DNA from: Cetobacterium sp. 2A
Lineage (GTDB): Bacteria; Fusobacteriota; Fusobacteriia; Fusobacteriales; Fusobacteriaceae
DNA: 64,000 nucleotides
Reading direction: 5' to 3'
Assembly: GCF_014250685.1 (NCBI RefSeq)
Contig: NZ_JACFAJ010000005.1
Location: forward strand, 113,337-177,336
Below are positions 1 through 64,000 of this stretch, one piece after another. The notes under the pieces are model-generated. The model ran no database searches and was not told where the DNA came from. It saw only the letters and a program-made list of their open reading frames with translations. Position 1 is the first letter of the stretch, and the number at the start of each line of letters is the position of its first letter. Position numbers and translations under genes: made by a program.

Positions 1-618
1 GTGAGAGTGAGGTGTTTTAGTAATTTTATTTAGCTTATATATATCTTTTAGAATTTTATTGATTGAAGTTAGTTCGATATAATCAATATAAATTTTTCTT
101 AAAGATTTTGGAAGTTCGTGTCTTTCAATTAAAAATTTATAAAAATAACCAAATAGCATTCTTTTTATATTAGAATCTTCTCCAATTAATTTAATACCTT
201 TAGTGGTGCTTTCTAAAGATAAATTTTTAGCTTTTAAGATCTCCTTAATATCAGTCAGATGATAGTTTAAAATTCTTCTAGTTATTCCTAAATTATCTGC
301 AATATCATTTAAGTGAATTTCTTTTTTTGTAAGAAGAATAAAAATTAAATAGTCAATTTTTTCCTTTTTTCTAAATTCTTGATTACTTTTTAAGAGATAA
401 ACAAGTCCTTTCTTTTTTTTAATCAATTCGATTATTTTATCAAGCTTTTTTAAAGGTTTTATATTCTCATCTTCTGCTATTAAGCTTCCAATATCTTTAA
501 TATAAGTCGTTACTGCTGAAACACTTATATTAAAAATTTCAGCTATAATTTCTAAATCAGTTATTTTATATTTAACTATCATTTTTACTATCCTTAAGTG
601 TCTACTGTTAATATACAT
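1..618 (-). CDS. Tandem-HTH transcriptional regulator (Mga/BglG-like), 3' part cut off by window edge
   Basis: An open frame of 206 codons runs from an ATG at 618-616 off the left edge with no stop. The start is supported by a G6 ribosome binding site (627-632 on the plus strand) 8 nt upstream. Two helix-turn-helix units are visible, at about residues 18-45 (ending SAVTTYIKDI) and 96-125 (LGITRRILNYHLTDI), an arrangement seen in Mga- and BglG-type regulators. The C-terminal part, where PRD or PTS-type sensory domains would lie, is outside the window. It is divergent from the pilus operon starting at 770, so it probably controls that operon; this is inferred from position only. An internal Met at residue 13 is a less likely start. 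Confidence 0.7.
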   Translation of the reverse strand, partial: MYINSRHLRIVKMIVKYKITDLEIIAEIFNISVSAVTTYIKDIGSLIAEDENIKPLKKLDKIIELIKKKKGLVYLLKSNQEFRKKEKIDYLIFILLTKKEIHLNDIADNLGITRRILNYHLTDIKEILKAKNLSLESTTKGIKLIGEDSNIKRMLFGYFYKFLIERHELPKSLRKIYIDYIELTSINKILKDIYKLNKITKTPHSH

Positions 619-643
619 CAATATAACCCCCCGGTTTATACTA

Positions 644-671
644 TTGAAAAAAATTATTAAAAAACTATAAT
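644..671 (+). promoter_or_regulatory. Predicted sigma70 promoter of the pilus operon
   Basis: TTGAAA (644-649), a 16-nt spacer and TATAAT (666-671) lie about 100 nt upstream of the first pilin start, in the regulator/pilin intergenic region. The match to consensus is good, but AT-rich DNA gives chance hits, so this is a prediction. Confidence 0.5.
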
Positions 672-694
672 TATTTTCAAATTTACTAGATGAC

Positions 695-715
695 TACTAA
701 GAATTATACTTAGTA
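695..715. promoter_or_regulatory. Inverted repeat in pilus operon leader, candidate operator
   Basis: TACTAAG (695-701) and CTTAGTA (709-715) form a perfect 7-bp inverted repeat around AATTATA. It lies just downstream of the predicted start of transcription, where a repressor site or leader hairpin would act. No regulator is proven to bind it. Confidence 0.35.
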
Positions 716-769
716 TACGGGGAATTCCTTTCTACTTGAAAGAAAATAAAAAAATTAGGAGGAAATTTT

Positions 770-1300
770 ATGAAAAAAATTATTTTTGCACTATTTGCCC
801 TTTCAGCTCTAAGTTTTGGAGCAGAACCAGTAGACACGGCAACTGTACCTGTAAATGTGTCTGCAATTGTTTCTGGAAGCCCAGCAACTCAACTTGTTAT
901 TGTTGATGAGGGTGGAACCGCAGTAATAAATAGGATAGATATAACTCATGAGCTAACTGTAGATGACCAAGGTATAATTACAACAGCAGCCAATCTTGTT
1001 GAAACATCAAAATTTAAAGTAAGTAGAGGAACCCCAGGAACAGTTGTAATAGGAAAAGGGAAATTAAATTTTGCATTATCAGCAAAAAAAGTAAGTTTAG
1101 AAGGAGTATTAGAATCTGAACTTACCATACCTGAATCATTGGATATAACTACAGATATAAGTAGAACAGAAGCAATATCACTAGTAAGTACTATATCTCA
1201 AATAATTGAAGGTAGCATAATTGAAGCTAAAACATATACGGGAGCACCATCTAATTTAACAGTTACTTATGATAAAACAATTACTCCTCCTACTCCTTAA
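770..1300 (+). CDS. Major pilin-like subunit of chaperone-usher pilus
   Basis: A 176-aa secreted protein with a clear signal peptide (MKK, hydrophobic core, cleavage near SFGA-EP). The mature N-terminus (VDTATVPVNVSAIV, about residues 21-34) alternates hydrophobic residues as a donor strand would, and the C-terminus ends in a beta-strand-like NLTVTYDK. Both segments match the pilin-like protein at 7579-7980 (VDSARIPINIKVTVV and NLSITWEK), so the two are paralogues. It is the first gene of the operon, has a strong AGGAGG ribosome site and is separated from the chaperone gene by a stable hairpin, all typical of a highly expressed major subunit. The role is inferred from operon position and paralogy; I recognise no close named family. 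Confidence 0.6.
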   Translation: MKKIIFALFALSALSFGAEPVDTATVPVNVSAIVSGSPATQLVIVDEGGTAVINRIDITHELTVDDQGIITTAANLVETSKFKVSRGTPGTVVIGKGKLNFALSAKKVSLEGVLESELTIPESLDITTDISRTEAISLVSTISQIIEGSIIEAKTYTGAPSNLTVTYDKTITPPTP

Positions 1301-1317
1301 TAAATGTCTTTAAAGTA

Positions 1318-1338
1318 GAAAGTGACTATGTCACTTTC
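1318..1338 (+). promoter_or_regulatory. Intercistronic hairpin after the first pilin gene
   Basis: GAAAGTGAC (1318-1326), loop TAT, GTCACTTTC (1330-1338): a perfect 9-bp stem 18 nt after the pilin stop. It is followed by CTCTTC and not by a T-run, so it looks more like an mRNA-stabilising or partial-attenuation hairpin than a full terminator. Such elements raise pilin output relative to assembly genes in other pilus operons. Confidence 0.55.
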
Positions 1339-1371
1339 CTCTTCAAAAATATTTATTAGGGGGGGGCAAAT

Positions 1372-2067
1372 ATGAAAGGAATTTTAATTTTTTTAGTTTT
1401 ATTTAAAGTAACATTTTCATATATAAACATTCATCCAACTTATTTTGATAAAAGAATTGATGAGGATGGAAGTTATCAAGAATATACACTTTACAATAAA
1501 AAAAATGAACCCGTAATGTATAAGATTTATACTGAGGAGGACAAAATGAATCCAGATGAAATGTATAAATGGATTGAATTTTATCCACGTTCTATTATTT
1601 TAAAACCTGGAGAGACTGGGAAAATCCAAGTCCATATTAAATCTCCATCTAATGTAAAATCTGGCGAATATTTCGCAGTTCTTGGAGTTAAAGAACTTCC
1701 TGTTTTTGAGAAAGTGGCTAAAGAAAATGGAGCTGGAGTAAGTATTTTTACAAATTTCAGATTAATTATATCTGGATATGTTGGAAATATAAATCCAAAA
1801 CTTAAATTTAAAAATCTAAGTTTAAAAAATCTAGAAAATGATATATCTATAGCTGGGGAAGTTAGTAATTTAGGAAAAAGAAAAGGGAAATTTGAGCTTT
1901 ATTTGGACGAGTATTATCTTGGGAATCTTAAGGTTCTTTCAAATGAAAATTTAAATCTTGATAAGTTAGGATTTATTTATTCAAAAGATAAGGCATTTAA
2001 GATACCTAAAAATTTGATTCTGAAAGATTATGAAACTAAAAAAGAGGTTGGGAGAATAAAACTTTAA
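1372..2067 (+). CDS. Periplasmic pilus assembly chaperone 1
   Basis: A 231-aa protein with an N-terminal signal peptide (cleavage about residue 16-18) and a pilus-chaperone-like Ig fold. Residues 18-105 carry the pattern HPTYFDKRID..YTLYNKK....KWIEFYPRSIILKPGE, matching the first chaperone domain with its PxxxxLKPGE-type strand. Residues about 140-231 form the second domain. It is clearly homologous to the second chaperone at 6781-7500 (HISPDGFGKRIDNDEG, KWIEFEPKYMTIKEGE). It would hold pilin subunits in the periplasm and hand them to the usher encoded next. An 8-G ribosome binding site (1359-1366) precedes the ATG. The family call rests on fold-like motifs and operon context. Confidence 0.7.
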   Translation: MKGILIFLVLFKVTFSYINIHPTYFDKRIDEDGSYQEYTLYNKKNEPVMYKIYTEEDKMNPDEMYKWIEFYPRSIILKPGETGKIQVHIKSPSNVKSGEYFAVLGVKELPVFEKVAKENGAGVSIFTNFRLIISGYVGNINPKLKFKNLSLKNLENDISIAGEVSNLGKRKGKFELYLDEYYLGNLKVLSNENLNLDKLGFIYSKDKAFKIPKNLILKDYETKKEVGRIKL

Positions 2068-2085
2068 AGAAATATGGGGGAAGTT

Positions 2086-4686
2086 ATGATGAAAAAAATA
2101 TGGGGAATATTTTTTATATTTTCTCTTTTCTTCTCGACTTATGCCGATGAAAATTTAACAATAGAAAGAGTTGAAGAGCTTAGAAAGAAAAATATTATAT
2201 CGGAAGAGGATTATAATTTTTTAAAAGCTGAATTGGATGGTAAGTTACAGGAAAAAAATTACTATGACTTAATTGTAAATAGATCTTCTATAACTACAAA
2301 ATATCCGATTATTCGTATGAATGACAGATATTATTTTTCATTATTGAAATATTTTGAAGGGATAGAATTTAAAAATTATAGACTTGAAAATAATAGTTTA
2401 AATATGTTTTTAGGAAAAAGATTAAAAAATGTTGTTATTGATTTTAATAAAGGTAAAATTGTTGGATTAGAAAAAACAGTTTTAAAGCAAGATGAGTATT
2501 TTATAGAAAATGGAGACTATTTTTTAGAATCAGATTTATTTAGAGATATATTTTTGGACGGTTTAGATATAAATGATAGTAGAATGAAAATTAGTATGTC
2601 TACAACATATTTAATACCTAAAGATATAAGAAATGGTTTAAAATCATCTGAAGAAAAAATAGAGAATGAAAATTCAATGGATGATTTTTATTATACCAAC
2701 TCTAGAGAGTTATTTGATATAGGATATATGAGGTTTAATTTTGATAAAACTTTTACAAAGAGTGATGGAATTAAAGACAATGATTGGTCAGGGTTATTAG
2801 AATACCAAGGACCGATGTTATATGGAGAATTGACAACCACTTATGATGTTAGAGAATCATTATTAACAGGAGCTAATCTTTATTATCCTAATTTACCTAA
2901 CAATCATTATTTAGAACTAAGAGGAACTAATATAGATAATGATTATTGGGAAAAATCAATTATTTTTGAAAAAGATAAGGGATATTTTGAAGATGGTAAA
3001 AAATTTATAATCAAAGAAAATGTTCCAATTGGCAGTAGAGTTGAGTTAGTTTATATGGGAGCAACGATAGCTATAGCTAATGAAGAAAATGGTATTGTAG
3101 AATTTAGTAATAGTGAAATAAAAAGCGATAGAGAGTATATGTTAAGAATTCATGCAAAAGATGGACAAATATTCACTCGGATAATTCAAACAAGTGACGA
3201 TTTTAATCAACAAAACAAAGGAGAATTTCAGTATAAGCTTTTTGCTTCTGAAGACAAAGAATCTAGTAAAAATATATTAGAAATAGGAACTTTTTATGGA
3301 GTTACAGAAAATCTAACAGTTGGAGGAGATTACTATAAAACTCCAGAACTGATTGATGATAAATATATATATGTAGAACGTGCAAAAGGAGAAATTGTTT
3401 ACAGTAACTTTTTACGTACTTATCCGTATACTTTAGTTTTAGGTGGCGAAGAAATATTAAGTCCTGATATTTTTGATGAAACTACAACTTTTGAAGGACT
3501 TTTCCAAATAAAAATTAATGATTTAAAACTTCGTTATGAAAATGGATATTATAGTGAATATTATGATAGTAAAAAATCTGAAGGATTCACTGTTCAGTAT
3601 ACTCCTTGGAATTTCTTAAGATTGGATTATTCATATCAAAGATTAGAAAAATATAATGGTGAAAAAGAAAATGGAGCAGAAATAGACATTGAATTTACAA
3701 AAAATTTTAAAAGAATTTTAACTACTTTCCAATTTGAAAAAAATATAGAGGACGAAAAACGATATTCTATAAATCTTTACTACACAGGATATAGAGACTA
3801 TTCTATGAGATGGAATAACTCAATAACTGAGGCAGGTGGAGATTTTGAATCTACTATAGAACTATATAATAGAGCAACTAGAAATGGGCTAGACTATTCT
3901 TTTGAGCTGTCATACAGTGAACTTCAAAAAGAAAAATTTGTATTTAAAGTTAGTATAGACTACGATAACTGGTTTAATTTCGATATGTTTGCTGGAGATA
4001 AAGGAAACTATGACGTTTCAGTTGGTCTTGATAGAATTGTAGATCTTAAAAATATAACTAAGCCACTTGAAAGTATGGATAGTTCAAGAGTAAAAGTTAT
4101 AACTTTCTTAGATGAAAATAACAACAATAAATTTGATGACAATGAAGATTTTATTGGAAATGTTGAAGTGAAAATAAACCAAGAGACAAAATTGACTAAG
4201 CAAAATAAACCAACTTACTTCTACGGAGTTCCAAATGATATTTTATATAGCTTTGAACCTAAAGTTAGAAAGCCTGGTTATGACACAATCAATAGTAAAT
4301 TTTCATTAAAAGGTAAACATGGTGGAAATATTGAAGCTTATATTCCAATAAAGCCTCTGTTTACAATTTCTGGAAATCTTTTACTAGAGGATTCTACAAG
4401 GACAGATATTTATGAAAAGGTAGTAATAAAAATAAAGGATGATAATAATGAAACTGTTTCTGGAACGGTCCCTGATGAGTTTGGAAGCTATGATATAAGT
4501 GGTTTAAGAGCAGGAAAATATATATTTGAGATATCATCTTTTGGAAATGAAGAATCATTATTGGTTCAAACTCCAATAGAGGTTAAATATGTAAAAGGAC
4601 AAAAGAATATAATGGTAATAAACTCAAAATTTATTGGAAATAAAATTGTTTTATTAGCGGGGGAAAAGAATGAGACTAAAAACTAA
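2086..4686 (+). CDS. Outer-membrane usher of chaperone-usher pilus
   Basis: About 866 aa, close to the usual length of alternate (CS1/CFA-type) ushers. After a signal peptide there is a short charged helical segment (about residues 20-48: VEELRKKNIISEEDYNFLKA) that resembles a SHOCT motif, then an N-terminal domain, a long beta-rich middle with alternating aromatic strands (about 210-660) fitting an outer-membrane barrel, and C-terminal periplasmic domains. Residues near 680 contain FLDENNNNKFDDNED, an Asp/Asn-rich Ca2+-loop-like motif of the SdrD/Cna-B type. The first ATG (2074) lies inside the G-rich Shine-Dalgarno; ATG 2086 or 2089, just before the signal peptide, is preferred. Its 3' end overlaps the next gene by 17 bp. 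It would secrete and anchor the pilus. Confidence 0.7.
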   Translation: MMKKIWGIFFIFSLFFSTYADENLTIERVEELRKKNIISEEDYNFLKAELDGKLQEKNYYDLIVNRSSITTKYPIIRMNDRYYFSLLKYFEGIEFKNYRLENNSLNMFLGKRLKNVVIDFNKGKIVGLEKTVLKQDEYFIENGDYFLESDLFRDIFLDGLDINDSRMKISMSTTYLIPKDIRNGLKSSEEKIENENSMDDFYYTNSRELFDIGYMRFNFDKTFTKSDGIKDNDWSGLLEYQGPMLYGELTTTYDVRESLLTGANLYYPNLPNNHYLELRGTNIDNDYWEKSIIFEKDKGYFEDGKKFIIKENVPIGSRVELVYMGATIAIANEENGIVEFSNSEIKSDREYMLRIHAKDGQIFTRIIQTSDDFNQQNKGEFQYKLFASEDKESSKNILEIGTFYGVTENLTVGGDYYKTPELIDDKYIYVERAKGEIVYSNFLRTYPYTLVLGGEEILSPDIFDETTTFEGLFQIKINDLKLRYENGYYSEYYDSKKSEGFTVQYTPWNFLRLDYSYQRLEKYNGEKENGAEIDIEFTKNFKRILTTFQFEKNIEDEKRYSINLYYTGYRDYSMRWNNSITEAGGDFESTIELYNRATRNGLDYSFELSYSELQKEKFVFKVSIDYDNWFNFDMFAGDKGNYDVSVGLDRIVDLKNITKPLESMDSSRVKVITFLDENNNNKFDDNEDFIGNVEVKINQETKLTKQNKPTYFYGVPNDILYSFEPKVRKPGYDTINSKFSLKGKHGGNIEAYIPIKPLFTISGNLLLEDSTRTDIYEKVVIKIKDDNNETVSGTVPDEFGSYDISGLRAGKYIFEISSFGNEESLLVQTPIEVKYVKGQKNIMVINSKFIGNKIVLLAGEKNETKN

Positions 4687-5182
4687 AATATTTGGGATGT
4701 TGTTAATTGTTTTTTCAAGTCTGTATACTCAAGAAAATTCTTCAGAAGTTCCAATGATTCCGATGGTCCCAATGATTCCAGCAACTCCTAATGAAAAAGT
4801 TGATGATATTACAAATAAAAAAAGAGTTTTGGAAAAGGTTTCAACTATAATGGGGAAAATGGAAGCAGATATCATAGTTCCGATGGAAATAATTTCAGAT
4901 GTCGATATAAAAGCTTTAGTAATAGACGATGAAAATTTAGAGATTCCGTTTGATATTGAATTTAATAAAAAACCAGATATAAAAAATTATTATTCATTGA
5001 ATTTTTCGAGTACTCAGTTAGATATTGATGATGATGGTATTATAGATACTGAAATTTTTTCTCCAAAATTTGTGAATGAAAGAGTTACAAAAGATAATTA
5101 TGTTAAAATTACAGGAAAAAATATTTCTAAAGAGGGAACCCATAAAAAAAGAGTTTATATAACTGTAGAGGTGAGAGAATAA
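4670..5182 (+). CDS. Secreted minor pilus subunit, putative
   Basis: A 170-aa secreted protein with a signal peptide (about residues 1-20). A Pro/Met-rich linker follows (PMIPMVPMIPATP, about residues 29-41), then a beta-rich domain with an Asp-rich loop DIDDDGIIDTE that could bind Ca2+. The start ATG sits inside the usher gene's 3' end with a GGGGG ribosome site, and its stop overlaps the next start (TAATG), so translation is coupled. I do not recognise the family. A minor pilin or adaptor is inferred because it sits between usher and pilin-like genes and is exported. An accessory periplasmic factor is the alternative. Confidence 0.45.
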   Translation: MRLKTKIFGMLLIVFSSLYTQENSSEVPMIPMVPMIPATPNEKVDDITNKKRVLEKVSTIMGKMEADIIVPMEIISDVDIKALVIDDENLEIPFDIEFNKKPDIKNYYSLNFSSTQLDIDDDGIIDTEIFSPKFVNERVTKDNYVKITGKNISKEGTHKKRVYITVEVRE

Positions 5183-5610
5183 TGAAAAAAATTATAACAT
5201 GTTTCCTATTTGTAATTTCTCTAACCTCTTTATCTGAGGTTAAAGTAACTTTACGTGAACCTTTAAGTTTTAAAGAAATGAGATCTGGTGAAATATCTTA
5301 TGAAAATGTTGCAATAGCTGAAGGAATAATTGAAATTGTAGGAGAAGATGAAGATATAGGGAAATTGATTTCTTTTGAAATACCTCCCTATGGAATGGTT
5401 ACAAATAAAAAATGCTGGTTAAAGATATCTAAGATTGTTTTTGAAAAAAATACTAAAGAGATTATTTTATCTAGTAATAAACATCTGATAAAAGTTTATG
5501 GATTTTTAGATAAAAAAGAAATTTCAAAAAATAAAAATGCTGATATAGCTGAGGGGAAGTATATAGGGTATCTTCCAATAAATTATTCAGTTTATAGTAA
5601 AGAGATGTGA
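5182..5610 (+). CDS. Minor pilin-like subunit (DUF4402-like fold)
   Basis: A 142-aa secreted protein with a signal peptide ending near residue 18. The mature part has the pattern LSFKEMRSGEISYENVAIAEG....ISFEIPPYG and ends in GYLPINYSVYS, resembling DUF4402-type pilin domains (an FG/G motif near the start and a closing beta strand ending in Tyr). It starts 1 bp inside the stop of the preceding gene and is followed 4 nt later by the putative tip adhesin. A structural minor subunit or tip adaptor fits. The call is by pattern only. Confidence 0.45.
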   Translation: MKKIITCFLFVISLTSLSEVKVTLREPLSFKEMRSGEISYENVAIAEGIIEIVGEDEDIGKLISFEIPPYGMVTNKKCWLKISKIVFEKNTKEIILSSNKHLIKVYGFLDKKEISKNKNADIAEGKYIGYLPINYSVYSKEM

Positions 5611-5614
5611 GGCT

Positions 5615-6781
5615 ATGAAGAAAATATTTTTAGTTTTTATAACTGTAATTAATATTTTATTTTCTAAAGATTTTATATCAGCCCCTAAAATGTATAAGCC
5701 GGCAGAAATGAATATAGAAGTAACTAAAATAAAGACAAAATCGACAGATATGTATATTGATAAAGTTAATAAGAAAATTTATAAAGAGTTTGAAGATATC
5801 AAGGAAAGAACAACAAAAAAAAATCTTTATATTACAACTTCTTTAGAGAGAAAAAATAAAAAAATAGTTTCTGAGTTGGAATATGAAATTTTAGAATATA
5901 ATGGTAAAAAAATTCTTGTAATAGACTATGAAAATGAACCAAGTGAAATTTATTTGTGGATTATTGAAAACGAGAGTATAAAAAATATATACAAAGGGAA
6001 TTTAATGGATCGTGCAGAAGGAATATCTCCTTTTGCTTGGATTTCAAGAACAATAAATATGAGAGTCCTTAATTCAGATGTAACTAATCAAGAAATTAGT
6101 ATTCACGCAGACAGAAGTATTAATTATAATTCTGGATATTTCCAAGTAGTTTCAGGAATGTTAAATGGAATGTTTTTTGTACCTGGAATTAAGAAAGTTA
6201 GTGAAATTGTAAATGGAGAAAAAAAAGAATTATCACTTAGCGGTCAGAAATATACAACATCAAATAGGTTCGAATTTAGTATTGATATCAGTGGTTCATG
6301 GGGAGAATCTGTCAGAACTTTAAAAATAAAATCATCTGAAGGTTTAGAAAGTGGAGTTTCAATTTCAATAGAGTACTCTCATGGTAGACTTGAAATATAT
6401 GAGGATATAATTAATTTTTTACCATCTAAATTTGAAATATTAAGTATATCAGATATGGACTTTGGGACTTTACAAAAAGGAACAGTAAATAATAGTCCAA
6501 TTACAAAAGCAAATATAAAGGTAAAAAGTACAATTGGGACAGTACTTTCCTTTAAAGTTGTGGATACTTCTATAGAGTTAGGTCGTGATGGTATGGAAGA
6601 AAGTTCGAAAATAACTGTTAATTCATTTACGGTAGAAGGTGAATCGGCTCCAACAAATAATATATATGAATATGAAATATCTGGAATTGCAAACGTACCA
6701 AGTAATGCACTTGATGGGAATTATAGTGGTGTTTTATATACAGAACTGACTTTGTCAGATATAAAGGGAGGGAAATTTTAA
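5615..6781 (+). CDS. Putative pilus tip adhesin, two-domain
   Basis: 388 aa with a signal peptide (about residues 1-17), the largest exported non-usher protein of the operon. Residues about 20-270 form a unique domain. Residues about 275-388 form a pilin-like domain beginning ISDMDFGTLQKGT and ending in beta strands, similar in layout to the DUF4402-like subunit before it. An N-terminal receptor domain followed by a C-terminal pilin domain is the classical plan of tip adhesins such as CfaE or FimH. Its stop overlaps the start of the second chaperone by 1 bp (TTTTAATG). The ligand is unknown. A minor structural subunit is the alternative. Confidence 0.5.
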   Translation: MKKIFLVFITVINILFSKDFISAPKMYKPAEMNIEVTKIKTKSTDMYIDKVNKKIYKEFEDIKERTTKKNLYITTSLERKNKKIVSELEYEILEYNGKKILVIDYENEPSEIYLWIIENESIKNIYKGNLMDRAEGISPFAWISRTINMRVLNSDVTNQEISIHADRSINYNSGYFQVVSGMLNGMFFVPGIKKVSEIVNGEKKELSLSGQKYTTSNRFEFSIDISGSWGESVRTLKIKSSEGLESGVSISIEYSHGRLEIYEDIINFLPSKFEILSISDMDFGTLQKGTVNNSPITKANIKVKSTIGTVLSFKVVDTSIELGRDGMEESSKITVNSFTVEGESAPTNNIYEYEISGIANVPSNALDGNYSGVLYTELTLSDIKGGKF

Positions 6782-7500
6782 TGAGAAAAATAATATTATC
6801 AATTTTTATATTACTGATTTCAATTATATCTTTTGGGTTTCATATAAGTCCTGATGGATTTGGAAAAAGAATAGATAATGATGAGGGATTTCAAGAATAT
6901 ACTTTTAAAAATATGACTGGAAAAACTATAAGATATAAATTTGCTGTATTGCCTGGAAAAAATCCTGAAAAATCGATGGACAAATGGATAGAGTTTGAAC
7001 CTAAATATATGACAATAAAGGAAGGTGAGAGTAAGAAATTAAAATTATATGCAAAATCTCCAGAAGGGGCTAAAGAAGGAGATTATAATTTTTATTTAGC
7101 AGTTAATTCTGTAACAGTTCCAGGAGTATTAGATGAAAAAAAAGAATCTGTAGTAGCTGGAACAACAGTTGGTATAAATATGAATATTGAAATGTTAGGT
7201 TGGGTTGGAGATTTACCAGCAAAACTAAAATTAGAAAAATATGAGATCTATGAGAAAGATGGAAAAGTAATGTTTAAAGGATTTGTAAACAACCATACTG
7301 AAAAAAGATTTGTACGTTATATGATTGAGGTAATCGGGAACCGTGGAGAAAAAGCAACACTCTTAGGGGGAGTTTTACCTGCTAAGAAAACTAATGAATT
7401 TGATGTAGAAATTCCACAATTTAAGAAAAAAAGTGATGTATGGAAAATAGAAGTGAGAGAAACTTTAGATAGAAATTTAATACAGACTATAAAATTATAA
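6781..7500 (+). CDS. Periplasmic pilus assembly chaperone 2
   Basis: A 239-aa paralogue of the chaperone at 1372-2067. Signal peptide about residues 1-19 (MRKIILSIFILLISIISFG), then the shared motif series HISPDGFGKRID, EYTFKN, KWIEFEPKYMTIKEGE and KSPEGAKEGDYNFYLAV. The second domain ends in VEVIGNRGEKATLLGG and KIEVRETLDRNLIQTIKL. Two different chaperones flanking one usher and the putative tip genes suggest division of labour, for example one for shaft pilins and one for tip subunits. It is the last gene before a weak hairpin and the second pilin. Confidence 0.7.
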   Translation: MRKIILSIFILLISIISFGFHISPDGFGKRIDNDEGFQEYTFKNMTGKTIRYKFAVLPGKNPEKSMDKWIEFEPKYMTIKEGESKKLKLYAKSPEGAKEGDYNFYLAVNSVTVPGVLDEKKESVVAGTTVGINMNIEMLGWVGDLPAKLKLEKYEIYEKDGKVMFKGFVNNHTEKRFVRYMIEVIGNRGEKATLLGGVLPAKKTNEFDVEIPQFKKKSDVWKIEVRETLDRNLIQTIKL

Positions 7501-7503
7501 AAT

Positions 7504-7529
7504 AGAGAGAGGATTTTTAAACTCTCTTT
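7504..7529 (+). promoter_or_regulatory. Weak hairpin between chaperone 2 and second pilin
   Basis: AGAGAG (7506-7511) pairs with CTCTCT (7522-7527) around a 10-nt AT loop, extendable by two weak pairs. It is short of a terminator (no long T-run) but may partly attenuate or stabilise mRNA ahead of the last pilin gene. Confidence 0.3.
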
Positions 7530-7578
7530 AGTATATGTTTGAAAACAAGGGGAAATAAAAGAAAAAGAAGTGATTAAA

Positions 7579-7980
7579 ATGAAAAGATTGTTATTGTTTT
7601 TTTCAATTTCTCTTACTGTCTTTTGTACTCAAACATATAACTCTGTAGATTCGGCTAGAATCCCGATAAATATTAAGGTGACTGTAGTTGAACCGAGTCA
7701 GCAATTAGTCGTATTAGACGAAACAGGAAATCAAAAAAGTTCATTCGATTTAGAAGATGATAGTGAAAATTTTTATATTCAAAGAGGAGCCGCAGGACCA
7801 GTTTTGAACGTATCTAAAGGGCGTTTAGATATGAATCTTGAAAATCCAGATTTAGAAGTAAAAAGCAGTAGTTTAACCACAGAAAATGGAATAACAAAAA
7901 TAGGGAATTCAATTTTAAAAAAATCCAACTCTTCTAAAGTATCTAATTTATCAATTACTTGGGAAAAAGAAGAGCAGTAA
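7579..7980 (+). CDS. Second pilin-like subunit, paralogue of the first pilin
   Basis: 133 aa with a signal peptide (MKRLLLFFSISLTVF, cleavage near the single Cys). The mature N-terminus VDSARIPINIKVTVVEPSQQ and the segment FYIQRGAAGPVLNVSKGRLD align with the first pilin (VDTATVPVNVSAIV, FKVSRGTPGTVVIGKGKLN). It is shorter by about 40 residues. A GTG three codons upstream (7570) could also start it, but ATG 7579 gives the cleaner signal peptide. The gene ends one base before a strong terminator, closing the pilus operon. A second shaft or terminator/anchor subunit is likely. Confidence 0.55.
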   Translation: MKRLLLFFSISLTVFCTQTYNSVDSARIPINIKVTVVEPSQQLVVLDETGNQKSSFDLEDDSENFYIQRGAAGPVLNVSKGRLDMNLENPDLEVKSSSLTTENGITKIGNSILKKSNSSKVSNLSITWEKEEQ

Positions 7981-8014
7981 AAAAAGGTCATGCTTTTTAA
8001 AGCATGACCTTTTT
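7981..8014. terminator. Bidirectional rho-independent terminator
   Basis: A perfect 15-bp stem (AAAAAGGTCATGCTT / AAGCATGACCTTTTT) with a TTTA loop lies between the converging pilus operon and solute-binding protein gene. A/T runs on both sides let it serve both strands. Confidence 0.9.
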
Positions 8015-8958
8015 TATATTTTTAAATCCCAAGCTCCTTCTACAGTTAAATCATGTAAAAATTTGACGAATTCAAAACTTTCTTCTGGATATTTAGAATT
8101 TTGACTGATACAGTATCCAAGTGAAATGAAAAATTCAGATTCATTTGAAAAAGTTTCAAGTATTCCAAAATTTGGTTTATAAAATTTGATTTCTTCAATA
8201 TCTGCAGCAATACCAATTATAAAAGCTACATTTCCACTAGCAAATGCTTCATATTTATTTTTAAAACCAAGTTCATTTATAGAAACAAATAGTTTTTCTT
8301 CTTCCATTTTCAAATAAAAATTTAGACGCTTATCATTTTCTAAACCTAGTTTGTTGATTGTATCTTTAAGATTAGTATATATTAAATTTTTTCCTAGAGG
8401 GATAACATTATTATTTTTTAATTTAACTAAGACATTTTTAAAATCCTCAAAGTTTTGGGGTTTCTCTATTTTGTATTTTTTGAGAATTTCTTTGTTGTAA
8501 AAAATGATTGAAGAATAAAATCCAGTTGGGTATGCATAAATTTTATCATTTTCTGAGAAGTGTTTCATAGTTTGTTTATAAATCATCTCATTTTTTTCAT
8601 ATTCTTCATATTTTTTAGTTAAATCTAAAATTCTATTTTTTTTGATATTAATTTTTGAAAAACTTGAACCAGATATGAAAACATCTGGTGGATTATTTGT
8701 TTCAAAGTCGTCATTTAATTCTTTTAAATAATCTGTCTTTTTTATATCAAGTTTTATTGAAATATTTTCATTTTTTTCTTCAAATTTTTTTATAACTTTT
8801 TCAAGTCTTGCTAAATGATTGTCTGTTAAACTTTCAAAAGCTACACGAATTTCTTTTATTTTATTATCAGATATATTATCATCAGAATTTTGAGAACAAC
8901 CTGTAAAAATAAAAAATATAAGATTTAAACTTAACGTTAAAAAGTTCATTTTTTTCAT
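8014..8958 (-). CDS. Extracellular solute-binding lipoprotein, family 1 type, short
   Basis: 314 aa. The signal peptide ends in lipobox FTGC (Cys20), so the mature protein is membrane-anchored. Motifs of family 1 carbohydrate-binding proteins are visible: an N-lobe strand IKEIRVAFES, the hinge-region block PPDVFISG, then YAYPTGFYSSIIFYNKEILKKYKIEKPQNFEDF, and a C-terminal YPEESFEFVKFL. The usual length is about 400-430, so this protein is short, mainly in the C-lobe. No ABC permease or ATPase is adjacent; it follows a MATE gene by 33 bp. It may work with the orphan ATPase at 62223-63356 or with permeases elsewhere, or act as a sensor. Ligand unknown. Confidence 0.75.
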   Translation of the reverse strand: MKKMNFLTLSLNLIFFIFTGCSQNSDDNISDNKIKEIRVAFESLTDNHLARLEKVIKKFEEKNENISIKLDIKKTDYLKELNDDFETNNPPDVFISGSSFSKINIKKNRILDLTKKYEEYEKNEMIYKQTMKHFSENDKIYAYPTGFYSSIIFYNKEILKKYKIEKPQNFEDFKNVLVKLKNNNVIPLGKNLIYTNLKDTINKLGLENDKRLNFYLKMEEEKLFVSINELGFKNKYEAFASGNVAFIIGIAADIEEIKFYKPNFGILETFSNESEFFISLGYCISQNSKYPEESFEFVKFLHDLTVEGAWDLKI

Positions 8959-8991
8959 AACAAATCTCCCCCGAAATTATTATTTCATGAT

Positions 8992-10314
8992 TTATACAAA
9001 GCTTTTCTTTGTCCACTTTTTACTATTCCATCTCCAAAGCATAGCAATACCTCTCAACCATTCATCGGCAGCATTTCCTAACCAAATTCCAACGAGTCCA
9101 AGTTCCATTTGAATTCCAAATAACCAAGATAGAGGAACGGCTATTCCAAACATAGAAAAAATACCTATAAACATTGGAAATTTTATATCTCCAGCAGCAT
9201 GTAGTGAGTTGATTATAACAATATTAAAAGTTCTTCCTGTCTCTAGTAAAATCATCCAAATAAAAACTTTATAAGCGGCATTTAAAACAGAGATATCCGT
9301 AGTAAAGAATTTCATTATTTGAACTTTAGCGAGTACTACAATTACTGATACAATACCAGCAGCAATAAATGATATTTTTGTACTTTTTAGACATTGAACA
9401 TAGGCAAGATCTTTATCATTAGCCCCCACTAATTGACCTACCTGTATTGCGGTGCCGTGTCCAAGAGAAATAGAAAATATCATAATAAATGATGAAACTA
9501 AAGTTAGATATGTTCTAGCTGTAATATTTATACTTCCCATAGTATTTACCATTGATAGAATTATTAACTGGGCAATTGACCAACTTAAGTGTTCACCAGC
9601 AGTTGGAATTCCTATAGAAAGAATATTTTTTAAAATTTTAGTTGAAAATTCTTTAAAATGAATAAGTTTAAAGTTACAATATTTCATCATAACTATAACT
9701 GATACTATGGAACCTAAAGATCTTGAAACTACAGTTGATAAACCAACACCGGTAACTCCAAGAATAGGAGATCCAAACCAACCAAAAATAAACATACCAT
9801 TACCTAAAATATTTAGAAGGTTGACACCAACATTTACATAAAGCATCTGTTTTGTATTTCCAAAACTTTTCATAGCAGCACCACAAGTTAGTGTAATAGC
9901 TTGGAATATACAAAGTCCACCAACTAATTTAAAGTATCCTTCTCCAAGAGAAATTAAGTGTTTTGGGAGCTTGATTTGTACCAAAATCCATTCCCAACCA
10001 AAAAAGTAAAGAAGTCCTAGAGCTGTCCCTAAAACAAGATTCATAATAAGAGAAACGCAGATAACTTCTCGTATACCTTTTGAGTTTTGACTTCCAAGAT
10101 ATTGAGCAGTTAAAATACTAGTTCCTAGACAGATAAAACTTAAAATAACATTTTGTATTCCTAGAACCTGACTGATTCCACCTACGGTTGCGACAGCGCT
10201 ATCGCTATATCTTCCTAGCATTATAGTATCAACATTTCCAACGACAGTAACTAATAATAGCTCTAAGAAAATTGGAATAGTGAGTGCAAGTAAAGATTTT
10301 TTTGTGACTTTCAT
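8992..10314 (-). CDS. MATE family multidrug/metabolite exporter (NorM-like)
   Basis: About 440 aa with 12 predicted membrane helices. N-terminal features of MATE proteins are seen: LTIPIFLELLLVTVVGNVDTIMLGRYSDSAVATVGG, and the repeated half GIPTAGEHLSWSIAQLIILSMVNTMG (about residue 235). MATE proteins export cationic drugs or metabolites using Na+ or H+. The frame is open a further 33 codons upstream, but that extension covers a TATAAT box, and an AGAGG ribosome site lies just before Met34 of it, so the start is put at 10314. A terminator separates it from the upstream YfcC gene; the solute-binding gene follows. Confidence 0.85.
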   Translation of the reverse strand: MKVTKKSLLALTIPIFLELLLVTVVGNVDTIMLGRYSDSAVATVGGISQVLGIQNVILSFICLGTSILTAQYLGSQNSKGIREVICVSLIMNLVLGTALGLLYFFGWEWILVQIKLPKHLISLGEGYFKLVGGLCIFQAITLTCGAAMKSFGNTKQMLYVNVGVNLLNILGNGMFIFGWFGSPILGVTGVGLSTVVSRSLGSIVSVIVMMKYCNFKLIHFKEFSTKILKNILSIGIPTAGEHLSWSIAQLIILSMVNTMGSINITARTYLTLVSSFIMIFSISLGHGTAIQVGQLVGANDKDLAYVQCLKSTKISFIAAGIVSVIVVLAKVQIMKFFTTDISVLNAAYKVFIWMILLETGRTFNIVIINSLHAAGDIKFPMFIGIFSMFGIAVPLSWLFGIQMELGLVGIWLGNAADEWLRGIAMLWRWNSKKWTKKSFV

Positions 10315-10353
10315 ACAATATCCTCTCATTAAATTTATTGTGAAATTTAGGAT

Positions 10354-10359
10354 ATTATA
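10354..10359 (-). promoter_or_regulatory. -10 box of the MATE gene promoter
   Basis: TATAAT on the minus strand about 40 nt upstream of the chosen MATE start, directly downstream of the YfcC terminator. No convincing -35 is seen. It supports the shorter MATE start. Confidence 0.4.
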
Positions 10360-10363
10360 CCAC

Positions 10364-10392
10364 AAAAAAAGGAGAGAAAATAGGTTCTCTCC
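10364..10392 (-). terminator. Rho-independent terminator of the pepV-yfcC operon
   Basis: On the minus strand GGAGAGAA (10392-10385), a 6-nt loop and TTCTCTCC (10378-10371) form an 8-bp stem followed by a run of seven T. It sits 17 nt after the YfcC stop. Confidence 0.8.
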
Positions 10393-10409
10393 ATAAAGAT
10401 AAATTATTT

Positions 10410-11894
10410 TCAAACAAATGAAGCTATAATTAATCCAATCAGTGTAGTAAAGAACAAAACAGCTAATATTTTAAGAACAAATTTTATCCAAGTTCCATAA
10501 CCAATTCTTGAAATAGCAAGTCCTCCCATAACAACAGCAGAAGTTGGAGTAACGAGATTTACAAGTCCTGAAGCAGATTGATATGCTGTTACAACAATAT
10601 TCTTAGCAACACCTGAAAACTCACCTAAAGGAGCCATAATAGGCATAGTAAGAGTTGCAAGACCAGATGTTGAAGGAATTAAAAACGACATAGGAATATA
10701 AAACAAATATGTAAAAATAATGAATGGAATTTTTCCAAGTCCCGCTAGGTGAGTTTCACCCCAATTTAAGATTGTATAAGTCATTCCACCAGCATTCATA
10801 ACAACAGTTATTCCTCTTGATATTCCAACAATCAGGGCAACACCTAGTAAATCTTTAGCACCATTTAAAAAGTTTTCTAGAATTTCTTTTTCATTCATTC
10901 CATCTACAATTCCAATTAATACAGATGAGATAAGGAATAAAACAGTCATTTCACCAAACCACCAATCTCCTAATGGAACTATATCTCCAAGGAGAACACC
11001 GATAGCTGGCAACTCTTTTAAAGTGGTCGAAAGAGATTCAAAAAAAGTTATATTAAACTTTCTAGCCCAAGGAATAACGGCTAAAATCATTACTATAAAA
11101 GTCATTCCAAAAATAAACAGAATCAATTTTTTCTTTTTTGTGAACTCAATAACCACATTGCTATTTCTCATATTGAAAAAATGCTCTTCGTCATCTAATT
11201 TTGTAGAATAAACATATGATGACTCTGGATTTTTCAAAATTTTATTGGCATAATGCATAAGAATTTTAGCAACGATAGCAAGTTGTATAATAAGTAAAAT
11301 AACTCTTAGAAATAAACCATCACCTATAGAGATACCTGCAAATCCAGAGGCTACACCAGTAGCGAAGGGATTAACAGTTGAATTTAAAACGCCAATTCCA
11401 GTTCCAAGAAGAATCGTTGCCATAGCAGTGATTGTATCAAATCCCGCAGCTATGAAAACAGGTATAATAATTGGATAGAAAGCTACAGTTTCTTCTGCCA
11501 TTCCAAAAGTAGTTCCTCCTAAAGAAAAAAGAACCATTAGAATAGGAATTAAATGAGTTTCTTTACCTTTGAAATTTTTAATAACAGATTGTACTCCTGC
11601 ATCAATCGCTCCAGTTTTCATAACAACTCCAAGAAATCCTCCAATAACTATAATAAATAGAGCTATATCTTGTGCTTGAGAAAAACCAATAATAGGGGCA
11701 TTAACAATTTCCCATAGTCCCTGAGGATTCGAAGAAATTGCTTTATATGTTCCTGGAATAGGTTGCAGATTTGATGATGTAGGGTCAACGTAGTCGTAAA
11801 TTCCTGCTGGAACTATCCATGTTAAGATTGCAACAACAGCAATTAAACAAATCAGAATAGTATAGGCACTTGGCATTTTAAATTTTTTACTCAT
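10410..11894 (-). CDS. YfcC family carboxylate/amino-acid carrier
   Basis: A 494-aa polytopic membrane protein. Family landmarks are the N-terminal PSAYTILICLIAVVAILTWI and WIVPAGIYDY, LGGTTFGMAEETVAFYPI in the first half, NPFATGVASGFAGI, and IPSTSGLATLTMPIMAPLG plus TPTSAVVMGGLAISRI in the second. YfcC proteins (about 500 aa) belong to the DcuC/ArcD-like ion transporter group and are thought to move C4-dicarboxylates or basic amino acids and peptides. Only 17 bp separate it from the dipeptidase gene upstream, so the two are cotranscribed and the substrate is plausibly a dipeptide or amino acid; this is inference. Confidence 0.8.
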   Translation of the reverse strand: MSKKFKMPSAYTILICLIAVVAILTWIVPAGIYDYVDPTSSNLQPIPGTYKAISSNPQGLWEIVNAPIIGFSQAQDIALFIIVIGGFLGVVMKTGAIDAGVQSVIKNFKGKETHLIPILMVLFSLGGTTFGMAEETVAFYPIIIPVFIAAGFDTITAMATILLGTGIGVLNSTVNPFATGVASGFAGISIGDGLFLRVILLIIQLAIVAKILMHYANKILKNPESSYVYSTKLDDEEHFFNMRNSNVVIEFTKKKKLILFIFGMTFIVMILAVIPWARKFNITFFESLSTTLKELPAIGVLLGDIVPLGDWWFGEMTVLFLISSVLIGIVDGMNEKEILENFLNGAKDLLGVALIVGISRGITVVMNAGGMTYTILNWGETHLAGLGKIPFIIFTYLFYIPMSFLIPSTSGLATLTMPIMAPLGEFSGVAKNIVVTAYQSASGLVNLVTPTSAVVMGGLAISRIGYGTWIKFVLKILAVLFFTTLIGLIIASFV

Positions 11895-11911
11895 AAATAT
11901 TTCCTCCTAGA

Positions 11912-13264
11912 TTATTTTGAAAGCTCTTGAATTGCTTTAGCATATATTCCAAAAGCTCTCTCCATATCCTTTAAAGAAATGTATTCGTTAGGTTGGTGCT
12001 CTGTTTTTTCTCCATCTGGAAAGACCATTCCAAAGGCAACACAATTATCCATAGATCTAGCATATGTTGCTCCACCTGAAGAAATGGGAGTTGAATCGAA
12101 TCCTGTTTCCTCCTCATAGATTTTACGAAGGGTCTTAATTAAAATATGATCTTTTGGGACATATAAAGATCTTAAAAAATCTCTTTCTTCATATTCAAAA
12201 CCATATTTTTTTGAAACTGTTTTGATAGTTTCAACGATAATATCTTTATTTGCAGTTACAGGTATTCTAATATCTATACCAATTTGTGATTTATCTTTAG
12301 TTATTATTAACTTTCCAACATTAAATTTAAGTTTACCAGAATCTTCATCTTCTACAACACCAAATATTTTTTCAGCATAAGGATCATTACCAATTTCATT
12401 TGCAATAAAGTCTATAGAAGGAGAACTGTATCCTGTTTCTTTAAGGGCTATAACGAGATGTTTTATAGCGTTGATTCCATCTTCGCCAGCAGCAGCATGA
12501 ACAGATTTTCCAAGAACTGTTACTTCGTTATCCTTTATTTCATAAGTATAATTAAGTTTATCTAGAGCAGCTACAAGAGAATCTAAATTTTTACCAGAGT
12601 ACTGTGCTTTGTCAGGAACAGCGTTATATGCAGAATCTACATTTATTTCAATATCTTCACCTTTTCCAATTAGGTTGAATTGAAGAAGACCTTTTTCAGC
12701 ATAAATCATAGGAAATTTAGAATCTGGTGTAAATCCCATAGACGGAACTTCTTCGTTTTGCATATATTTATTGATACATCTCCAAAGGTTCTCTTCATCA
12801 GTTCCAAAAATGAAACGAACTCTTTTATTAAATTTATTTTTAAGGTTCATAAGAGCTTTTGCAGCATATAGAGCAATTACAGTAGGACCCTTATCATCTT
12901 GAGTTCCTCTTCCATAAAGTTTATTATCTTTTAAAATAGCTTTAAATGGATCAGAATTCCACATTTCTAAATTTCCAGCTGGGACAACATCTAGATGCCC
13001 TAAAACTGCTATCATTTCTTTTCCTTCACCAATTTCGGCATATCCATAATATCCTTCAGAATCTTTAAAAGTTTTGAAACCTAAATCTTTACAAAGTTCT
13101 AATGTTTCATCTAAAGCTTTTTCAATTTCAACTCCAAAAGGATGAGATGTATTTAAGTTATTAGTGCTTTCATCGATAACACTCGGAATGGATACTAACT
13201 TTCCAATTTTATCTATAATTTCATCTTTTAGAGTTTCGTATTGCTTTATAATTTCAGTATTCAT
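11912..13264 (-). CDS. PepV/Sapep-like M20 dipeptidase
   Basis: A 450-aa zinc peptidase of family M20. Metal-site motifs: GHLDVVP (His90, Asp92), GRGTQDDKGP (Asp123), GTDEENLW (catalytic and metal Glu157/158), FTPDSKFP (Asp181) and EHQPNEYI (His423). The insert between about residues 190 and 310 is the lid/dimer-like domain typical of PepV and Staphylococcus Sapep. It would release amino acids from dipeptides in the cytoplasm. First gene of the operon with the YfcC carrier. The symbol is left empty because PepV, Sapep and carnosinase-type members cannot be told apart by eye. Confidence 0.85.
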   Translation of the reverse strand: MNTEIIKQYETLKDEIIDKIGKLVSIPSVIDESTNNLNTSHPFGVEIEKALDETLELCKDLGFKTFKDSEGYYGYAEIGEGKEMIAVLGHLDVVPAGNLEMWNSDPFKAILKDNKLYGRGTQDDKGPTVIALYAAKALMNLKNKFNKRVRFIFGTDEENLWRCINKYMQNEEVPSMGFTPDSKFPMIYAEKGLLQFNLIGKGEDIEINVDSAYNAVPDKAQYSGKNLDSLVAALDKLNYTYEIKDNEVTVLGKSVHAAAGEDGINAIKHLVIALKETGYSSPSIDFIANEIGNDPYAEKIFGVVEDEDSGKLKFNVGKLIITKDKSQIGIDIRIPVTANKDIIVETIKTVSKKYGFEYEERDFLRSLYVPKDHILIKTLRKIYEEETGFDSTPISSGGATYARSMDNCVAFGMVFPDGEKTEHQPNEYISLKDMERAFGIYAKAIQELSK

Positions 13265-13430
13265 GTAATCCTCCTTGTGAATGGTTAAATATAGTTTGAA
13301 TATTTTAATAATAGCTCATAAAGTTACAAAATACAAGTTGATATATTAGTTAAAATGTGATAAACTATCCAAGGACCAAAATGACTATATGGTCATAATT
13401 TTTTTGGGAGTTAAAAGGAGAAAAAATAAA

Positions 13431-13799
13431 ATGAAGAAATTAATATTAGCAGCATGCTTATTAGTGGGATCTGTTGTTTCTTACGCAGGTATTGTTAAAG
13501 ATAACGGGAAAGATTATTTAACAAAAATTGAAACTCAAGATAAAAATGATCACATTAGATTTAAAGCAAGTTTTCCAAAAGTATCAATCAGAGTTAGAAA
13601 GAAAGATATCATAAAAGCTATGCTTAGCCCATCTGGTAGAGAAACAAAAACTATCGGAGAATTAGAAAGAAATGGAATAGTTAAAAGCGATAGAAAGTTA
13701 GTTGTATTCTTAAGAAGAAAGAACGACGGACTTTGGTTAGAAGTTGGAAACATCTCTATGTTTGTAACTGAAAAAGAATTAGATAAAGTAAAGAGATAA
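13431..13799 (+). CDS. Small secreted basic protein of unknown function
   Basis: 122 aa from the ATG at 13431, chosen because AAGGAG lies just upstream and a clean signal peptide (MKKLILAACLLVGSVVSYA) follows; an ATG at 13389 adds 14 residues that would spoil it. The mature protein is rich in Lys and Arg (SIRVRKKDIIKAML, VVFLRRKNDGLWLEVG). I do not recognise a family. It is monocistronic, ends in a strong terminator, and an imperfect palindrome (ATGAC....GTCAT, 13382-13396) lies upstream. A periplasmic protein is the only safe statement. Confidence 0.65.
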   Translation: MKKLILAACLLVGSVVSYAGIVKDNGKDYLTKIETQDKNDHIRFKASFPKVSIRVRKKDIIKAMLSPSGRETKTIGELERNGIVKSDRKLVVFLRRKNDGLWLEVGNISMFVTEKELDKVKR

Positions 13800-13802
13800 A
13801 AT

Positions 13803-13854
13803 AAAAAAGGAAGTTATTGAGTACGTTTTAAATGTACTTATAACTTCCTTTTTT
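13803..13854. terminator. Bidirectional terminator
   Basis: A long hairpin: AAAAAAGGAAGTTAT (13803-13817) pairs with ATAACTTCCTTTTTT, with an inner AGTAC/GTACT stem. A-run and T-run flank it. It lies between the converging small secreted protein and GNAT-CDF genes. Confidence 0.85.
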
Positions 13855-13857
13855 ATT

Positions 13858-15081
13858 TTATAATAGGTGGTCCATATGGACTATTACACTTTTTACAGAG
13901 GGGAAATCTATAGTGATTGATTGTTCTAAATTATCTGCAATTTTATGTGATTCATAGACCGACATATCTCCTGAAACTCTAACATGTAGGGATAAGAATA
14001 TTTTATCTCCTGATTTTCTCATAACCATATCATGGACATTTGATATATTGGTGTTTTCATAAATATAATCTTCTATAGATTTTAAAAAATCAAAATCTTG
14101 TTTATCTAAAATAACATCAGTTGTTTCTAAAATTACAGAAACTCCCTCTTTGAATATTAAAAGTGCTACTAAAATACTGATAATAATATCAAATACTGGC
14201 GAAATATAGATAGATAATAAGATACCTAAAATTACACCAAGAGATGAGAAAACATCATTTCTACTGTCTTTTGCATCAGCTATAAGAGCACTATTTCCTG
14301 TCTTTATTCCAACTCTCATCTTTTGTCTATACATAAAGAATTTTACAACTGATGAAAATCCAGCCCAAAAGATTGTAGTTATTTTGGGAATTGTGTGGTC
14401 TTGATTAGATATTAAAATTTCTATACTGCCCTTTCCAAGTTCAAAAGCTGTAATAATCATAAAAATTCCTAATCCAACCCCTATGATACTCTCTATTTTT
14501 TCATGCCCAAATGGGTGATCTTCATCTTCAGGCATATTGCTAAAATGAATTCCAAGTAGGATTCCAGTTGAAGTTGCAACATCTGAAAGTGAGTTAAAAC
14601 CATCTGTTAAAAGGGCACGAGATTTACCAAAAATTCCTGCTGAAATTTTTGTTACTGCTAATACTATATTCCAAAAGATGGAATAATAGACTGTTTTTTT
14701 GCCTTCTTTTTGTCTTTCATCTCTACCGGCTAAATCTGTTAAAATATATTGGTTATTTTCTTTTTTAAATCCTAATTTTTTAAAAAATGTCTCCATAGAT
14801 TCAAAGTTTTTAACAACAAGTGTTCCTTTTTTTACTTTATTATTTATTAAAAAAGATATAATTTTTGTTCCGTGAGATTTATAACGGTCTTCTTGTCTAA
14901 TAAATATATTTTTTAAAATATACTCATGGTCATTTTTTTCCAAATCTGCATATCCAATCAACCCATTTTTATTTTCTAAAACGCAGTAAAACGAATGTTT
15001 ATCAAGTATAAAATTTTCATTGAACTCTTTAAATTTTTTTATATTTTTCTCAATTTCTTGGGAAGTATAGATCTTATACAT
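13858..15081 (-). CDS. GNAT acetyltransferase domain fused to cation diffusion facilitator (MntE-like)
   Basis: A 407-aa two-domain protein. Residues about 1-117 are GNAT-like: the acetyl-CoA loop region IFIRQEDRYKSHGTKI and the terminal ETFFKKLGFKKENNQYIL block are characteristic. Residues about 128-407 are a complete CDF transporter with six helices and a cytoplasmic C-terminal domain. TM2 has DGFNSLSD (Asn163, Asp167) and TM5 has DAKDSRND (Asp272, Asp276); the NxxxD/DxxxD pair is that of Mn2+ exporters such as MntE, not the HxxxD of zinc exporters. The start at 15081 follows GGAGG; an ATG 12 codons upstream lies in a TATAAT-like promoter. It probably effluxes Mn2+ (or Fe2+). The role of the GNAT part is unknown. 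Confidence 0.8.
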   Translation of the reverse strand: MYKIYTSQEIEKNIKKFKEFNENFILDKHSFYCVLENKNGLIGYADLEKNDHEYILKNIFIRQEDRYKSHGTKIISFLINNKVKKGTLVVKNFESMETFFKKLGFKKENNQYILTDLAGRDERQKEGKKTVYYSIFWNIVLAVTKISAGIFGKSRALLTDGFNSLSDVATSTGILLGIHFSNMPEDEDHPFGHEKIESIIGVGLGIFMIITAFELGKGSIEILISNQDHTIPKITTIFWAGFSSVVKFFMYRQKMRVGIKTGNSALIADAKDSRNDVFSSLGVILGILLSIYISPVFDIIISILVALLIFKEGVSVILETTDVILDKQDFDFLKSIEDYIYENTNISNVHDMVMRKSGDKIFLSLHVRVSGDMSVYESHKIADNLEQSITIDFPSVKSVIVHMDHLL

Positions 15082-15159
15082 GAAATCCTCCATCAATATT
15101 TTAGTGTATTTATACATTATAACCGAAATGTCATAAAAAATAAAATATTTTTAAAACTA

Positions 15160-15188
15160 TTGACAAGCTCTAATTTTGGAGGTAATAA
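15160..15188 (+). promoter_or_regulatory. Sigma70 promoter of the sialic-acid operon
   Basis: TTGACA (15160-15165), exactly 17 nt, TAATAA (15183-15188), followed 12 nt later by a LacI-type operator. Only 28 bp separate the regulator gene from siaP, with no promoter between, so this promoter likely drives the whole operon. Confidence 0.7.
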
Positions 15189-15200
15189 ATTAGCACAAAA

Positions 15201-15214
15201 TGTTCACGAGAACA
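15201..15214. promoter_or_regulatory. LacI-family operator, likely autoregulatory
   Basis: TGTTCACGAGAACA: TGTTC and GAACA arms around a central CG, the shape of LacI/GalR-family sites. It overlaps the expected transcription start of the lacI-sia operon, ideal for repression by the encoded regulator. Confidence 0.6.
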
Positions 15215-15234
15215 AAGTAACGTAGGAGAAATAT

Positions 15235-16236
15235 ATGGTAACTCAAGAAAAAATGGCAAAAATTTTAGGTATAACAAGGACTACCGTGGCAAGAGCATTG
15301 AATGGAAGCGAGAATATAAGACCTGAAACAAAAGAAAAAGTTATAGCTTTGGCTAAAGAGATGGGTTATATAAAAAATTATCTTGGAAGTTCATTAGCTT
15401 TAAGAAGTAAGAAGGTTGTTTATGCTTTTGTAGCTAAGTCGAGGAGTCAAAGATATACCGATGAGATAAATAGAGGGTTAAAAGCTGCTCAAAAAGAGTT
15501 AAAGGAATATAATTTTAAAATAGAGATAATAGAGACTGATATAAATAATCCTTGGGAACAGTTGGAAACATTAGAAAAGGTTTTAAAAACTAAAGATTTG
15601 GACGGGGTTATAATAACTCCTTTGGATGAAAAAAGAGTATTAGAAGTAATTGCTCCATACATGGATAAAGTGAAAGTTGTTTCTATAGGAAAAAAAATAA
15701 CTGATAGTATCTTCTATGTAGAGGCAAACTATTACAGAGCTGGAGAAATTTCTGGTGGAATAATGGAAAATATTTTAGGAGAAAATGAGAAACTTTTAGT
15801 AATCGATGGTGGAGATGACAATTTATCATCAAAACTTTATTTAGATGGTTTTTTTACCAGAGTTAATACAAAGAATAAAAATATCATAGGACCTATATAT
15901 ATTGAAAATCTATCAGATAACTTAGAAAAAATATCCGATTATTTAACCGATGATGTGAAAGGCTTTTATTGTAATAGATATCCCGCAGAAGTGATTGATT
16001 ATATTCAAAAAGAAGATAGAAAATTAAAAATTGTAACCAATGGATTTAATAATAAAATAAAAGAATTTATAAAAGATGAAATTATAACAGCTACCGTAAT
16101 TGAAGAGATATTTGAACAGGGATATATTGCAGGAAAACATATATTTGACTTGATTTATAAGTCATTGCAAGAAAAACCTCATAATTATGTAGTAAAAATT
16201 AGAATTGTTTTTAAAGAAAATATAGATAATTTTTAA
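15235..16236 (+). CDS. LacI family regulator of the sialic-acid operon
   Basis: 333 aa. The first 50 residues are the LacI HTH and hinge (MAKILGITRTTVARALNGSE, IRPETKEKVIALAKEMGY). The rest is a periplasmic-binding-protein-like sensor domain (VVYAFVAKSRSQRY, DGVIITPLDEKRV, LLVIDGGDD). It is the first gene of the operon with siaPQM, esterase, nanA and nanK, and has a LacI-type palindrome in its own promoter. The inducer is presumably sialic acid or a breakdown product. The regulator type is notable because known nan operons mostly use RpiR, NanR (GntR) or other families. Confidence 0.85.
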   Translation: MVTQEKMAKILGITRTTVARALNGSENIRPETKEKVIALAKEMGYIKNYLGSSLALRSKKVVYAFVAKSRSQRYTDEINRGLKAAQKELKEYNFKIEIIETDINNPWEQLETLEKVLKTKDLDGVIITPLDEKRVLEVIAPYMDKVKVVSIGKKITDSIFYVEANYYRAGEISGGIMENILGENEKLLVIDGGDDNLSSKLYLDGFFTRVNTKNKNIIGPIYIENLSDNLEKISDYLTDDVKGFYCNRYPAEVIDYIQKEDRKLKIVTNGFNNKIKEFIKDEIITATVIEEIFEQGYIAGKHIFDLIYKSLQEKPHNYVVKIRIVFKENIDNF

Positions 16237-16246
16237 TTTAAAATAA

Positions 16247-17251
<1,005 letters not shown>

Positions 17252-17260
17252 GAGATAAAA

Positions 17261-17788
17261 ATGAAACTCAAAAAATTTTTTGATAATTTTGAAGAGATAG
17301 TTGGAACAATATTATTTGTAATAATGTTTGCAGTTCTTGTTGCTCAAATTGTATCTAGGCAGGTATTTGATGCTCCTTTGGTATGGAGTGAAGAACTGGC
17401 AATTCTCTTATATGTCTATATTGGAATGCTAGGTGTAAGCATGGGAATAAAGTATAGACAGCATGTAATGATAGATTTTTTATATAAAAAATTCTCAGTA
17501 CGAGGAACTAGAATTGCTCATACAGTTATTCAAGCAATTGTATTAATTTCTTTATTGATAATAATTTTTATTGGAATAAAACTTTTCCAAAGAAAATTAA
17601 TATTTGAACTTATTGCTTTAAAAATATCAGCTGGATGGATGTATGCTTCTCTTCCTCTGGTTGGAACACTGATGTTATACAGATTTATAAATGTTTGCTT
17701 CCAAGAGCACAAGGAAGGGAAATTCGTATTCTCACCTATGATACTTATTGAAAATGAATATTACTCAGGACAAGGGGAGGGAGAATAA
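17261..17788 (+). CDS. siaQ: TRAP transporter small membrane subunit SiaQ
   Basis: A 175-aa DctQ-type protein with four membrane helices (about residues 13-35, 48-66, 88-110, 127-147). The conserved WSEELAILLYVYIGMLGVS block is at about residues 43-61. It begins 9 nt after siaP and abuts siaM, so the two membrane subunits are separate here, unlike the fused SiaQM of Haemophilus. Together with SiaM it forms the Na+-coupled sialate importer in the inner membrane. Confidence 0.9.
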   Translation: MKLKKFFDNFEEIVGTILFVIMFAVLVAQIVSRQVFDAPLVWSEELAILLYVYIGMLGVSMGIKYRQHVMIDFLYKKFSVRGTRIAHTVIQAIVLISLLIIIFIGIKLFQRKLIFELIALKISAGWMYASLPLVGTLMLYRFINVCFQEHKEGKFVFSPMILIENEYYSGQGEGE

Positions 17789-19078
17789 ATGTTAACACTT
17801 TCAACTTTTGCAGCTTGGTTTGGAATGATCTTTATGGGGGTTCCAGTTGGATTTTCATTGATATTTGCAACAGTTATATTTTTTAGTTTAACAGGTTGGA
17901 ATGTCATATATTTTGTTGGAGCAACTTTAGTTGACAGTTTAGACAGCTTTAGTTTATTGAGTGTTCCTTTCTTCATCTTAACTGGAATACTTATGAATAG
18001 TTCTGGAATAACTGAAAGAATATTTCGTTTTGCTAAATCTTTACTAGGGCACTATATCGGTGGTATGGGACATGTAAATATATTTGCAAGTCTTATATTT
18101 TCTGGGATGTCTGGATCGGCATTAGCGGACGCCGGAGGTCTTGGACAACTAGAAATAAAGGCTATGAAAGACGAAGGATATGATGATGATATATGTGGTG
18201 GATTAACAGCTGCGTCTTGTATAATCGGACCATTAGTTCCACCAAGCATCAGTATGATAATTTACGGAGTAATTGCCGATCAGTCTATCGCAAGATTATT
18301 TCTAGCAGGATTTATTCCTGGAGTTATACTTACAATAGCTCTTATGATTATGAACTATTTTATTTGTAAAAAAAGAGGATATAGAAGGGCTCCAAAAGCT
18401 AGTAATAGAGAGAGACTAATAGCTTTTAAGGAATCATTTTGGGCACTCTTAACACCTTTAATAATAATTGGTGGAATTTTTTCTGGGTTCTTTACGCCTA
18501 CAGAAGCAGCTGTAATAGCTACTTGTTACTCAATGGCGTTAGGATTCTTTGTATATAAAGAACTTACAGTACAAGGATTTATAAGAGATGTAATTGAAGC
18601 TATAAAAGTAAGTGGAGTAACTGTCCTTATGATAATGGGAGTAACTTTTTTTGGACAAGTAATAGCGAGAGAGCAAATATCTATGAAAATAGCAGAAGTT
18701 TTCTTAACATTTGGTAAATCTCCATTGCTAGTTTTAGTGATGATAAACTTACTTTTAATTTTTTTAGGAACATTTATAGAAGCTTTAGCTTTGCAAGTTT
18801 TAGTTTTACCTATGTTAATACCTGTAATAATTCAATTTGGAATAGATCCAGTATTCTTTGGAGTTATAAGTACTTTAAATTTAATGATTGGAATTTTAAC
18901 CCCACCAATGGGAATGGCTTTATTTGTTGTATCTAGAGTTGGAAATATATCCGTCAGTACGATAACCAAGGGGGTAATTCCATTTTTAATCCCCATACTA
19001 ATAACTTTGATAATTTTAATTATATTTCCAAATTTAGTACTTTTTTTACCGAATTTAATCTTAGGAGTAGCAGGATAG
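17789..19078 (+). CDS. siaM: TRAP transporter large membrane subunit SiaM
   Basis: A 429-aa DctM-type permease of about 11-12 helices. Hallmarks: [76 protein letters not shown] and [18 protein letters not shown]. The SGSALAD and PPS segments match Na+-binding and substrate-path regions of the DctM/SiaM family. The start directly follows the siaQ stop. It provides the Na+-driven elevator for sialate uptake. Confidence 0.92.
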
Positions 19079-19088
19079 GAGAATAAAT

Positions 19089-20033
19089 ATGCCAAGTGTA
19101 GATTTACCTTTAGATAATCTTAGAGATTATTATGGAACAAATCCTAAACCATCAGATTTTAATCAGTATTGGAAAAAAGCTTTGAACGAATTAGAGAATT
19201 CAGATATGAGTATTTCTATGACAGAATCAAATTTTAAAGCGCCTTATGCGGAATGTTATGATCTTGTTTTTAAAGGCGTAGATGAAAAGAAAATTTATGC
19301 TAAACTACTTCTTCCCAAAAATATTATAGCACCTGTTCCAGCAGTTGTGGAATATCATGGCTATGGGGGGAACAGTAGAGATTGGAGTACAAAATTATCA
19401 TTTGTAGCGGCAGGGGTGGCAGTTTTTTCAATGGATTGTAGAGATCAATTTGGAAATACTGATAGCGAGCATTTTAGAAGAGGAAATTTAATAAGGGGAC
19501 TAGATTTAGGTGCAGAAAATCTTTATTATAAAAAACTTTTTCTAGATGCAGCAAAACTTGTAAAAATTGTTATGAGTATGGAAAATATTGATGAAAACAG
19601 AGTTGCGACTCTAGGACTTTCACAAGGTGGAGCTCTTGCTTTAGTTGCGGCTTCTCTTGAACCAAAAGTAAAAAAGGTATTTTCAATATATCCATTTCTT
19701 TGTGATTATAAGAGAGTTTGGGAAATGGACTTAGGAGAATCGCCTTATGAAGAGCTAAGAGATTATTTTAAATATAAAGATCCTCTTCATGAAAAAGAGA
19801 GTTATATTTTTACAACATTAGGATATATAGATGTTCAATATCTTGCTCCTGAAATAAAAGGAGAAGTCACTGTAGTTACTGGTTTAATGGATAAAATTTG
19901 TCCTGCCTCAACCCAGTTTGCTATGTATAATAAAATAATGTCTAAAAAGAATATGCTTGTATACCCAGACTTTGGTCATGAGGATATAGTTGGATTAAGT
20001 GATAAAGTTTTTCAATGGATATTAACAATATAA
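19089..20033 (+). CDS. Acetyl-xylan-esterase family (CE7) hydrolase, probable sialate O-acetylesterase
   Basis: A 314-aa cytoplasmic alpha/beta hydrolase of the CE7 family, without a signal peptide. Visible: EYHGYGGNSRDW (oxyanion region), CRDQFGNTD, nucleophile elbow GLSQGG (Ser about 176), acid region TGLMDKICP and the catalytic His in YPDFGHED. CE7 enzymes deacetylate sugars and cephalosporin C. Here the gene sits between the sialate transporter and nanA, so removal of O-acetyl groups from imported sialic acids is the best inference. A CE7-type gene also accompanies nan genes in Streptococcus pneumoniae. Substrate is not provable from sequence. Confidence 0.8.
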   Translation: MPSVDLPLDNLRDYYGTNPKPSDFNQYWKKALNELENSDMSISMTESNFKAPYAECYDLVFKGVDEKKIYAKLLLPKNIIAPVPAVVEYHGYGGNSRDWSTKLSFVAAGVAVFSMDCRDQFGNTDSEHFRRGNLIRGLDLGAENLYYKKLFLDAAKLVKIVMSMENIDENRVATLGLSQGGALALVAASLEPKVKKVFSIYPFLCDYKRVWEMDLGESPYEELRDYFKYKDPLHEKESYIFTTLGYIDVQYLAPEIKGEVTVVTGLMDKICPASTQFAMYNKIMSKKNMLVYPDFGHEDIVGLSDKVFQWILTI

Positions 20034-20058
20034 ATTAATAAAAAAACGGAGGAAGAAA

Positions 20059-20925
20059 ATGAAAGGTTTATTTACAGCGCTACTTGTAGCTTTTGACGAG
20101 AATGGAAATTTAAATGAAAAGGGAACTAGAGAAATAGTTAGATACAATATAGATGTTATGAAAGTCGATGGACTTTATGTAGGAGGAAGTACTGGAGAGA
20201 ACTTTATGATTCCTACTGAAATGAAAAAAAGAATATTTGAAGTTGTTAAAGATGAAGCAAAAGATTCTGTTAAACTTATTGCACAAGTTGGGTCTATAAA
20301 TTTATTTGAAGCAGTGGAGTTAGGAAAATATGCAACTGAGTTAGGGTATGATTCGTTGTCAGCAGTTACTCCATTTTATTATAAATTTGATTTTGAAGAG
20401 ATAAAAAATTATTACTTAACTATAGTAAATGAAACTCAAAATAATATGATAATATACTCTATACCATTTTTAACTGGTGTAAATATGAGTTTATCACAAT
20501 TTGCAGAACTTTTTGAAAATGACAAAATAATTGGAGTTAAATTTACAGCCGGAGATTTCTATTTACTTGAAAGAGTTAGAAATGCATTCCCTAATAAGTT
20601 AATATATGCAGGATTTGATGAAATGTTACTTCCAGCTGTAGCATTAGGAGTAGACGGAGCTATTGGAAGTACTTACAATATTACAGGAAAAATTGCAAGA
20701 GAAGTTTATGAGTATACTCTTAATGGGAATTTAGCAGCAGCTAGAAAAAGTCAGACACATTTAAATGATATAATTGAGAAACTTCTAGGAAATGGACTTT
20801 ATCAAACTATAAAAATTATTCTTCAATCTAAAGGAGTTGAAGCTGGATATTGCAGACTTCCTATGAAGAAACTTTCAGATTTAAAAGTTAAATCTGCATT
20901 AGAAATTGGGAAACAATATCTATAG
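20059..20925 (+). CDS. nanA: N-acetylneuraminate lyase
   Basis: A 288-aa (beta/alpha)8 class I aldolase. Key residues are present: GGSTGE (residues 42-47, carboxylate-binding Ser44/Thr45), SAVTPFYYKF typical of NanA rather than DapA, Tyr133 in YSIPF and the Schiff-base Lys161 in GVKFTAGDF. It splits N-acetylneuraminate into N-acetylmannosamine and pyruvate in the cytoplasm. It lies 25 nt after the esterase and 11 nt before nanK, with a strong GGAGG site. Confidence 0.93.
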   Translation: MKGLFTALLVAFDENGNLNEKGTREIVRYNIDVMKVDGLYVGGSTGENFMIPTEMKKRIFEVVKDEAKDSVKLIAQVGSINLFEAVELGKYATELGYDSLSAVTPFYYKFDFEEIKNYYLTIVNETQNNMIIYSIPFLTGVNMSLSQFAELFENDKIIGVKFTAGDFYLLERVRNAFPNKLIYAGFDEMLLPAVALGVDGAIGSTYNITGKIAREVYEYTLNGNLAAARKSQTHLNDIIEKLLGNGLYQTIKIILQSKGVEAGYCRLPMKKLSDLKVKSALEIGKQYL

Positions 20926-20936
20926 GGAGAGAATTT

Positions 20937-21839
20937 ATGAATATAGTTGCAATTGATATTGGCGGAACAAGTATTAAATATGGAGTTGTCAACGAAAATG
21001 GTGAGATTTTAAAGACTGATTCAGAGGATACTGATGCTGAAAAAGGAGTGGAACAACTTTTAGAAAAAATTTATTTTATAGTTGAAAAATACTTATTTAA
21101 TGATAAAATAAAAGGAATAGCTGTATCAGCAACAGGACAAATTGACGCTATGAAGGGAAAGGTTGTTGGTGGAACAGAACTTATTCCTGGATGGATTGGA
21201 ACCAATTTAGTAGATATCCTTCAAAAAAAATATTCATTACCAGTTGTTTTAGAAAATGATGTGAACTGTGCAGCTCTTGGAGAATTTTGGTTAGGTGCTG
21301 CAAAAAATTCAGATAACTTTATTTGTCTAACGGTTGGAACTGGAATTGGTGGTGGAATAGTTTTAAATGGGGAATTATTTAGAGGTGAAGGTTTTGTAGC
21401 TGGAGAATTTGGACATATTCAAATAGAAAAAGGTGGAAAAAATTGTGGTTGTGGAAAAAAAGGATGCTATCAACAGTATGCTTCAACAACTGCACTATTA
21501 GAATTGATAAAAGAAAAAACTGGAGAAACATTAAATGGAAAAGAATTTTTTTCAAATGTTACATCTATCGGTGGAATATATGAGAGTATTTTAGAGAAGT
21601 GGTGTGATTACCTAACCGATGGATTATCAACTTTGGTATATATTTTTAATCCAAGACTTATAGTTATAGGTGGGGGAATATCTATCCAGAGAGATCTTCT
21701 AGAAACTTATATAAATAGAAGTTTAAAAGAAAAAATAGGTAAAAATTATAATGAAATTTTAAAAATTAAAATGGCAGATAGAGGAAATGATGCTGGACTT
21801 TTAGGGGCAACATATCTTTTACTACAAAAAATTATTTAA
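20937..21839 (+). CDS. nanK: ROK family N-acetylmannosamine kinase
   Basis: A 300-aa ROK sugar kinase. N-terminal ATP-binding motif AIDIGGTSIKYGVV (residues 5-18), catalytic ENDVNCAALGE, TVGTGIGGG, and the ROK zinc motif with EFGHIQIEKGG and CGCGKKGCYQQYAS. It should phosphorylate ManNAc to ManNAc-6-P, the step after NanA. No nanE epimerase follows, so that step must be encoded elsewhere. ROK kinases vary in sugar choice; specificity is inferred from the operon. Confidence 0.85.
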   Translation: MNIVAIDIGGTSIKYGVVNENGEILKTDSEDTDAEKGVEQLLEKIYFIVEKYLFNDKIKGIAVSATGQIDAMKGKVVGGTELIPGWIGTNLVDILQKKYSLPVVLENDVNCAALGEFWLGAAKNSDNFICLTVGTGIGGGIVLNGELFRGEGFVAGEFGHIQIEKGGKNCGCGKKGCYQQYASTTALLELIKEKTGETLNGKEFFSNVTSIGGIYESILEKWCDYLTDGLSTLVYIFNPRLIVIGGGISIQRDLLETYINRSLKEKIGKNYNEILKIKMADRGNDAGLLGATYLLLQKII

Positions 21840-21850
21840 TTATTTTAAGA

Positions 21851-21866
21851 TGACATATTGGTGACA
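21851..21866. promoter_or_regulatory. TGACA direct repeat, candidate response-regulator site
   Basis: TGACA (21851-21855) and TGACA (21862-21866) are spaced 11 bp start to start, one helical turn, as for OmpR/PhoB-type regulators. They lie 8 nt upstream of a TAATAG -10-like box (21875-21880) ahead of the Spy-like gene, whose downstream neighbour is an OmpR-type regulator. Confidence 0.4.
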
Positions 21867-21926
21867 CAATAAAATAATAGAATCTCCTTGTAAAGAAAAA
21901 ACAACAAGATACAGGGAGGCAACAAA

Positions 21927-22304
21927 ATGAAAAAAATGTTAATAGTAGGAACTTTAGTTTTATCAGCACTAACTTTTGCAAAAGGACACGGAGATATGGG
22001 TGGTAGAAACATGGGAACTATGACTACTGCTTGCAATATGCAAGGAATGAGTGGTATGGGAAAAGGACATTCTAGAATGATTTTAACACCTGAACAACAA
22101 AAATTACGTTCAGAAAATTCAATTGCTATCCAAGAGAAAAAACTACAAGTAAAAAAACTTTTATTAAATGAAAAAGTAGATTGGACAAAAGTTGAAAACG
22201 TAAATAAAGATATCGCTATATTACAGGCAAAACAAAGAACTGAAATGATGAAGATAAGAAATACTGCAATGGCAAATCCAATGCCAGTAGCTCAAGGAAA
22301 CTAA
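21927..22304 (+). CDS. Spy/CpxP-like periplasmic stress protein
   Basis: 125 aa with a signal peptide (residues 1-18). A Gly/Met/His-rich stretch follows (about residues 19-52: HGDMGGRNMG, GMSGMGKGHSR), then the LTPEQQ motif (53-58) of the LTxxQ/Spy-CpxP family and a long helix of charged residues. Such proteins are envelope chaperones or metal-responsive modulators. The Met/His content and single Cys36 suggest metal binding (Cu or Zn). It is followed by a terminator and then a two-component system, the same kind of neighbourhood as cpxP with cpxRA. Function inferred. Confidence 0.65.
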   Translation: MKKMLIVGTLVLSALTFAKGHGDMGGRNMGTMTTACNMQGMSGMGKGHSRMILTPEQQKLRSENSIAIQEKKLQVKKLLLNEKVDWTKVENVNKDIAILQAKQRTEMMKIRNTAMANPMPVAQGN

Positions 22305-22319
22305 AAATAAAGATTGAGG

Positions 22320-22343
22320 GGAGTCGAAGAGACTCCTTTTTTT
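22320..22343 (+). terminator. Terminator after the Spy-like gene
   Basis: GGAGTC, loop GAAGA, GACTCC, then seven T. It lies 15 nt after the stop and 35 nt before the response regulator, so expression of the two-component genes would need readthrough or their own promoter. Confidence 0.8.
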
Positions 22344-22377
22344 CAATTTTTATAAATTTGAAAGAGGGTTAATAATT

Positions 22378-23034
22378 ATGAAAAAAATATTGATAATCGA
22401 AGATGAAAAAGATTTAGCTAAATCTATAGGAGATTCACTAGTAGCAGATGGATTTCTAGTGATGAAAGCATTTGATGGAGAAAGTGGAATAAAATTATTT
22501 TTTGAAACAAAGCCAGATTTAATTCTTTTAGATATAAATCTTCCAAAAAAAGATGGATGGAAAGTTTGCAAAGAAATAAGAGAAAACTCAGCTGTACCCA
22601 TTGTTATGATGACGGCTAGAGATACTGAAAATGATGAACTTACAGGTTTAAAAATAGGTGCAGACGACTATATCACAAAACCGTTTAGTTTAAAAATTCT
22701 AGAAGCTAGAATAAAAAAGATATTAAAAATAGAAGGAAATAATATATATAGATATAAAAATTTAATTTTTAATTTTAAAACATTAGAGATTATTATAGAA
22801 GATGAAAAGATTGAACTTTCAGGGAGAGAAGCACAGCTTTTTGAATATTTTATACGTAATAAAGGAATAGTACTAAACAGAGAAAAATTATTAAATGAAA
22901 TTTGGGGATTTGATTTTTATTGTGAAGATAGAGCAGTTGATACTTTAATAAAAAGACTTAGAAAAAAACTTGGTCAATATAGCGAGAATATAAAGACGAT
23001 AAGAGGAGTTGGATATATATTTAATGAAGATTAA
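22378..23034 (+). CDS. OmpR/PhoB-type response regulator
   Basis: 218 aa. Receiver domain residues 1-115 with acidic pocket EDE (8-10), phosphoacceptor Asp52 in LLDINLPKKDG, MMTARD and the conserved Lys in ITKPF. The C-terminal winged helix (about 125-215) has REAQLFEYFIRN and RAVDTLIKRLRKKL, the recognition helix. It overlaps the kinase gene by 11 nt, so the two are coupled. The likely target is the upstream Spy-like gene, and possibly its own operon. Confidence 0.9.
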   Translation: MKKILIIEDEKDLAKSIGDSLVADGFLVMKAFDGESGIKLFFETKPDLILLDINLPKKDGWKVCKEIRENSAVPIVMMTARDTENDELTGLKIGADDYITKPFSLKILEARIKKILKIEGNNIYRYKNLIFNFKTLEIIIEDEKIELSGREAQLFEYFIRNKGIVLNREKLLNEIWGFDFYCEDRAVDTLIKRLRKKLGQYSENIKTIRGVGYIFNED

Positions 23035-24379
23035 GATAAATTTTTTTAAGAAGATATTTATATATTCGATAGGAATAGTTGTAATGACTCTTTCGATTTG
23101 TTATATTTTGAATTTTTTATTTCTTGACCAATTTTATATATATAGAAAAAAAGAAAATATGAAAAAAATAGTTGCAGAAGTAAAAAAAATAAGAAATAAA
23201 CCTGAAGAATTAGAGGATTATTTAGAAGAACTAAAGCAAAGAGAATCTATGGTAGTTGTTTTTTTAGATAAACATGGACGAGAAATTGGAACTGGTATGC
23301 ATAAAAGAATGATGAGAAAAGCTTTAGATATGAGAATGATGGAACTGAACGGAGAGTTACAACAAAGATTTTTCTTTGTATCAGCACCTTCACCATCTTC
23401 TGGAAGAATTTTAATATACAATGACAAATTGCCTGATGGAACTTGGATATCTCTAAGAGCTTCATTGCTATCCGTGGATACATACAAATATGAGATGTAT
23501 TTGTTTAGTATTATCACAAGTATAATAACTCTTATTCTCACTGCATACTTAGGAAAAGTTTTTTCTAAAAAAATAACTTCAGATATAGAAAAACTAAATC
23601 TAGCAGCTTACGATATTGCAGATTTAAAATTCATAGATAATATTGGAATAGATAGAGACGATGAAATTGGCGAATTATCTAGAAATATTGAAACAATGTC
23701 TAAAAAATTAAATATCTCTATGGAATCTATGAAAAATTTTGTTTCTAATGCATCACATGAGTTAAAAACACCTATAGCAATTATAAGTACACATGCTCAA
23801 GGATTATTAAAAAAGAGTGTTGTAGAAGAATCTGAAAGAAAAGATTATTATGAAACAATATTAAGAACTAGTTATGAAATGGGCGAATTAATCTCCAATT
23901 TATTAACTATATCTAGAATAAATTCATTAGACTATGTTTTGGATGAAGATGATGTAGACATAGAAAAATTAATAAAACAATCTTTAGAAAAATATGAATT
24001 TATAGAACTTGAAAATGATATACAAGTTATTATAAAAATAAAAGATAAAAACTTAATAGTGGATAGAAATATTTTAAAATTGGCTATTGATAATATTGTA
24101 TTAAATGGATTAAAATATTCACCGTATGAAGGGAAATTTGAAATAATAGAAATTGATGGAAAATTTAGTTTTAGAAATAGTTTGCAAAACATGATGCCAA
24201 TAGATATTGAAAAGATTTGGGAACCATTTGCAAGAGGACAAAATGCTTTTGAATCGGGAGTAGACGGAACAGGATTGGGATTATCTATTGTTAAAAGAGC
24301 TTTGGAGCTAAATAATATGGATTTTGGAATTGAAGTTGATAATGAAAGTTTTGAAATATGGTTTAAACAAAAAAAGTAG
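23024..24379 (+). CDS. Sensor histidine kinase
   Basis: About 451 aa from the ATG at 23024; a TTG at 23009 would be too close to the GGAG site. Two membrane helices (about residues 10-32 and 160-180) flank a periplasmic sensor containing a Met-rich run MHKRMMRKALDMRMMEL. Then HAMP (about 185-235), HisKA with His in NASHELKTPI, and HATPase with DNIVLNGLKYSP (N box) and GTGLGLSIVKRALEL (G box). The Met-rich sensor and the Met/His-rich Spy-like neighbour suggest metal or envelope-redox sensing; this is inference. A terminator follows directly. Confidence 0.9.
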   Translation: MKIKINFFKKIFIYSIGIVVMTLSICYILNFLFLDQFYIYRKKENMKKIVAEVKKIRNKPEELEDYLEELKQRESMVVVFLDKHGREIGTGMHKRMMRKALDMRMMELNGELQQRFFFVSAPSPSSGRILIYNDKLPDGTWISLRASLLSVDTYKYEMYLFSIITSIITLILTAYLGKVFSKKITSDIEKLNLAAYDIADLKFIDNIGIDRDDEIGELSRNIETMSKKLNISMESMKNFVSNASHELKTPIAIISTHAQGLLKKSVVEESERKDYYETILRTSYEMGELISNLLTISRINSLDYVLDEDDVDIEKLIKQSLEKYEFIELENDIQVIIKIKDKNLIVDRNILKLAIDNIVLNGLKYSPYEGKFEIIEIDGKFSFRNSLQNMMPIDIEKIWEPFARGQNAFESGVDGTGLGLSIVKRALELNNMDFGIEVDNESFEIWFKQKK

Positions 24380-24409
24380 AACCCCGTTTAACGAGGTTCT
24401 ACTTTTTTT
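24371..24409. terminator. Bidirectional terminator
   Basis: AAGTAGAACC/GGTTCTACTT stem with an inner CG/CG closing around TTTAA, A-run and T-run on either side, between the converging kinase and glutaminase genes. Confidence 0.88.
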
Positions 24410-25325
24410 ATAGAATTGATACTCCTAAAATTTCAACAACGTCTTTCATAACTTTTATACCTGCAGTACTATTTCCTTTTGGATCAAGTGGAGGAGAAAA
24501 AGTTCCTATTCCATATTTTCCAGGAACAGTAGCTAGTAATCCACCACCAACTCCTGATTTTGTAGCAACTCCAACTTCAACAAGGTATTCTCCACTTTCA
24601 TTATAAAGTCCACAAGTTATCATAAGACCAGTAATAATTTTTGCATATCCTTCTGGCATTACTCTTTCTCCAGTTGATAAAACACCGTCTCTGGCAAAGA
24701 ACATTCCAATTTTAGCAAGAGTTTCAGCAGTTACGCTGATAGAACATTGTTTAAAATATACATCTAGAATAGCATCTACATTTCCTTCAATATCTCCATA
24801 TGATTTCATATAATATGCAAGAGCCCTGTTTGTATCTCCAGTTTCTTTTTCGCTTAAATATATATCAGAATCTAAATAAAGACTATCGTCTTCACTTATT
24901 TTTTTCATAAAATCTAATACTCTATTAAATTTTTCAACTGGATCATTTCCTTTAATAAGAGATGCAGTTGCAATAGCACCAGCATTTATATATGGATTAG
25001 AAGGTCTATGTAGTGGACCAGTTTCTAATCTTTTAATTGAATTAAATGCATCACCAGTCGGTTCTTGACCTATTTTTCTAAAAACACCTTCAGGTCCATT
25101 ATCCAATAGAGCTAAAGCCAGAACAATAGTTTTAGAAATACTTTCTATCGCAAATCTTACGTCGCAGTCTCCAGATTTCATAATAGTACCATCTTCAGAT
25201 ACGATTACAACTCCTAAATTATTTGGATTAGCAGATGCTAATCCAGGAATGTAAGTTGCAACTCTACCTTCCTTTGTATATACACGATTTTTTTCGATAA
25301 TTTTATCAAGTTCAATTTGAGTCAT
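24408..25325 (-). CDS. glsA: Glutaminase
   Basis: A 305-aa beta-lactamase-fold glutaminase. The catalytic S-x-x-K is ESISK (Ser62, Lys65); other family blocks are NPYINAGAIA, AYYMKSYGDIEGN and KSGVGGGLLATVPGKYGIG. It hydrolyses glutamine to glutamate and ammonia. It is divergent from gadC. In E. coli, YbaS glutaminase with GadC exports glutamate while the released ammonia consumes protons, giving glutamine-dependent acid resistance; the same pairing is likely here. Confidence 0.93.
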   Translation of the reverse strand: MTQIELDKIIEKNRVYTKEGRVATYIPGLASANPNNLGVVIVSEDGTIMKSGDCDVRFAIESISKTIVLALALLDNGPEGVFRKIGQEPTGDAFNSIKRLETGPLHRPSNPYINAGAIATASLIKGNDPVEKFNRVLDFMKKISEDDSLYLDSDIYLSEKETGDTNRALAYYMKSYGDIEGNVDAILDVYFKQCSISVTAETLAKIGMFFARDGVLSTGERVMPEGYAKIITGLMITCGLYNESGEYLVEVGVATKSGVGGGLLATVPGKYGIGTFSPPLDPKGNSTAGIKVMKDVVEILGVSIL

Positions 25326-25457
25326 TTATAAAACCTCCTTGTAAATTTATAGATGAATATTTTTACTAGATAAAATTTTGAATTCCTTTTTAAATTTTTT
25401 TTTCTTTTTTAAGAGGAAAAAAATACTTTGTAGTGAATACAATATGTGAAATTAAAT

Positions 25458-25481
25458 GGGTCGCTTGGGACGGGACGACTC
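25458..25481 (+). promoter_or_regulatory. GC-rich hairpin in gadC leader
   Basis: GGGTCG (25458-25463) pairs with CGACTC (25476-25481) around CTTGGGACGGGA. A 24-nt island of high G+C in an otherwise very AT-rich leader, 26 nt before the gadC start. It may be a regulatory RNA hairpin or protein site; I recognise no known riboswitch. Confidence 0.35.
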
Positions 25482-25506
25482 GAAATATTTTTAAGGAGGA
25501 GTTTTT

Positions 25507-27108
25507 ATGGAAAGTGCTACAAAAGTTAAAAAGCAACTTACATTATTTGGATTTTTTACGATAACGGCTTCAATGGTTATGGCTGTTTATGAATATCCAT
25601 CATTTGCAACTTCAGGATTCTCATTGCTTTTCTTCTTATTATTTGGTGGATTTTTCTGGTTTATTCCAGTTGCCTTATGTGCTGCAGAGATGGCTACAAT
25701 TCCTGGTTGGCAAACTGGAGGAGTTTTCACATGGGTTTCTGGATCTTTAGGTGAAAGATGGGGATTTGCGGCAATATTTTATCAATTTTTTGAAATAACA
25801 GTAGGATATATTCCAATGCTTTATTTCATCAATGGATCGCTATCATATGTTCTCGATTGGCCAGAACTTAATACGAATCCTCATATAAAATTGGCTGTGA
25901 TTTTAGTTGTATTCTGGATTTTAACTTTCTCACAATTAGGTGGAACTAAGTATACAGCAAAAATTGCTAAAGTTGGATTTATTTTTGGTATTGTTATTCC
26001 TGCTCTTATACTTATTGGATTAGCACTTGCTTATATTTTAGGTGGAAATCCAGTGTATATGGATGTTAGTTGGAAAGCTTTCTTCCCTGATTTTACAAAA
26101 ATTAACTCATTAGTTATTCTAGTTTCATTTATATTAAGTTATATGGGTGTTGAGGCTTCGGCTTCTCATGCGAATGAGATGGCTAATCCTAGAAGAGAAT
26201 ATCCAATTGCTATATTTGTATTAGTTATAGTTGCGATTGTTTTAAGTGCGGCAGGAGGTCTTTCTATCGCTGCAGTAATACCTAATTCAGAATTGAATTT
26301 AAGCTCAGGTGTAAATCAAACTTTTGCGGCATTAATTAATCATTATGGTTCAGGTTTAAATTGGATAGTTAGAATAATTGCTGCATTCATTGGACTTGGA
26401 GTGTTAGCAGAAATAAGTGCTTGGATAGTTGGACCTTCAAGATCAATATATGTTGCAGCTCAAAAAGGTATATTACCTCCAATATTTAAAAAAGTTAATA
26501 AAAATGATGTTCCAGTTCCATTAGTAATGTTCCAAGGAGTAATAGTAACAATTTGGGCAATTATTTTAACACTTGGTGGTGGAGGAAATAACATGTCCTT
26601 CATGACTTCTATGTCATTAACAGTTGTTATTTACTTGATGACTTACTTCCTACTATTTATTGGATACATCGTATTGGTATTGAAAAGAAAATCTACAGAT
26701 GCCCAAGCTGGATATGAAATTCCTGGTGGAGTAGTTGTTAAGTCTGTAGTTGCTGCAATTGGATTAATTGTTTCAATATTTGCCTTCATTATTTCTTTCT
26801 TCCCACCATCAAATATACCTGGTGGAAATACAGGAGAATATGAAACTATATTAACAGTTGGATTTTTAGTAGTAGCAGTTTTACCATTTATAATTTATGA
26901 ACTTCGTGACAAAAAGAATGCGACAGGAATTGAGCCAGTTAGAATAACAACTGAAAATGCTCCTGAGAATCATTTCTTTACACATCCGAAAGCTAGAGGA
27001 GAGTTCCATGTAACTCCACAAAAACCAGAGGATGTACTACAACAAGATGATACACCTCCAACATCAGTACCATCAACTAAAGTAGATGACACAACTCCAA
27101 AATCATAA
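25507..27108 (+). CDS. gadC: Glutamate:GABA antiporter GadC-like
   Basis: A 533-aa APC-family carrier with about 12 helices. Matches to Gad[29 protein letters not shown] at the N-terminus (split here only for description), [33 protein letters not shown], and a hydrophilic tail from about residue 465. The tail is the right place and size for the C-plug that blocks E. coli GadC at neutral pH. No gadB decarboxylase is nearby, so glutamine/glutamate exchange with GlsA is likely. The last 40 residues are unusually Thr/Pro/Asp-rich. Confidence 0.88.
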
Positions 27109-27130
27109 ATAAAAATTGAATAAATATAAC

Positions 27131-27169
27131 ATAAGAAGTGAACTTAAAAGTTCACTTCTTATATTTTTT
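27131..27169 (+). terminator. Terminator of gadC
   Basis: Perfect inverted repeat ATAAGAAGTGAACTT / AAGTTCACTTCTTAT with a 2-nt centre, followed by ATTTTTT. Confidence 0.88.
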
Positions 27170-27212
27170 GTAATAATTTATGATATAATATTCAAATAAA
27201 ATAGGGGGGGTT

Positions 27213-28541
27213 ATGAAAGGGAATTTAAAATCAGATAATATAGCGGCACTTTTTTTTAAATATTTGATTCCATCGGTGGGTGGAACATTAGCTTATGGCG
27301 TTCTTATATTTATTGATACTGTTTTTATTGGAAGAGGAATTGGAAGTTTAGGATTAGCAGCACTTAATTTATCACTTCCTGTATATACTTTGGTGGCCTT
27401 TGGAATGATGCTTGGTATGGGAGGAGCTACAGCAGCATCTATAGATCAAGGAAAAGGAGATTTTGAAAAAAGGAATCAGACATTTTCTTTATCCGTATTT
27501 CTAGGGATAGCATTAAGCATTGTACTATCTATAATTTTAAGTCTCAATTTGGAGTGGATATGTCGAATTTTAGGTGCTGAGGGAGAAACCTATGAATTAA
27601 CATATGATTACTTAAATGTTATTACAAAAACTTTAATCTTATATATAATGCCACACGTTATTAGTAGTTTTATAAGAAATGATAAAAATCCAAAATTAAC
27701 AATGATAAATCTTCTGGTATGTGCATTTTTTAATATAATATTGGATTATCTATTTATTTTTGTATTTAAGTGGGGAATGTCAGGAGCAGCTCTTGCTACA
27801 GGAATAGCTCAGTTTATGGGACTTATGACATTATTGACACATTTTAAAATGCCTCAAAATACATTGAAATATGTAAAAACTAAGATAGATTTTACAATTA
27901 TTAAAAGAATAATAACAATAGGAGGATCAAGTTTTATAAATGAGATAGCAATGGGAACAATTATTTTTCTTTTTAACTACATGTTTAATAAATATTTAGG
28001 AGAGAATGGAATAGCTTCCTACGGAATAATATTAAATATAAATTTATTAATATATTTAGTATTTTCTGGGATATCACAGGGTGCTCAACCAATACTGAGT
28101 ATAAATTATGGTGCTGGTCTTTACACGAGAGTTAGAGAAACATTGAGACTAGGAATAAAAGTAAGTTTAGTTTGTGGAATATTTTTTTATATAAGTCTTC
28201 TTATTTTTAGAGACCCTGTAATTCTATTATTTACAAGAAATAATCCAGCAATATTAGAAATAACAAAAGTAGGGTTTCCTATATTTTTCTTAGGGTCAAT
28301 TTTTACTGGATTAAATTTGGCTTTGGGAGGTTTTTTTCAATCGATAGGAAATGGAAAAATAGCTTCTATAATAAATATTATGAGGGGATTTGTTCTAATC
28401 GCTTTAGGACTTCTAATTTTACCGAAACTTTTTGGTGTTATTGGAATATGGTCTGCTTATCTTGTATGTGAAGTATTAACTTTTATTTTGGCAACTGTAT
28501 ATTATAAAAAATTTTTTAAGAAAAAAAATCTTTCATTATAA
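27213..28541 (+). CDS. MATE family exporter (MepA-like)
   Basis: A 442-aa polytopic protein with MATE landmarks: IDTVFIGRGIGSLGLAALNL, GMGGATAASIDQGKGDFEKR, and SGISQGAQPILSINYGAG in the C-half, typical of the MepA/DinF-like branch. It is distinct from the NorM-like MATE at 8992-10314. A G7 ribosome site precedes the ATG. The 3' end overlaps the convergent nnrD gene by 26 bp. Substrate unknown; drugs or metabolites are possible. Confidence 0.85.
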   Translation: MKGNLKSDNIAALFFKYLIPSVGGTLAYGVLIFIDTVFIGRGIGSLGLAALNLSLPVYTLVAFGMMLGMGGATAASIDQGKGDFEKRNQTFSLSVFLGIALSIVLSIILSLNLEWICRILGAEGETYELTYDYLNVITKTLILYIMPHVISSFIRNDKNPKLTMINLLVCAFFNIILDYLFIFVFKWGMSGAALATGIAQFMGLMTLLTHFKMPQNTLKYVKTKIDFTIIKRIITIGGSSFINEIAMGTIIFLFNYMFNKYLGENGIASYGIILNINLLIYLVFSGISQGAQPILSINYGAGLYTRVRETLRLGIKVSLVCGIFFYISLLIFRDPVILLFTRNNPAILEITKVGFPIFFLGSIFTGLNLALGGFFQSIGNGKIASIINIMRGFVLIALGLLILPKLFGVIGIWSAYLVCEVLTFILATVYYKKFFKKKNLSL

Positions 28542-29346
28542 ATGGGAAACTCTCTAAAATATGAGTCGGATTCACACAAAACATTGATTTAGATAAAACA
28601 TCCCCAGTTAGACCGTGGAAATAGACTGCTAGGATAGAGGCATAAAGGGGAGAATAGCCCTGAGAAATGAAAGAGCCAATTATACCAGACAAAATATCAC
28701 CCATTCCTCCATTGGCCATACTGCTATTTCCTGTGGAGTTTATAAAAATATTATTTCCATCTGTAATAATTGTTCTATGATCTTTTAGAATAAGAATTAC
28801 ATTGTTTTCTTTTGCAAATTGTATTGCGATATCTACTTTATTTTTTTTTAAGTATTCAATAGAAAAATCTGTGAGTCTAGAAAATTCTCCAAAATGTGGA
28901 GTTAGAATCACAGATTTTTTTTCTTTAAATTTTAGGAGCGATTTTTTTAGAACATTTAAACCATCAGCATCTATTATTAATGGAGTTTCAATGCTTTCTA
29001 TAATATAATCAAGAAGCAATTTAGTCTTTGGAGTTGCACCCATTCCAGGACCGAAGACTAAGCAACTACATTTTTTTAATAAATTTTTAAAATTTAAACA
29101 ATCTTCAATTGATATAATCATAGCCTCATTTAGTTTAGTGCTCAAAACGTCAAAAACTTCATTAGGAGTTGCTAAAGTCACTAATCCTGAACCTGATCTT
29201 ACTGCTCCGAGCGCTGAAAAATATGCTGCACCAGTAAAACCTTTACTTCCTGCAACTATAAAGGTATGACCATAGTCACCTTTATAACCTTCAGGAGCTC
29301 TTGGAATATAAATTTTTTTTATGAAATTTTCATCGATTTCAATCAT
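28516..29346 (-). CDS. nnrD: ADP-dependent NAD(P)H-hydrate dehydratase
   Basis: A 276-aa ribokinase-fold protein matching the YjeF C-terminal domain. Visible: YGHTFIVAGSKGFTGAAYFS, VFGPGMG, PLIIDADGLN, LTPHFGEF, and the family signature NGGMGDILSGIIGSF (catalytic Asp). It repairs hydrated NAD(P)H in the cytoplasm. The epimerase domain (NnrE) fused to it in many bacteria is absent, so it is a stand-alone dehydratase. It is 19 nt downstream of murQ and probably cotranscribed with it. Confidence 0.9.
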   Translation of the reverse strand: MIEIDENFIKKIYIPRAPEGYKGDYGHTFIVAGSKGFTGAAYFSALGAVRSGSGLVTLATPNEVFDVLSTKLNEAMIISIEDCLNFKNLLKKCSCLVFGPGMGATPKTKLLLDYIIESIETPLIIDADGLNVLKKSLLKFKEKKSVILTPHFGEFSRLTDFSIEYLKKNKVDIAIQFAKENNVILILKDHRTIITDGNNIFINSTGNSSMANGGMGDILSGIIGSFISQGYSPLYASILAVYFHGLTGDVLSKSMFCVNPTHILESFPFIMKDFFS

Positions 29347-29365
29347 AAAATCACATCCTTAAAAA

Positions 29366-30274
29366 TTACTTTTTAGTACTTTTTAAAGCCTCTCTTATAA
29401 ATCCCTTATGTAGTGATAAAATTGCCATTGATTCCTGAGGAGAAAATCCTGAAAGAATCATAAAAATAGCAGTTTTACAATTGTTATCACACTGTTCTAA
29501 AGCATATGTAGCCTCTTCTTCAGAAACCCCAGTAGCTTCCATAACAATTTGTTTTTGTCTTTGAACTAATTTATTATTTGTAGCTTGAACATCAACCATA
29601 AGATTACCAAAAGTTTTTCCAATTTTAATCATAGAAAGTGTTGAAAGCATATTTAAAATTAATTTTTGAGCTGTTCCAGATTTTAATCTTGTTGATCCAG
29701 TTATAATTTCAGGTCCAACGATTGGATTGATTGCAATTTTAGAAATTTTAGCAATCTCAGAACAGGGATTACAGCTAACTGAAACTGTTATAGACCCAAT
29801 TGAATTTGCGTATTCTAGTGCTGATAAGACATAGGGAGTTCTACCAGATGCAGCAATCCCTACTAATATATCTTTTTCACTAAATTTTATCGCTTTTAAA
29901 TCTTCAATTCCAAGCTCTCTGTTATCCTCTGCTCCTTCAACTGCATTTTTAATTGCATAATCGCCTCCAGCAATTATTCCTACCACCATTTCAGGGCAAG
30001 TTCCGTATGTCGGAGGGCATTCACTAGCATCAAGGATTCCAAGTCTTCCACTAGTTCCGGCTCCTATATAAATTAGTCTTCCGTTATTCATAAAAGATTT
30101 AGATATTTCTTCGACTGCTAATGCTATGTTAGGTAATTCTACTTCAATAGCACTTGCAATTTTTTTATCCTCGTTATTCATAATCTTAGCCATTTCTAAA
30201 GTTGAAATATTATCGATATTTGTACTATTTTCATTTCTAGTTTCAGTAGCTAAGATATTTAAATCAATTTTCAT
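29366..30274 (-). CDS. murQ: N-acetylmuramic acid 6-phosphate etherase
   Basis: A 302-aa SIS-domain protein of the MurQ family: NSTNIDNISTLEMAKIMNNE at the N-terminus, GAGTSGRLGILDASECPPTYG, EGAEDN and GIAASGRTPYV in the SIS domain, TGSTRLKSGTAQK, and NLMVDVQATNNKL. It cleaves the lactyl ether of MurNAc-6-P to give GlcNAc-6-P, feeding peptidoglycan sugars into the amino-sugar pool also fed by the sia/nan operon. GGAGG precedes the start. Confidence 0.93.
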   Translation of the reverse strand: MKIDLNILATETRNENSTNIDNISTLEMAKIMNNEDKKIASAIEVELPNIALAVEEISKSFMNNGRLIYIGAGTSGRLGILDASECPPTYGTCPEMVVGIIAGGDYAIKNAVEGAEDNRELGIEDLKAIKFSEKDILVGIAASGRTPYVLSALEYANSIGSITVSVSCNPCSEIAKISKIAINPIVGPEIITGSTRLKSGTAQKLILNMLSTLSMIKIGKTFGNLMVDVQATNNKLVQRQKQIVMEATGVSEEEATYALEQCDNNCKTAIFMILSGFSPQESMAILSLHKGFIREALKSTKK

Positions 30275-30309
30275 TGTTCCTCCATAGTGAGCTCTTTTAA
30301 TTTTCTTAT

Positions 30310-30338
30310 AAACTACTATGAAAAAAACGAAAAGTCAA
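30310..30338 (-). promoter_or_regulatory. Possible promoter of murQ-nnrD
   Basis: TTGACT on the minus strand (30338-30333), then 17 nt, then a weak TAGTTT -10 (30315-30310), in the gap between gltS copy 2 and murQ. The -35 is good, the -10 poor. Confidence 0.3.
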
Positions 30339-30340
30339 TA

Positions 30341-31543
30341 TTATGCAAAGAAATTAATAAATAAAGTAATTATGGTAGCATTTGTAAAATCTATAAATAG
30401 TGCTCCAACAAGTGGAAGAACAAAGAATGCTCTTGGAGATGGACCATTAACAGTAGTAAAAGATTCCATATTTGCCATGGCATTAGGTGTAGCACCCATT
30501 CCAAATCCGCAGTGACCAGTTGAGATAACAGAGGCATCATAATCTCTACCCATTACATTAAATGTTACATAGTAAGCATAGATAGCCATTATTACAGTTT
30601 GAACAAGTAGCATAACTATTAGAGGTAGTGCAAGAGCTGCAAGTTCCCATAATTTCATACTCATAAGAGCCATTGCTAAGAAGAATTGTAATGAAATATT
30701 TCCAATAACGTTAATTCCATGCATAGGAAGTTTCTTTTGATTAGTATCAGCAATATTTCTAATAACAGCAGCAACTAGCATTGGACCAATATAGGCAGGT
30801 AAAGTTATACCGATATATTTAAATACAGGACCTATAAATCCACCAATACCCATAGAAATAATGATATAAACTAATGATTCAAATAAAATTCCTTCATTTA
30901 ATTCATTATGTTTAGCTTCATTATTTAAAAGATTTTCATCTGAGAAGTCGAACTCTTCCTCTTTATTTCCAACTAAATGATTCTTTTGCATAAGTCTTTT
31001 AGCAACGGGACCACCAATCATACATCCAGCAACAAGTCCAAAGGTAGCTGCAGCGATAGCAACTGAAGTCGCACCAGTCGCACCAGCGGCTTCAAGAACA
31101 GGTCCGAAAGCTCCTGAGGTACCATGTCCACCAGTTAATGGAACGGAACCAGCAGCAATTCCAATAAGAGGATTTAAACCAAAGAATTTAGCCATTCCAA
31201 CACCTGCAAGATTTTGTACAATAACAAGTCCAGTAGCAACTAAAAGAAATATGAATACCTGAATTCCTCCTTTTTTTAGCATACTCAAACTGGCCGCAAA
31301 ACCGATAGTTGTAAAGAACGCAACCATAAGTAAATCTTTTAAAGAACCGTCAAAACCAAACATAAATGACTGAGTAACATAACCAACTAGAGCTAAAAGA
31401 GAAAAGATTACTCCTCCTATAACCGGTGTAGGAATAAAGTATTTCTCAAAAACTGGAACTTTACTTTTAATGTATCTACCTAATAGGAGTAAAATTACCG
31501 CGATTGCCAGAGTCTCAGCCATATTAAATTTGTATTCAAACAT
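30341..31543 (-). CDS. gltS: Sodium/glutamate symporter GltS, copy 2
   Basis: A 400-aa GltS-family carrier with about 10 helices and two inverted halves. Landmarks: FNMAETLAIAVILLLLGRYI, GLNPLIGIAAGSVPLTGGHGTSGAFGPV, AATFGLVAGCMIGGPVAKRL and CGFGMGATPNAMANME. It imports glutamate with Na+. It is nearly identical to the gene just upstream (31644-32840), a recent tandem duplication; the most divergent part is the cytoplasmic loop near residues 190-220. A terminator-like hairpin sits 15 nt before its start codon. Confidence 0.92.
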   Translation of the reverse strand: MFEYKFNMAETLAIAVILLLLGRYIKSKVPVFEKYFIPTPVIGGVIFSLLALVGYVTQSFMFGFDGSLKDLLMVAFFTTIGFAASLSMLKKGGIQVFIFLLVATGLVIVQNLAGVGMAKFFGLNPLIGIAAGSVPLTGGHGTSGAFGPVLEAAGATGATSVAIAAATFGLVAGCMIGGPVAKRLMQKNHLVGNKEEEFDFSDENLLNNEAKHNELNEGILFESLVYIIISMGIGGFIGPVFKYIGITLPAYIGPMLVAAVIRNIADTNQKKLPMHGINVIGNISLQFFLAMALMSMKLWELAALALPLIVMLLVQTVIMAIYAYYVTFNVMGRDYDASVISTGHCGFGMGATPNAMANMESFTTVNGPSPRAFFVLPLVGALFIDFTNATIITLFINFFA

Positions 31544-31557
31544 AAAAATCCCTCCCT

Positions 31558-31600
31558 AAAAAAAAATCTAGAGACACACCGGTATGGTAGGCCTCTAGAT
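31558..31600 (-). terminator. Terminator/attenuator between the gltS copies
   Basis: On the minus strand ATCTAGAG (31600-31593) pairs with CTCTAGAT (31573-31566), enclosing a region with CATACCGGTGTG, and is followed by nine T (31566-31558). The run ends about 15 nt before the ATG of gltS copy 2, so the T-run abuts that gene's ribosome site. Confidence 0.75.
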
Positions 31601-31643
31601 ATATAATTCTTATTAAGAATAAAAATCCTTTTTAATTTTATTA

Positions 31644-32840
31644 TTATCCGAAAATATTTATAAAGAAAGTGATTATAGTAGCATTTGTAAAATCTATGAA
31701 CAGTGCTCCAACAAGTGGAAGAACAAAGAATGCTCTTGGAGATGGACCATTGGCAGTTGAGAAAGATTCCATATTTGCCATAGCATTAGGTGTAGCACCC
31801 ATTCCAAATCCACAATGTCCAGCTGACATTACAGAAGCGTCATAATCTCTACCCATGATATTAAATGTTATGAAGTAAGCATAAATACCCATTATAGCAG
31901 TTTGAACAAGTAGCATAACTATTAGAGGTAATGCTAGAGCTGCAAGATCCCATAGTCTCATACTCATAAGAGCCATAGCTAGGAAAAGTTGTAGCGAGAT
32001 ATTTCCAACAACGTTTATTGAATGCATAGGTAAAGGTGTCTTTTTAATATCAGAAATATTTCTGATAACAGCAGCAACTAGCATTGGACCAATATACGCA
32101 GGTAAAGTTATTCCTAAATTTTTAAATACAGGACCTATAAATCCACCGATACCCATAGATAAGATTATATAAACAAGAGCTTCAAATAGAACTCCTTCAT
32201 TTAAATCATTTTTTCCATCATCTACTAAAGCTTCATCTGAATAAACAATAGCTTCTTCTTCATTTCCAACTAACTTATTTCTTTGCATAAGTTTTTTAGC
32301 AATTGGACCACCAATTACACAACCAGCAACAAGACCGAAAGTAGCAGCGGCAATTGAAACTGACATAGCTCCAGTCGCTCCAGCAGCTTCAAGAACAGGT
32401 CCGAAAGCTCCAGAAGTACCATGTCCACCAGTTAGAGGAACAGATCCAGCAGCTATTCCAAGAAGTGGATGAAGACCAAAGAATTTAGCCATTCCAACAC
32501 CTGCAAGGTTTTGAATTATAACCAATCCGGTAGCAACTAGTAAGAAAATGAATACTTGAACTCCACCTTTTTTCAACATACTTAAACTTGCAGCAAAACC
32601 GATAGTAGTAAAGAATGCAATCATAAGTAAATCTTTTAAAGAACCGTCAAAACCAAACATAAAACTTTGAGTGTTATACCCGATTAGAGTGATTATAGAA
32701 AAGATTACTCCACCAATAACTGGCGCCGGGATAAAGAATTTTTCAAAGAATGAGATTTTGCTTTTAATGAATCTACCTACAAGAAGTAAAACAACAGCGA
32801 TGGCTAAAGTCTCAGCCATATTAAATTTGTACTCGAACAT
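31644..32840 (-). CDS. gltS: Sodium/glutamate symporter GltS, copy 1
   Basis: A 398-aa GltS protein, the promoter-proximal member of the tandem pair. It shares with copy 2 the N-terminal FNMAETLAIAVVLLLVGRFI, the GSVPLTGGHGTSGAFGPV pore block and CGFGMGATPNAMANME. Differences cluster in the central loop (IVYSDEALVDDGKNDLNEG against FDFSDENLLNNEAKHNELNE). GGGAGG precedes its start. A palindrome upstream (32879-32895) may be an operator. Glutamate taken up here could feed GadC exchange or fermentation. Confidence 0.92.
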   Translation of the reverse strand: MFEYKFNMAETLAIAVVLLLVGRFIKSKISFFEKFFIPAPVIGGVIFSIITLIGYNTQSFMFGFDGSLKDLLMIAFFTTIGFAASLSMLKKGGVQVFIFLLVATGLVIIQNLAGVGMAKFFGLHPLLGIAAGSVPLTGGHGTSGAFGPVLEAAGATGAMSVSIAAATFGLVAGCVIGGPIAKKLMQRNKLVGNEEEAIVYSDEALVDDGKNDLNEGVLFEALVYIILSMGIGGFIGPVFKNLGITLPAYIGPMLVAAVIRNISDIKKTPLPMHSINVVGNISLQLFLAMALMSMRLWDLAALALPLIVMLLVQTAIMGIYAYFITFNIMGRDYDASVMSAGHCGFGMGATPNAMANMESFSTANGPSPRAFFVLPLVGALFIDFTNATIITFFINIFG

Positions 32841-32878
32841 ATTTTGTTCCTCCCTTATGAGTTGTTAAAGTGTATTTC

Positions 32879-32895
32879 ATAACAATTATTGTTAT
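32879..32895. promoter_or_regulatory. Palindrome upstream of gltS copy 1
   Basis: ATAACAAT-T-ATTGTTAT, a perfect 17-bp palindrome 39 nt before the gltS start, overlapping TATAAT-like sequence. A candidate operator; AT-rich palindromes also arise by chance. Confidence 0.3.
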
Positions 32896-32983
32896 AATAT
32901 ATATTAGCTCAATGTAATGAAAATGAACAATTCAAAATAAATATGGGCATTATATATTTCGTAAATACAGTTTAAAAAAGCTA

Positions 32984-33682
32984 TTAATTACAGATATGTT
33001 CTAAAATATGTTCGTATCCTATTCTTTCTATCATGTTTCCGAACCGTTCGCCACTAATACCATTGTCAATATAGTAATTTAAACACTTTTCAATAACCTC
33101 TTCAGCTTCAGAAAGTGAATAAGTCTTTGGAAGAAGTTTACCAAATATTTGACTTTTTCCACTAAGTCCACCGATTCTTATTTCGACCCTACCCAATTCA
33201 ACACCTGTTAATCCAACATCGGCAACAGTGGGTCTAGAGCAATTATTTTTACAACCCCCTACAACTATTTTAAATTTATTTGGAAGTTCAGTATAGTGAT
33301 ATCCGATATAAAACTTTTTATTAAAATGTTCTGTAAGAGCTTCAGAATCATAAAGCCCTGATCTACAAATTGAACCTTTACATGTTAAAATAGCACGAAC
33401 TTTTTTACCAGTTCCTCCAATGTCTAAACCGACATCGGCAAGTTCTTTTTTTACAATCTCTAAATTTTCATATTTGATAAACGGAATTTCAATTCCTAGC
33501 CTTTGTGTTAAATAAAACTTCCCTCTTCCGTATTTTTCTGCTAATTCTGTTATTTTGTTTGAAGTTTCTGTAGTTAAAATTCCACAAGGAACTATTATTC
33601 TAACAGCAAAATTTATATTGTCTCTTAGAGGTATAAACCCTTGTTCTCTGAGTGTTCTTTTTAATTCTCTAGTTATTTCCAT
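32984..33682 (-). CDS. Small nitrite/sulfite reductase-like siroheme Fe-S protein
   Basis: 232 aa from ATG 33682 (GGGAGG just upstream; a longer frame of 22 codons covers the promoter region). It has the two halves of sulfite/nitrite reductases: the ferredoxin-like half with REQGFIPLRDNINFAVRIIVP and FYLTQRLGIEIPF, and the Fe-S/siroheme half with CKGSIC (Cys101, Cys106) and GGCKNNCSRP (Cys144, Cys148). Siroheme proteins normally have C-x5-C...C-x3-C; here the first pair is C-x4-C. The length is close to small low-spin sulfite reductases of sulfate reducers. There is no flavoprotein partner nearby. Substrate unknown. Confidence 0.75.
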   Translation of the reverse strand: MEITRELKRTLREQGFIPLRDNINFAVRIIVPCGILTTETSNKITELAEKYGRGKFYLTQRLGIEIPFIKYENLEIVKKELADVGLDIGGTGKKVRAILTCKGSICRSGLYDSEALTEHFNKKFYIGYHYTELPNKFKIVVGGCKNNCSRPTVADVGLTGVELGRVEIRIGGLSGKSQIFGKLLPKTYSLSEAEEVIEKCLNYYIDNGISGERFGNMIERIGYEHILEHICN

Positions 33683-33698
33683 AATTTTTTCCTCCCAC

Positions 33699-33748
33699 TT
33701 GCAAAAATAAATGTAGTAGGAGTATACTATGTTATCTCTAGAAATCAA
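33699..33748. promoter_or_regulatory. Fully overlapping divergent promoters (siroheme protein / Bat operon)
   Basis: Plus strand: TTGCAA (33699-33704), 18 nt, TATACT (33723-33728). Minus strand: TTGATT (33748-33743), 16 nt, TATACT (33726-33721). The two -10 boxes share the palindrome AGTATACT, so polymerase could occupy only one direction at a time. Confidence 0.45.
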
Positions 33749-33769
33749 GTTTAAAATCAGGAGGAAAAG

Positions 33770-34699
33770 ATGAAAAGAATTAAAACTCTAAAAGAAGAAG
33801 TTTCTAAAAAAGTTATTGGACAAAATGAAATGGTAGACAAAATACTTATAGGAATCTTAACCGGGAATCATATTCTTTTAGAAGGACTTCCAGGTCTTGC
33901 GAAGTCTTTAACTGTAAATACGCTTGCAGAAACATTGGGACTGGATTTTTCAAGAATACAGTTTACACCAGATTTATTACCTAGTGACATAATAGGAACC
34001 GAGATTTACAATGAAAAAACAGGTGAGTTTCATGTGAAAAAGGGGCCAATATTTGCTAATATTATTTTGGCAGATGAAATAAATAGAGCACCTGCAAAAG
34101 TTCAATCAGCACTTTTAGAAGCTATGCAAGAGAAACAAGTTACCATAGCAAATGAAACATTCATTTTAGATAAACCTTTCATAGTTTTAGCTACACAAAA
34201 TCCAATTGAGCAAGATGGAACTTATCAACTACCAGAAGCTCAGCAAGATAGATTTTTGATGAAAGTAAAAATAGATTATCCAACTCGTGAAGAAGAGAAG
34301 AAGATATTGGATTTATTAACAGGAACAATAGATTATTCAGATTTAAAAGTTGAAAGTGTTTTAAATAAAGAAAATTTAGAAGAGTTAAGAAAAAAAGTTA
34401 AGGAAGTATATATTGATGAAAAACTTTGCAATTATATTTTAGATATAGTTTTTAAATCAAGAGAAAAATCTAACTATATTTCATGTGGTGCCTCTCCTAG
34501 AGCGAGTATAGCTCTTGTAATAGCAGCAAAAGCCAATGCATTCCTAAATGGTAGAGATTTCGTTATGCCAGAAGATATTAAGAGGATTATTTATGATGTA
34601 CTGCGTCATAGAATAATTCTAACTTATGAAGCTGAAGCAGAAGAAAAAACAGTAGAAAATATAATTGATGAGATTTTAGATTCAGTAAATCTTCCTTAG
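33770..34699 (+). CDS. MoxR family AAA+ ATPase (Bat operon)
   Basis: 309 aa. Walker A GLPGLAKS (residues 39-46), Walker B IILADEINRAP (Asp102, Glu103), sensor block ATQNPIEQDGTYQLPEAQQDRF, and the lid domain from about residue 200. MoxR ATPases act as chaperones that assemble or activate von Willebrand A (VWA) proteins; such proteins are encoded three and four genes downstream. First gene of the operon, 9 nt before the DUF58 gene. Confidence 0.93.
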   Translation: MKRIKTLKEEVSKKVIGQNEMVDKILIGILTGNHILLEGLPGLAKSLTVNTLAETLGLDFSRIQFTPDLLPSDIIGTEIYNEKTGEFHVKKGPIFANIILADEINRAPAKVQSALLEAMQEKQVTIANETFILDKPFIVLATQNPIEQDGTYQLPEAQQDRFLMKVKIDYPTREEEKKILDLLTGTIDYSDLKVESVLNKENLEELRKKVKEVYIDEKLCNYILDIVFKSREKSNYISCGASPRASIALVIAAKANAFLNGRDFVMPEDIKRIIYDVLRHRIILTYEAEAEEKTVENIIDEILDSVNLP

Positions 34700-34708
34700 G
34701 AGTGAATT

Positions 34709-35515
34709 ATGGAAAAAAAAGAACTATTAAAAAAAATTAAAGAGATAGAGATTAAATCTACTATGCTTGCTAATAGTATTTTTTCGGGCCAGTATCATTC
34801 TTGTTTAAAGGGGAATGGGATTGAGTTTTCTGATATAAGAAGATATTCACCTGGAGATGATGTAAAAAAAATAGATTGGAAAGTAACTGCAAGACAGAGA
34901 AAAGCTTATGTGAAAGAATTTGTTGAAGAAAGAGAGCTAGCAATTTTTTTATTAATTGATATGTCTCTTTCAAATCAATTTGAAAATAAAAAAAATCTTA
35001 TAACAGAATTAAGTGCTAGTTTGGCTTTTAGTGCTAATAAAAATGGAGATAGAGTGGGAGCTCTTTTTTTCACCGATAGAATAGAAAAGTTAATCCCTTT
35101 AAAAAAAGGGAAAAAACATACTCTATCAATACTTGAAAATATTTTAACGTTTGTTCCATCTGGTAAACAAACAAATATATCTTTAGCTTTAAAATATTTT
35201 GGAAAAATTTTTAAAAGAAGATCTGTAGTGTTTTTAATATCTGATTTTTTAGATAAAGATTATGAAAAAGATTTGAAGATATTGGGGAATCATCATGAAA
35301 TTATACCCATAAAAATTAGTGATAAAAACTATGAGCAACTTCCAAGTGGTGCTATTTTTACACTTGAAGACTCAGAAACAGGAGAGAGAATAGTTATAGA
35401 AAATTATTCTAAAGATATAGAAATATGTCAAAGCAAATTAAAAAATTCCGTAGAGGTATATACCGATGGTGATTATGTGAAAGAACTTTCAAAATTTTTT
35501 AAAAGAAGGAGATAA
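34709..35515 (+). CDS. DUF58 protein of the Bat operon
   Basis: 268 aa with the DUF58 signature at residues 37-58 (GIEFSDIRRYSPGDDVKKID, then WK) followed by a VWA-like domain containing LIDMSLSNQF (a MIDAS-like DxSxS). No membrane segment is obvious. DUF58 proteins nearly always follow moxR and are thought to link the ATPase to membrane VWA partners. It ends 2 nt before the next start. Confidence 0.9.
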   Translation: MEKKELLKKIKEIEIKSTMLANSIFSGQYHSCLKGNGIEFSDIRRYSPGDDVKKIDWKVTARQRKAYVKEFVEERELAIFLLIDMSLSNQFENKKNLITELSASLAFSANKNGDRVGALFFTDRIEKLIPLKKGKKHTLSILENILTFVPSGKQTNISLALKYFGKIFKRRSVVFLISDFLDKDYEKDLKILGNHHEIIPIKISDKNYEQLPSGAIFTLEDSETGERIVIENYSKDIEICQSKLKNSVEVYTDGDYVKELSKFFKRRR

Positions 35516-35517
35516 GC

Positions 35518-36222
35518 ATGATTAGAATAATTATTTTATTTTTATACATGTCTCTTTTTCTTGTAGGTAAAACTTATAATATTGGAGACAAAATAGACCT
35601 AAAAGTTAAAGGTCTTGGTGAAGATAAATTAGCAGAATCTTTTAAAGATTGGGATGTAGAAAAAGTAGAAACGAAAGATGGATATACGACAATAAGTTTT
35701 AGAGGTTATAATTTAGGAGAAAATGAGATTATTTTAGGAGATAAGAGGTTAATCATAGAACTAAGCCCAACTACTACTCCAGAGGAAGTGGAGATTTATC
35801 CAGATTTTCAAGATAGTGAAAATAAATTTTATCAAAGAGAAATTCCCTATTTAGCTATATTTTTTATACTTGTGGCACTCACTTCATTTGGAACACTTAT
35901 ATATGGAGTAATTAGTGAAAGAAATAAAAAACCGGATGTAAAATTTTTAAAGGGAATGTCCAAAGTAAATGAGATAAACTGGAAACAAAATTTAAGTTTA
36001 TTATTAAGAAGTTATATAGATGGAGTTTATAATACTCATTTTTTAAGTGGAAATTACGAAGTCGTGGGTGGGGTTTCAGAAGAGGAATTAAATTTTTTGA
36101 ATGAGTTAGATTATTTAAAGTTTTCTCCAAATAAAGATGGAAATTATGAAGATTATAAAGAAAGAACAATGAGAATATTTGAAAAAATAAAATTAGAAAA
36201 GGAGAGAAAGGGGAATGTTTAA
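35518..36222 (+). CDS. Bat operon membrane protein of unknown family
   Basis: 234 aa with a signal-like N-terminal helix (residues 1-17), an extracytoplasmic beta domain (about 20-108), one membrane helix (about 112-135) and a cytoplasmic tail of about 100 residues (INWKQNLSLLLRSYIDGVYN, VGGVSEEELNFLNEL). The layout and position between DUF58 and BatA recall the DUF4381/DUF4129-type proteins of other moxR loci, but I see no convincing sequence match. It overlaps batA by 8 bp. Probably a component of the Bat complex. Confidence 0.6.
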   Translation: MIRIIILFLYMSLFLVGKTYNIGDKIDLKVKGLGEDKLAESFKDWDVEKVETKDGYTTISFRGYNLGENEIILGDKRLIIELSPTTTPEEVEIYPDFQDSENKFYQREIPYLAIFFILVALTSFGTLIYGVISERNKKPDVKFLKGMSKVNEINWKQNLSLLLRSYIDGVYNTHFLSGNYEVVGGVSEEELNFLNELDYLKFSPNKDGNYEDYKERTMRIFEKIKLEKERKGNV

Positions 36223-37129
36223 ATTTGCAAATATTGAATTTCTACTACTTCTTCCTGTTTTAGTATATTTATTTTTAAGAAAAAATAATGGAGCGATAAA
36301 AGTTCCGGGGATAGATAATATAAAAAAATATGGAAAAAATACAAAAAAACATTGGATAGGAAAATTTTTTATTTTTTTATCTTTAGTTTTTATGACTATT
36401 GCTTTAGCTAGACCACAAGAACAAACTGAAAATAAACAAATTAAAAAAAATGGAATAGATATAGTAATTTCTTTAGATCTTTCTCGTTCTATGTTACAAC
36501 AAGATTTTTCTCCAAATAGACTAGAAAAAGCAAAGGAAATTTTACAACAATTTATAAATAAAAGAGGTAATGACAGAATATCGTTAGTTGTTTTTGGTGG
36601 AGATGCATATACAAAAGTTCCACTTACTTTTGACCATTCTGTAGTGAAAGATATAACGTCAAAAATTAGTGTAAATGATATAACAAGCAACAATAGAACG
36701 GCCATAGGGATGGGATTAGGAGTCGCCTTAAACAGACTTAAAAACTCAAATTCAAAATCTAAAGTTGTGATACTTATGACAGATGGTGAAAATAATTCTG
36801 GTGAAATGAGTCCTCTGGGAGCAACTCAAATGGCCAAAGAAATGGGAATTAAAGTTTATACGGTTGGAATAGGAGCAAGAGAAAATGAGATAGATGAAAA
36901 TTTATTACAAACTATGGCTGATGAGAGTAACGGAAGATATTTTAGAGCTAGAAATCAAAGAGAATTTTCAGAAATCTTTAATGAGATTGATAGACTAGAA
37001 AAAAGTAGTATAGAGAGTAGAAATTTTTATGATATACGTGAGCTATATGAACCGTTGTTAAAATTAGCACTAATATTTTTAGTAATTGGAGTTTTATTTC
37101 AATATTTCATTTACATAATAATACCTTAA
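36215..37129 (+). CDS. batA: BatA-like VWA membrane protein
   Basis: 304 aa. Two N-terminal helices (about 8-21 and 50-66), the family motif ALARPQ, then a VWA domain with MIDAS DLSRS (Asp88, Ser90, Ser92), TAIG (MIDAS Thr) and LMTDGENNSGE, and a C-terminal helix (about 280-300). The VWA domain lies outside the cytoplasmic membrane and would bind a metal and partner protein. Bat proteins (first found in Bacteroides aerotolerance) support envelope stress or oxygen tolerance. batB follows after 9 nt. Confidence 0.85.
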   Translation: MFKFANIEFLLLLPVLVYLFLRKNNGAIKVPGIDNIKKYGKNTKKHWIGKFFIFLSLVFMTIALARPQEQTENKQIKKNGIDIVISLDLSRSMLQQDFSPNRLEKAKEILQQFINKRGNDRISLVVFGGDAYTKVPLTFDHSVVKDITSKISVNDITSNNRTAIGMGLGVALNRLKNSNSKSKVVILMTDGENNSGEMSPLGATQMAKEMGIKVYTVGIGARENEIDENLLQTMADESNGRYFRARNQREFSEIFNEIDRLEKSSIESRNFYDIRELYEPLLKLALIFLVIGVLFQYFIYIIIP

Positions 37130-37138
37130 GGAGGAGAA

Positions 37139-38098
37139 ATGGAGTTTGGAAATTTAAGTAGTAAAATTTATGTTATTATTCCATTTCTTATTCTTTTTCT
37201 AATGGGATATGGAATGAATAAACGTAAAAACATATTGAGAAAATTGGGATTTATAGAAAAAAAGTGGGTTAAAATAATAAAGATACTTGGAATGAGTTTA
37301 GGATCTTTATTTGTAGTAATTTCTCTACTATCTCCTCAAAAATTAAAAGAATCTGAGAAGATAGAAGTTGAAGGAGCTAATTTATATGTACTTATAGATA
37401 TTTCTCGTTCTATGATGGCCAAAGATAACTATCCGAATAGGTTAGAGGGGGCTAAACGTTCTATCAAAGAAATATTAATTGGTTTGAAAGGAGATAGAAT
37501 AGGATTTATTCCTTTTTCTGATAGCGCTTATATTCAAATGCCACTGACAGATGATTATTTTATGGCAAATAGTTATGTCGATGTAATAGACGGAGAGCTA
37601 ATTTCAGGAGGAGGAACAGAACTCTTAGAAGGGCTTCAACTTGCCGAAAAATCATTTGAAGAAAGCGGTATAAAAGAAAAAAATGTTCTTATAGTTTCTG
37701 ATGGTGGTGAATATAGTGAGCAAGTTATTAAATTTTCAAAAGATAATGGGATAAAGGTATATGCCTTAGGAGTTGGGACAGAAGAAGGATCTGTAATTCC
37801 AGGTACAAATGGATTTATTAAAGATGAAAATGGAAATGTAGTAATAAGTAAGTTGAATGGAAATTTTTTGAAAAAATTATCAGAATCAACAGGTGGAACT
37901 TATCATGAGGTAAATAATTTAAAAGATGGAGTATCAGATTTTTTAAAAGATATCAAAGGGTTAAGTAGAAGAAATACTCGTGAAGAAGAAATTAAAATTT
38001 ATGAAAAATATTATCAGTATCCACTTATTATTGGGATAATCTTTATTTTAATAGGTTATTTTACCAGAGGGAAAATAAGAGAGGAAAAGTATGATTAA
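37139..38098 (+). CDS. batB: BatB-like VWA membrane protein
   Basis: A 319-aa paralogue of BatA: two N-terminal helices (about 10-24, 47-64), VWA domain with MIDAS DISRS (about residues 87-91), SGGGTELLEGL and LIVSDGGEYSE, C-terminal helix near 293-310. The pair BatA/BatB is thought to form a VWA heterocomplex in the membrane. The GGAGG ribosome site is inside the 9-nt gap after batA. It overlaps the batC-like gene by 8 bp. Confidence 0.85.
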   Translation: MEFGNLSSKIYVIIPFLILFLMGYGMNKRKNILRKLGFIEKKWVKIIKILGMSLGSLFVVISLLSPQKLKESEKIEVEGANLYVLIDISRSMMAKDNYPNRLEGAKRSIKEILIGLKGDRIGFIPFSDSAYIQMPLTDDYFMANSYVDVIDGELISGGGTELLEGLQLAEKSFEESGIKEKNVLIVSDGGEYSEQVIKFSKDNGIKVYALGVGTEEGSVIPGTNGFIKDENGNVVISKLNGNFLKKLSESTGGTYHEVNNLKDGVSDFLKDIKGLSRRNTREEEIKIYEKYYQYPLIIGIIFILIGYFTRGKIREEKYD

Positions 38099-38570
38099 AA
38101 AAATAATTTTAATAGTAATAACAGTTTTATCTTTAATATTTGGATTTATTTTAATGAAAAATTGGTTAAATCCTTTAAAAAGTTTAGGATATATTAATTT
38201 TTTAGAGGGGAACAAACTTGTAAAAGAACAAAAGATAGAAGAATCTTTGGAGAAATACAAAGAGGCCATGAAGACATCTACTGATTTGAATATAAAAAAA
38301 AATTATGAAATAGTTCTTAGGAAGAAAGAAAATCAAGAACAAAAAGAGAACCAAGAACAAAAGGAAAATAAAGAGCAGAAAAATGAACAGGAACAAAAAA
38401 ATGAGCAAGAACAAAATAGTAACCAAAACCAAAATCAAAAACAAAATAGAAAAGAAGAGGAATTAAAAGCTATTTTACAAAGATTAGAAGGAAATGAAAA
38501 ACAAGCTTTAAAAAATAATGAAAGAGTTCAATCCAATAATGAAGAAAAAAAATTAGAAAATAGATGGTAG
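38091..38570 (+). CDS. batC: BatC-like protein, Gln/Glu/Lys-rich
   Basis: 159 aa. One N-terminal helix (residues 4-23), then a TPR-like segment NFLEGNKLVKEQKIEESLEKYKEAMK (about 36-61, broken here across a likely helix pair), then a low-complexity tail of repeated QKENQEQ/KNEQEQ/NQNQ units (about 80-125) and a charged end. TPR-bearing BatC proteins occupy the same place in Bacteroides and spirochaete bat operons. The tail is probably disordered and may vary in length between strains. Confidence 0.6.
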   Translation: MIKKIILIVITVLSLIFGFILMKNWLNPLKSLGYINFLEGNKLVKEQKIEESLEKYKEAMKTSTDLNIKKNYEIVLRKKENQEQKENQEQKENKEQKNEQEQKNEQEQNSNQNQNQKQNRKEEELKAILQRLEGNEKQALKNNERVQSNNEEKKLENRW

Positions 38571-38579
38571 GGAGATCAA

Positions 38580-39917
38580 ATGAAGAATAAATATATAATT
38601 TTAATTTTTCTTTTAATATTTCAATCAAGTTTTTCTGAAATATTTCTAAGCGTAAATAATGAAAAGCCTTCAATAAATGAAAGTTTTAGAATGAATATAG
38701 AATTTATAAATTCAGATAAAGATGATTATAAAATAGATGGGATAGAAAATTTCCATATTATTTCTAAAGGATCACAATCTAGTTATAATATGATAAATGG
38801 AGATTTGACCATTAAAAAGTCTGATACTTATATTCTAAAAGCTAAAAGTATAGGAAAAACAACACTACAAGTAGTTTCTAAAAAAGAAAAATCAAATGTT
38901 ATATCCATGGATATTTTAGAAAATGAAAATAGTAATAATAGTATATTAAATCCAAAATTTAATTTAGAAGATATAATAGAATCTAGAAATTTTTATTTTG
39001 GAGAAAAAATAGCATTTGAAGAAAAATTTACAAGTACCGTAGGAATAGAAAGATTCGAATACATTAAAAGACCAAATTTTAATGAGATTTCAGTAAAAGA
39101 AATCACTAAAATGGATGCAAGAGGAAGTTATCCACAAAAAAGAGTGATGATAAATGGTAGAGAGGCTGTTGAAATAGTTTTATTTGAAGGAATATTAGAG
39201 GCTAATTCCAGCGGAGAAAAAAATATAGAAGGTGGACAAGTTATGGTTGTTGAAAGTGATGGTCAGTATCCTTCATTTTTTTCTACTACTACACCCGTTT
39301 ACTTAGGAGATAAAAATATTAAAATAAATGTTTTACCTCTACCGGAAGGACAACCATCCAATTTTAAAAATATTGTTGGAAAAATTAAATCAGAAAGTTC
39401 TTGGAGTTCAGATTCAATTTCTTATGGAGAGGCTGTAACTCTTAATTTAAAACTTTCAGGAGTGGGAAATTTAGAGCAATTAGATAAGATAGTAGCATTA
39501 GCTGATCCTAAATTTACAATTTATGATAGTGTTAAAGAGTATAAAGAATCAATAGTTGATGGGAAATTTTATAATGAAAAAACATACGAAGTTGCTTTTA
39601 TTCCAAAACTTACGGGAAAAGTTAAAATCCCAGACATCAAGATAAATTATTTTAATACTGAAAGTAAAACGTATGAAGAGTTAGTGATTAAGGGAAAAGA
39701 AGTAAATATATCTGGAACTCCAAATATGCAAAAAGTTATAGAACCTCAAGAAGCTGAATCTAATAATAAATTAGAAAAAGTTGAATTAAAGTTATTAGAG
39801 GTAGAAAAACAAAGTAATCCTAATCCATATAAGTTACTAAGTTTTATTTTAGGAATTGTATGTCTTTTAGAATTTTTAGTAATAATAGTAATGAAGTTTT
39901 GGAAAACTAAAAAATAA
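38580..39917 (+). CDS. batD: BatD-like membrane-anchored protein
   Basis: 445 aa with a signal peptide (about 1-20), Ig-like beta domains (LSVNNEKPSINESFRMNIEF near residue 22, which resembles the BatD/oxygen-tolerance N-terminus; SYGEAVTLNLKLSGVGNLEQ and KIPDIKINYF in later domains) and a C-terminal membrane helix (about 418-440). BatD is the large exported scaffold of Bat systems. No batE follows; instead a permease gene comes after 21 nt. Confidence 0.8.
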   Translation: MKNKYIILIFLLIFQSSFSEIFLSVNNEKPSINESFRMNIEFINSDKDDYKIDGIENFHIISKGSQSSYNMINGDLTIKKSDTYILKAKSIGKTTLQVVSKKEKSNVISMDILENENSNNSILNPKFNLEDIIESRNFYFGEKIAFEEKFTSTVGIERFEYIKRPNFNEISVKEITKMDARGSYPQKRVMINGREAVEIVLFEGILEANSSGEKNIEGGQVMVVESDGQYPSFFSTTTPVYLGDKNIKINVLPLPEGQPSNFKNIVGKIKSESSWSSDSISYGEAVTLNLKLSGVGNLEQLDKIVALADPKFTIYDSVKEYKESIVDGKFYNEKTYEVAFIPKLTGKVKIPDIKINYFNTESKTYEELVIKGKEVNISGTPNMQKVIEPQEAESNNKLEKVELKLLEVEKQSNPNPYKLLSFILGIVCLLEFLVIIVMKFWKTKK

Positions 39918-39938
39918 TAATAATTGGTGGTGAAAATA

Positions 39939-41132
39939 TTGAGATATGAAATTAAAATAGCACTTGAATTTTTAAGATACAGTAAGGGTCAAACGATATT
40001 TATAGTATCGGCTATCGCATTAGGAGTTGCTGTTCAAATTTTTATATCTAGTCTTGTTTCATCACTACAGGTGTCCTTGATATACAGGATTTTAGGGACA
40101 ACTCCTCACATAACTATTAATAGTGGAGATACTAGAGACGAGTTAAGAGCTAAGCAAAATATACTTGGAAATTATGGGAATATATCTTTAGATAGGGATA
40201 GAATACCAAATTATGAAAAAATTATGGAAGTTCTTTCTGAAAATGATGAAATTAAACTTATAGTTCCAACTGTAGAAGGAAGTGCAATATATAAAACAAC
40301 CGGAAAAAATGCAAATTTAAATGTAGTAGGAATGGACTTGAAAAATGGGGATCCTCTTTATAATATAAAGGATAGAATTATAGAAGGGAACAGTAATATA
40401 TATTCAAATAATGTTTTAATAGGGGTTAAATTCTCCAGAGATTTTAGAGTTGATTTAGGAGATCAAATCACTTTAACTCTTCCAAATAGCCAAAAGGAAG
40501 TGGTAAGAGTAGTTGGGATATTTGATTTAGAAAATCAAGGGGTTAATAAAAGTATGGTTGTCATGGATATAGATAGGGCAAAAATCATTTTTGGAAAAGT
40601 TGGTTATGTTACAGATATAAATATTCAAACTAAAGATGTTTTTAAAGCTGATAGTGTATCAAGTAATATAAAGGATATTTATCCCGAGTTGGAAGTAACA
40701 TCTTGGACGCAAGATGGAGCAGCTTTATTAAAAGCACTCCGATCACAAACCGATTCCAGTATTGTTATTCAATCAGTTGTAATGCTTGCTACCGCTATGA
40801 GTATTTCAAGTGTACTTATTGTGACAGTTTTACAAAAGATCAAAGAAATTGGAATTTTAAAAGCTATGGGAGCAAAAGATAAATCTACTGGAATGATATT
40901 TTTAATTCAAGGTGGACTAATTGGTTTTTTTGGATCAGTATTAGGAATTATTTTTGGAAAATTAGTAATTTCCTCTTATACCTATTTTGCAAAACCAACG
41001 TTTGTTATTTTGGTGAGTAATGAAAAAATAGTAATAATTTTGATTATTTCTACAATAGTTGGGATTTTATCTGGAATTATTCCAGCACTTCGATGTATGA
41101 AGCTTAGTCCAATAGAGGTTATAAAAAGTTAA
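39939..41132 (+). CDS. MacB/FtsX-type ABC permease without adjacent ATPase
   Basis: About 397 aa from a TTG at 39939, which follows GGTGGTG; TTG 39924 or GTG 39930 are alternatives. N-terminal helix (about 15-40), large periplasmic MacB-type domain (about 45-255), then three FtsX helices near the C-terminus with VLIVTVLQKIKEIGILKAMGA, the coupling-helix block. Such permeases need an ATPase like MacB, LolD or FtsE, none of which is encoded here. It sits last in the Bat operon, suggesting lipoprotein or envelope transport linked to Bat function. Its TAA is shared in the TTAA overlap with the convergent gene. Confidence 0.8.
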   Translation: MRYEIKIALEFLRYSKGQTIFIVSAIALGVAVQIFISSLVSSLQVSLIYRILGTTPHITINSGDTRDELRAKQNILGNYGNISLDRDRIPNYEKIMEVLSENDEIKLIVPTVEGSAIYKTTGKNANLNVVGMDLKNGDPLYNIKDRIIEGNSNIYSNNVLIGVKFSRDFRVDLGDQITLTLPNSQKEVVRVVGIFDLENQGVNKSMVVMDIDRAKIIFGKVGYVTDINIQTKDVFKADSVSSNIKDIYPELEVTSWTQDGAALLKALRSQTDSSIVIQSVVMLATAMSISSVLIVTVLQKIKEIGILKAMGAKDKSTGMIFLIQGGLIGFFGSVLGIIFGKLVISSYTYFAKPTFVILVSNEKIVIILIISTIVGILSGIIPALRCMKLSPIEVIKS

Positions 41133-41668
41133 GAATGTTCTCTATTTGCTATTTCTTCAGATTCAAAGAAAACGTTTGCTAAAACATAGACAGAAATCAA
41201 TGAAAAAAATAATTGGAATATTGAATAAGATGTTGTTAAAGACATCATTCCAGATAAAAATGAAAAAAGACCATAAGTTTTAATTTTTTCTAGTCCTCTA
41301 AATTTAGTTATTATAAGCATAAAAGAATAGATAATTTGTAAAATTCCAGTAATGCCAAAAAATATATGTCCATAATTTGATATAAAGTCTAAAAATTCAT
41401 TATGAAATAATATATCAAAAAAAGTAGTGATTGATTTAATAATAACAAAAATAATTAAATAAAAATCAACCTTATGATATAGAAATTTTTGATTAAGTAT
41501 TTTTTTTAAATCCAATAATATACTTATGGAAATTATTGTTCCAGTTAATGTAACGGCTGAAAAAATAGGCTTATTTTTAGCTGCTAAGAAGCTCAATATA
41601 ACGACAAAGATATATAAATAACACATTAGAGCAGAGTTATTATAACTTTTTGGGATTTTCCATTTCAT
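41129..41668 (-). CDS. Multi-spanning membrane protein of unknown function
   Basis: 179 aa with about five to six hydrophobic helices (residues about 14-30, 35-50, 65-85, 95-120, 130-170) and short polar loops. The sequence is Ile/Phe/Leu/Ser-rich, ending in FFESEEIANREHS. I recognise no family. It overlaps the convergent permease gene by 4 bp and lies downstream of abgT, beyond that gene's terminator. Confidence 0.6.
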   Translation of the reverse strand: MKWKIPKSYNNSALMCYLYIFVVILSFLAAKNKPIFSAVTLTGTIISISILLDLKKILNQKFLYHKVDFYLIIFVIIKSITTFFDILFHNEFLDFISNYGHIFFGITGILQIIYSFMLIITKFRGLEKIKTYGLFSFLSGMMSLTTSYSIFQLFFSLISVYVLANVFFESEEIANREHS

Positions 41669-41715
41669 GATTCCACCTCGATTTAATTTCTTATAAGTTA
41701 ATATACAACAATAAT

Positions 41716-41748
41716 AAAAAAATCCCTCTTGAAATTTTTCAAGAGGGA
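41716..41748 (-). terminator. Terminator of abgT
   Basis: TCCCTCTTGAA (41723-41733) pairs with TTCAAGAGGGA (41738-41748), with a 7-A run on the plus strand (T-run on minus) beyond it. It lies 17 nt after the abgT stop. Confidence 0.88.
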
Positions 41749-41764
41749 CTTTTTATTATTAGCA

Positions 41765-43378
41765 CTATAAGAACATTGAAACTCCAGGACCAATTGGTAA
41801 TCCAAGGTAAGTCCAAGCTACGAACATTATAGTCCAACCAATTAAGAACATGATTGAGTATGGAAGCATCATTGCTATAATAGTTCCAATTCCCATATCT
41901 TCTTCATTCTTAGCATATTTAGCCGCAAATCCAACTATGATTGGGAAATATGACATAAGAGGAGAAATTATATTTGTAGTTGAATCTCCAATTCTATAAG
42001 CTAATTGTGTATATTCTGGAGAAAGTCCAAGTTCAACGAACATCGGAACAAATACAGGAGATAACATTAACCATTTTGATGAAGCTCCACCAATAAATAG
42101 GTTAACAAAAGCTGTTAAGAAGATTAATCCTACAGCAGCCCAAATTCCAGAAATTCCAAAACCTTTCATAACATCAGCAAGTTTAACCGCAATTACAATA
42201 CCAATATTAGATTTTGTAAATACATAAACGAATTGAGCTGAGATGAAGATTATAACGAATACTTGACCACAAGAAGCCATAGCAGAAGTTAAAGATTTTA
42301 TAACATCTTTGTGTGTTTTAACAGTCTTAGCAGCGATACCATAAGCAAGACCTGGTATGAAGAATGAAAGCATTAGTATAAATACAATTGAATCTCCAAA
42401 GAAAGGTTTTAATAATTCCATTGTTCCAGGTTGTCTGTTATTATCAGCTACGAATTTTGCAACTTCAGCTTCTGTAAGCTTTAATATTGCATTATCAGGT
42501 AAAACCATAGCAAGAACTAAACAGATGAACATAACAGTTACAACACCAGTAACTCTTAATCCAAATCTTTCATTTTGGTTCATTTGAGAATTTAAGTCAA
42601 CTTCAAGTTTAGGACCAGTATAAGCTCCTAGTCTTGGTTCAACAATTTTATCAGTTAAGTAAGCTCCAACTATTGTAATTAAGAATGTAGATGCAAACAT
42701 AAAGAAGAAGTTAGCAGTTGGATCTACTGAATATCCAGGTAAAACTATTTGTGCTGCAGTAGTAGTAATTCCACCAAGTAAAGGATCAGTTGTTCCGATT
42801 AATAAGTTAGCTGAGAATCCACCAGATACTCCAGCAAATGCAGCCGCAATACCAGCTAATGGATGTCTTCCAAATGAAGCAAATATAACAGCTCCTAAAG
42901 GAATTAATACAACGTAACCAGCATCAGATGCAACGTTTGACATAACACCGGCGAAAACAACAATAGCAGAAACTAATTGTTTAGGAGTAGAAAGTACTAA
43001 TTTTTTTATTAGAGCATTCATAAGTCCTGTTCCCTCTGCCAGTCCTACACCAAGCATAGCAACAACTATTGAACCAAGAGCAGCATGTCCAGTAAAGTTT
43101 TTAACAACAGTTGAAAGAATTCCTCTCATTCCAGATCTTGTTAAAAGATTTTGAACAACAGTAGTTTTTTGAATAACTCCACCTGTTGATCTAGAAATTT
43201 CTTGATATGAAACTGAAACCCCCATTTGAGATAAAATTCCTGAAAGAATAATTGTAATTACAAAGAAACCAAAGAACATTGCAACAGGATGTGGTAATTT
43301 ATTTCCAGCAACCTCTACAAAGTTTAAGAATTTAGCAAAAAATCCTTGTTTCTCAGTAGTTTTAACATTTGATGACAT
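41765..43378 (-). CDS. abgT: AbgT family p-aminobenzoyl-glutamate transporter
   Basis: A 537-aa polytopic membrane protein. Family blocks: NKLPHPVAMFFGFFVITI near residue 30, GSIVVAMLGVGLAEGTGLM, GVMSNVASDAGYVVLIPLGA, GGFSANLLIGTTDPLLGGIT and SPLMSYFPIIVGFAAKY. AbgT proteins import p-aminobenzoyl-glutamate or export sulfonamides. In a peptide- and glutamate-using organism uptake of glutamyl compounds fits. No abgA/abgB hydrolase genes are adjacent, although M20 peptidases are encoded elsewhere in the window. Confidence 0.88.
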   Translation of the reverse strand: MSSNVKTTEKQGFFAKFLNFVEVAGNKLPHPVAMFFGFFVITIILSGILSQMGVSVSYQEISRSTGGVIQKTTVVQNLLTRSGMRGILSTVVKNFTGHAALGSIVVAMLGVGLAEGTGLMNALIKKLVLSTPKQLVSAIVVFAGVMSNVASDAGYVVLIPLGAVIFASFGRHPLAGIAAAFAGVSGGFSANLLIGTTDPLLGGITTTAAQIVLPGYSVDPTANFFFMFASTFLITIVGAYLTDKIVEPRLGAYTGPKLEVDLNSQMNQNERFGLRVTGVVTVMFICLVLAMVLPDNAILKLTEAEVAKFVADNNRQPGTMELLKPFFGDSIVFILMLSFFIPGLAYGIAAKTVKTHKDVIKSLTSAMASCGQVFVIIFISAQFVYVFTKSNIGIVIAVKLADVMKGFGISGIWAAVGLIFLTAFVNLFIGGASSKWLMLSPVFVPMFVELGLSPEYTQLAYRIGDSTTNIISPLMSYFPIIVGFAAKYAKNEEDMGIGTIIAMMLPYSIMFLIGWTIMFVAWTYLGLPIGPGVSMFL

Positions 43379-43457
43379 TTGAATCCCCCTTTAATATTGT
43401 GTAATGAGATGTTTAGTCTGTAAATAATACATAATTATTACATTGAACTTAGCCTAA

Positions 43458-43486
43458 ACTATACTATAAAAGGTAAAAAAAATCAA
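43458..43486 (-). promoter_or_regulatory. Predicted promoter of abgT
   Basis: On the minus strand TTGATT (43486-43481), 17 nt, TATAGT (43463-43458), giving a leader of about 70 nt before abgT and lying after the MOSC gene's terminator. Confidence 0.45.
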
Positions 43487-43557
43487 TAAAAATGTTAAAA
43501 AAATGGATTTTTTGTTCTGAAATACATACAATATATAGTTAGCATTCATTTTATAAA

Positions 43558-43590
43558 TAAAAAAAGAAGAAGAATAATTAATTCTTCTTC
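43558..43590 (-). terminator. Terminator of the MOSC gene
   Basis: GAAGAAGAAT/ATTCTTCTTC 10-bp stem, loop AATTA, with an A8 run on the plus strand giving a T-run on the minus strand. Confidence 0.85.
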
Positions 43591-43600
43591 AGAGTTCATT

Positions 43601-44032
43601 TTAAGGAATTAAATTTACATTATTGCCAGCAGTTATTACTCCACCTTTTAAAACACGAGCAAAAATTCCTTCTCTAGGCATTATACAATCTCCAACTGTA
43701 TAAAAAATATTACAACGAGTATGACACTCTTTTCCTATCTGAGTAATTTCTAAAATAGAATCATTTATTGAAAGTTTAGTTCCAACAGGTAACTTTGAAA
43801 GGTCTATTCCTTGAATTATAAGATTTTCACCAAAATCTCCATCACTAACTTTTCCACCTCTATCTCTAAAATCATCTATTTTTTCTACAGCTAAAAGACT
43901 AATCTGTCTATGCCAATCTCCGGCATGAGCATCGTCTTTAAAACCGAAATTTTCAATTAAAGTTCCATATTCTACTGGTGTTTTTCCTGTTCCTTTTTTT
44001 TCGCTGATACAAACAGCTAAAACTTTACACAT
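43601..44032 (-). CDS. MOSC domain protein
   Basis: 143 aa. The MOSC fold is suggested by DDAHAGDWHRQISLLAVEKI (about residues 33-52), GDFGENLIIQGIDLSKLPVGT, and ITQIGKECHTRCNIFYTVG containing the conserved Cys (C-x-x-x-C pair). MOSC domains carry sulfur or bind molybdenum cofactor; short stand-alone ones often sit with MogA/MoaC genes, which are not seen here. Role uncertain beyond sulfur or Moco handling. Confidence 0.85.
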   Translation of the reverse strand: MCKVLAVCISEKKGTGKTPVEYGTLIENFGFKDDAHAGDWHRQISLLAVEKIDDFRDRGGKVSDGDFGENLIIQGIDLSKLPVGTKLSINDSILEITQIGKECHTRCNIFYTVGDCIMPREGIFARVLKGGVITAGNNVNLIP

Positions 44033-44108
44033 ATTGTCCTCCTGAGTCCTTTGTAATGATATAGGGCTATTATACCATTTATTTTTATTATCAGAAGAAT
44101 TTATTAAA

Positions 44109-45152
44109 TTACTTAGATGCAGAAAATTTAAAAGTTGTTTTTTGTCTATAAGGAATTTCGGGAGTATAAAGTTTGATATTTTCTGGTGAATAGTTAAATA
44201 TGTCCGGAATATCTTGGGTTTCTAAACAGAATCCTAAATGTTTACTTCCCTTAAAATTATCATAAATAGTATCTACGGTATCTAAATAGTTTCCAGTATA
44301 TATAACAACAATTGGTTGATCAGTTATAAATTCAAGTTTTCTTCCACTATCTTTATCAAAAATCCACCCATCTATCTCTCTATCTTTTGATAGTATAAAA
44401 GGATGATCATATCCACCATTTACAATTTTAACTTGTTCGTGATTTGAAGTTAAAGCTCCTTCAAAAAGAACAGATTCAGCAGGAGAGTAGAATGCTTCAT
44501 CTTTACCAATTTGAATAGGGAGTGTTTCATCGTTAACTTCTAAATATCCATTAGCATTTAAATAAATTTCTTGTTTTAAAATATTTTTTTTCAAATTTCC
44601 ACTTAAGTTAAAATAAGTATGATTTGTTAAATTTAAGTATGTTGTTTTGTCAGTTATTCCTTCATAATCTATTGTTATATCTCCATCTTTAATTATATAT
44701 TTTACTGTGAAGTGAATATTTCCTGGAAAACCTTCTTCTAAATCCGGGCTGAATGTTTTTAAAGTTATAATAGCTATTTCATCAGAAACCTCATAGGTAG
44801 ACTCCCAAACTCTATTGTGTAGACCATTAATTCCACCATGGATATTATTTTTACCACTATTTTGTGCTAAATTATATTTTTGATTTTCGATTTCAAAACT
44901 AGCACCACCAATTCTTCCAGCATTTCTACCAACAATACATCCAAAATACGCAGAATTTTTTTCATATTTTTCCATGGTGTTAAAACCTAATACTATATTT
45001 TCCCAGTTCCCATATTTGTCAGGAGTAAGCAACTTTCTAATAATTCCACCATAAGATAATATTTCAACTTCTAAAATATTAGTTTTTATTAAATAACTTT
45101 TAACAATCTCACCTTTTTTTGTTTTCCCAAAATCACTAACACTTACGTTCAA
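44109..45152 (-). CDS. galM: Galactose mutarotase (aldose 1-epimerase)
   Basis: 347 aa. GalM blocks: VEILSYGGIIRKLLTPD, GCIVGRNAGRIGGASF, NNIHGGINGLHNRVWES (first catalytic His region), TNHTYFNLSG (second His) and FCLETQDIPD (catalytic Glu near 305). It interconverts alpha and beta galactose for GalK. The 5' end overlaps the upstream ROK regulator by 17 bp, so the two are coupled. Confidence 0.92.
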   Translation of the reverse strand: MNVSVSDFGKTKKGEIVKSYLIKTNILEVEILSYGGIIRKLLTPDKYGNWENIVLGFNTMEKYEKNSAYFGCIVGRNAGRIGGASFEIENQKYNLAQNSGKNNIHGGINGLHNRVWESTYEVSDEIAIITLKTFSPDLEEGFPGNIHFTVKYIIKDGDITIDYEGITDKTTYLNLTNHTYFNLSGNLKKNILKQEIYLNANGYLEVNDETLPIQIGKDEAFYSPAESVLFEGALTSNHEQVKIVNGGYDHPFILSKDREIDGWIFDKDSGRKLEFITDQPIVVIYTGNYLDTVDTIYDNFKGSKHLGFCLETQDIPDIFNYSPENIKLYTPEIPYRQKTTFKFSASK

Positions 45153-46323
45153 TTAAAACACCTCCAATATATTTATCTTTAAACATTCTATGAATTACAA
45201 CTGCTAAAGAAGAGTAATTATGTATTTTATCAAAAATTTTAGAAACAACAATTTCACAGTTTTGCTCTTTTAAGATAACTTTTTTTAATTCTAAATTTAA
45301 AGTGTTAAGTAGTAAACTCTCTTCGAAAATCTTACCAACTAAAACAATTTTTTCTGGATTAATAAAGGATATAATCATATCGATAGCATGAGCTAAGGTA
45401 GTTACAGCTTCCATTGAAGCTTTTGTGCTTAAAAAATCTCTTTCTTTTACAGCAACAAGAACATCCTCAATGGTTATTGTTCCATTTTTATGAAGAGTTT
45501 CCTTTAGAAAACTATAATTGTTAAGTTTAATTTGAGATATTATTTTATTTATTATAGCTGAATTTGACGCTTCAGCTTCTAGACATCCACGTTTACCACA
45601 AGAACACTTTCGAATACTAGTTCTATCCATTATTATATGGCCAATTTCGCCGGCTATGAACCCATGACCAGAATAAAGATCGTCATTTAAAAAAATGCTG
45701 CTTCCAATTCCTTCACTTATATTTAGAAGAACAAAGTTTTGATTTTTTTCACAGTGTCCAAACATTTTTTCAGCAAGAGTCATTGCTCTAACATCATTTT
45801 CTATAAGAACTGGAAGGTTAAATTTTTTTTCAAAAATATCCTTTATTTTTATATTTTTCCATTTGTAGTGAGGAGAAAATATTGAGGTGCCATCTTTTGA
45901 ATTAACAAGGCCATTTAAAACAAGAGAAATGATAGAAATATTTATATATTTTTTTAAAAGTTTTTCTGAGATTTTTGTACTTATAGATAAAACATCTTCA
46001 TTCTTCGAAATACTGTGACTTAAAATTTCTAAAATATCTCCCTTTATATTTCCAACAGTAAAAAATATTTTAGAAGGGGCAAAAGAAATTCCTAAAATAC
46101 AACCAAAATTTTGTTCGTTTATTGTTAAAAAAATTGGTCTTCTTCCACCTGTGGACTTTCCATAATCTGTTTCTTTTAAAACTCCTAATTCAATAAATTC
46201 TTTTATTATTTTAGATATTGCAGCAGGTGTGAAGTTTAATTTTTTGGCTAAATCAATTCTAGATATATATTTACTTTTTTTTACTATTTCTAAAATTTTC
46301 ATTTGAGTATCATTGATAATCAT
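45136..46323 (-). CDS. ROK family transcriptional repressor of the gal genes
   Basis: 395 aa: an N-terminal winged HTH (residues about 1-62; KYISRIDLAKKLNFTPAAIS) joined to a ROK sugar-binding domain (ENDVRAMTLAEKMFG, GEIGHIIMDR and zinc motif CSCGKRGCLEAEAS). Same architecture as NagC/XylR/Mlc. It is divergent from galK-galT and overlaps galM, so it very likely controls both arms in response to galactose or a gal intermediate. Candidate operators lie between it and galK. Confidence 0.88.
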   Translation of the reverse strand: MIINDTQMKILEIVKKSKYISRIDLAKKLNFTPAAISKIIKEFIELGVLKETDYGKSTGGRRPIFLTINEQNFGCILGISFAPSKIFFTVGNIKGDILEILSHSISKNEDVLSISTKISEKLLKKYINISIISLVLNGLVNSKDGTSIFSPHYKWKNIKIKDIFEKKFNLPVLIENDVRAMTLAEKMFGHCEKNQNFVLLNISEGIGSSIFLNDDLYSGHGFIAGEIGHIIMDRTSIRKCSCGKRGCLEAEASNSAIINKIISQIKLNNYSFLKETLHKNGTITIEDVLVAVKERDFLSTKASMEAVTTLAHAIDMIISFINPEKIVLVGKIFEESLLLNTLNLELKKVILKEQNCEIVVSKIFDKIHNYSSLAVVIHRMFKDKYIGGVLIERKC

Positions 46324-46404
46324 AAAATCTCCCTAAAAAATAATTGTATATAATATTTATATCTAAAATAATGTATAACTGTCAATTTATTTCGTACCAC
46401 TTTA

Positions 46405-46428
46405 TTTAGTTACTAAAAAAAGTTTAGT
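46405..46428. promoter_or_regulatory. Three half-site ROK operator candidate
   Basis: TTTAGT (46405-46410), ACTAAA (46412-46417) and TTTAGT (46423-46428): overlapping inverted repeats with spacers of 1 and 5 nt, placed upstream of the galK promoter in the ROK/galK divergent region. Confidence 0.5.
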
Positions 46429-46447
46429 AAGAATACTTTGTTTTGGT

Positions 46448-46475
46448 TTGAAAGTGATGAAAAGTTATGTATAAT
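46448..46475 (+). promoter_or_regulatory. Predicted galK-galT promoter
   Basis: TTGAAA (46448-46453), 16 nt, TATAAT (46470-46475), 31 nt before the galK start and 19 nt after the operator candidate. Confidence 0.6.
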
Positions 46476-46506
46476 CCAATAAAAATGAAGAGCATAGGGG
46501 GAAATT

Positions 46507-47688
46507 ATGGAAAATTTAAATATGTTAATTAAAGAATTTAAAAAAGAGTTTGGAGAGAAAGGAAGATTGGAAACTTTCTTTTCTCCTGGAAGAGTTAATC
46601 TTATTGGAGAACATATTGATTATAATGGTGGAAAAGTTTTCCCATGCGCATTAGATTTTGGAACTTATGCAGTTGTAAGAAAAAGAGAGGATAATATTTT
46701 TAGAATGTACTCTGTAAATTTTGAAAATTTAGGAATAATTCAATTTAACTTAAATTCTTTGGTATTAGATTCAAATGATGACTGGGCAAATTATCCAAAA
46801 GGTGTAATAAAAACATTTATTGAAGAAGGATATAATATAGATTCAGGATTTGATATAGCATTTTATGGAAATATTCCAAACGGGGCTGGATTATCTTCTT
46901 CAGCTTCAATTGAAGTTTTAACTTCTGTGATATTGAAAGATATTTTCAAGTTAAATATAGACATGGTAGATATGGTAAAATTAAGTCAGAAGGCAGAGAA
47001 TAAATTTATTGGAGTAAATTGTGGAATTATGGATCAATTTGCGGTTGGAATGGGTAAAAAAAATAATGCAATTCTTTTAGATTGTAACAGTTTAGCATAC
47101 ACTTATGCTCCTTTTGTTTTAGAGAATATCTCAATAGTTATAGCCAATACAAATAAAAGAAGAGGGCTTGGAGAATCTAAATATAATGAAAGAAGAGCAT
47201 CATGTGAATCTGCTCTAAAGGATTTGCAGGAATCAGAAATTAAAATTACAACTCTTTGTGATTTAGATTTTGAATCTTTTGAAAATGTGAAAAAAAATAT
47301 AAAAACAAATGAATCTTTAATTAGAGCAAGACATGCTATAACAGAGAACGAAAGAGTATTAGAAGCTATGGAAAAATTAAATTCTGGAGATATATTAAGT
47401 TTTGGAAAACTTATGAATCAGTCTCATATATCTTTGAGAGATGATTATGAGGTTACAGGGCTAGAATTAGACGCATTAGTTGAGGCTGCATGGGAAGAAG
47501 AGGGAACTATAGGTTCTCGTATGACAGGGGCTGGATTTGGAGGATGCACAGTTAGCTTAGTTGAAAATAATCATATAGAAAAATTTATAAAAAATGTTGG
47601 TAAAAAATATAAAGAAAGAACGGGATTGGAAGCTTCATTTTATATAGCTAATCCTGGAGAGGGTGCAAGAAAATTAGAGGAGATATAA
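46507..47688 (+). CDS. galK: Galactokinase
   Basis: A 393-aa GHMP kinase. The galactokinase signature GRVNLIGEHIDYNGGKVFP is at about residues 28-46, phosphate loop GAGLSSSASIE, catalytic Asp region CGIMDQFAVGMG and C-terminal MTGAGFGGCTVSLV. It phosphorylates galactose to Gal-1-P. The ATG follows AGGGGG and the stop is 2 nt before galT. Confidence 0.95.
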   Translation: MENLNMLIKEFKKEFGEKGRLETFFSPGRVNLIGEHIDYNGGKVFPCALDFGTYAVVRKREDNIFRMYSVNFENLGIIQFNLNSLVLDSNDDWANYPKGVIKTFIEEGYNIDSGFDIAFYGNIPNGAGLSSSASIEVLTSVILKDIFKLNIDMVDMVKLSQKAENKFIGVNCGIMDQFAVGMGKKNNAILLDCNSLAYTYAPFVLENISIVIANTNKRRGLGESKYNERRASCESALKDLQESEIKITTLCDLDFESFENVKKNIKTNESLIRARHAITENERVLEAMEKLNSGDILSFGKLMNQSHISLRDDYEVTGLELDALVEAAWEEEGTIGSRMTGAGFGGCTVSLVENNHIEKFIKNVGKKYKERTGLEASFYIANPGEGARKLEEI

Positions 47689-47690
47689 TT

Positions 47691-49208
47691 ATGGGAAATA
47701 TATATTCAAGTATAGAAAAATTATTAAATAAGAGTTTAGAAAATTCTCTTATAGGAAAATATGATAAAATTGTCGCAAGAAATGGTATTTTAAATGCTTT
47801 GGGATTGGATGATTGGAAGGAAAATTCTTATAAGGATGACTCTAGTGATATTGAAGACATTTTAGATGAGATTTGTGACTGGGCTATTCAGAATAAAGTT
47901 ATTGAAGATAGTTTAGCTGAGAGAGAACTATTGGATACGAAACTAATGGGAATTGTAACGCCGAGTCAATCAGTTGTAATATCAAAATTTGAAAGAGATT
48001 ATGAAAAATCTCCAGAATTAGCTACCAAAAATTTTTACGAATTTTCAAAAAATACAAACTACATTCGTAAGAAAAGAATTGATAAAAATCAACATTGGCT
48101 ATCTAAAACTGAGTATGGAGATTTAGAGATTACTATAAATCTTGCAAAACCAGAAAAAGATCCAAAAGATATTATAAGAGAAAGAAATATGCCAAAAACT
48201 TCTTATCCAAGTTGTTTACTTTGTATAGAGAATATTGGATATGCAGGAAGATTAAATCATCCAGCAAGACAAAACCATAGAGTAATTCCATTGATATTAG
48301 GAAATCAAGAATGGTATTTCCAGTATTCTCCTTATGTTTATTATAATCAACACTCTATTATTTTTTCAGTAGAACATAGACCAATGAAAATAAATAAAGA
48401 TACCTTTAAAAGAGTATTAGAGTTTGTTGAAAAATATCCCCATTATTTTATTGGATCAAATGCAGATTTACCTATCGTTGGAGGATCTATACTTTCCCAT
48501 GATCATTATCAAGCTGGAAGCCATGAATTTCCAATGGCAAAAGCACCTATAGAAAAAGGGTTTAAATCTGATAAATATCCAGATGTAGAAATTGGAATTG
48601 TTAAATGGCCAATGTCGGTAATAAGATTAACAAGCGATAATATAGATTCTCTTGTAGAATTGAGTGATGAGATTTTAACTGCTTGGAGAGATTATAGTGA
48701 TGAATCTGTTGGAATTTATGCCTATACAAATGAAGTTCCTCATAATACTATAACTCCAATTGCTAGAAGAAAAAAAGAAAGTTTTGAAATAGATTTAGTT
48801 TTAAGAAATAATAGAACGGATGAGAAGCATCCATTGGGAATTTTTCATCCTCACAGTGAGGTTCATAATATAAAAAAAGAAAATATTGGATTAATAGAAG
48901 TAATGGGACTTGCTGTTTTACCGGGCAGATTGGAAAGTGAAATAAAAGAAATAGTCAAAGCACTTGAAAGTAACGATTGGAAGGGACAAATTTTGGGCAA
49001 TAGAGAATTAGAAAAACATCTAGAATGGATAATTAAAATTTTACCTAAAAATAAAGAAATTAGTAATAAAGAAAATTTTTTAAGAGAAGAAATTGGAAAA
49101 ACTTTTTCAACTGTCTTAGAACATGCAGGAGTTTATAAAAGAGATTTAGAGGGAGAGTTGGCATTTGAAAGGTTCATGTATAGTGTTTTACTAAAAAAAT
49201 ATAAATAA
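47691..49208 (+). CDS. galT: UDP-glucose-hexose-1-phosphate uridylyltransferase, type 2
   Basis: 505 aa, the length of the Firmicutes-type (class 2) GalT rather than the 350-aa enterobacterial form. Visible: SYPSCLLCIENIGYAGR, ARQNHRVIPLI, and the nucleotidyl-transfer His block SILSHDHYQAGSH. It exchanges UMP between UDP-glucose and Gal-1-P. galE is not in the window. A terminator or small-RNA terminator follows 90 nt later. Confidence 0.93.
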   Translation: MGNIYSSIEKLLNKSLENSLIGKYDKIVARNGILNALGLDDWKENSYKDDSSDIEDILDEICDWAIQNKVIEDSLAERELLDTKLMGIVTPSQSVVISKFERDYEKSPELATKNFYEFSKNTNYIRKKRIDKNQHWLSKTEYGDLEITINLAKPEKDPKDIIRERNMPKTSYPSCLLCIENIGYAGRLNHPARQNHRVIPLILGNQEWYFQYSPYVYYNQHSIIFSVEHRPMKINKDTFKRVLEFVEKYPHYFIGSNADLPIVGGSILSHDHYQAGSHEFPMAKAPIEKGFKSDKYPDVEIGIVKWPMSVIRLTSDNIDSLVELSDEILTAWRDYSDESVGIYAYTNEVPHNTITPIARRKKESFEIDLVLRNNRTDEKHPLGIFHPHSEVHNIKKENIGLIEVMGLAVLPGRLESEIKEIVKALESNDWKGQILGNRELEKHLEWIIKILPKNKEISNKENFLREEIGKTFSTVLEHAGVYKRDLEGELAFERFMYSVLLKKYK

Positions 49209-49250
49209 TTTTACATGGAGCATATACGATTCATTAGGTATAATAGATTA

Positions 49251-49336
49251 AAGATACGGGGGCGTTTCTTTAAAATTACTAGACGTGGGGTTTAGTGGAA
49301 GCTACTGATAGGGTATCAGTAGCTTCATTTTTTTTT
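49251..49336 (+). ncRNA. Possible small RNA downstream of galT
   Basis: After galT, a TATAAT box (49239-49244) is followed by about 85 nt with two G-rich patches (ACGGGGGCG at 49255 on; GACGTGGGG at 49282 on) and a near-perfect 13-bp terminator. It contains no ORF. A -35 is not convincing and it may simply be the galT 3' UTR. I match it to no known RNA family. Confidence 0.25.
49298..49336 (+). terminator. Terminator after galT / small RNA
   Basis: GAAGCTACTGATA (49298-49310), loop GGG, TATCAGTAGCTTC (49314-49326), then ATTTTTTTTT. A strong terminator on the plus strand only. Confidence 0.9.
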
Positions 49337-49341
49337 GAATT

Positions 49342-50736
49342 TTATTCTTTAAAATCTATTATTTTTATAATAAATCCAATAAATAAAAATAGAAGAAGAC
49401 CACCATAATAAAGAATGATAGTATCAATTTGACTAGACAGGGGCTGTGATATATTTATACCTGCAAAAATAAGAGAAACAATTGCAAGTGTTGCCACTAA
49501 TGAACCTAAAACATAAGCTCCAAACATACTTTTAGTAGCTTGGAATGTTGCAATTTTTCCAGATTTTCTAAAATTTATATAAGCAATTCCTAAACTTAAA
49601 TATGGAAGAAGGAATGCCATTGTAGACATATCATAAATTTTATAATATAAATCTCCAGCTGATTTTCCACCAAAAGTTGTAATTACAATAAATAAAAATG
49701 ATAGCACAGTTTGGAAAATTAAAGCATTTTTTAATATTCCTTTCTCATTTTTTTTAGTTAACCAATTAGGAAATGTTTTTGGAGGAACTTCACTAAATAC
49801 AGCTCTAGATAGTGCAACAGACCAAAGAACAAGAGCCACTAGTGTAATTAACGTATACGTAAATCCAATCATTCTAACAAACCATAAACCAAATCCAAAC
49901 TTATCTCCCATAAATTTATATCCGCTTATGACAGCGTTAACAAGAGAAACTTTTGAAAACTCATCAGGAGTTCCATAGGCAGCAATAGATAAAATTCCAA
50001 AAACATATAGTAGTCCAATTATGATAGCAGCACCAAGAACACTCTTTACAAAATTACGTTCAGGATGTTCTATCTTATCAACGTACGTTCCACAGATTTC
50101 ACACCCACCATATGCAAATAAAACCCAAGCGAAAGTACTAAGTACAGATGCAAATTGATTTTGATCGTTTATTTTTACGACAAAAGAATCAAGTGTTATG
50201 GCAGTTTCAGCTCTTCCAATGAAGAATAGATAGGCTCCTCCAATTAGAAATATAGCTGCTACTGCAAGTGAGATATATCCAACAGGAGTAGATAATTTTT
50301 CAAGCTTAGATTCATAAACAATTCCTATAAATAAAGCAACCAATAAAGTAATAGCTGCTAAAAATGCCATCCAGTAGTTAGAAATACTAGAGTCTCCATA
50401 TAAGAAAAATGATAAATATGTTGGAACTCTAGTAGCTAAAGTTGGAAGATAAAAAATATTAGAAATAAAATATGACCAAATAGCAAAATATGCGAAATTT
50501 TTACCCATTCCAATTTCAATCCAAGCATATATTCCACCCGTTCTATCCTTCGCATAAGAACCAAACTCTGCCATAATAAGTGCCATAGGTAAAAAATAAA
50601 GAATTGCTCCTACTATGAATATAGTTGAAGATTGTGTACCGATAACTTTATAGTTATTAGCGATATTACCGAAACCAAAAACTCCTATAAAAATAATCAT
50701 TATAAGTCCAATAAGATTAATTTTTTTTTTGTTCAT
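49342..50736 (-). CDS. APC family amino-acid permease (YjeM-like)
   Basis: 464 aa, about 12 helices. The first helix block IGVFGFGNIANNYKVIG, then MALIMAEFGSYAKDRTGGIYAWIEIGMG (typical APC glycine/tyrosine region, quoted in part) and FAYGGCEICGTYVDKIEHPE, resemble the glutamate/GABA-type branch (YjeM, GadC relatives). It is less similar to GadC than the gene at 25507. It lacks a C-plug tail. Likely an amino-acid antiporter; substrate unknown. A TATAAT box on the minus strand (50786-50781) is its likely -10. Confidence 0.82.
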   Translation of the reverse strand: MNKKKINLIGLIMIIFIGVFGFGNIANNYKVIGTQSSTIFIVGAILYFLPMALIMAEFGSYAKDRTGGIYAWIEIGMGKNFAYFAIWSYFISNIFYLPTLATRVPTYLSFFLYGDSSISNYWMAFLAAITLLVALFIGIVYESKLEKLSTPVGYISLAVAAIFLIGGAYLFFIGRAETAITLDSFVVKINDQNQFASVLSTFAWVLFAYGGCEICGTYVDKIEHPERNFVKSVLGAAIIIGLLYVFGILSIAAYGTPDEFSKVSLVNAVISGYKFMGDKFGFGLWFVRMIGFTYTLITLVALVLWSVALSRAVFSEVPPKTFPNWLTKKNEKGILKNALIFQTVLSFLFIVITTFGGKSAGDLYYKIYDMSTMAFLLPYLSLGIAYINFRKSGKIATFQATKSMFGAYVLGSLVATLAIVSLIFAGINISQPLSSQIDTIILYYGGLLLFLFIGFIIKIIDFKE

Positions 50737-50869
50737 TGATGTGAATCTCCTTCTGAAACAGTATTTTAAATGTGCCCACTATTATACAATTTTTTTTTAA
50801 AAATTCCTATTCTATATTTCGGAGTTATGAAGTACACTTGTAAAAAGAATTATATTAAAGAGGTGATGG

Positions 50870-52207
50870 ATGAAAAATTTATTTGGAATTTTAGTTGTAT
50901 TTATAGCACTCGCAGTCTCATATTATGGGGAGTTTAATATTGGAATTGGAATTACTTTAGTTTTAATTATATCTTCATTATTAGCTATGAAAAAAGGTAA
51001 TTCTTTGGATGAAATTGTTAAAATTGCTTATTTAAAAGGTAAAAAATCTTTTTTAGTTATTCAAATATTTTTTTTAGTTGGAATAGTATCGTCTCTTTGG
51101 ATAAATTCTGGAACAATTCCAGGAATAGTTTATTATGGAATAAAATTTATGAATCCCTCATATTTTTATGTATTAGCTTTTTTTATTTCGTCAGCAGCTT
51201 CATTTTTATTGGGAAGTTCTTTAGGAACAGCTGGAACGATTGGAATAGCCATTATAGCAGTTGGAAGAGGAATTGGTGTAGATCCTAATATAGCTGGAGG
51301 AGCTATTCTTTCAGGAGTTTATTTTGGTGACAGATGTTCTCCAGTCTCTTCGAGTGCTAATTTGATAGCTACTTTAACAGAAACAAATCTTTATACAAAC
51401 ATAAAAAATATGTTTAGGACGGGGACAATTCCCTTTTTACTTACGGCTTTTCTATATAATTTATTAGCTGAAAAAGAAAGTGTAATTCTACAAGAAAACC
51501 CCCTTATTCAACAAATTCAAGAAAATTTTACAATAACTCCGTTAGTTTTTTTACCTGTTATGGTAATTCTAATTTGTGCAATATTTAAAATAAACGTAAA
51601 AATTTCTATGCTAGCTAGTATTGTAATGGCAATAATTATTGGAAAATTTATTCAAAATTATAGTTTCCTAGATTTTATGAGGTCTATAATTTTGGGATTT
51701 ACTTTAAATAGAGACGTTCCTTTAGCTTTAATTATAAAAGGTGGAGGATTAATCTCAGTTTGGAAGGCATGTTTGATAGTTTTTATTTCTTGCTCATTAT
51801 CAGGGGTAATAGAAAAATTAGAAATATTAAATAATTTTGATAAAGTACTCATGAGTATTAAAAGCAGGGGAAAAATTTTTTTAAGTACGTTGATTGTTAG
51901 TTTAGTTACAGCTGCTCTAGGATGTAATCAATCTATTGCAGTAGTTATGACAAATGAGATAATGGGTAAAATTTATGAAAAAAAAGAAATTCCAAAAGAA
52001 GAACTAGCTATAGATATAGAAAATACTGGAATAGTAGTATCAGCGCTTATTCCTTGGAATATTGCTGGAATGATTCCTGCAACTATGATGGGATTAAGTG
52101 GACTTTCTTATATTGGATATTCTTTTTATTTATATCTTATTCCATTGGTTTCATTTGTAACATATGCGGTTAAATCAAAAAATAAAATAATCGAATTTCA
52201 AGAATAA
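50870..52207 (+). CDS. NhaC family Na+/H+ (or malate/lactate) antiporter
   Basis: A 445-aa membrane protein of the NhaC family: SGTIPGIVYYGIKF, SSAASFLLGSSLGTAGTIGIA, SGVYFGDRCSPVSSSANLIA (the family hallmark) and NTGIVVSALIPWNIAGMIP. NhaC members exchange Na+ for H+ or, as MleN, malate for lactate; sequence alone does not decide. Divergent from the APC permease. Its last codons form the left arm of its own terminator. Confidence 0.87.
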   Translation: MKNLFGILVVFIALAVSYYGEFNIGIGITLVLIISSLLAMKKGNSLDEIVKIAYLKGKKSFLVIQIFFLVGIVSSLWINSGTIPGIVYYGIKFMNPSYFYVLAFFISSAASFLLGSSLGTAGTIGIAIIAVGRGIGVDPNIAGGAILSGVYFGDRCSPVSSSANLIATLTETNLYTNIKNMFRTGTIPFLLTAFLYNLLAEKESVILQENPLIQQIQENFTITPLVFLPVMVILICAIFKINVKISMLASIVMAIIIGKFIQNYSFLDFMRSIILGFTLNRDVPLALIIKGGGLISVWKACLIVFISCSLSGVIEKLEILNNFDKVLMSIKSRGKIFLSTLIVSLVTAALGCNQSIAVVMTNEIMGKIYEKKEIPKEELAIDIENTGIVVSALIPWNIAGMIPATMMGLSGLSYIGYSFYLYLIPLVSFVTYAVKSKNKIIEFQE

Positions 52208-52226
52208 CTTGAAATTCGATTATTTT
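52186..52226. terminator. Bidirectional terminator overlapping the nhaC stop
   Basis: AATAATCGAATTTCAAG (52186-52202), loop AATAA including the stop, CTTGAAATTCGATTATT (52208-52224), T-runs on both strands. The 17-bp stem starts inside the coding sequence and also serves the convergent secreted protein gene. Confidence 0.88.
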
Positions 52227-52230
52227 TAAT

Positions 52231-52599
52231 TTAGAAAGTTTTATTATAAGGATATTTATGTTCCACAAAATCTTCATCAACTTTAACTATAACTTCTACA
52301 GGTAAAGTTTTTTTAGTTTGATCTTTAACATATTTAGCAATATTTCCAGCTACTTCGTCAAATTTAGCTTTATCCATCTCATCAAAAGTTTTTAGTCCAT
52401 CTTTTCCTTTAATCTCAAGTTCAACTTTAATTTTGTTATGCTCTAAATCAACATCATACTCATGAATATGAAGTGTAACTTTTCCATCATTTAAAGCTCC
52501 ATACTTAGATTCTAATTCTTTTTCTAATTGTTTTTCCATTTTACTAGCAAAAGCAGTTAAAGAAAGACATAGAGACAGCAGTATAACTATTTTTTTCAC
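52231..52599 (-). CDS. Secreted small protein of unknown function
   Basis: 122 aa with a signal peptide (residues 1-18, cleavage after AFA) and a mature domain rich in Lys, Glu and Asp (KMEKQLEKELESKYG, VTLHIHEYDVDLEHNKIKVE, LPVEVIVKVDEDFVEHKYPYN). The alternating pattern suggests one alpha/beta domain. I recognise no family. It is monocistronic, convergent to nhaC and upstream of pepT by position only. The protein is small, acidic and periplasmic. Confidence 0.65.
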   Translation of the reverse strand: MKKIVILLSLCLSLTAFASKMEKQLEKELESKYGALNDGKVTLHIHEYDVDLEHNKIKVELEIKGKDGLKTFDEMDKAKFDEVAGNIAKYVKDQTKKTLPVEVIVKVDEDFVEHKYPYNKTF

Positions 52600-52679
52600 T
52601 TTTAATCACTTCCTTTTTTTATTTAGGAATCATAACCTATGTCTATAGTATTTGAAGATATCTATATAAATCCTCTTTA

Positions 52680-53903
52680 TTATTTCGATAAGTTTTGAAT
52701 AATTTTCACAATAACTTGAACAGCTTTTTCCATAGATTGAACTGAAATATATTCAAACTTCCCATGGAAATTGTGTCCACCTGTAAAAATATTTGGACAT
52801 GGAAGACCTTTAAATGAAAGTCTTGCACCATCAGTTCCACCTCTAATAGGTTTTATTTTTGGAACAACTCCTACATCTTCCATTGATTTTTTAGCTAGTT
52901 CAATAATATGATAAACAGGTTCAATTTTCTCTTTCATATTGTAATAGCTATCTTTTATTTCTATTTTTATTCTAGCATCAGGGTACTTATTCTCTAAAAA
53001 TTCAATACTTGATGTCATCAGATTTTTTTTAGTATTAAATTTTTCCATAGAATGATCTCTGATTATATATTCCATCTCTGTATGTTCTACATCTCCCTTG
53101 ATATCTGTCAACAGGAAGAAACCTTCGTAATGCCCTGTATACTCAGGTCTTTGATCAACAGGAAGTAAAGAGTTTAATTCCATTCCAATTAAAATAGAGT
53201 TAATCATTTTATTTTTAGATGAACCAGGATGAATATTTCTTCCTGTAATTTTTACCTTTACACTGGCAGCATTGAAGTTCTCATATTCTAATTCTCCTAA
53301 TTCTCCACCATCTACTGTATAAGCAAATTCAGCACCAAATTTTTCTACGTCGAAATGGTTTGCTCCTCTTCCAATCTCTTCATCTGGAGTAAATCCGATT
53401 TTAATAGTTCCGTGCTTAATTTCTGGGTGTTCATTTAAATATTTAATAGCTGTTAAAATTTCAACAATACCAGCTTTGTCGTCAGCACCAAGAAGTGTTG
53501 TCCCATCAGTTACAATAAGATTTTGTCCTGCATAGCTAGAAAGTTCTGGAAAATCCTTAAGAGACATGATTATATTATCTTTAGAATTTAAAACAATATC
53601 TTCTCCAGAATAATTTTCAATGATTCTTGGATTTACAGAAGTCCCATTAAATGAAGGGGCTGTATCTATATGTGCTATAAAACCAATTGTTGGAATATTT
53701 TCATTACAGTTACTAGGAAGAGTAGCCATGATATACCCATTCTCATCTAAAGATATATCTTTTAACCCTAATAATTCTAAATCTTTAACAATAATATTTG
53801 CTAAATCAAATTGGATTTCAGTACTTGGACATGAAGCGCTGTTAGCATTTGATGTTGTATCGACTTTTACATACTCAAGAAACTTCTCAATTAAAAAACT
53901 CAT
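52680..53903 (-). CDS. pepT: Peptidase T (tripeptide aminopeptidase)
   Basis: 407 aa from ATG 53903, preceded by GGGGGG; the frame is open 38 codons further but that part is a hydrophobic, AT-encoded stretch covering the promoter region. M20B metal motifs: AHIDTAPSFNG (His78, Asp80), GADDKAG (Asp141), FTPDEEIGRG (catalytic and metal Glu175/176), YTVDGGELGE (Asp) and C-terminal TGGHNFHGKFE (His). It removes N-terminal residues from tripeptides and complements the PepV-like dipeptidase. Confidence 0.93.
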   Translation of the reverse strand: MSFLIEKFLEYVKVDTTSNANSASCPSTEIQFDLANIIVKDLELLGLKDISLDENGYIMATLPSNCNENIPTIGFIAHIDTAPSFNGTSVNPRIIENYSGEDIVLNSKDNIIMSLKDFPELSSYAGQNLIVTDGTTLLGADDKAGIVEILTAIKYLNEHPEIKHGTIKIGFTPDEEIGRGANHFDVEKFGAEFAYTVDGGELGELEYENFNAASVKVKITGRNIHPGSSKNKMINSILIGMELNSLLPVDQRPEYTGHYEGFFLLTDIKGDVEHTEMEYIIRDHSMEKFNTKKNLMTSSIEFLENKYPDARIKIEIKDSYYNMKEKIEPVYHIIELAKKSMEDVGVVPKIKPIRGGTDGARLSFKGLPCPNIFTGGHNFHGKFEYISVQSMEKAVQVIVKIIQNLSK

Positions 53904-54073
53904 AAAATCCCCCCGAATAAATTTTTTTATTAAATAAATATTACACCAAAACATAGTATGAATCAACATTTTTAAAAAAAATAAAAATTTTTTTAAAAAT
54001 ATAGAAGGAAATCGCACTTTTTTTCCTTACAATAGTACATATAATTTTTTTTAAAGCTAAGGAGGGTTTAATT

Positions 54074-54361
54074 ATGAAAAACAAATTTAAAATGGTAGGA
54101 ATGTTATTGGTGGCATTATCATTATTCGCATGTAGTGGAAAAAAAGAAGAAACAAAACCAGTTGAAACAAAACCAGCAGCTGAGGCACCTGCTAAACCAG
54201 CTGAGACTCCAGCTCCAACTGAAGAAGCTAAACCAGCTGAAACTCCAGCTCCAACTGAAGAAGCTAAACCAGCTGAAAATAAAGGAACTATGGAAGACAT
54301 AAATAAAGCTGTAGATAATGCGGCTGAAAAAGTTAAAGAAGAAGTTAAACAAGCATTATAA
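54074..54361 (+). CDS. Small repeat-bearing lipoprotein
   Basis: 95 aa with a lipoprotein signal ending LSLFAC-SG (Cys20). It has a KKEE start and two and a half copies of AKPAETPAPTEE (about residues 40-67), a Pro/Ala/Glu spacer that would be extended and acidic, then a helical end (AVDNAAEKVKEEVKQAL). The repeat looks like a cell-wall-spanning or surface spacer. Function unknown. It is followed by a strong terminator and preceded by GGAGG. Confidence 0.7.
   Translation: MKNKFKMVGMLLVALSLFACSGKKEETKPVETKPAAEAPAKPAETPAPTEEAKPAETPAPTEEAKPAENKGTMEDINKAVDNAAEKVKEEVKQAL
54191..54278 (+). repeat. 36-bp tandem repeat in the lipoprotein gene
   Basis: The unit starting GCTAAACCAGCTGA recurs at 54191, 54227 and 54263 (period 36 bp, 2.4 copies; one A/G difference). 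It encodes AKPAETPAPTEE and may vary in copy number. Confidence 0.85.
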
Positions 54362-54372
54362 TATTATGGAAA

Positions 54373-54404
54373 ACGGGGGCTTTTTAGCTCCTGTTTTTTT
54401 TTTT
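54373..54404 (+). terminator. Terminator of the lipoprotein gene
   Basis: ACGGGGGCT pairs with AGCTCCTGT (9 bp, two G-T pairs) around TTTT, then a run of about eleven T. Confidence 0.88.
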
Positions 54405-54452
54405 ATTTTAAATAGTGTATAATTGTAATAAAAATCAAAGGAGAGATGAGAA

Positions 54453-55622
54453 GTGAAAATACTTCATACTTCAGATTGGCATCTTGGAAAAAAATTAGAG
54501 GGTAACAGTAGAATAGATGAACAAATAAAATTTTTGGACTCATTAAATTTAATAGTAAACGGAGAAGAAATTGATTTAATTTTGATTTCAGGAGATATTT
54601 ATGATGTTCCAAATCCTCCAGTTGAAGCTGAGAAATTATTTTATACAAGCATGGAAAGATTGTCAAATAATGGAAAAAGAGGAATAATAATAATTCCTGG
54701 AAATCATGACAATCCAGAAAAACTAATAGCGAGTCAAGAGATTCTACAAAAGTTTGGAATCATAGTCTTTGAAAAACCTTTCGAAAGAAAAAACATTGGA
54801 AAATATGGAGATCTTTATATTTTAGAATCAAATGAAGGATCAATAGAATTAGAAATTTCAGGAGAAAAGATTTTTTTATATGCTCTTCCATATCCAAGTG
54901 AAAAAAGTTTAAACGAAGAATTTAATGATAATAATATAAGTTACAGCAAAAGAATAGGAGAAATAATTACAGAGGGGCTTAAAATGAATACCAAAGATTT
55001 ACCTTCAGTAGTTATGACTCATATCTATGTGAATGGTTCTAAAGGGGATGGAGATGAGAGGAGTATTGAACTTGGTGGAAGTTTAGCTGTTTCTTTAGAT
55101 GACATGCCACAAGCAAGTTATACTGCTCTTGGGCATATCCATAGATCAATGATATTCAAAGATAGAAATATTGCATATTCTGGCTCTCCAATAGAGTATA
55201 GACTTACAGAAAATAAATATTCTAAAAAGGTTTTAACTGCAGAGATTTCAAAAGATAAAACAACTATAAAAGAAATTGAAATTGATAATTATAAACCAAT
55301 CAAAAAATATATAGTTAAAAGTATAGATGAAGCTTTAAATAAATCAAAAGAGCTAGAAGAGAAAGATGAGTGGATATATCTTATAATAAATAGTGAAAGA
55401 GCACTAGAGAGTCATGAGGTGCATGAGATATTGAAAAATAAGAATGTTGTAGAGATAATACCGCAAATAAATTTTACCTCAGACAAAGAGGGGTTAGAAA
55501 TAGATTATACTTCTGAAAGTATTTCTAAAGCATTTGAAAGATTTTATATTGAGGAAAAGGGGATAGAGCCTCCATTAGAAATTATGGATATATTTTTAGA
55601 GCTTGTTGGGGAGGATGAATAA
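54453..55622 (+). CDS. sbcD: Exonuclease subunit SbcD
   Basis: 389 aa with a GTG start 13 nt after GGAGA. Metallophosphoesterase motifs: HTSDWHLGKKLEG (Asp8, His10), LISGDIYD (Asp), IIIPGNHDN (Asn, His), MTHIYVNGSK (His) and LGHIHRS (His). With SbcC it forms the Mre11/Rad50-type nuclease that processes hairpins and DNA ends. Its stop directly precedes the sbcC start. Confidence 0.93.
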   Translation: MKILHTSDWHLGKKLEGNSRIDEQIKFLDSLNLIVNGEEIDLILISGDIYDVPNPPVEAEKLFYTSMERLSNNGKRGIIIIPGNHDNPEKLIASQEILQKFGIIVFEKPFERKNIGKYGDLYILESNEGSIELEISGEKIFLYALPYPSEKSLNEEFNDNNISYSKRIGEIITEGLKMNTKDLPSVVMTHIYVNGSKGDGDERSIELGGSLAVSLDDMPQASYTALGHIHRSMIFKDRNIAYSGSPIEYRLTENKYSKKVLTAEISKDKTTIKEIEIDNYKPIKKYIVKSIDEALNKSKELEEKDEWIYLIINSERALESHEVHEILKNKNVVEIIPQINFTSDKEGLEIDYTSESISKAFERFYIEEKGIEPPLEIMDIFLELVGEDE

Positions 55623-58322
55623 ATGAGACCCATAAAATTAGAAATAGAGGGACTGCAAAGCTTTCAAGAAAAACAAGTTATAGATTTTCAAAGACTTATA
55701 GAACATGGAATATTTGGAATATTTGGAGAAACAGGAAGTGGAAAGTCTACAATACTAGATGCAATGACTTTAGCTCTTTATGGAGATGTAGTTAGGATAT
55801 TAGAATCAAGAGATGACAAATTATTTCATTTATTGAATATAAATTCTGAAAAGATTTATGTTGCTTTTGAATTTATGATTGGGGAAGATTTCTATAGAAT
55901 AGAAAGAACAATGCCTAAAAAACGTAATCAAAATGAATTAGGAGTTCAAAAAGCTAAGATTATTAAAAATAAAGATATTATAGAAGATAAAGCTAGTTCT
56001 GTAACAGAAGTTGTAAAGTCAATTCTTGGATTAGAAATGGCTGACTTTACAAGAACTGTCGTTCTGCCACAAGGTAAATTTAGTGAATTTTTAAAACTTA
56101 AAGGGGCTTCAAAGGCCGATATGCTGGAAAAAATTTTTAATATGGAAATATATGGAGAAATTCTTTTAAATAAAATAAAAAAAGTAAGAGATCAATTGAG
56201 TAATGAAATTTTAATTATAAAAACACAACTAACTTCAAATGGAAATATAACAGAGGAAGAATTGGAGACAAGGAAACAAGAACTAGAAGATCTAGAAAAG
56301 AAAAAAGAGCTAATTCAACAAAGAAATAAAGAATTTGAAGAAATATATGAGAAAAAAAAGAAGATATATGAGTTATGCAAAGAAAAAAATACCGAGAATA
56401 AGCTTAGAGAAAAGATAAAAGAAGAAGAGCCTATAAAATATAATTATGAAAAACTGATTTCGGATTTTGAAACTATTACTAACATTCATGAATTCGCCCT
56501 AAAGAAAAATAAAGAACATAATTTCTTTTTTTCTTTAAAAAAAAATACTAATTTTCTTAATGAAATTGAAACAAATTATAAAAATATAAATGAAAGAAAA
56601 ATCTCTCTTCAAAATCAAAAGGATTTAATAACTGTAAATCCTGAAAAAAGAGAACTTTTAAATAAATCTAAAATTTTAAAAAAAGAAATCAATCAAATTT
56701 CAAAGGAGATTGAGACTTCTTTTAGAACTACTACAGATACAATCAGTAGAATTAAAACTGGAGAATTAAAAATAATAGAAACCCAAGAAGAAATATCTAA
56801 AATAAATGAAAAATTAGAAATTTTAGAAAAAAATGATGATAAAGAATTACAAAATTTAAGAGAAAAAAGTTCAATTTTAAAATTAAATTATGAAAATACA
56901 GAGTACAAAAGTAAAATAACTAAAGAATTAGCACAAAATTTAAAAGAAGGAGAGGCTTGTCCCGTTTGTGGTTCAAATCATCACCCTTCACCATCAGAAG
57001 AAATATCAAAAGAATTTGATGAAAAATTGCTATCAATTAAATTAGAGTTAGATAAAACAAATGAAAATATAGAGATTGAAAAAACAAATTTAAATAATAA
57101 CAACAAGAATAAGAATATACTACAAAATAAACTTTCAGAATATAAAATATTGCTTTCTCAGTGTGAAGAAAAGATGAAATTTTTATTAGAAAAAAAGGAA
57201 ATTGAAGAGAAAAACCACGAATATTTGCTAGAAAAATCTAAGAATTTAAATTCAAATTTAAAAGAATTACCATCTGAATATAATTCCATTTCTTTTGAAG
57301 AACTTGAACTAAAATATTTGGAACTTTTAAGCTTTGAGAAAGAAAAAATTGAACTTGAAAAAAAGATTTCTTTGGAAGAGATAAACTTAAAAAAAGTATC
57401 AGAAAAAAAAGATGAAATAAAGGAGGTTATTAATCAAAATAATTTAGATCTTGCAACAATTCAAGTAATCATTGAAAAAGATGAAAAACTAATAGACAGT
57501 ATCTCTCATGATCAATCTGTACAATGTTCAATTTCCTTGACAGAAGAAGAAAGAGTAAGAAACTGGTTAAAAGATTTTTCAGAAAGAGTAACTGAAAATA
57601 ACTTGAAAATTAAATCATTAGAAGAAAAATTGTCAGGCGAAGAAGTAACAGAGGAAGAGTATCTTTTATTAGTTTCTCAAAAAAACGAAAATGAAAATGA
57701 TTTAGAAAGTTTAAAAAATGAAATTTTACTAAAAAACAGAGAAATTATTGAAGCTGAAAAATCAAAAAATATAGCTCAAGAACTACAAAAAGATCTTGAT
57801 AAAATAATGAAAAAAGATTATGAATACGAAAGCTTATCTGGATTATTTAAAGGGAAAAAATTTATTAAATTTTTATCTCTTAATAAACTTAAAAATATTG
57901 TGTTTATGGCCTCTAAAAGATTAAATAATATAACAAAGGGAAAATATGGACTTGTTGTTGATGAGAATACTGATTTTTTAATTGTGGATAATTTTAATGG
58001 TGGAATAGAAAGAAGAGCTGCGACTTTATCTGGTGGAGAGACATTTTTAGTTTCGCTTGCCCTTGCTCTTGCACTCTCAAATCAAATTCAACTCAAGGGT
58101 AAAACTCAACTGGAATTTTTCTTTTTAGACGAAGGATTTGGAACATTGGATACTAAGCTTTTAGATAAAGTAATTGAATCTTTAGAACACATAAAAGAAC
58201 ATGAAAAGATTAAAGTTGGCATAATTTCTCATGTTGAAGAACTCAAAACAAGAGTTCCTAGAAAGCTAGAAGTTCTCTCACCTATATCTGGTATAAGCGG
58301 TAGTATCATTAAAATGGAATAA
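55623..58322 (+). CDS. sbcC: Exonuclease subunit SbcC
   Basis: 899 aa, an SMC-like ATPase. Walker A GETGSGKST (residues 35-43), coiled coil about 175-430 and 460-740, zinc-hook CPVCGSNHH (Cys446, Cys449) at the middle, ABC signature LSGGETFLVSLALALA and Walker B FFFLDEGFGTLD near the end. It is shorter than E. coli SbcC (about 1050 aa) because the coils are shorter. Partner of SbcD in hairpin and end processing. Confidence 0.95.
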   Translation: MRPIKLEIEGLQSFQEKQVIDFQRLIEHGIFGIFGETGSGKSTILDAMTLALYGDVVRILESRDDKLFHLLNINSEKIYVAFEFMIGEDFYRIERTMPKKRNQNELGVQKAKIIKNKDIIEDKASSVTEVVKSILGLEMADFTRTVVLPQGKFSEFLKLKGASKADMLEKIFNMEIYGEILLNKIKKVRDQLSNEILIIKTQLTSNGNITEEELETRKQELEDLEKKKELIQQRNKEFEEIYEKKKKIYELCKEKNTENKLREKIKEEEPIKYNYEKLISDFETITNIHEFALKKNKEHNFFFSLKKNTNFLNEIETNYKNINERKISLQNQKDLITVNPEKRELLNKSKILKKEINQISKEIETSFRTTTDTISRIKTGELKIIETQEEISKINEKLEILEKNDDKELQNLREKSSILKLNYENTEYKSKITKELAQNLKEGEACPVCGSNHHPSPSEEISKEFDEKLLSIKLELDKTNENIEIEKTNLNNNNKNKNILQNKLSEYKILLSQCEEKMKFLLEKKEIEEKNHEYLLEKSKNLNSNLKELPSEYNSISFEELELKYLELLSFEKEKIELEKKISLEEINLKKVSEKKDEIKEVINQNNLDLATIQVIIEKDEKLIDSISHDQSVQCSISLTEEERVRNWLKDFSERVTENNLKIKSLEEKLSGEEVTEEEYLLLVSQKNENENDLESLKNEILLKNREIIEAEKSKNIAQELQKDLDKIMKKDYEYESLSGLFKGKKFIKFLSLNKLKNIVFMASKRLNNITKGKYGLVVDENTDFLIVDNFNGGIERRAATLSGGETFLVSLALALALSNQIQLKGKTQLEFFFLDEGFGTLDTKLLDKVIESLEHIKEHEKIKVGIISHVEELKTRVPRKLEVLSPISGISGSIIKME

Positions 58323-58402
58323 AAAAATAGTAGATTTTTTTATAAACCTATGTTACGATATAGAGTCAAAAATCGATTAAAAATAATAAAGAGGGGTAAG
58401 TC

Positions 58403-59911
58403 ATGAAAATAGGATTTGATCATAACAAATATCTTGAGGAACAATCAAAATACATTTTAGAGAGAGTTAATAACTACGATAAACTTTATCTTGAGTTCGG
58501 TGGGAAACTGTTATTTGACTTACATGCAAAGAGAGTTCTACCTGGATTTGATGAGAACGCAAAAATAAAACTTCTTCAAAAATTAAAAGAAAAAGTTGAA
58601 GTTATCATTTGTGTCTACGCAGGAGATATTGAGCGTAATAAGATCAGAGGAGATTTTGGAATAACTTATGATATGGATGTTCTAAGATTAATAGATGATT
58701 TAAGAGAACGTGAACTTGAAGTAAACAGTGTTGTTATAACAAGATTTGATAATCAACCAGCTACTACAGTTTTTATTAACAAACTTGAACGTAGAGGGAT
58801 TAAAGTTTATCAACATAGAGCTACAAAAGGATACCCAACAGATGTTGATACTATTGTTAGTGATGAAGGATATGGTCAAAATCCATATATTGAAACAACA
58901 AAACCTATAGTTGTTGTTACTGCTCCAGGGCCTGGAAGTGGAAAATTAGCTACTTGTCTTAGCCAACTTTATCATGAAAACAAAAGAGGTAATGTTGCTG
59001 GATATTCAAAATTTGAAACATTCCCAGTTTGGAATGTACCATTAAAACATCCATTAAATATAGCTTATGAAGCTGCAACAGTGGATTTAAAAGATGTAAA
59101 TATGATAGATTCATTCCATTTAGATTATTACGGAGAGAGTTCTGTAAATTATAATCGTGATATAGAGGCTTTCCCTGTTTTAAGAAGAATTATAGAAAAA
59201 ATAACTGGAAAAGAATCAGTATATAAATCTCCTACAGATATGGGAGTAAACAGAGTTGGATTTGGAATTATAGATGACGAAGTTGTTAGAAGAGCATCTG
59301 AACAAGAAATAATTAGAAGATACTTTAAAACAGGTTGTGAATATAAAAAAGGTTATGTGGATAAAGATACCGCACAAAGAGCAAAACTTATAATGGAAGA
59401 GCTTAACTTAAAAGAATCTGACAGAAAAGTAGTTGCTGCAGCTAGAGAACATTTAGCTAACCAAAAAGGAACTAATGACAAAAAAGATTTATGTTCATCA
59501 GTAGCTATAGAACTTGTAAGTGGAGCTATTTTAACTGGTAAAAAATCTGAAATAATGGATGCTACTGCGGCTGCATTAATTAATTCTTTAAAACATATAG
59601 CTGGAATTACAGATGAAATTCATTTGATTTCACCTGTAATCATAGAACCAATTCTTAGTTTAAAAGCTAAAACTTTACAAAGTAAATCTGTAGGATTAGA
59701 TTGTGAAGAGATGTTAATAGCGTTAACTATTTCTGCTTCAACTAACCCTATGGCACAAATAGCTATGAATAAATTAGGTCAACTTAAAGGTGCTCAAATA
59801 CATTCTACTAGTATTTTAGGAAAGAATGATGAACAAACTCTTAGAAAATTAGGAATAGATGTTACTTGTGATCCTGTGTTCCCTACAGAAAACTTATACT
59901 ACAACGAATAA
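58403..59911 (+). CDS. DUF1846 family protein
   Basis: A 502-aa cytoplasmic protein without membrane segments. It matches DUF1846 through its length and blocks such as [60 protein letters not shown] (a P-loop-like GPGSGK) and NPIETT-type spacing. The family has structures but no agreed function; the GPGSGK motif suggests nucleotide or phosphate binding. It stands alone between sbcC and the cold-shock gene. Confidence 0.8.
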
Positions 59912-59990
59912 TCAAATTAATCACAATTAGTCTAGTTATAGAACTGATAATACACATTTATAATTTGAATATTTATTTTAATATTTTAGC

Positions 59991-60019
59991 TTGAAATATG
60001 AGTAAAAGTATTATATAAT
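59991..60019 (+). promoter_or_regulatory. Promoter of the cold-shock gene
   Basis: TTGAAA (59991-59996), 17 nt, TATAAT (60014-60019). The predicted leader of about 50 nt contains a small hairpin (GTGTGG/CTACAC, 60025-60045). Confidence 0.7.
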
Positions 60020-60074
60020 GAAGAGTGTGGAATAATAATCTACACAAAGTTTTGATAGATTTAAGGAGGATTTA

Positions 60075-60272
60075 ATGAAAGGTATTGTTAAATGGTTCAA
60101 TGATGAAAAAGGGTTTGGATTTATAACTGCTGAGGATGGACAAGATGTATTTGCTCACTTCTCTCAAATCCAAAAAGACGGATTTAAGAAATTAACTGAG
60201 GGAGAAGAAGTAACTTTCGATATCACTCAAGGAGCTAAAGGTCCACAAGCTTCTAACATAAAAACTAAGTAA
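60075..60272 (+). CDS. Cold-shock domain protein
   Basis: A 65-aa CspA-family OB fold: [13 protein letters not shown] (RNP1 KGFGFI) and DVFAHFS (RNP2 VFAHF), and the usual end GPQASNIK. It binds single-stranded RNA/DNA and melts mRNA structure. Monocistronic with its own promoter and terminator. The csp letter cannot be assigned. Confidence 0.95.
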
Positions 60273-60282
60273 TTAGTAGTTA

Positions 60283-60312
60283 ATGCCCAGTTTTAATACT
60301 GGGCATTTTTTT
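60283..60312 (+). terminator. Terminator of the cold-shock gene
   Basis: ATGCCCAGT/ACTGGGCAT, loop TTTAAT, then seven T. Confidence 0.92.
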
Positions 60313-60375
60313 ATTTCTATGATACAATATTGACTATAACAGAAATTCAGAACAGAAATTAAGGAGATTGACATT

Positions 60376-61416
60376 ATGAATATTTTTAAATCTATTAAAT
60401 CTATAATTCCCGGATTAATTATTTGTATTATTTTAGCCCAATTAGGTCTGTACCTAGGAACTTTTATTCCTTCAATAGGTGGAGCACCATTAGCTATATT
60501 TTTAGGACTTTTAGTGGGAAATACAGTTGCGAAATCAGATAAATTTGCTCCTGGATCAAAATTCTCTGAAAGTGACTTATTATCTTATTCTATAGTTCTT
60601 TTAGGTGGAACACTTAGTGTAAAAACTATTTTTAAACTTGGTTTTTCAGGAGTAGGATTTATTATTTCTCAAATGGTTATTACTATATTTGTTGCTATCT
60701 TAATTGGTAAAAAACTAGGGTTCTCAAAGAAATTTCAGTCACTAATGGCCAGTGGAAATGCCGTTTGTGGATCATCTGCAATAGGAGCTACTGCTCCTGC
60801 TATAAAGGCTGAGGATGCTGAAAAAGGAATCTCTATAACTATAGTTAATTTGACAGGAACTATTTTAATGTTTATTTTAATTCCAGTAGCAGAATATTTT
60901 TTTAATTCTAGTACAATTCCAACTTCTGCGTTATTAGGTGGTATTCTACAATCTGTTGGTCAGGTTATAGCCGCTGGAAGTATGGTAAATCATGATGTTT
61001 TAGAAATGGCTACCATCTTTAAAATTGTAAGAATTGTATTCTTAGTATTTGTAGTAATGTGGTTTACAAAAAGACATTCAACAGTTGAAACTAAAGAGTT
61101 TGCGGATGATACAGAATTCGCCCTAAAAAAGGAAGCTTATGCTACTGAAAGTAAAAAGAAGTTAGGAGTTCCATGGTATATAATTGGATTTTTTATTCTT
61201 TGTGCTCTATTCTCTTTAGGATTTATTCCAGTTAGTATCTCTAAAATTTTTAAGATTGTTTCAGCTAAGTTTGAGATTATTGCTCTTGCCGGAATCGGAA
61301 TGAGAGTTAAAATAGCAGAACTAGTAGCACAAGGGCCAAAAGCTTCAATCTATGGACTTTCTGTTGGAGCTATTCAAATTATTTCAGCTTTATTACTTAT
61401 AAAAATATTATTTTAA
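60376..61416 (+). CDS. YeiH/UPF0324 family membrane protein (putative sulfate exporter type)
   Basis: 346 aa, about 10 helices. UPF0324 signatures: GGAPLAIFLGLLVGN, YSIVLLGGTLSVKTIFKLG, ASGNAVCGSSAIGATAPAIKA, GTILMFILIPVAEYFF and GQVIAAGSMV. YeiH-type proteins are annotated as sulfate/anion exporters without firm proof. It has a GGAG site and ends at a large palindrome shared with marC. Confidence 0.88.
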   Translation: MNIFKSIKSIIPGLIICIILAQLGLYLGTFIPSIGGAPLAIFLGLLVGNTVAKSDKFAPGSKFSESDLLSYSIVLLGGTLSVKTIFKLGFSGVGFIISQMVITIFVAILIGKKLGFSKKFQSLMASGNAVCGSSAIGATAPAIKAEDAEKGISITIVNLTGTILMFILIPVAEYFFNSSTIPTSALLGGILQSVGQVIAAGSMVNHDVLEMATIFKIVRIVFLVFVVMWFTKRHSTVETKEFADDTEFALKKEAYATESKKKLGVPWYIIGFFILCALFSLGFIPVSISKIFKIVSAKFEIIALAGIGMRVKIAELVAQGPKASIYGLSVGAIQIISALLLIKILF

Positions 61417-61421
61417 AATAA

Positions 61422-61459
61422 TTGGGGAAAAAATGATTGATCAATCATTTTTTCCCCAA
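61422..61459. terminator. 38-bp perfect palindrome between converging genes
   Basis: TTGGGGAAAAAATGATTGA and its exact complement TCAATCATTTTTTCCCCAA, with no unpaired centre. Hairpin with internal A6/T6; it lies between yeiH-like and marC and likely terminates both strands. Confidence 0.75.
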
Positions 61460-61477
61460 CCTTATGATAATTTAAAA

Positions 61478-62098
61478 TTATAAAAACATTCCTTTGATTC
61501 CTGTAGATATCAATTTTACTCCTGCTGCCATTATAAATATTTGCATTACTCTAGACAATACAAACAATACAACTTCTCCAAAAATTTTATCTAACCAATT
61601 TGAAATTGTAAATAAAAATTTCATTATTAAAAATGTTATTGCAACTGCCCCAATAGCTATGATTGCTCCTGCTTCTTTATGGATAATCATAACTGTTGAT
61701 ATTGTTCCTGGTCCTACTAACATAGGAAATGTTAGTGGAGTTATTGCATACCTTATAGCATCCTTTTCACTCATCTGAGATCCTGTGCTCTCTTTAGAAG
61801 CTCCTAATCCCAATAGATTTCTAAAAGCTACTATAATTAAAATCATTCCACCAGCTACTCTTAATTCATTCATTCCTATTTTATAAAGATAATTCATAAA
61901 AAAATCTCCAGCTATTATAAAGCCTGTTACAATTCCAAAACCACTCAATACTATTGCATTGTACATTTTTTTTCTAACTTCTGGTTTTTGTTCTTTTGTC
62001 AGCGTCATAAATAGTGGAACATTTCCAAATGGATTTAAAATTCCTATTATTGTAAGAACATACGTTAAAATATCAGTTAGCAAATCTGCTGTAATCAT
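61478..62098 (-). CDS. MarC family integral membrane protein
   Basis: 206 aa, six helices. MarC/UPF0056 blocks: IIGILNPFGNVPLFMTLT, RVAGGMILIIVAFRNLLG, AITPLTFPMLVGPGTISTVMI and VLSRVMQIFIMAAGVKLI. The family's function is not established (it was wrongly linked to multiple antibiotic resistance). Monocistronic by position. Confidence 0.9.
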   Translation of the reverse strand: MITADLLTDILTYVLTIIGILNPFGNVPLFMTLTKEQKPEVRKKMYNAIVLSGFGIVTGFIIAGDFFMNYLYKIGMNELRVAGGMILIIVAFRNLLGLGASKESTGSQMSEKDAIRYAITPLTFPMLVGPGTISTVMIIHKEAGAIIAIGAVAITFLIMKFLFTISNWLDKIFGEVVLFVLSRVMQIFIMAAGVKLISTGIKGMFL

Positions 62099-62222
62099 TG
62101 TACTATTAACTCTCCTCGATAATTTATTTTAATATTTAAATTATAAGTATAATACCAAAAAAAACAGCAACTTTCAAACGTTTTTATTATAAAAATAAAT
62201 GATAATTATTTAATGCATATAT

Positions 62223-63356
62223 TTAGTTTATTAAACTTACATTTTCTTCTGTTTCGAAATCAAATATATGACATTTATCCATATCAAAATAAAATTCACT
62301 TATATTCCCAAATTGTAAATTGCATGAATTTTCAACAGCTACTCTAGATGAGTATTGAGTTTTTCCGATTGAAAAATGTATAAATTCTTCATTTCCCATT
62401 TGTTCTACTATATTTACTTTTCCTATAATTTTTTTAGGACTTTCTTCTGGATTAGTTAATTTATTTCCTATATTTTCTGGTCTAATTCCAAACCATATTT
62501 TTTTACCAACATAGGATTTTACTCTTTCAAATTTTTCAGTAGGTAGGGGAAGTTTCATATCATTATCTAAAACTACAAAGAAAGCATTATTTTCTTCTAA
62601 TAGAATAGCTTCTACTAAGTTCATAGATGGAGACCCTATAAATCCTGCAACAAATTTATTTTTAGGAAAGTTATATAAATTTAAAGGAGTATCTACTTGC
62701 ATAATTTTACCATAATTTAGAACACAAATTCTATCTCCCATTGTCATTGCCTCAACTTGATCATGAGTTACATAAATCATCGTTGCAGTTTGTCCTTCAG
62801 CTTTTAGTTGTTTATGTAATTGAGTTATTCTAACTCTCATAGAAACTCTTAATTTTGCATCTAAATTCGATAAAGGCTCATCAAACAAGAAAACATCTGG
62901 CTTTCTAACAATAGCTCTTCCGACTGCTACCCTTTGTCTTTGTCCTCCAGACATTTCCTTAGGTTTTCTATCAAGCAAATCTGTAATTTCTAATTTTTCT
63001 GCAGCTTCCTTTACTCTTTTATCTATTTCTATTTTTGGAACTTTTGCCATTTTTAAACCAAATGCCATATTTTCATAAACTGTCATATGAGGATAAAGAG
63101 CATAATTTTGAAAAACCATTGCAATTCCTCTATCTTTTGGTTCTAAATTGTTCACTAATTTATTCCCGATATAAATTTCTCCGTCCGTTATATCTTCAAG
63201 TCCTGCAATCATTCTAAGGGTAGTCGACTTAGCACATCCAGATGGTCCAACAAAAACCATAAATTCTCCATCTTTTATATTTAAATCTATTTTATGAACT
63301 GCTTTAAATCCATTTGGATATTCTTTTTCTACTTTTTTTAAAATTACTTCAGCCAC
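62223..63356 (-). CDS. MsmX/UgpC-type sugar ABC transporter ATPase, orphan
   Basis: 377 aa. Walker [10 protein letters not shown] (residues 37-45; Ala in the place of the usual last Gly), Q-loop [18 protein letters not shown], signature [15 protein letters not shown], Walker [13 protein letters not shown], switch THDQVEAM, then the MalK-type regulatory OB domain (FGIRPENIG). No permease or binding protein gene is adjacent, so it may be a shared ATPase serving several sugar importers, as MsmX does. The short binding protein at 8014-8958 is one possible client; this is speculative. Confidence 0.88.
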
Positions 63357-63475
63357 GAAATTTCCTCCTAAGATTACTAAATATACTAATATCTTATATT
63401 ATTTTAAAGAAATGTCAATTTTCTTAACGTTCTTTTAACATTAGAATTCAAATAAAAACACTTGTAATTTAATTC

Positions 63476-63504
63476 TTTACTTATCCTCTTACAGGTGTTA
63501 TAAT
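63476..63504 (+). promoter_or_regulatory. Promoter of the nitronate monooxygenase-like gene
   Basis: TTTACT (63476-63481), 17 nt, TATAAT (63499-63504), 32 nt before the start codon. Confidence 0.6.
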
Positions 63505-63536
63505 TTATTCATAAATTATTTTTTAAGGGGGCAATA

Positions 63537-64000
63537 ATGGTTAGAATAGGCGACTTAGAAATAGATATTCCTATAATACAAGGAGGAATGGCAATTAAGG
63601 CTTCAATGTCAAGATTGGCTGCTGCTGTAGCTAATGAAGGCGGAGTTGGAGTTATTGCTGCAACAGCATTACCCATTGACGAATTAAAAGAAGAAATAAA
63701 AAAAGCTAAAAAAAATATTATAAATAAAGGTGGAGCATTAGGTGTAAATATAATGGTAGCAGCTTCAAATTTTGCTGACTTAGTAAAAGCTTCTATTGAA
63801 GAAAAAGTTGATATGATTATATGTGGAGCTGGGTTCTCTAGAGATGTATTTGATATGGTTAAAAATACAGAAACTAAATTAGTTCCAATAGTTTCATCAT
63901 TAAAACTAGCTAAAATAGCTGAAAAACTAGGAGCAGATGCTCTTGTTGTTGAAGGTGGAAATGCTGGTGGACATTTAGGAACAGATTTAGATTCTTGGGA
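63537..64000 (+). CDS. Nitronate monooxygenase / FabK-like FMN enzyme, 5' part
   Basis: Open from ATG 63537 (AGGGGG upstream) to the window end, 154 complete codons, no stop. The start DIPIIQGGMAIKASMSRLAAAVANEGGVGVI is the flavin-binding N-terminus of the 2-nitropropane dioxygenase/FabK barrel; VNIMVAASNF, MIICGAGF and VVEGGNAGGHLG follow, the last at the FMN phosphate/His region. It could be nitronate monooxygenase or an enoyl-ACP reductase II; the missing C-terminus would decide. Confidence 0.88.
   Translation, partial: MVRIGDLEIDIPIIQGGMAIKASMSRLAAAVANEGGVGVIAATALPIDELKEEIKKAKKNIINKGGALGVNIMVAASNFADLVKASIEEKVDMIICGAGFSRDVFDMVKNTETKLVPIVSSLKLAKIAEKLGADALVVEGGNAGGHLGTDLDSW

Follow-up and report, generated by a model that had tools for sequence, protein, structure and literature searches.

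Predicted fold, synteny and transitive homology mark the eight-gene operon at the start of the window as a chaperone-usher system. The window is the whole 64,000-nt stretch of DNA analyzed here (C9:113337-177336, where C9 denotes the window's contig), and belongs to a 2.59 Mb genome of 14 contigs with a listed contamination of 5.51%. With high confidence we read the operon as encoding a chaperone-usher machine that likely assembles an adhesive pilus on the cell surface. Its predicted components are an usher pore and two chaperones likely derived from one old duplication, and pilA would provide the shaft and adh the tip. All eight open reading frames described in the earlier note are present on the plus strand at 770-7980, and the region is organized as follows.

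1..621, minus strand: Mga-domain transcriptional regulator (464 aa), divergent to the operon and extending beyond the window to C9:112563
644..671, plus strand: promoter-like site TTGAAA-16-TATAAT, sigma-70-like by consensus match only (11/12)
770..1300, plus strand: pilA, predicted major pilin (176 aa), from its open reading frame, position, N-terminal donor-like strand and 3' stem-loop
1295..1361, plus strand: stem-loop between pilA and chapA, from folding energy against shuffles
1372..2067, plus strand: chapA, predicted periplasmic chaperone A (231 aa) with two Ig-like domains, from predicted model and homology
2074..4686, plus strand: predicted outer-membrane usher (870 aa), from predicted model and family alignment
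4670..5182, plus strand: sub1, conserved exported protein with a DxDxDGxxD loop, predicted minor or adaptor subunit
5182..5610, plus strand: sub2, conserved exported protein, predicted pilin-like minor subunit, from profile comparison with type II pilins
5615..6781, plus strand: adh, predicted tip adhesin, with a variable N-terminal part and a C-terminal pilin-like domain (approximately the last 105 residues)
6781..7500, plus strand: chapB, predicted periplasmic chaperone B (239 aa), by homology
7570..7980, plus strand: pilB, shorter pilA paralogue (136 aa from GTG; ATG at 7579 possible)
7980..8015, plus strand: terminator-like hairpin (16 pairs) with a T-run

The junctions along the eight open reading frames measure +71, +6, -17, -1, +4, -1 and +69 nt; three of these are overlaps, another two leave 4-6 nt between the genes, and real gaps occur only at both end genes. 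The tight coupling described previously therefore holds, although its characterization as mostly 1-17 bp overlaps was slightly overstated. The promoter-like site and the terminator-like hairpin, both of kinds whose numbers lie near shuffle means, are each consistent with a single operon of predicted transcription. That the gene set exceeds a chance arrangement follows from the recurrence of the same order in related genomes.

In the predicted model of the 870-aa protein, DSSP assigns 24 strands to the barrel, and the plug lies between strands 6 and 7. A 24-strand barrel with plug is the usher fold as defined in the available text of PMC4356140, and the best 16 Foldseek matches to the model are all FimD or PapC. 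The model would share with these type 1 and P pilus ushers an N-terminal domain, the 24-strand barrel, the position of the plug and the C-terminal domains, and would differ from them in lacking the strand 5-6 gating hairpin and the barrel helix and in carrying an extra N-terminal helical hairpin. We hence predict that this protein is an outer-membrane usher, as first proposed from the open reading frame, and the concern voiced with that proposal, that its fold might prove not to be an usher barrel, is not borne out by the predicted model. The sequence link is transitive, because the window usher does not match the Pfam usher model (PF00577) while more distant members of the same alignable family do so over the cut-off (three, two of these in a second set). 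Null or weak results were obtained in phmmer searches of the usher and chapA against PDB sequences, in hhalign comparisons of the usher profile with single EcpC and FimD sequences, and in an NCBIfam search. The usher may start at the ATG at 2086, given that a database protein almost identical to it is 866 aa long.

Usher relatives were identified in 40 of the 98 genomes of the phylum, all in one family, with the Pfam usher model finding 8 of the 98. The 60 usher rows resolved into 36 distinct window-type and 23 type II loci, with L039 and L085 (both of length 5689 and with the same genes) taken as one contig. Because loci were assigned to the window type by having sub1 behind the usher, finding sub1 in them carries no independent weight. 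Two loci truncated at contig ends (L027 and L093) were included manually, and L025, L094, L095, L096 and L098 were counted as window-type. Gene labels derive from fixed HMMs, as early iterative HMMs drift between Ig-like families. The typical window-type order is pilin, chaperone A, usher, sub1, sub2 and adhesin, together with a second chaperone B, and a pilin-like gene directly precedes chapA in most loci. A pilB-like gene follows chapB in two of the 36 loci (the window and L022); the bracketing pilins reported earlier are therefore seen in the window but rare, and not the family plan. A scan of the genome's contigs returned one locus. Among the matches listed (120 rows in each of two listings), all named usher relatives belong to Cetobacterium or Fusobacteriaceae, with the exception of one MAG that bears the label Sarcina, and the named sub1 relatives (best 120 of 293) are from Cetobacterium and Fusobacterium, in agreement with the fusobacterial host considered as a possibility previously. 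The host is probably a Cetobacterium-like member of the Fusobacteriaceae. LysM and WG-repeat partners occur in one sublineage.

The two chaperone genes are indeed paralogues (31% over 156 aa, single-comparison E 1e-22) and likely descend from one old duplication; in the tree, chaperone A constitutes one supported lineage and chaperone B its weakly supported sister. The predicted chapA model has a two-domain PapD-like chaperone fold, a fold that would be shared with type 1 and P pili, and homology to chapA supports the reading of chapB as a PapD-like chaperone, so that the two-domain Ig fold, whose absence would have spoken against the earlier note, is predicted for the former by model and for the latter by homology. 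Of the full-length pilus chaperones listed as structure matches to the chapA model, CfaA comes first and EcpB has the smallest rmsd (3.4). The search for PapD-like domains suggested at the outset succeeded in part, with PapD_N detected in 8 of 27 chaperone family members at E <=0.1 (best 5e-7). The chaperone profile finds CsuC first, matching over parts of both domains, and among the three single chaperone sequences tried its best match is EcpE (86%), with EcpB at 15% and FimC at 0.4%.

According to the available portions of PMC4654587 and PMC4133393, an F1 arginine binds the subunit C-terminus in CsuC, EcpB and CfaA, and classical chaperones anchor via Arg8 and a G1 lysine, the counterparts of which are shifted in CfaA. 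Anchor columns were read from an alignment with EcpB, EcpE and FimC for 26 chapA, 34 chapB and 27 type II chaperones. The F1 arginine column of EcpB and EcpE is basic in all 27 type II chaperones, in 0/26 chapA and in 2/34 chapB, and this column of the alternate/archaic anchor is thus basic in 2 of 60 window-type chaperones. For the FimC Arg8 column the corresponding counts are 15/27, 0/26 and 0/34, leaving the classical anchor in none of the 60 at the aligned column, and for the FimC G1 lysine column they are 0/27, 2/26 and 1/34. The window chaperones themselves carry F (chapA) and N (chapB) at the F1 column, Y and G at the Arg8 column, and I and E at the G1 lysine column. Basic residues do occur nearby: chapA has one 3 columns after the Arg8 column in 24/26 sequences and K or R 2 columns before the G1 lysine column in 25/26 (3/34 in chapB), so a shifted basic pair in chapA is possible, which speaks against an entirely new anchor, and chapB has Arg 4 columns after the Arg8 column in 27/34. 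With the known anchors missing from the aligned columns, the subunit C-terminus would be gripped by other basic residues or by shifted ones, for which the conserved basic pair of FxKRID is a candidate.

No full chaperone adjoins the usher in nine of the 36 window-type loci. Of these nine, eight carry a chaperone A comprising the first domain only, either as a 136-152 aa protein or, in L104, as a 491-aa fusion of this domain to a WG-repeat protein, and L105 has neither an usher-adjacent full chaperone nor a one-domain chaperone. No one-domain chaperone gene was found in the other 27 window-type loci, some of which are truncated at a contig end. The eight one-domain chaperones lie inside the chapA group (99/91) in a tree built from few N-domain columns, where one chapA row with poor coverage (L091) was placed elsewhere. 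The best of 21 frames downstream of the seven non-fused cases reached E 0.1 against a second-domain model that gives E-values from 1e-5 to 2e-15 for six held-out chapA second domains, and the start of the following gene lies anywhere from 14 nt before to 45 nt after the chaperone end. Lineages with a one-domain chapA have chapB as their sole full chaperone and place it upstream of the usher, on the same side as the pilin. The phrase single-domain chaperone was not found among the literature matches listed.

The end genes pilA and pilB are paralogues, as claimed (23%, E 1e-8, signal peptide included), but their identity as pilins lacks profile support. After removal of 20 N-terminal residues, pilA and sub1 score 1.1% and 0.3% against type II pilins and sub2 66%, with a control of another family (the chaperone first domain) scoring 11%; the low similarity to known pilins anticipated from the sequence is supported. 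An untrimmed comparison (pilA 97%, sub2 94%, sub1 41%) was rejected in light of the fall in these scores after trimming, shared signal peptides having driven them. With the same residues removed, the C-domain of the adhesin, taken from four loci, reaches 96% probability against type II pilins (E 4e-9; reversed control 1.2%). The two-domain adhesin proposed earlier accordingly stands as regards its C-terminal part, the N-terminal part being variable, and adhesin candidates range from 388 to 2129 aa across loci, with very large ones in several. The N-terminal strand of pilA (VPVNVSAIV-like) was read as donor-like. The 1290-1371 region folds at -32.1 kcal/mol (z -7.2), the pilA-chapA gap alone giving z -3.3, and the gap after the pilin has z <=-2 against mononucleotide shuffles in 22 of the 24 window-type gaps examined. 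Position, the recurrent stem-loop and the N-terminal pattern, rather than profile similarity, lead us to predict that the end genes are pilins, and the stem-loop is predicted to lower downstream expression relative to pilA. The DxDxDGxxD motif of sub1, present in 30/30 rows scored (two rows being one contig), is presumably a calcium-type loop. Searches of the sub1, sub2 and pilA profiles against PDB, and of sub1 and sub2 family members against Pfam, gave null or weak results. DUF4402 (PF14352), suggested previously as a check, exceeds the cut-off in 0/8 window proteins and matches only proteins of type II operons, two over the cut-off in L034 and below it in the operon just upstream.

In the assembly process that we envisage, subunits would be exported to the periplasm by virtue of their N-terminal signal-like stretches, and chapA and chapB may cap different subunits by lending a strand, as suggested by their fold and their separately retained lineages. 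The tip adhesin would reach the usher first, followed by sub2 and sub1 as adaptors and then by pilA, which would polymerise into the shaft by donor-strand exchange, with the stem-loop after pilA likely raising its share over the machine parts. Our candidate for the shaft-pilin chaperone is chapB, because the lineages whose chapA is reduced to the first domain have no other full chaperone, and in them chapB sits upstream of the usher, next to the pilin side. A role for pilB as a minor or terminating subunit is conceivable.

In the E. coli common pilus (ECP/Mat, alternate/alpha) the genes likewise run from pilin through chaperone, usher and adhesin to a second chaperone, and two chaperones are already known there (available portion of PMC4654587); the double chaperone highlighted in the earlier note is therefore present but not unprecedented. 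The window could then hold an ordinary alternate (ECP/CFA-I-like) pilus, acquired or inherited, a reading for which the correspondence with ecpA-B-C-D-E, the EcpE profile match, the ranking of CfaA and EcpB among the chapA structure matches, and the shift of basic residues in chapA, likewise seen in CfaA (PMC4133393, in part), can be cited. We consider it improbable. Compared with ECP, the operon adds sub1 and sub2, two further exported proteins, as well as another pilin-like gene, its usher and pilin are not recognisably similar in sequence, and its chaperone type is nearly devoid of basic residues at the F1 anchor column. A stronger contender, although still doubtful, is an archaic (sigma, Csu-like) member that has lost the typical residues. 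The chaperone profile ranks CsuC first, and archaic systems are those reported outside Proteobacteria (PMC4654587, in part). The sister type II operons of the Fusobacteriaceae (e.g. C9:102716-109367, just upstream of the window), which have a homologous usher (17-20% identity) and chaperone, retain the F1 anchor throughout and include some DUF4402-type proteins. These operons differ from the window type in usually having one full chaperone, no sub1 or sub2, and a few ushers matched by PF00577, and window-type systems depart from Csu in their two chaperones, their extra subunits and the general lack of the F1 anchor at the aligned column.

It is also unlikely that barrel and chaperones build no polymeric shaft and serve instead to export or display a surface protein other than a pilus, namely the adhesin candidate. 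The size of that protein in several loci, the missing profile support for pilA and the LysM and WG-repeat partners would fit such a function; against it stand the pilin-like gene directly before chapA in most loci, the higher dose suggested by the structured gap, and the pilin-like adhesin C-domain. We retain an adhesive pilus as the likely product of the operon. Single FimD and FimC sequences gave no profile match and the Arg8 column is basic in no window-type chaperone, in contrast to type 1 and P pili, and the window-type system most likely lies nearest the non-classical side. As its chaperones fail both the Arg8 and the F1 tests at the aligned columns, we call it a variant of the chaperone-usher pathway and assign it to no named clade.

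We tentatively suggest, at somewhat less than even odds, that window-type operons represent a separate chaperone-usher class confined to Fusobacteriaceae, in which anciently split chaperones grip via new or shifted basic residues and one sublineage has a chapA minus its second domain, once as a WG-repeat fusion. If so, subunit capping would not always depend on the two-domain boomerang. Twin chaperones that lack the known anchors at the aligned positions, together with natural one-domain chaperones, would make it possible to ask which chaperone parts are required for holding a subunit and passing it on. Classical and alternate systems are reported from beta- and gamma-proteobacteria and archaic ones from Proteobacteria, Cyanobacteria and Deinococcus-Thermus (PMC4654587, in part), and the breadth of the usher family within the phylum would widen this known range and may explain surface attachment in part of the Fusobacteriaceae. 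Among the open-access matches listed, no study, judging by titles and abstract starts, addresses such a pilus in Fusobacteria, no paper joins Cetobacterium and chaperone-usher, and Cetobacterium somerae is not named. The regulator divergent to the operon matches Pfam Mga (PF05043) at 28.0 bits against a cut-off of 21.1, and Mga homologues are also divergent beside four further window-type loci (L022, L025, L032 and L094).

The window usher (2074-4686) is predicted to carry a helical hairpin ahead of its N-terminal domain. Among the usher locus rows, counted after five had been relabelled from type II to window type, 33 of the 37 window-type rows have an IS.EDY-like motif in this hairpin, versus one of the 23 type II rows.

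The same genome holds two further usher operons (L numbers denote the usher loci surveyed in Fusobacteriaceae genomes), one of type II lying ~4 kb upstream of the window and followed by a MipA-family gene, and a third of window type, in which pilA is preceded by chapB and the adhesin candidate is larger:

L020:5717-12368 (C9:102716-109367, on the window's contig), type II operon: chaperone, four pilin-like genes, one more exported gene, adhesin-like gene and usher (824 aa)
L021:4942-15318 (G000:C13), window-type operon

A gene of ~300 aa adjoins the usher in most type II operons (loci L033-L037 and L106-L119). In L034, the one case checked, its product contains MORN repeats (PF07661), and a solute-binding-like gene lies upstream.

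The predicted chaperone chapA is reduced to its N-terminal domain in eight loci (L029, L030, L031, L032, L100, L102, L103 and L104), where it is located downstream of sub2; in L104 it is fused to a WG-repeat protein. Another kind of one-domain chaperone-like protein, of 124-139 aa, is present in L029, L030, L031, L032, L101, L102, L103 and L104, and the five copies included in the tree (L029, L032, L101, L102 and L104) form a separate group near chapB. Small LysM-like proteins adjoin one-domain chaperones in L030 (7227-7538), L100, L102 and L103, an arrangement that suggests a cell-wall connection; the L030 protein, the only one of these checked, has a Pfam LysM match.
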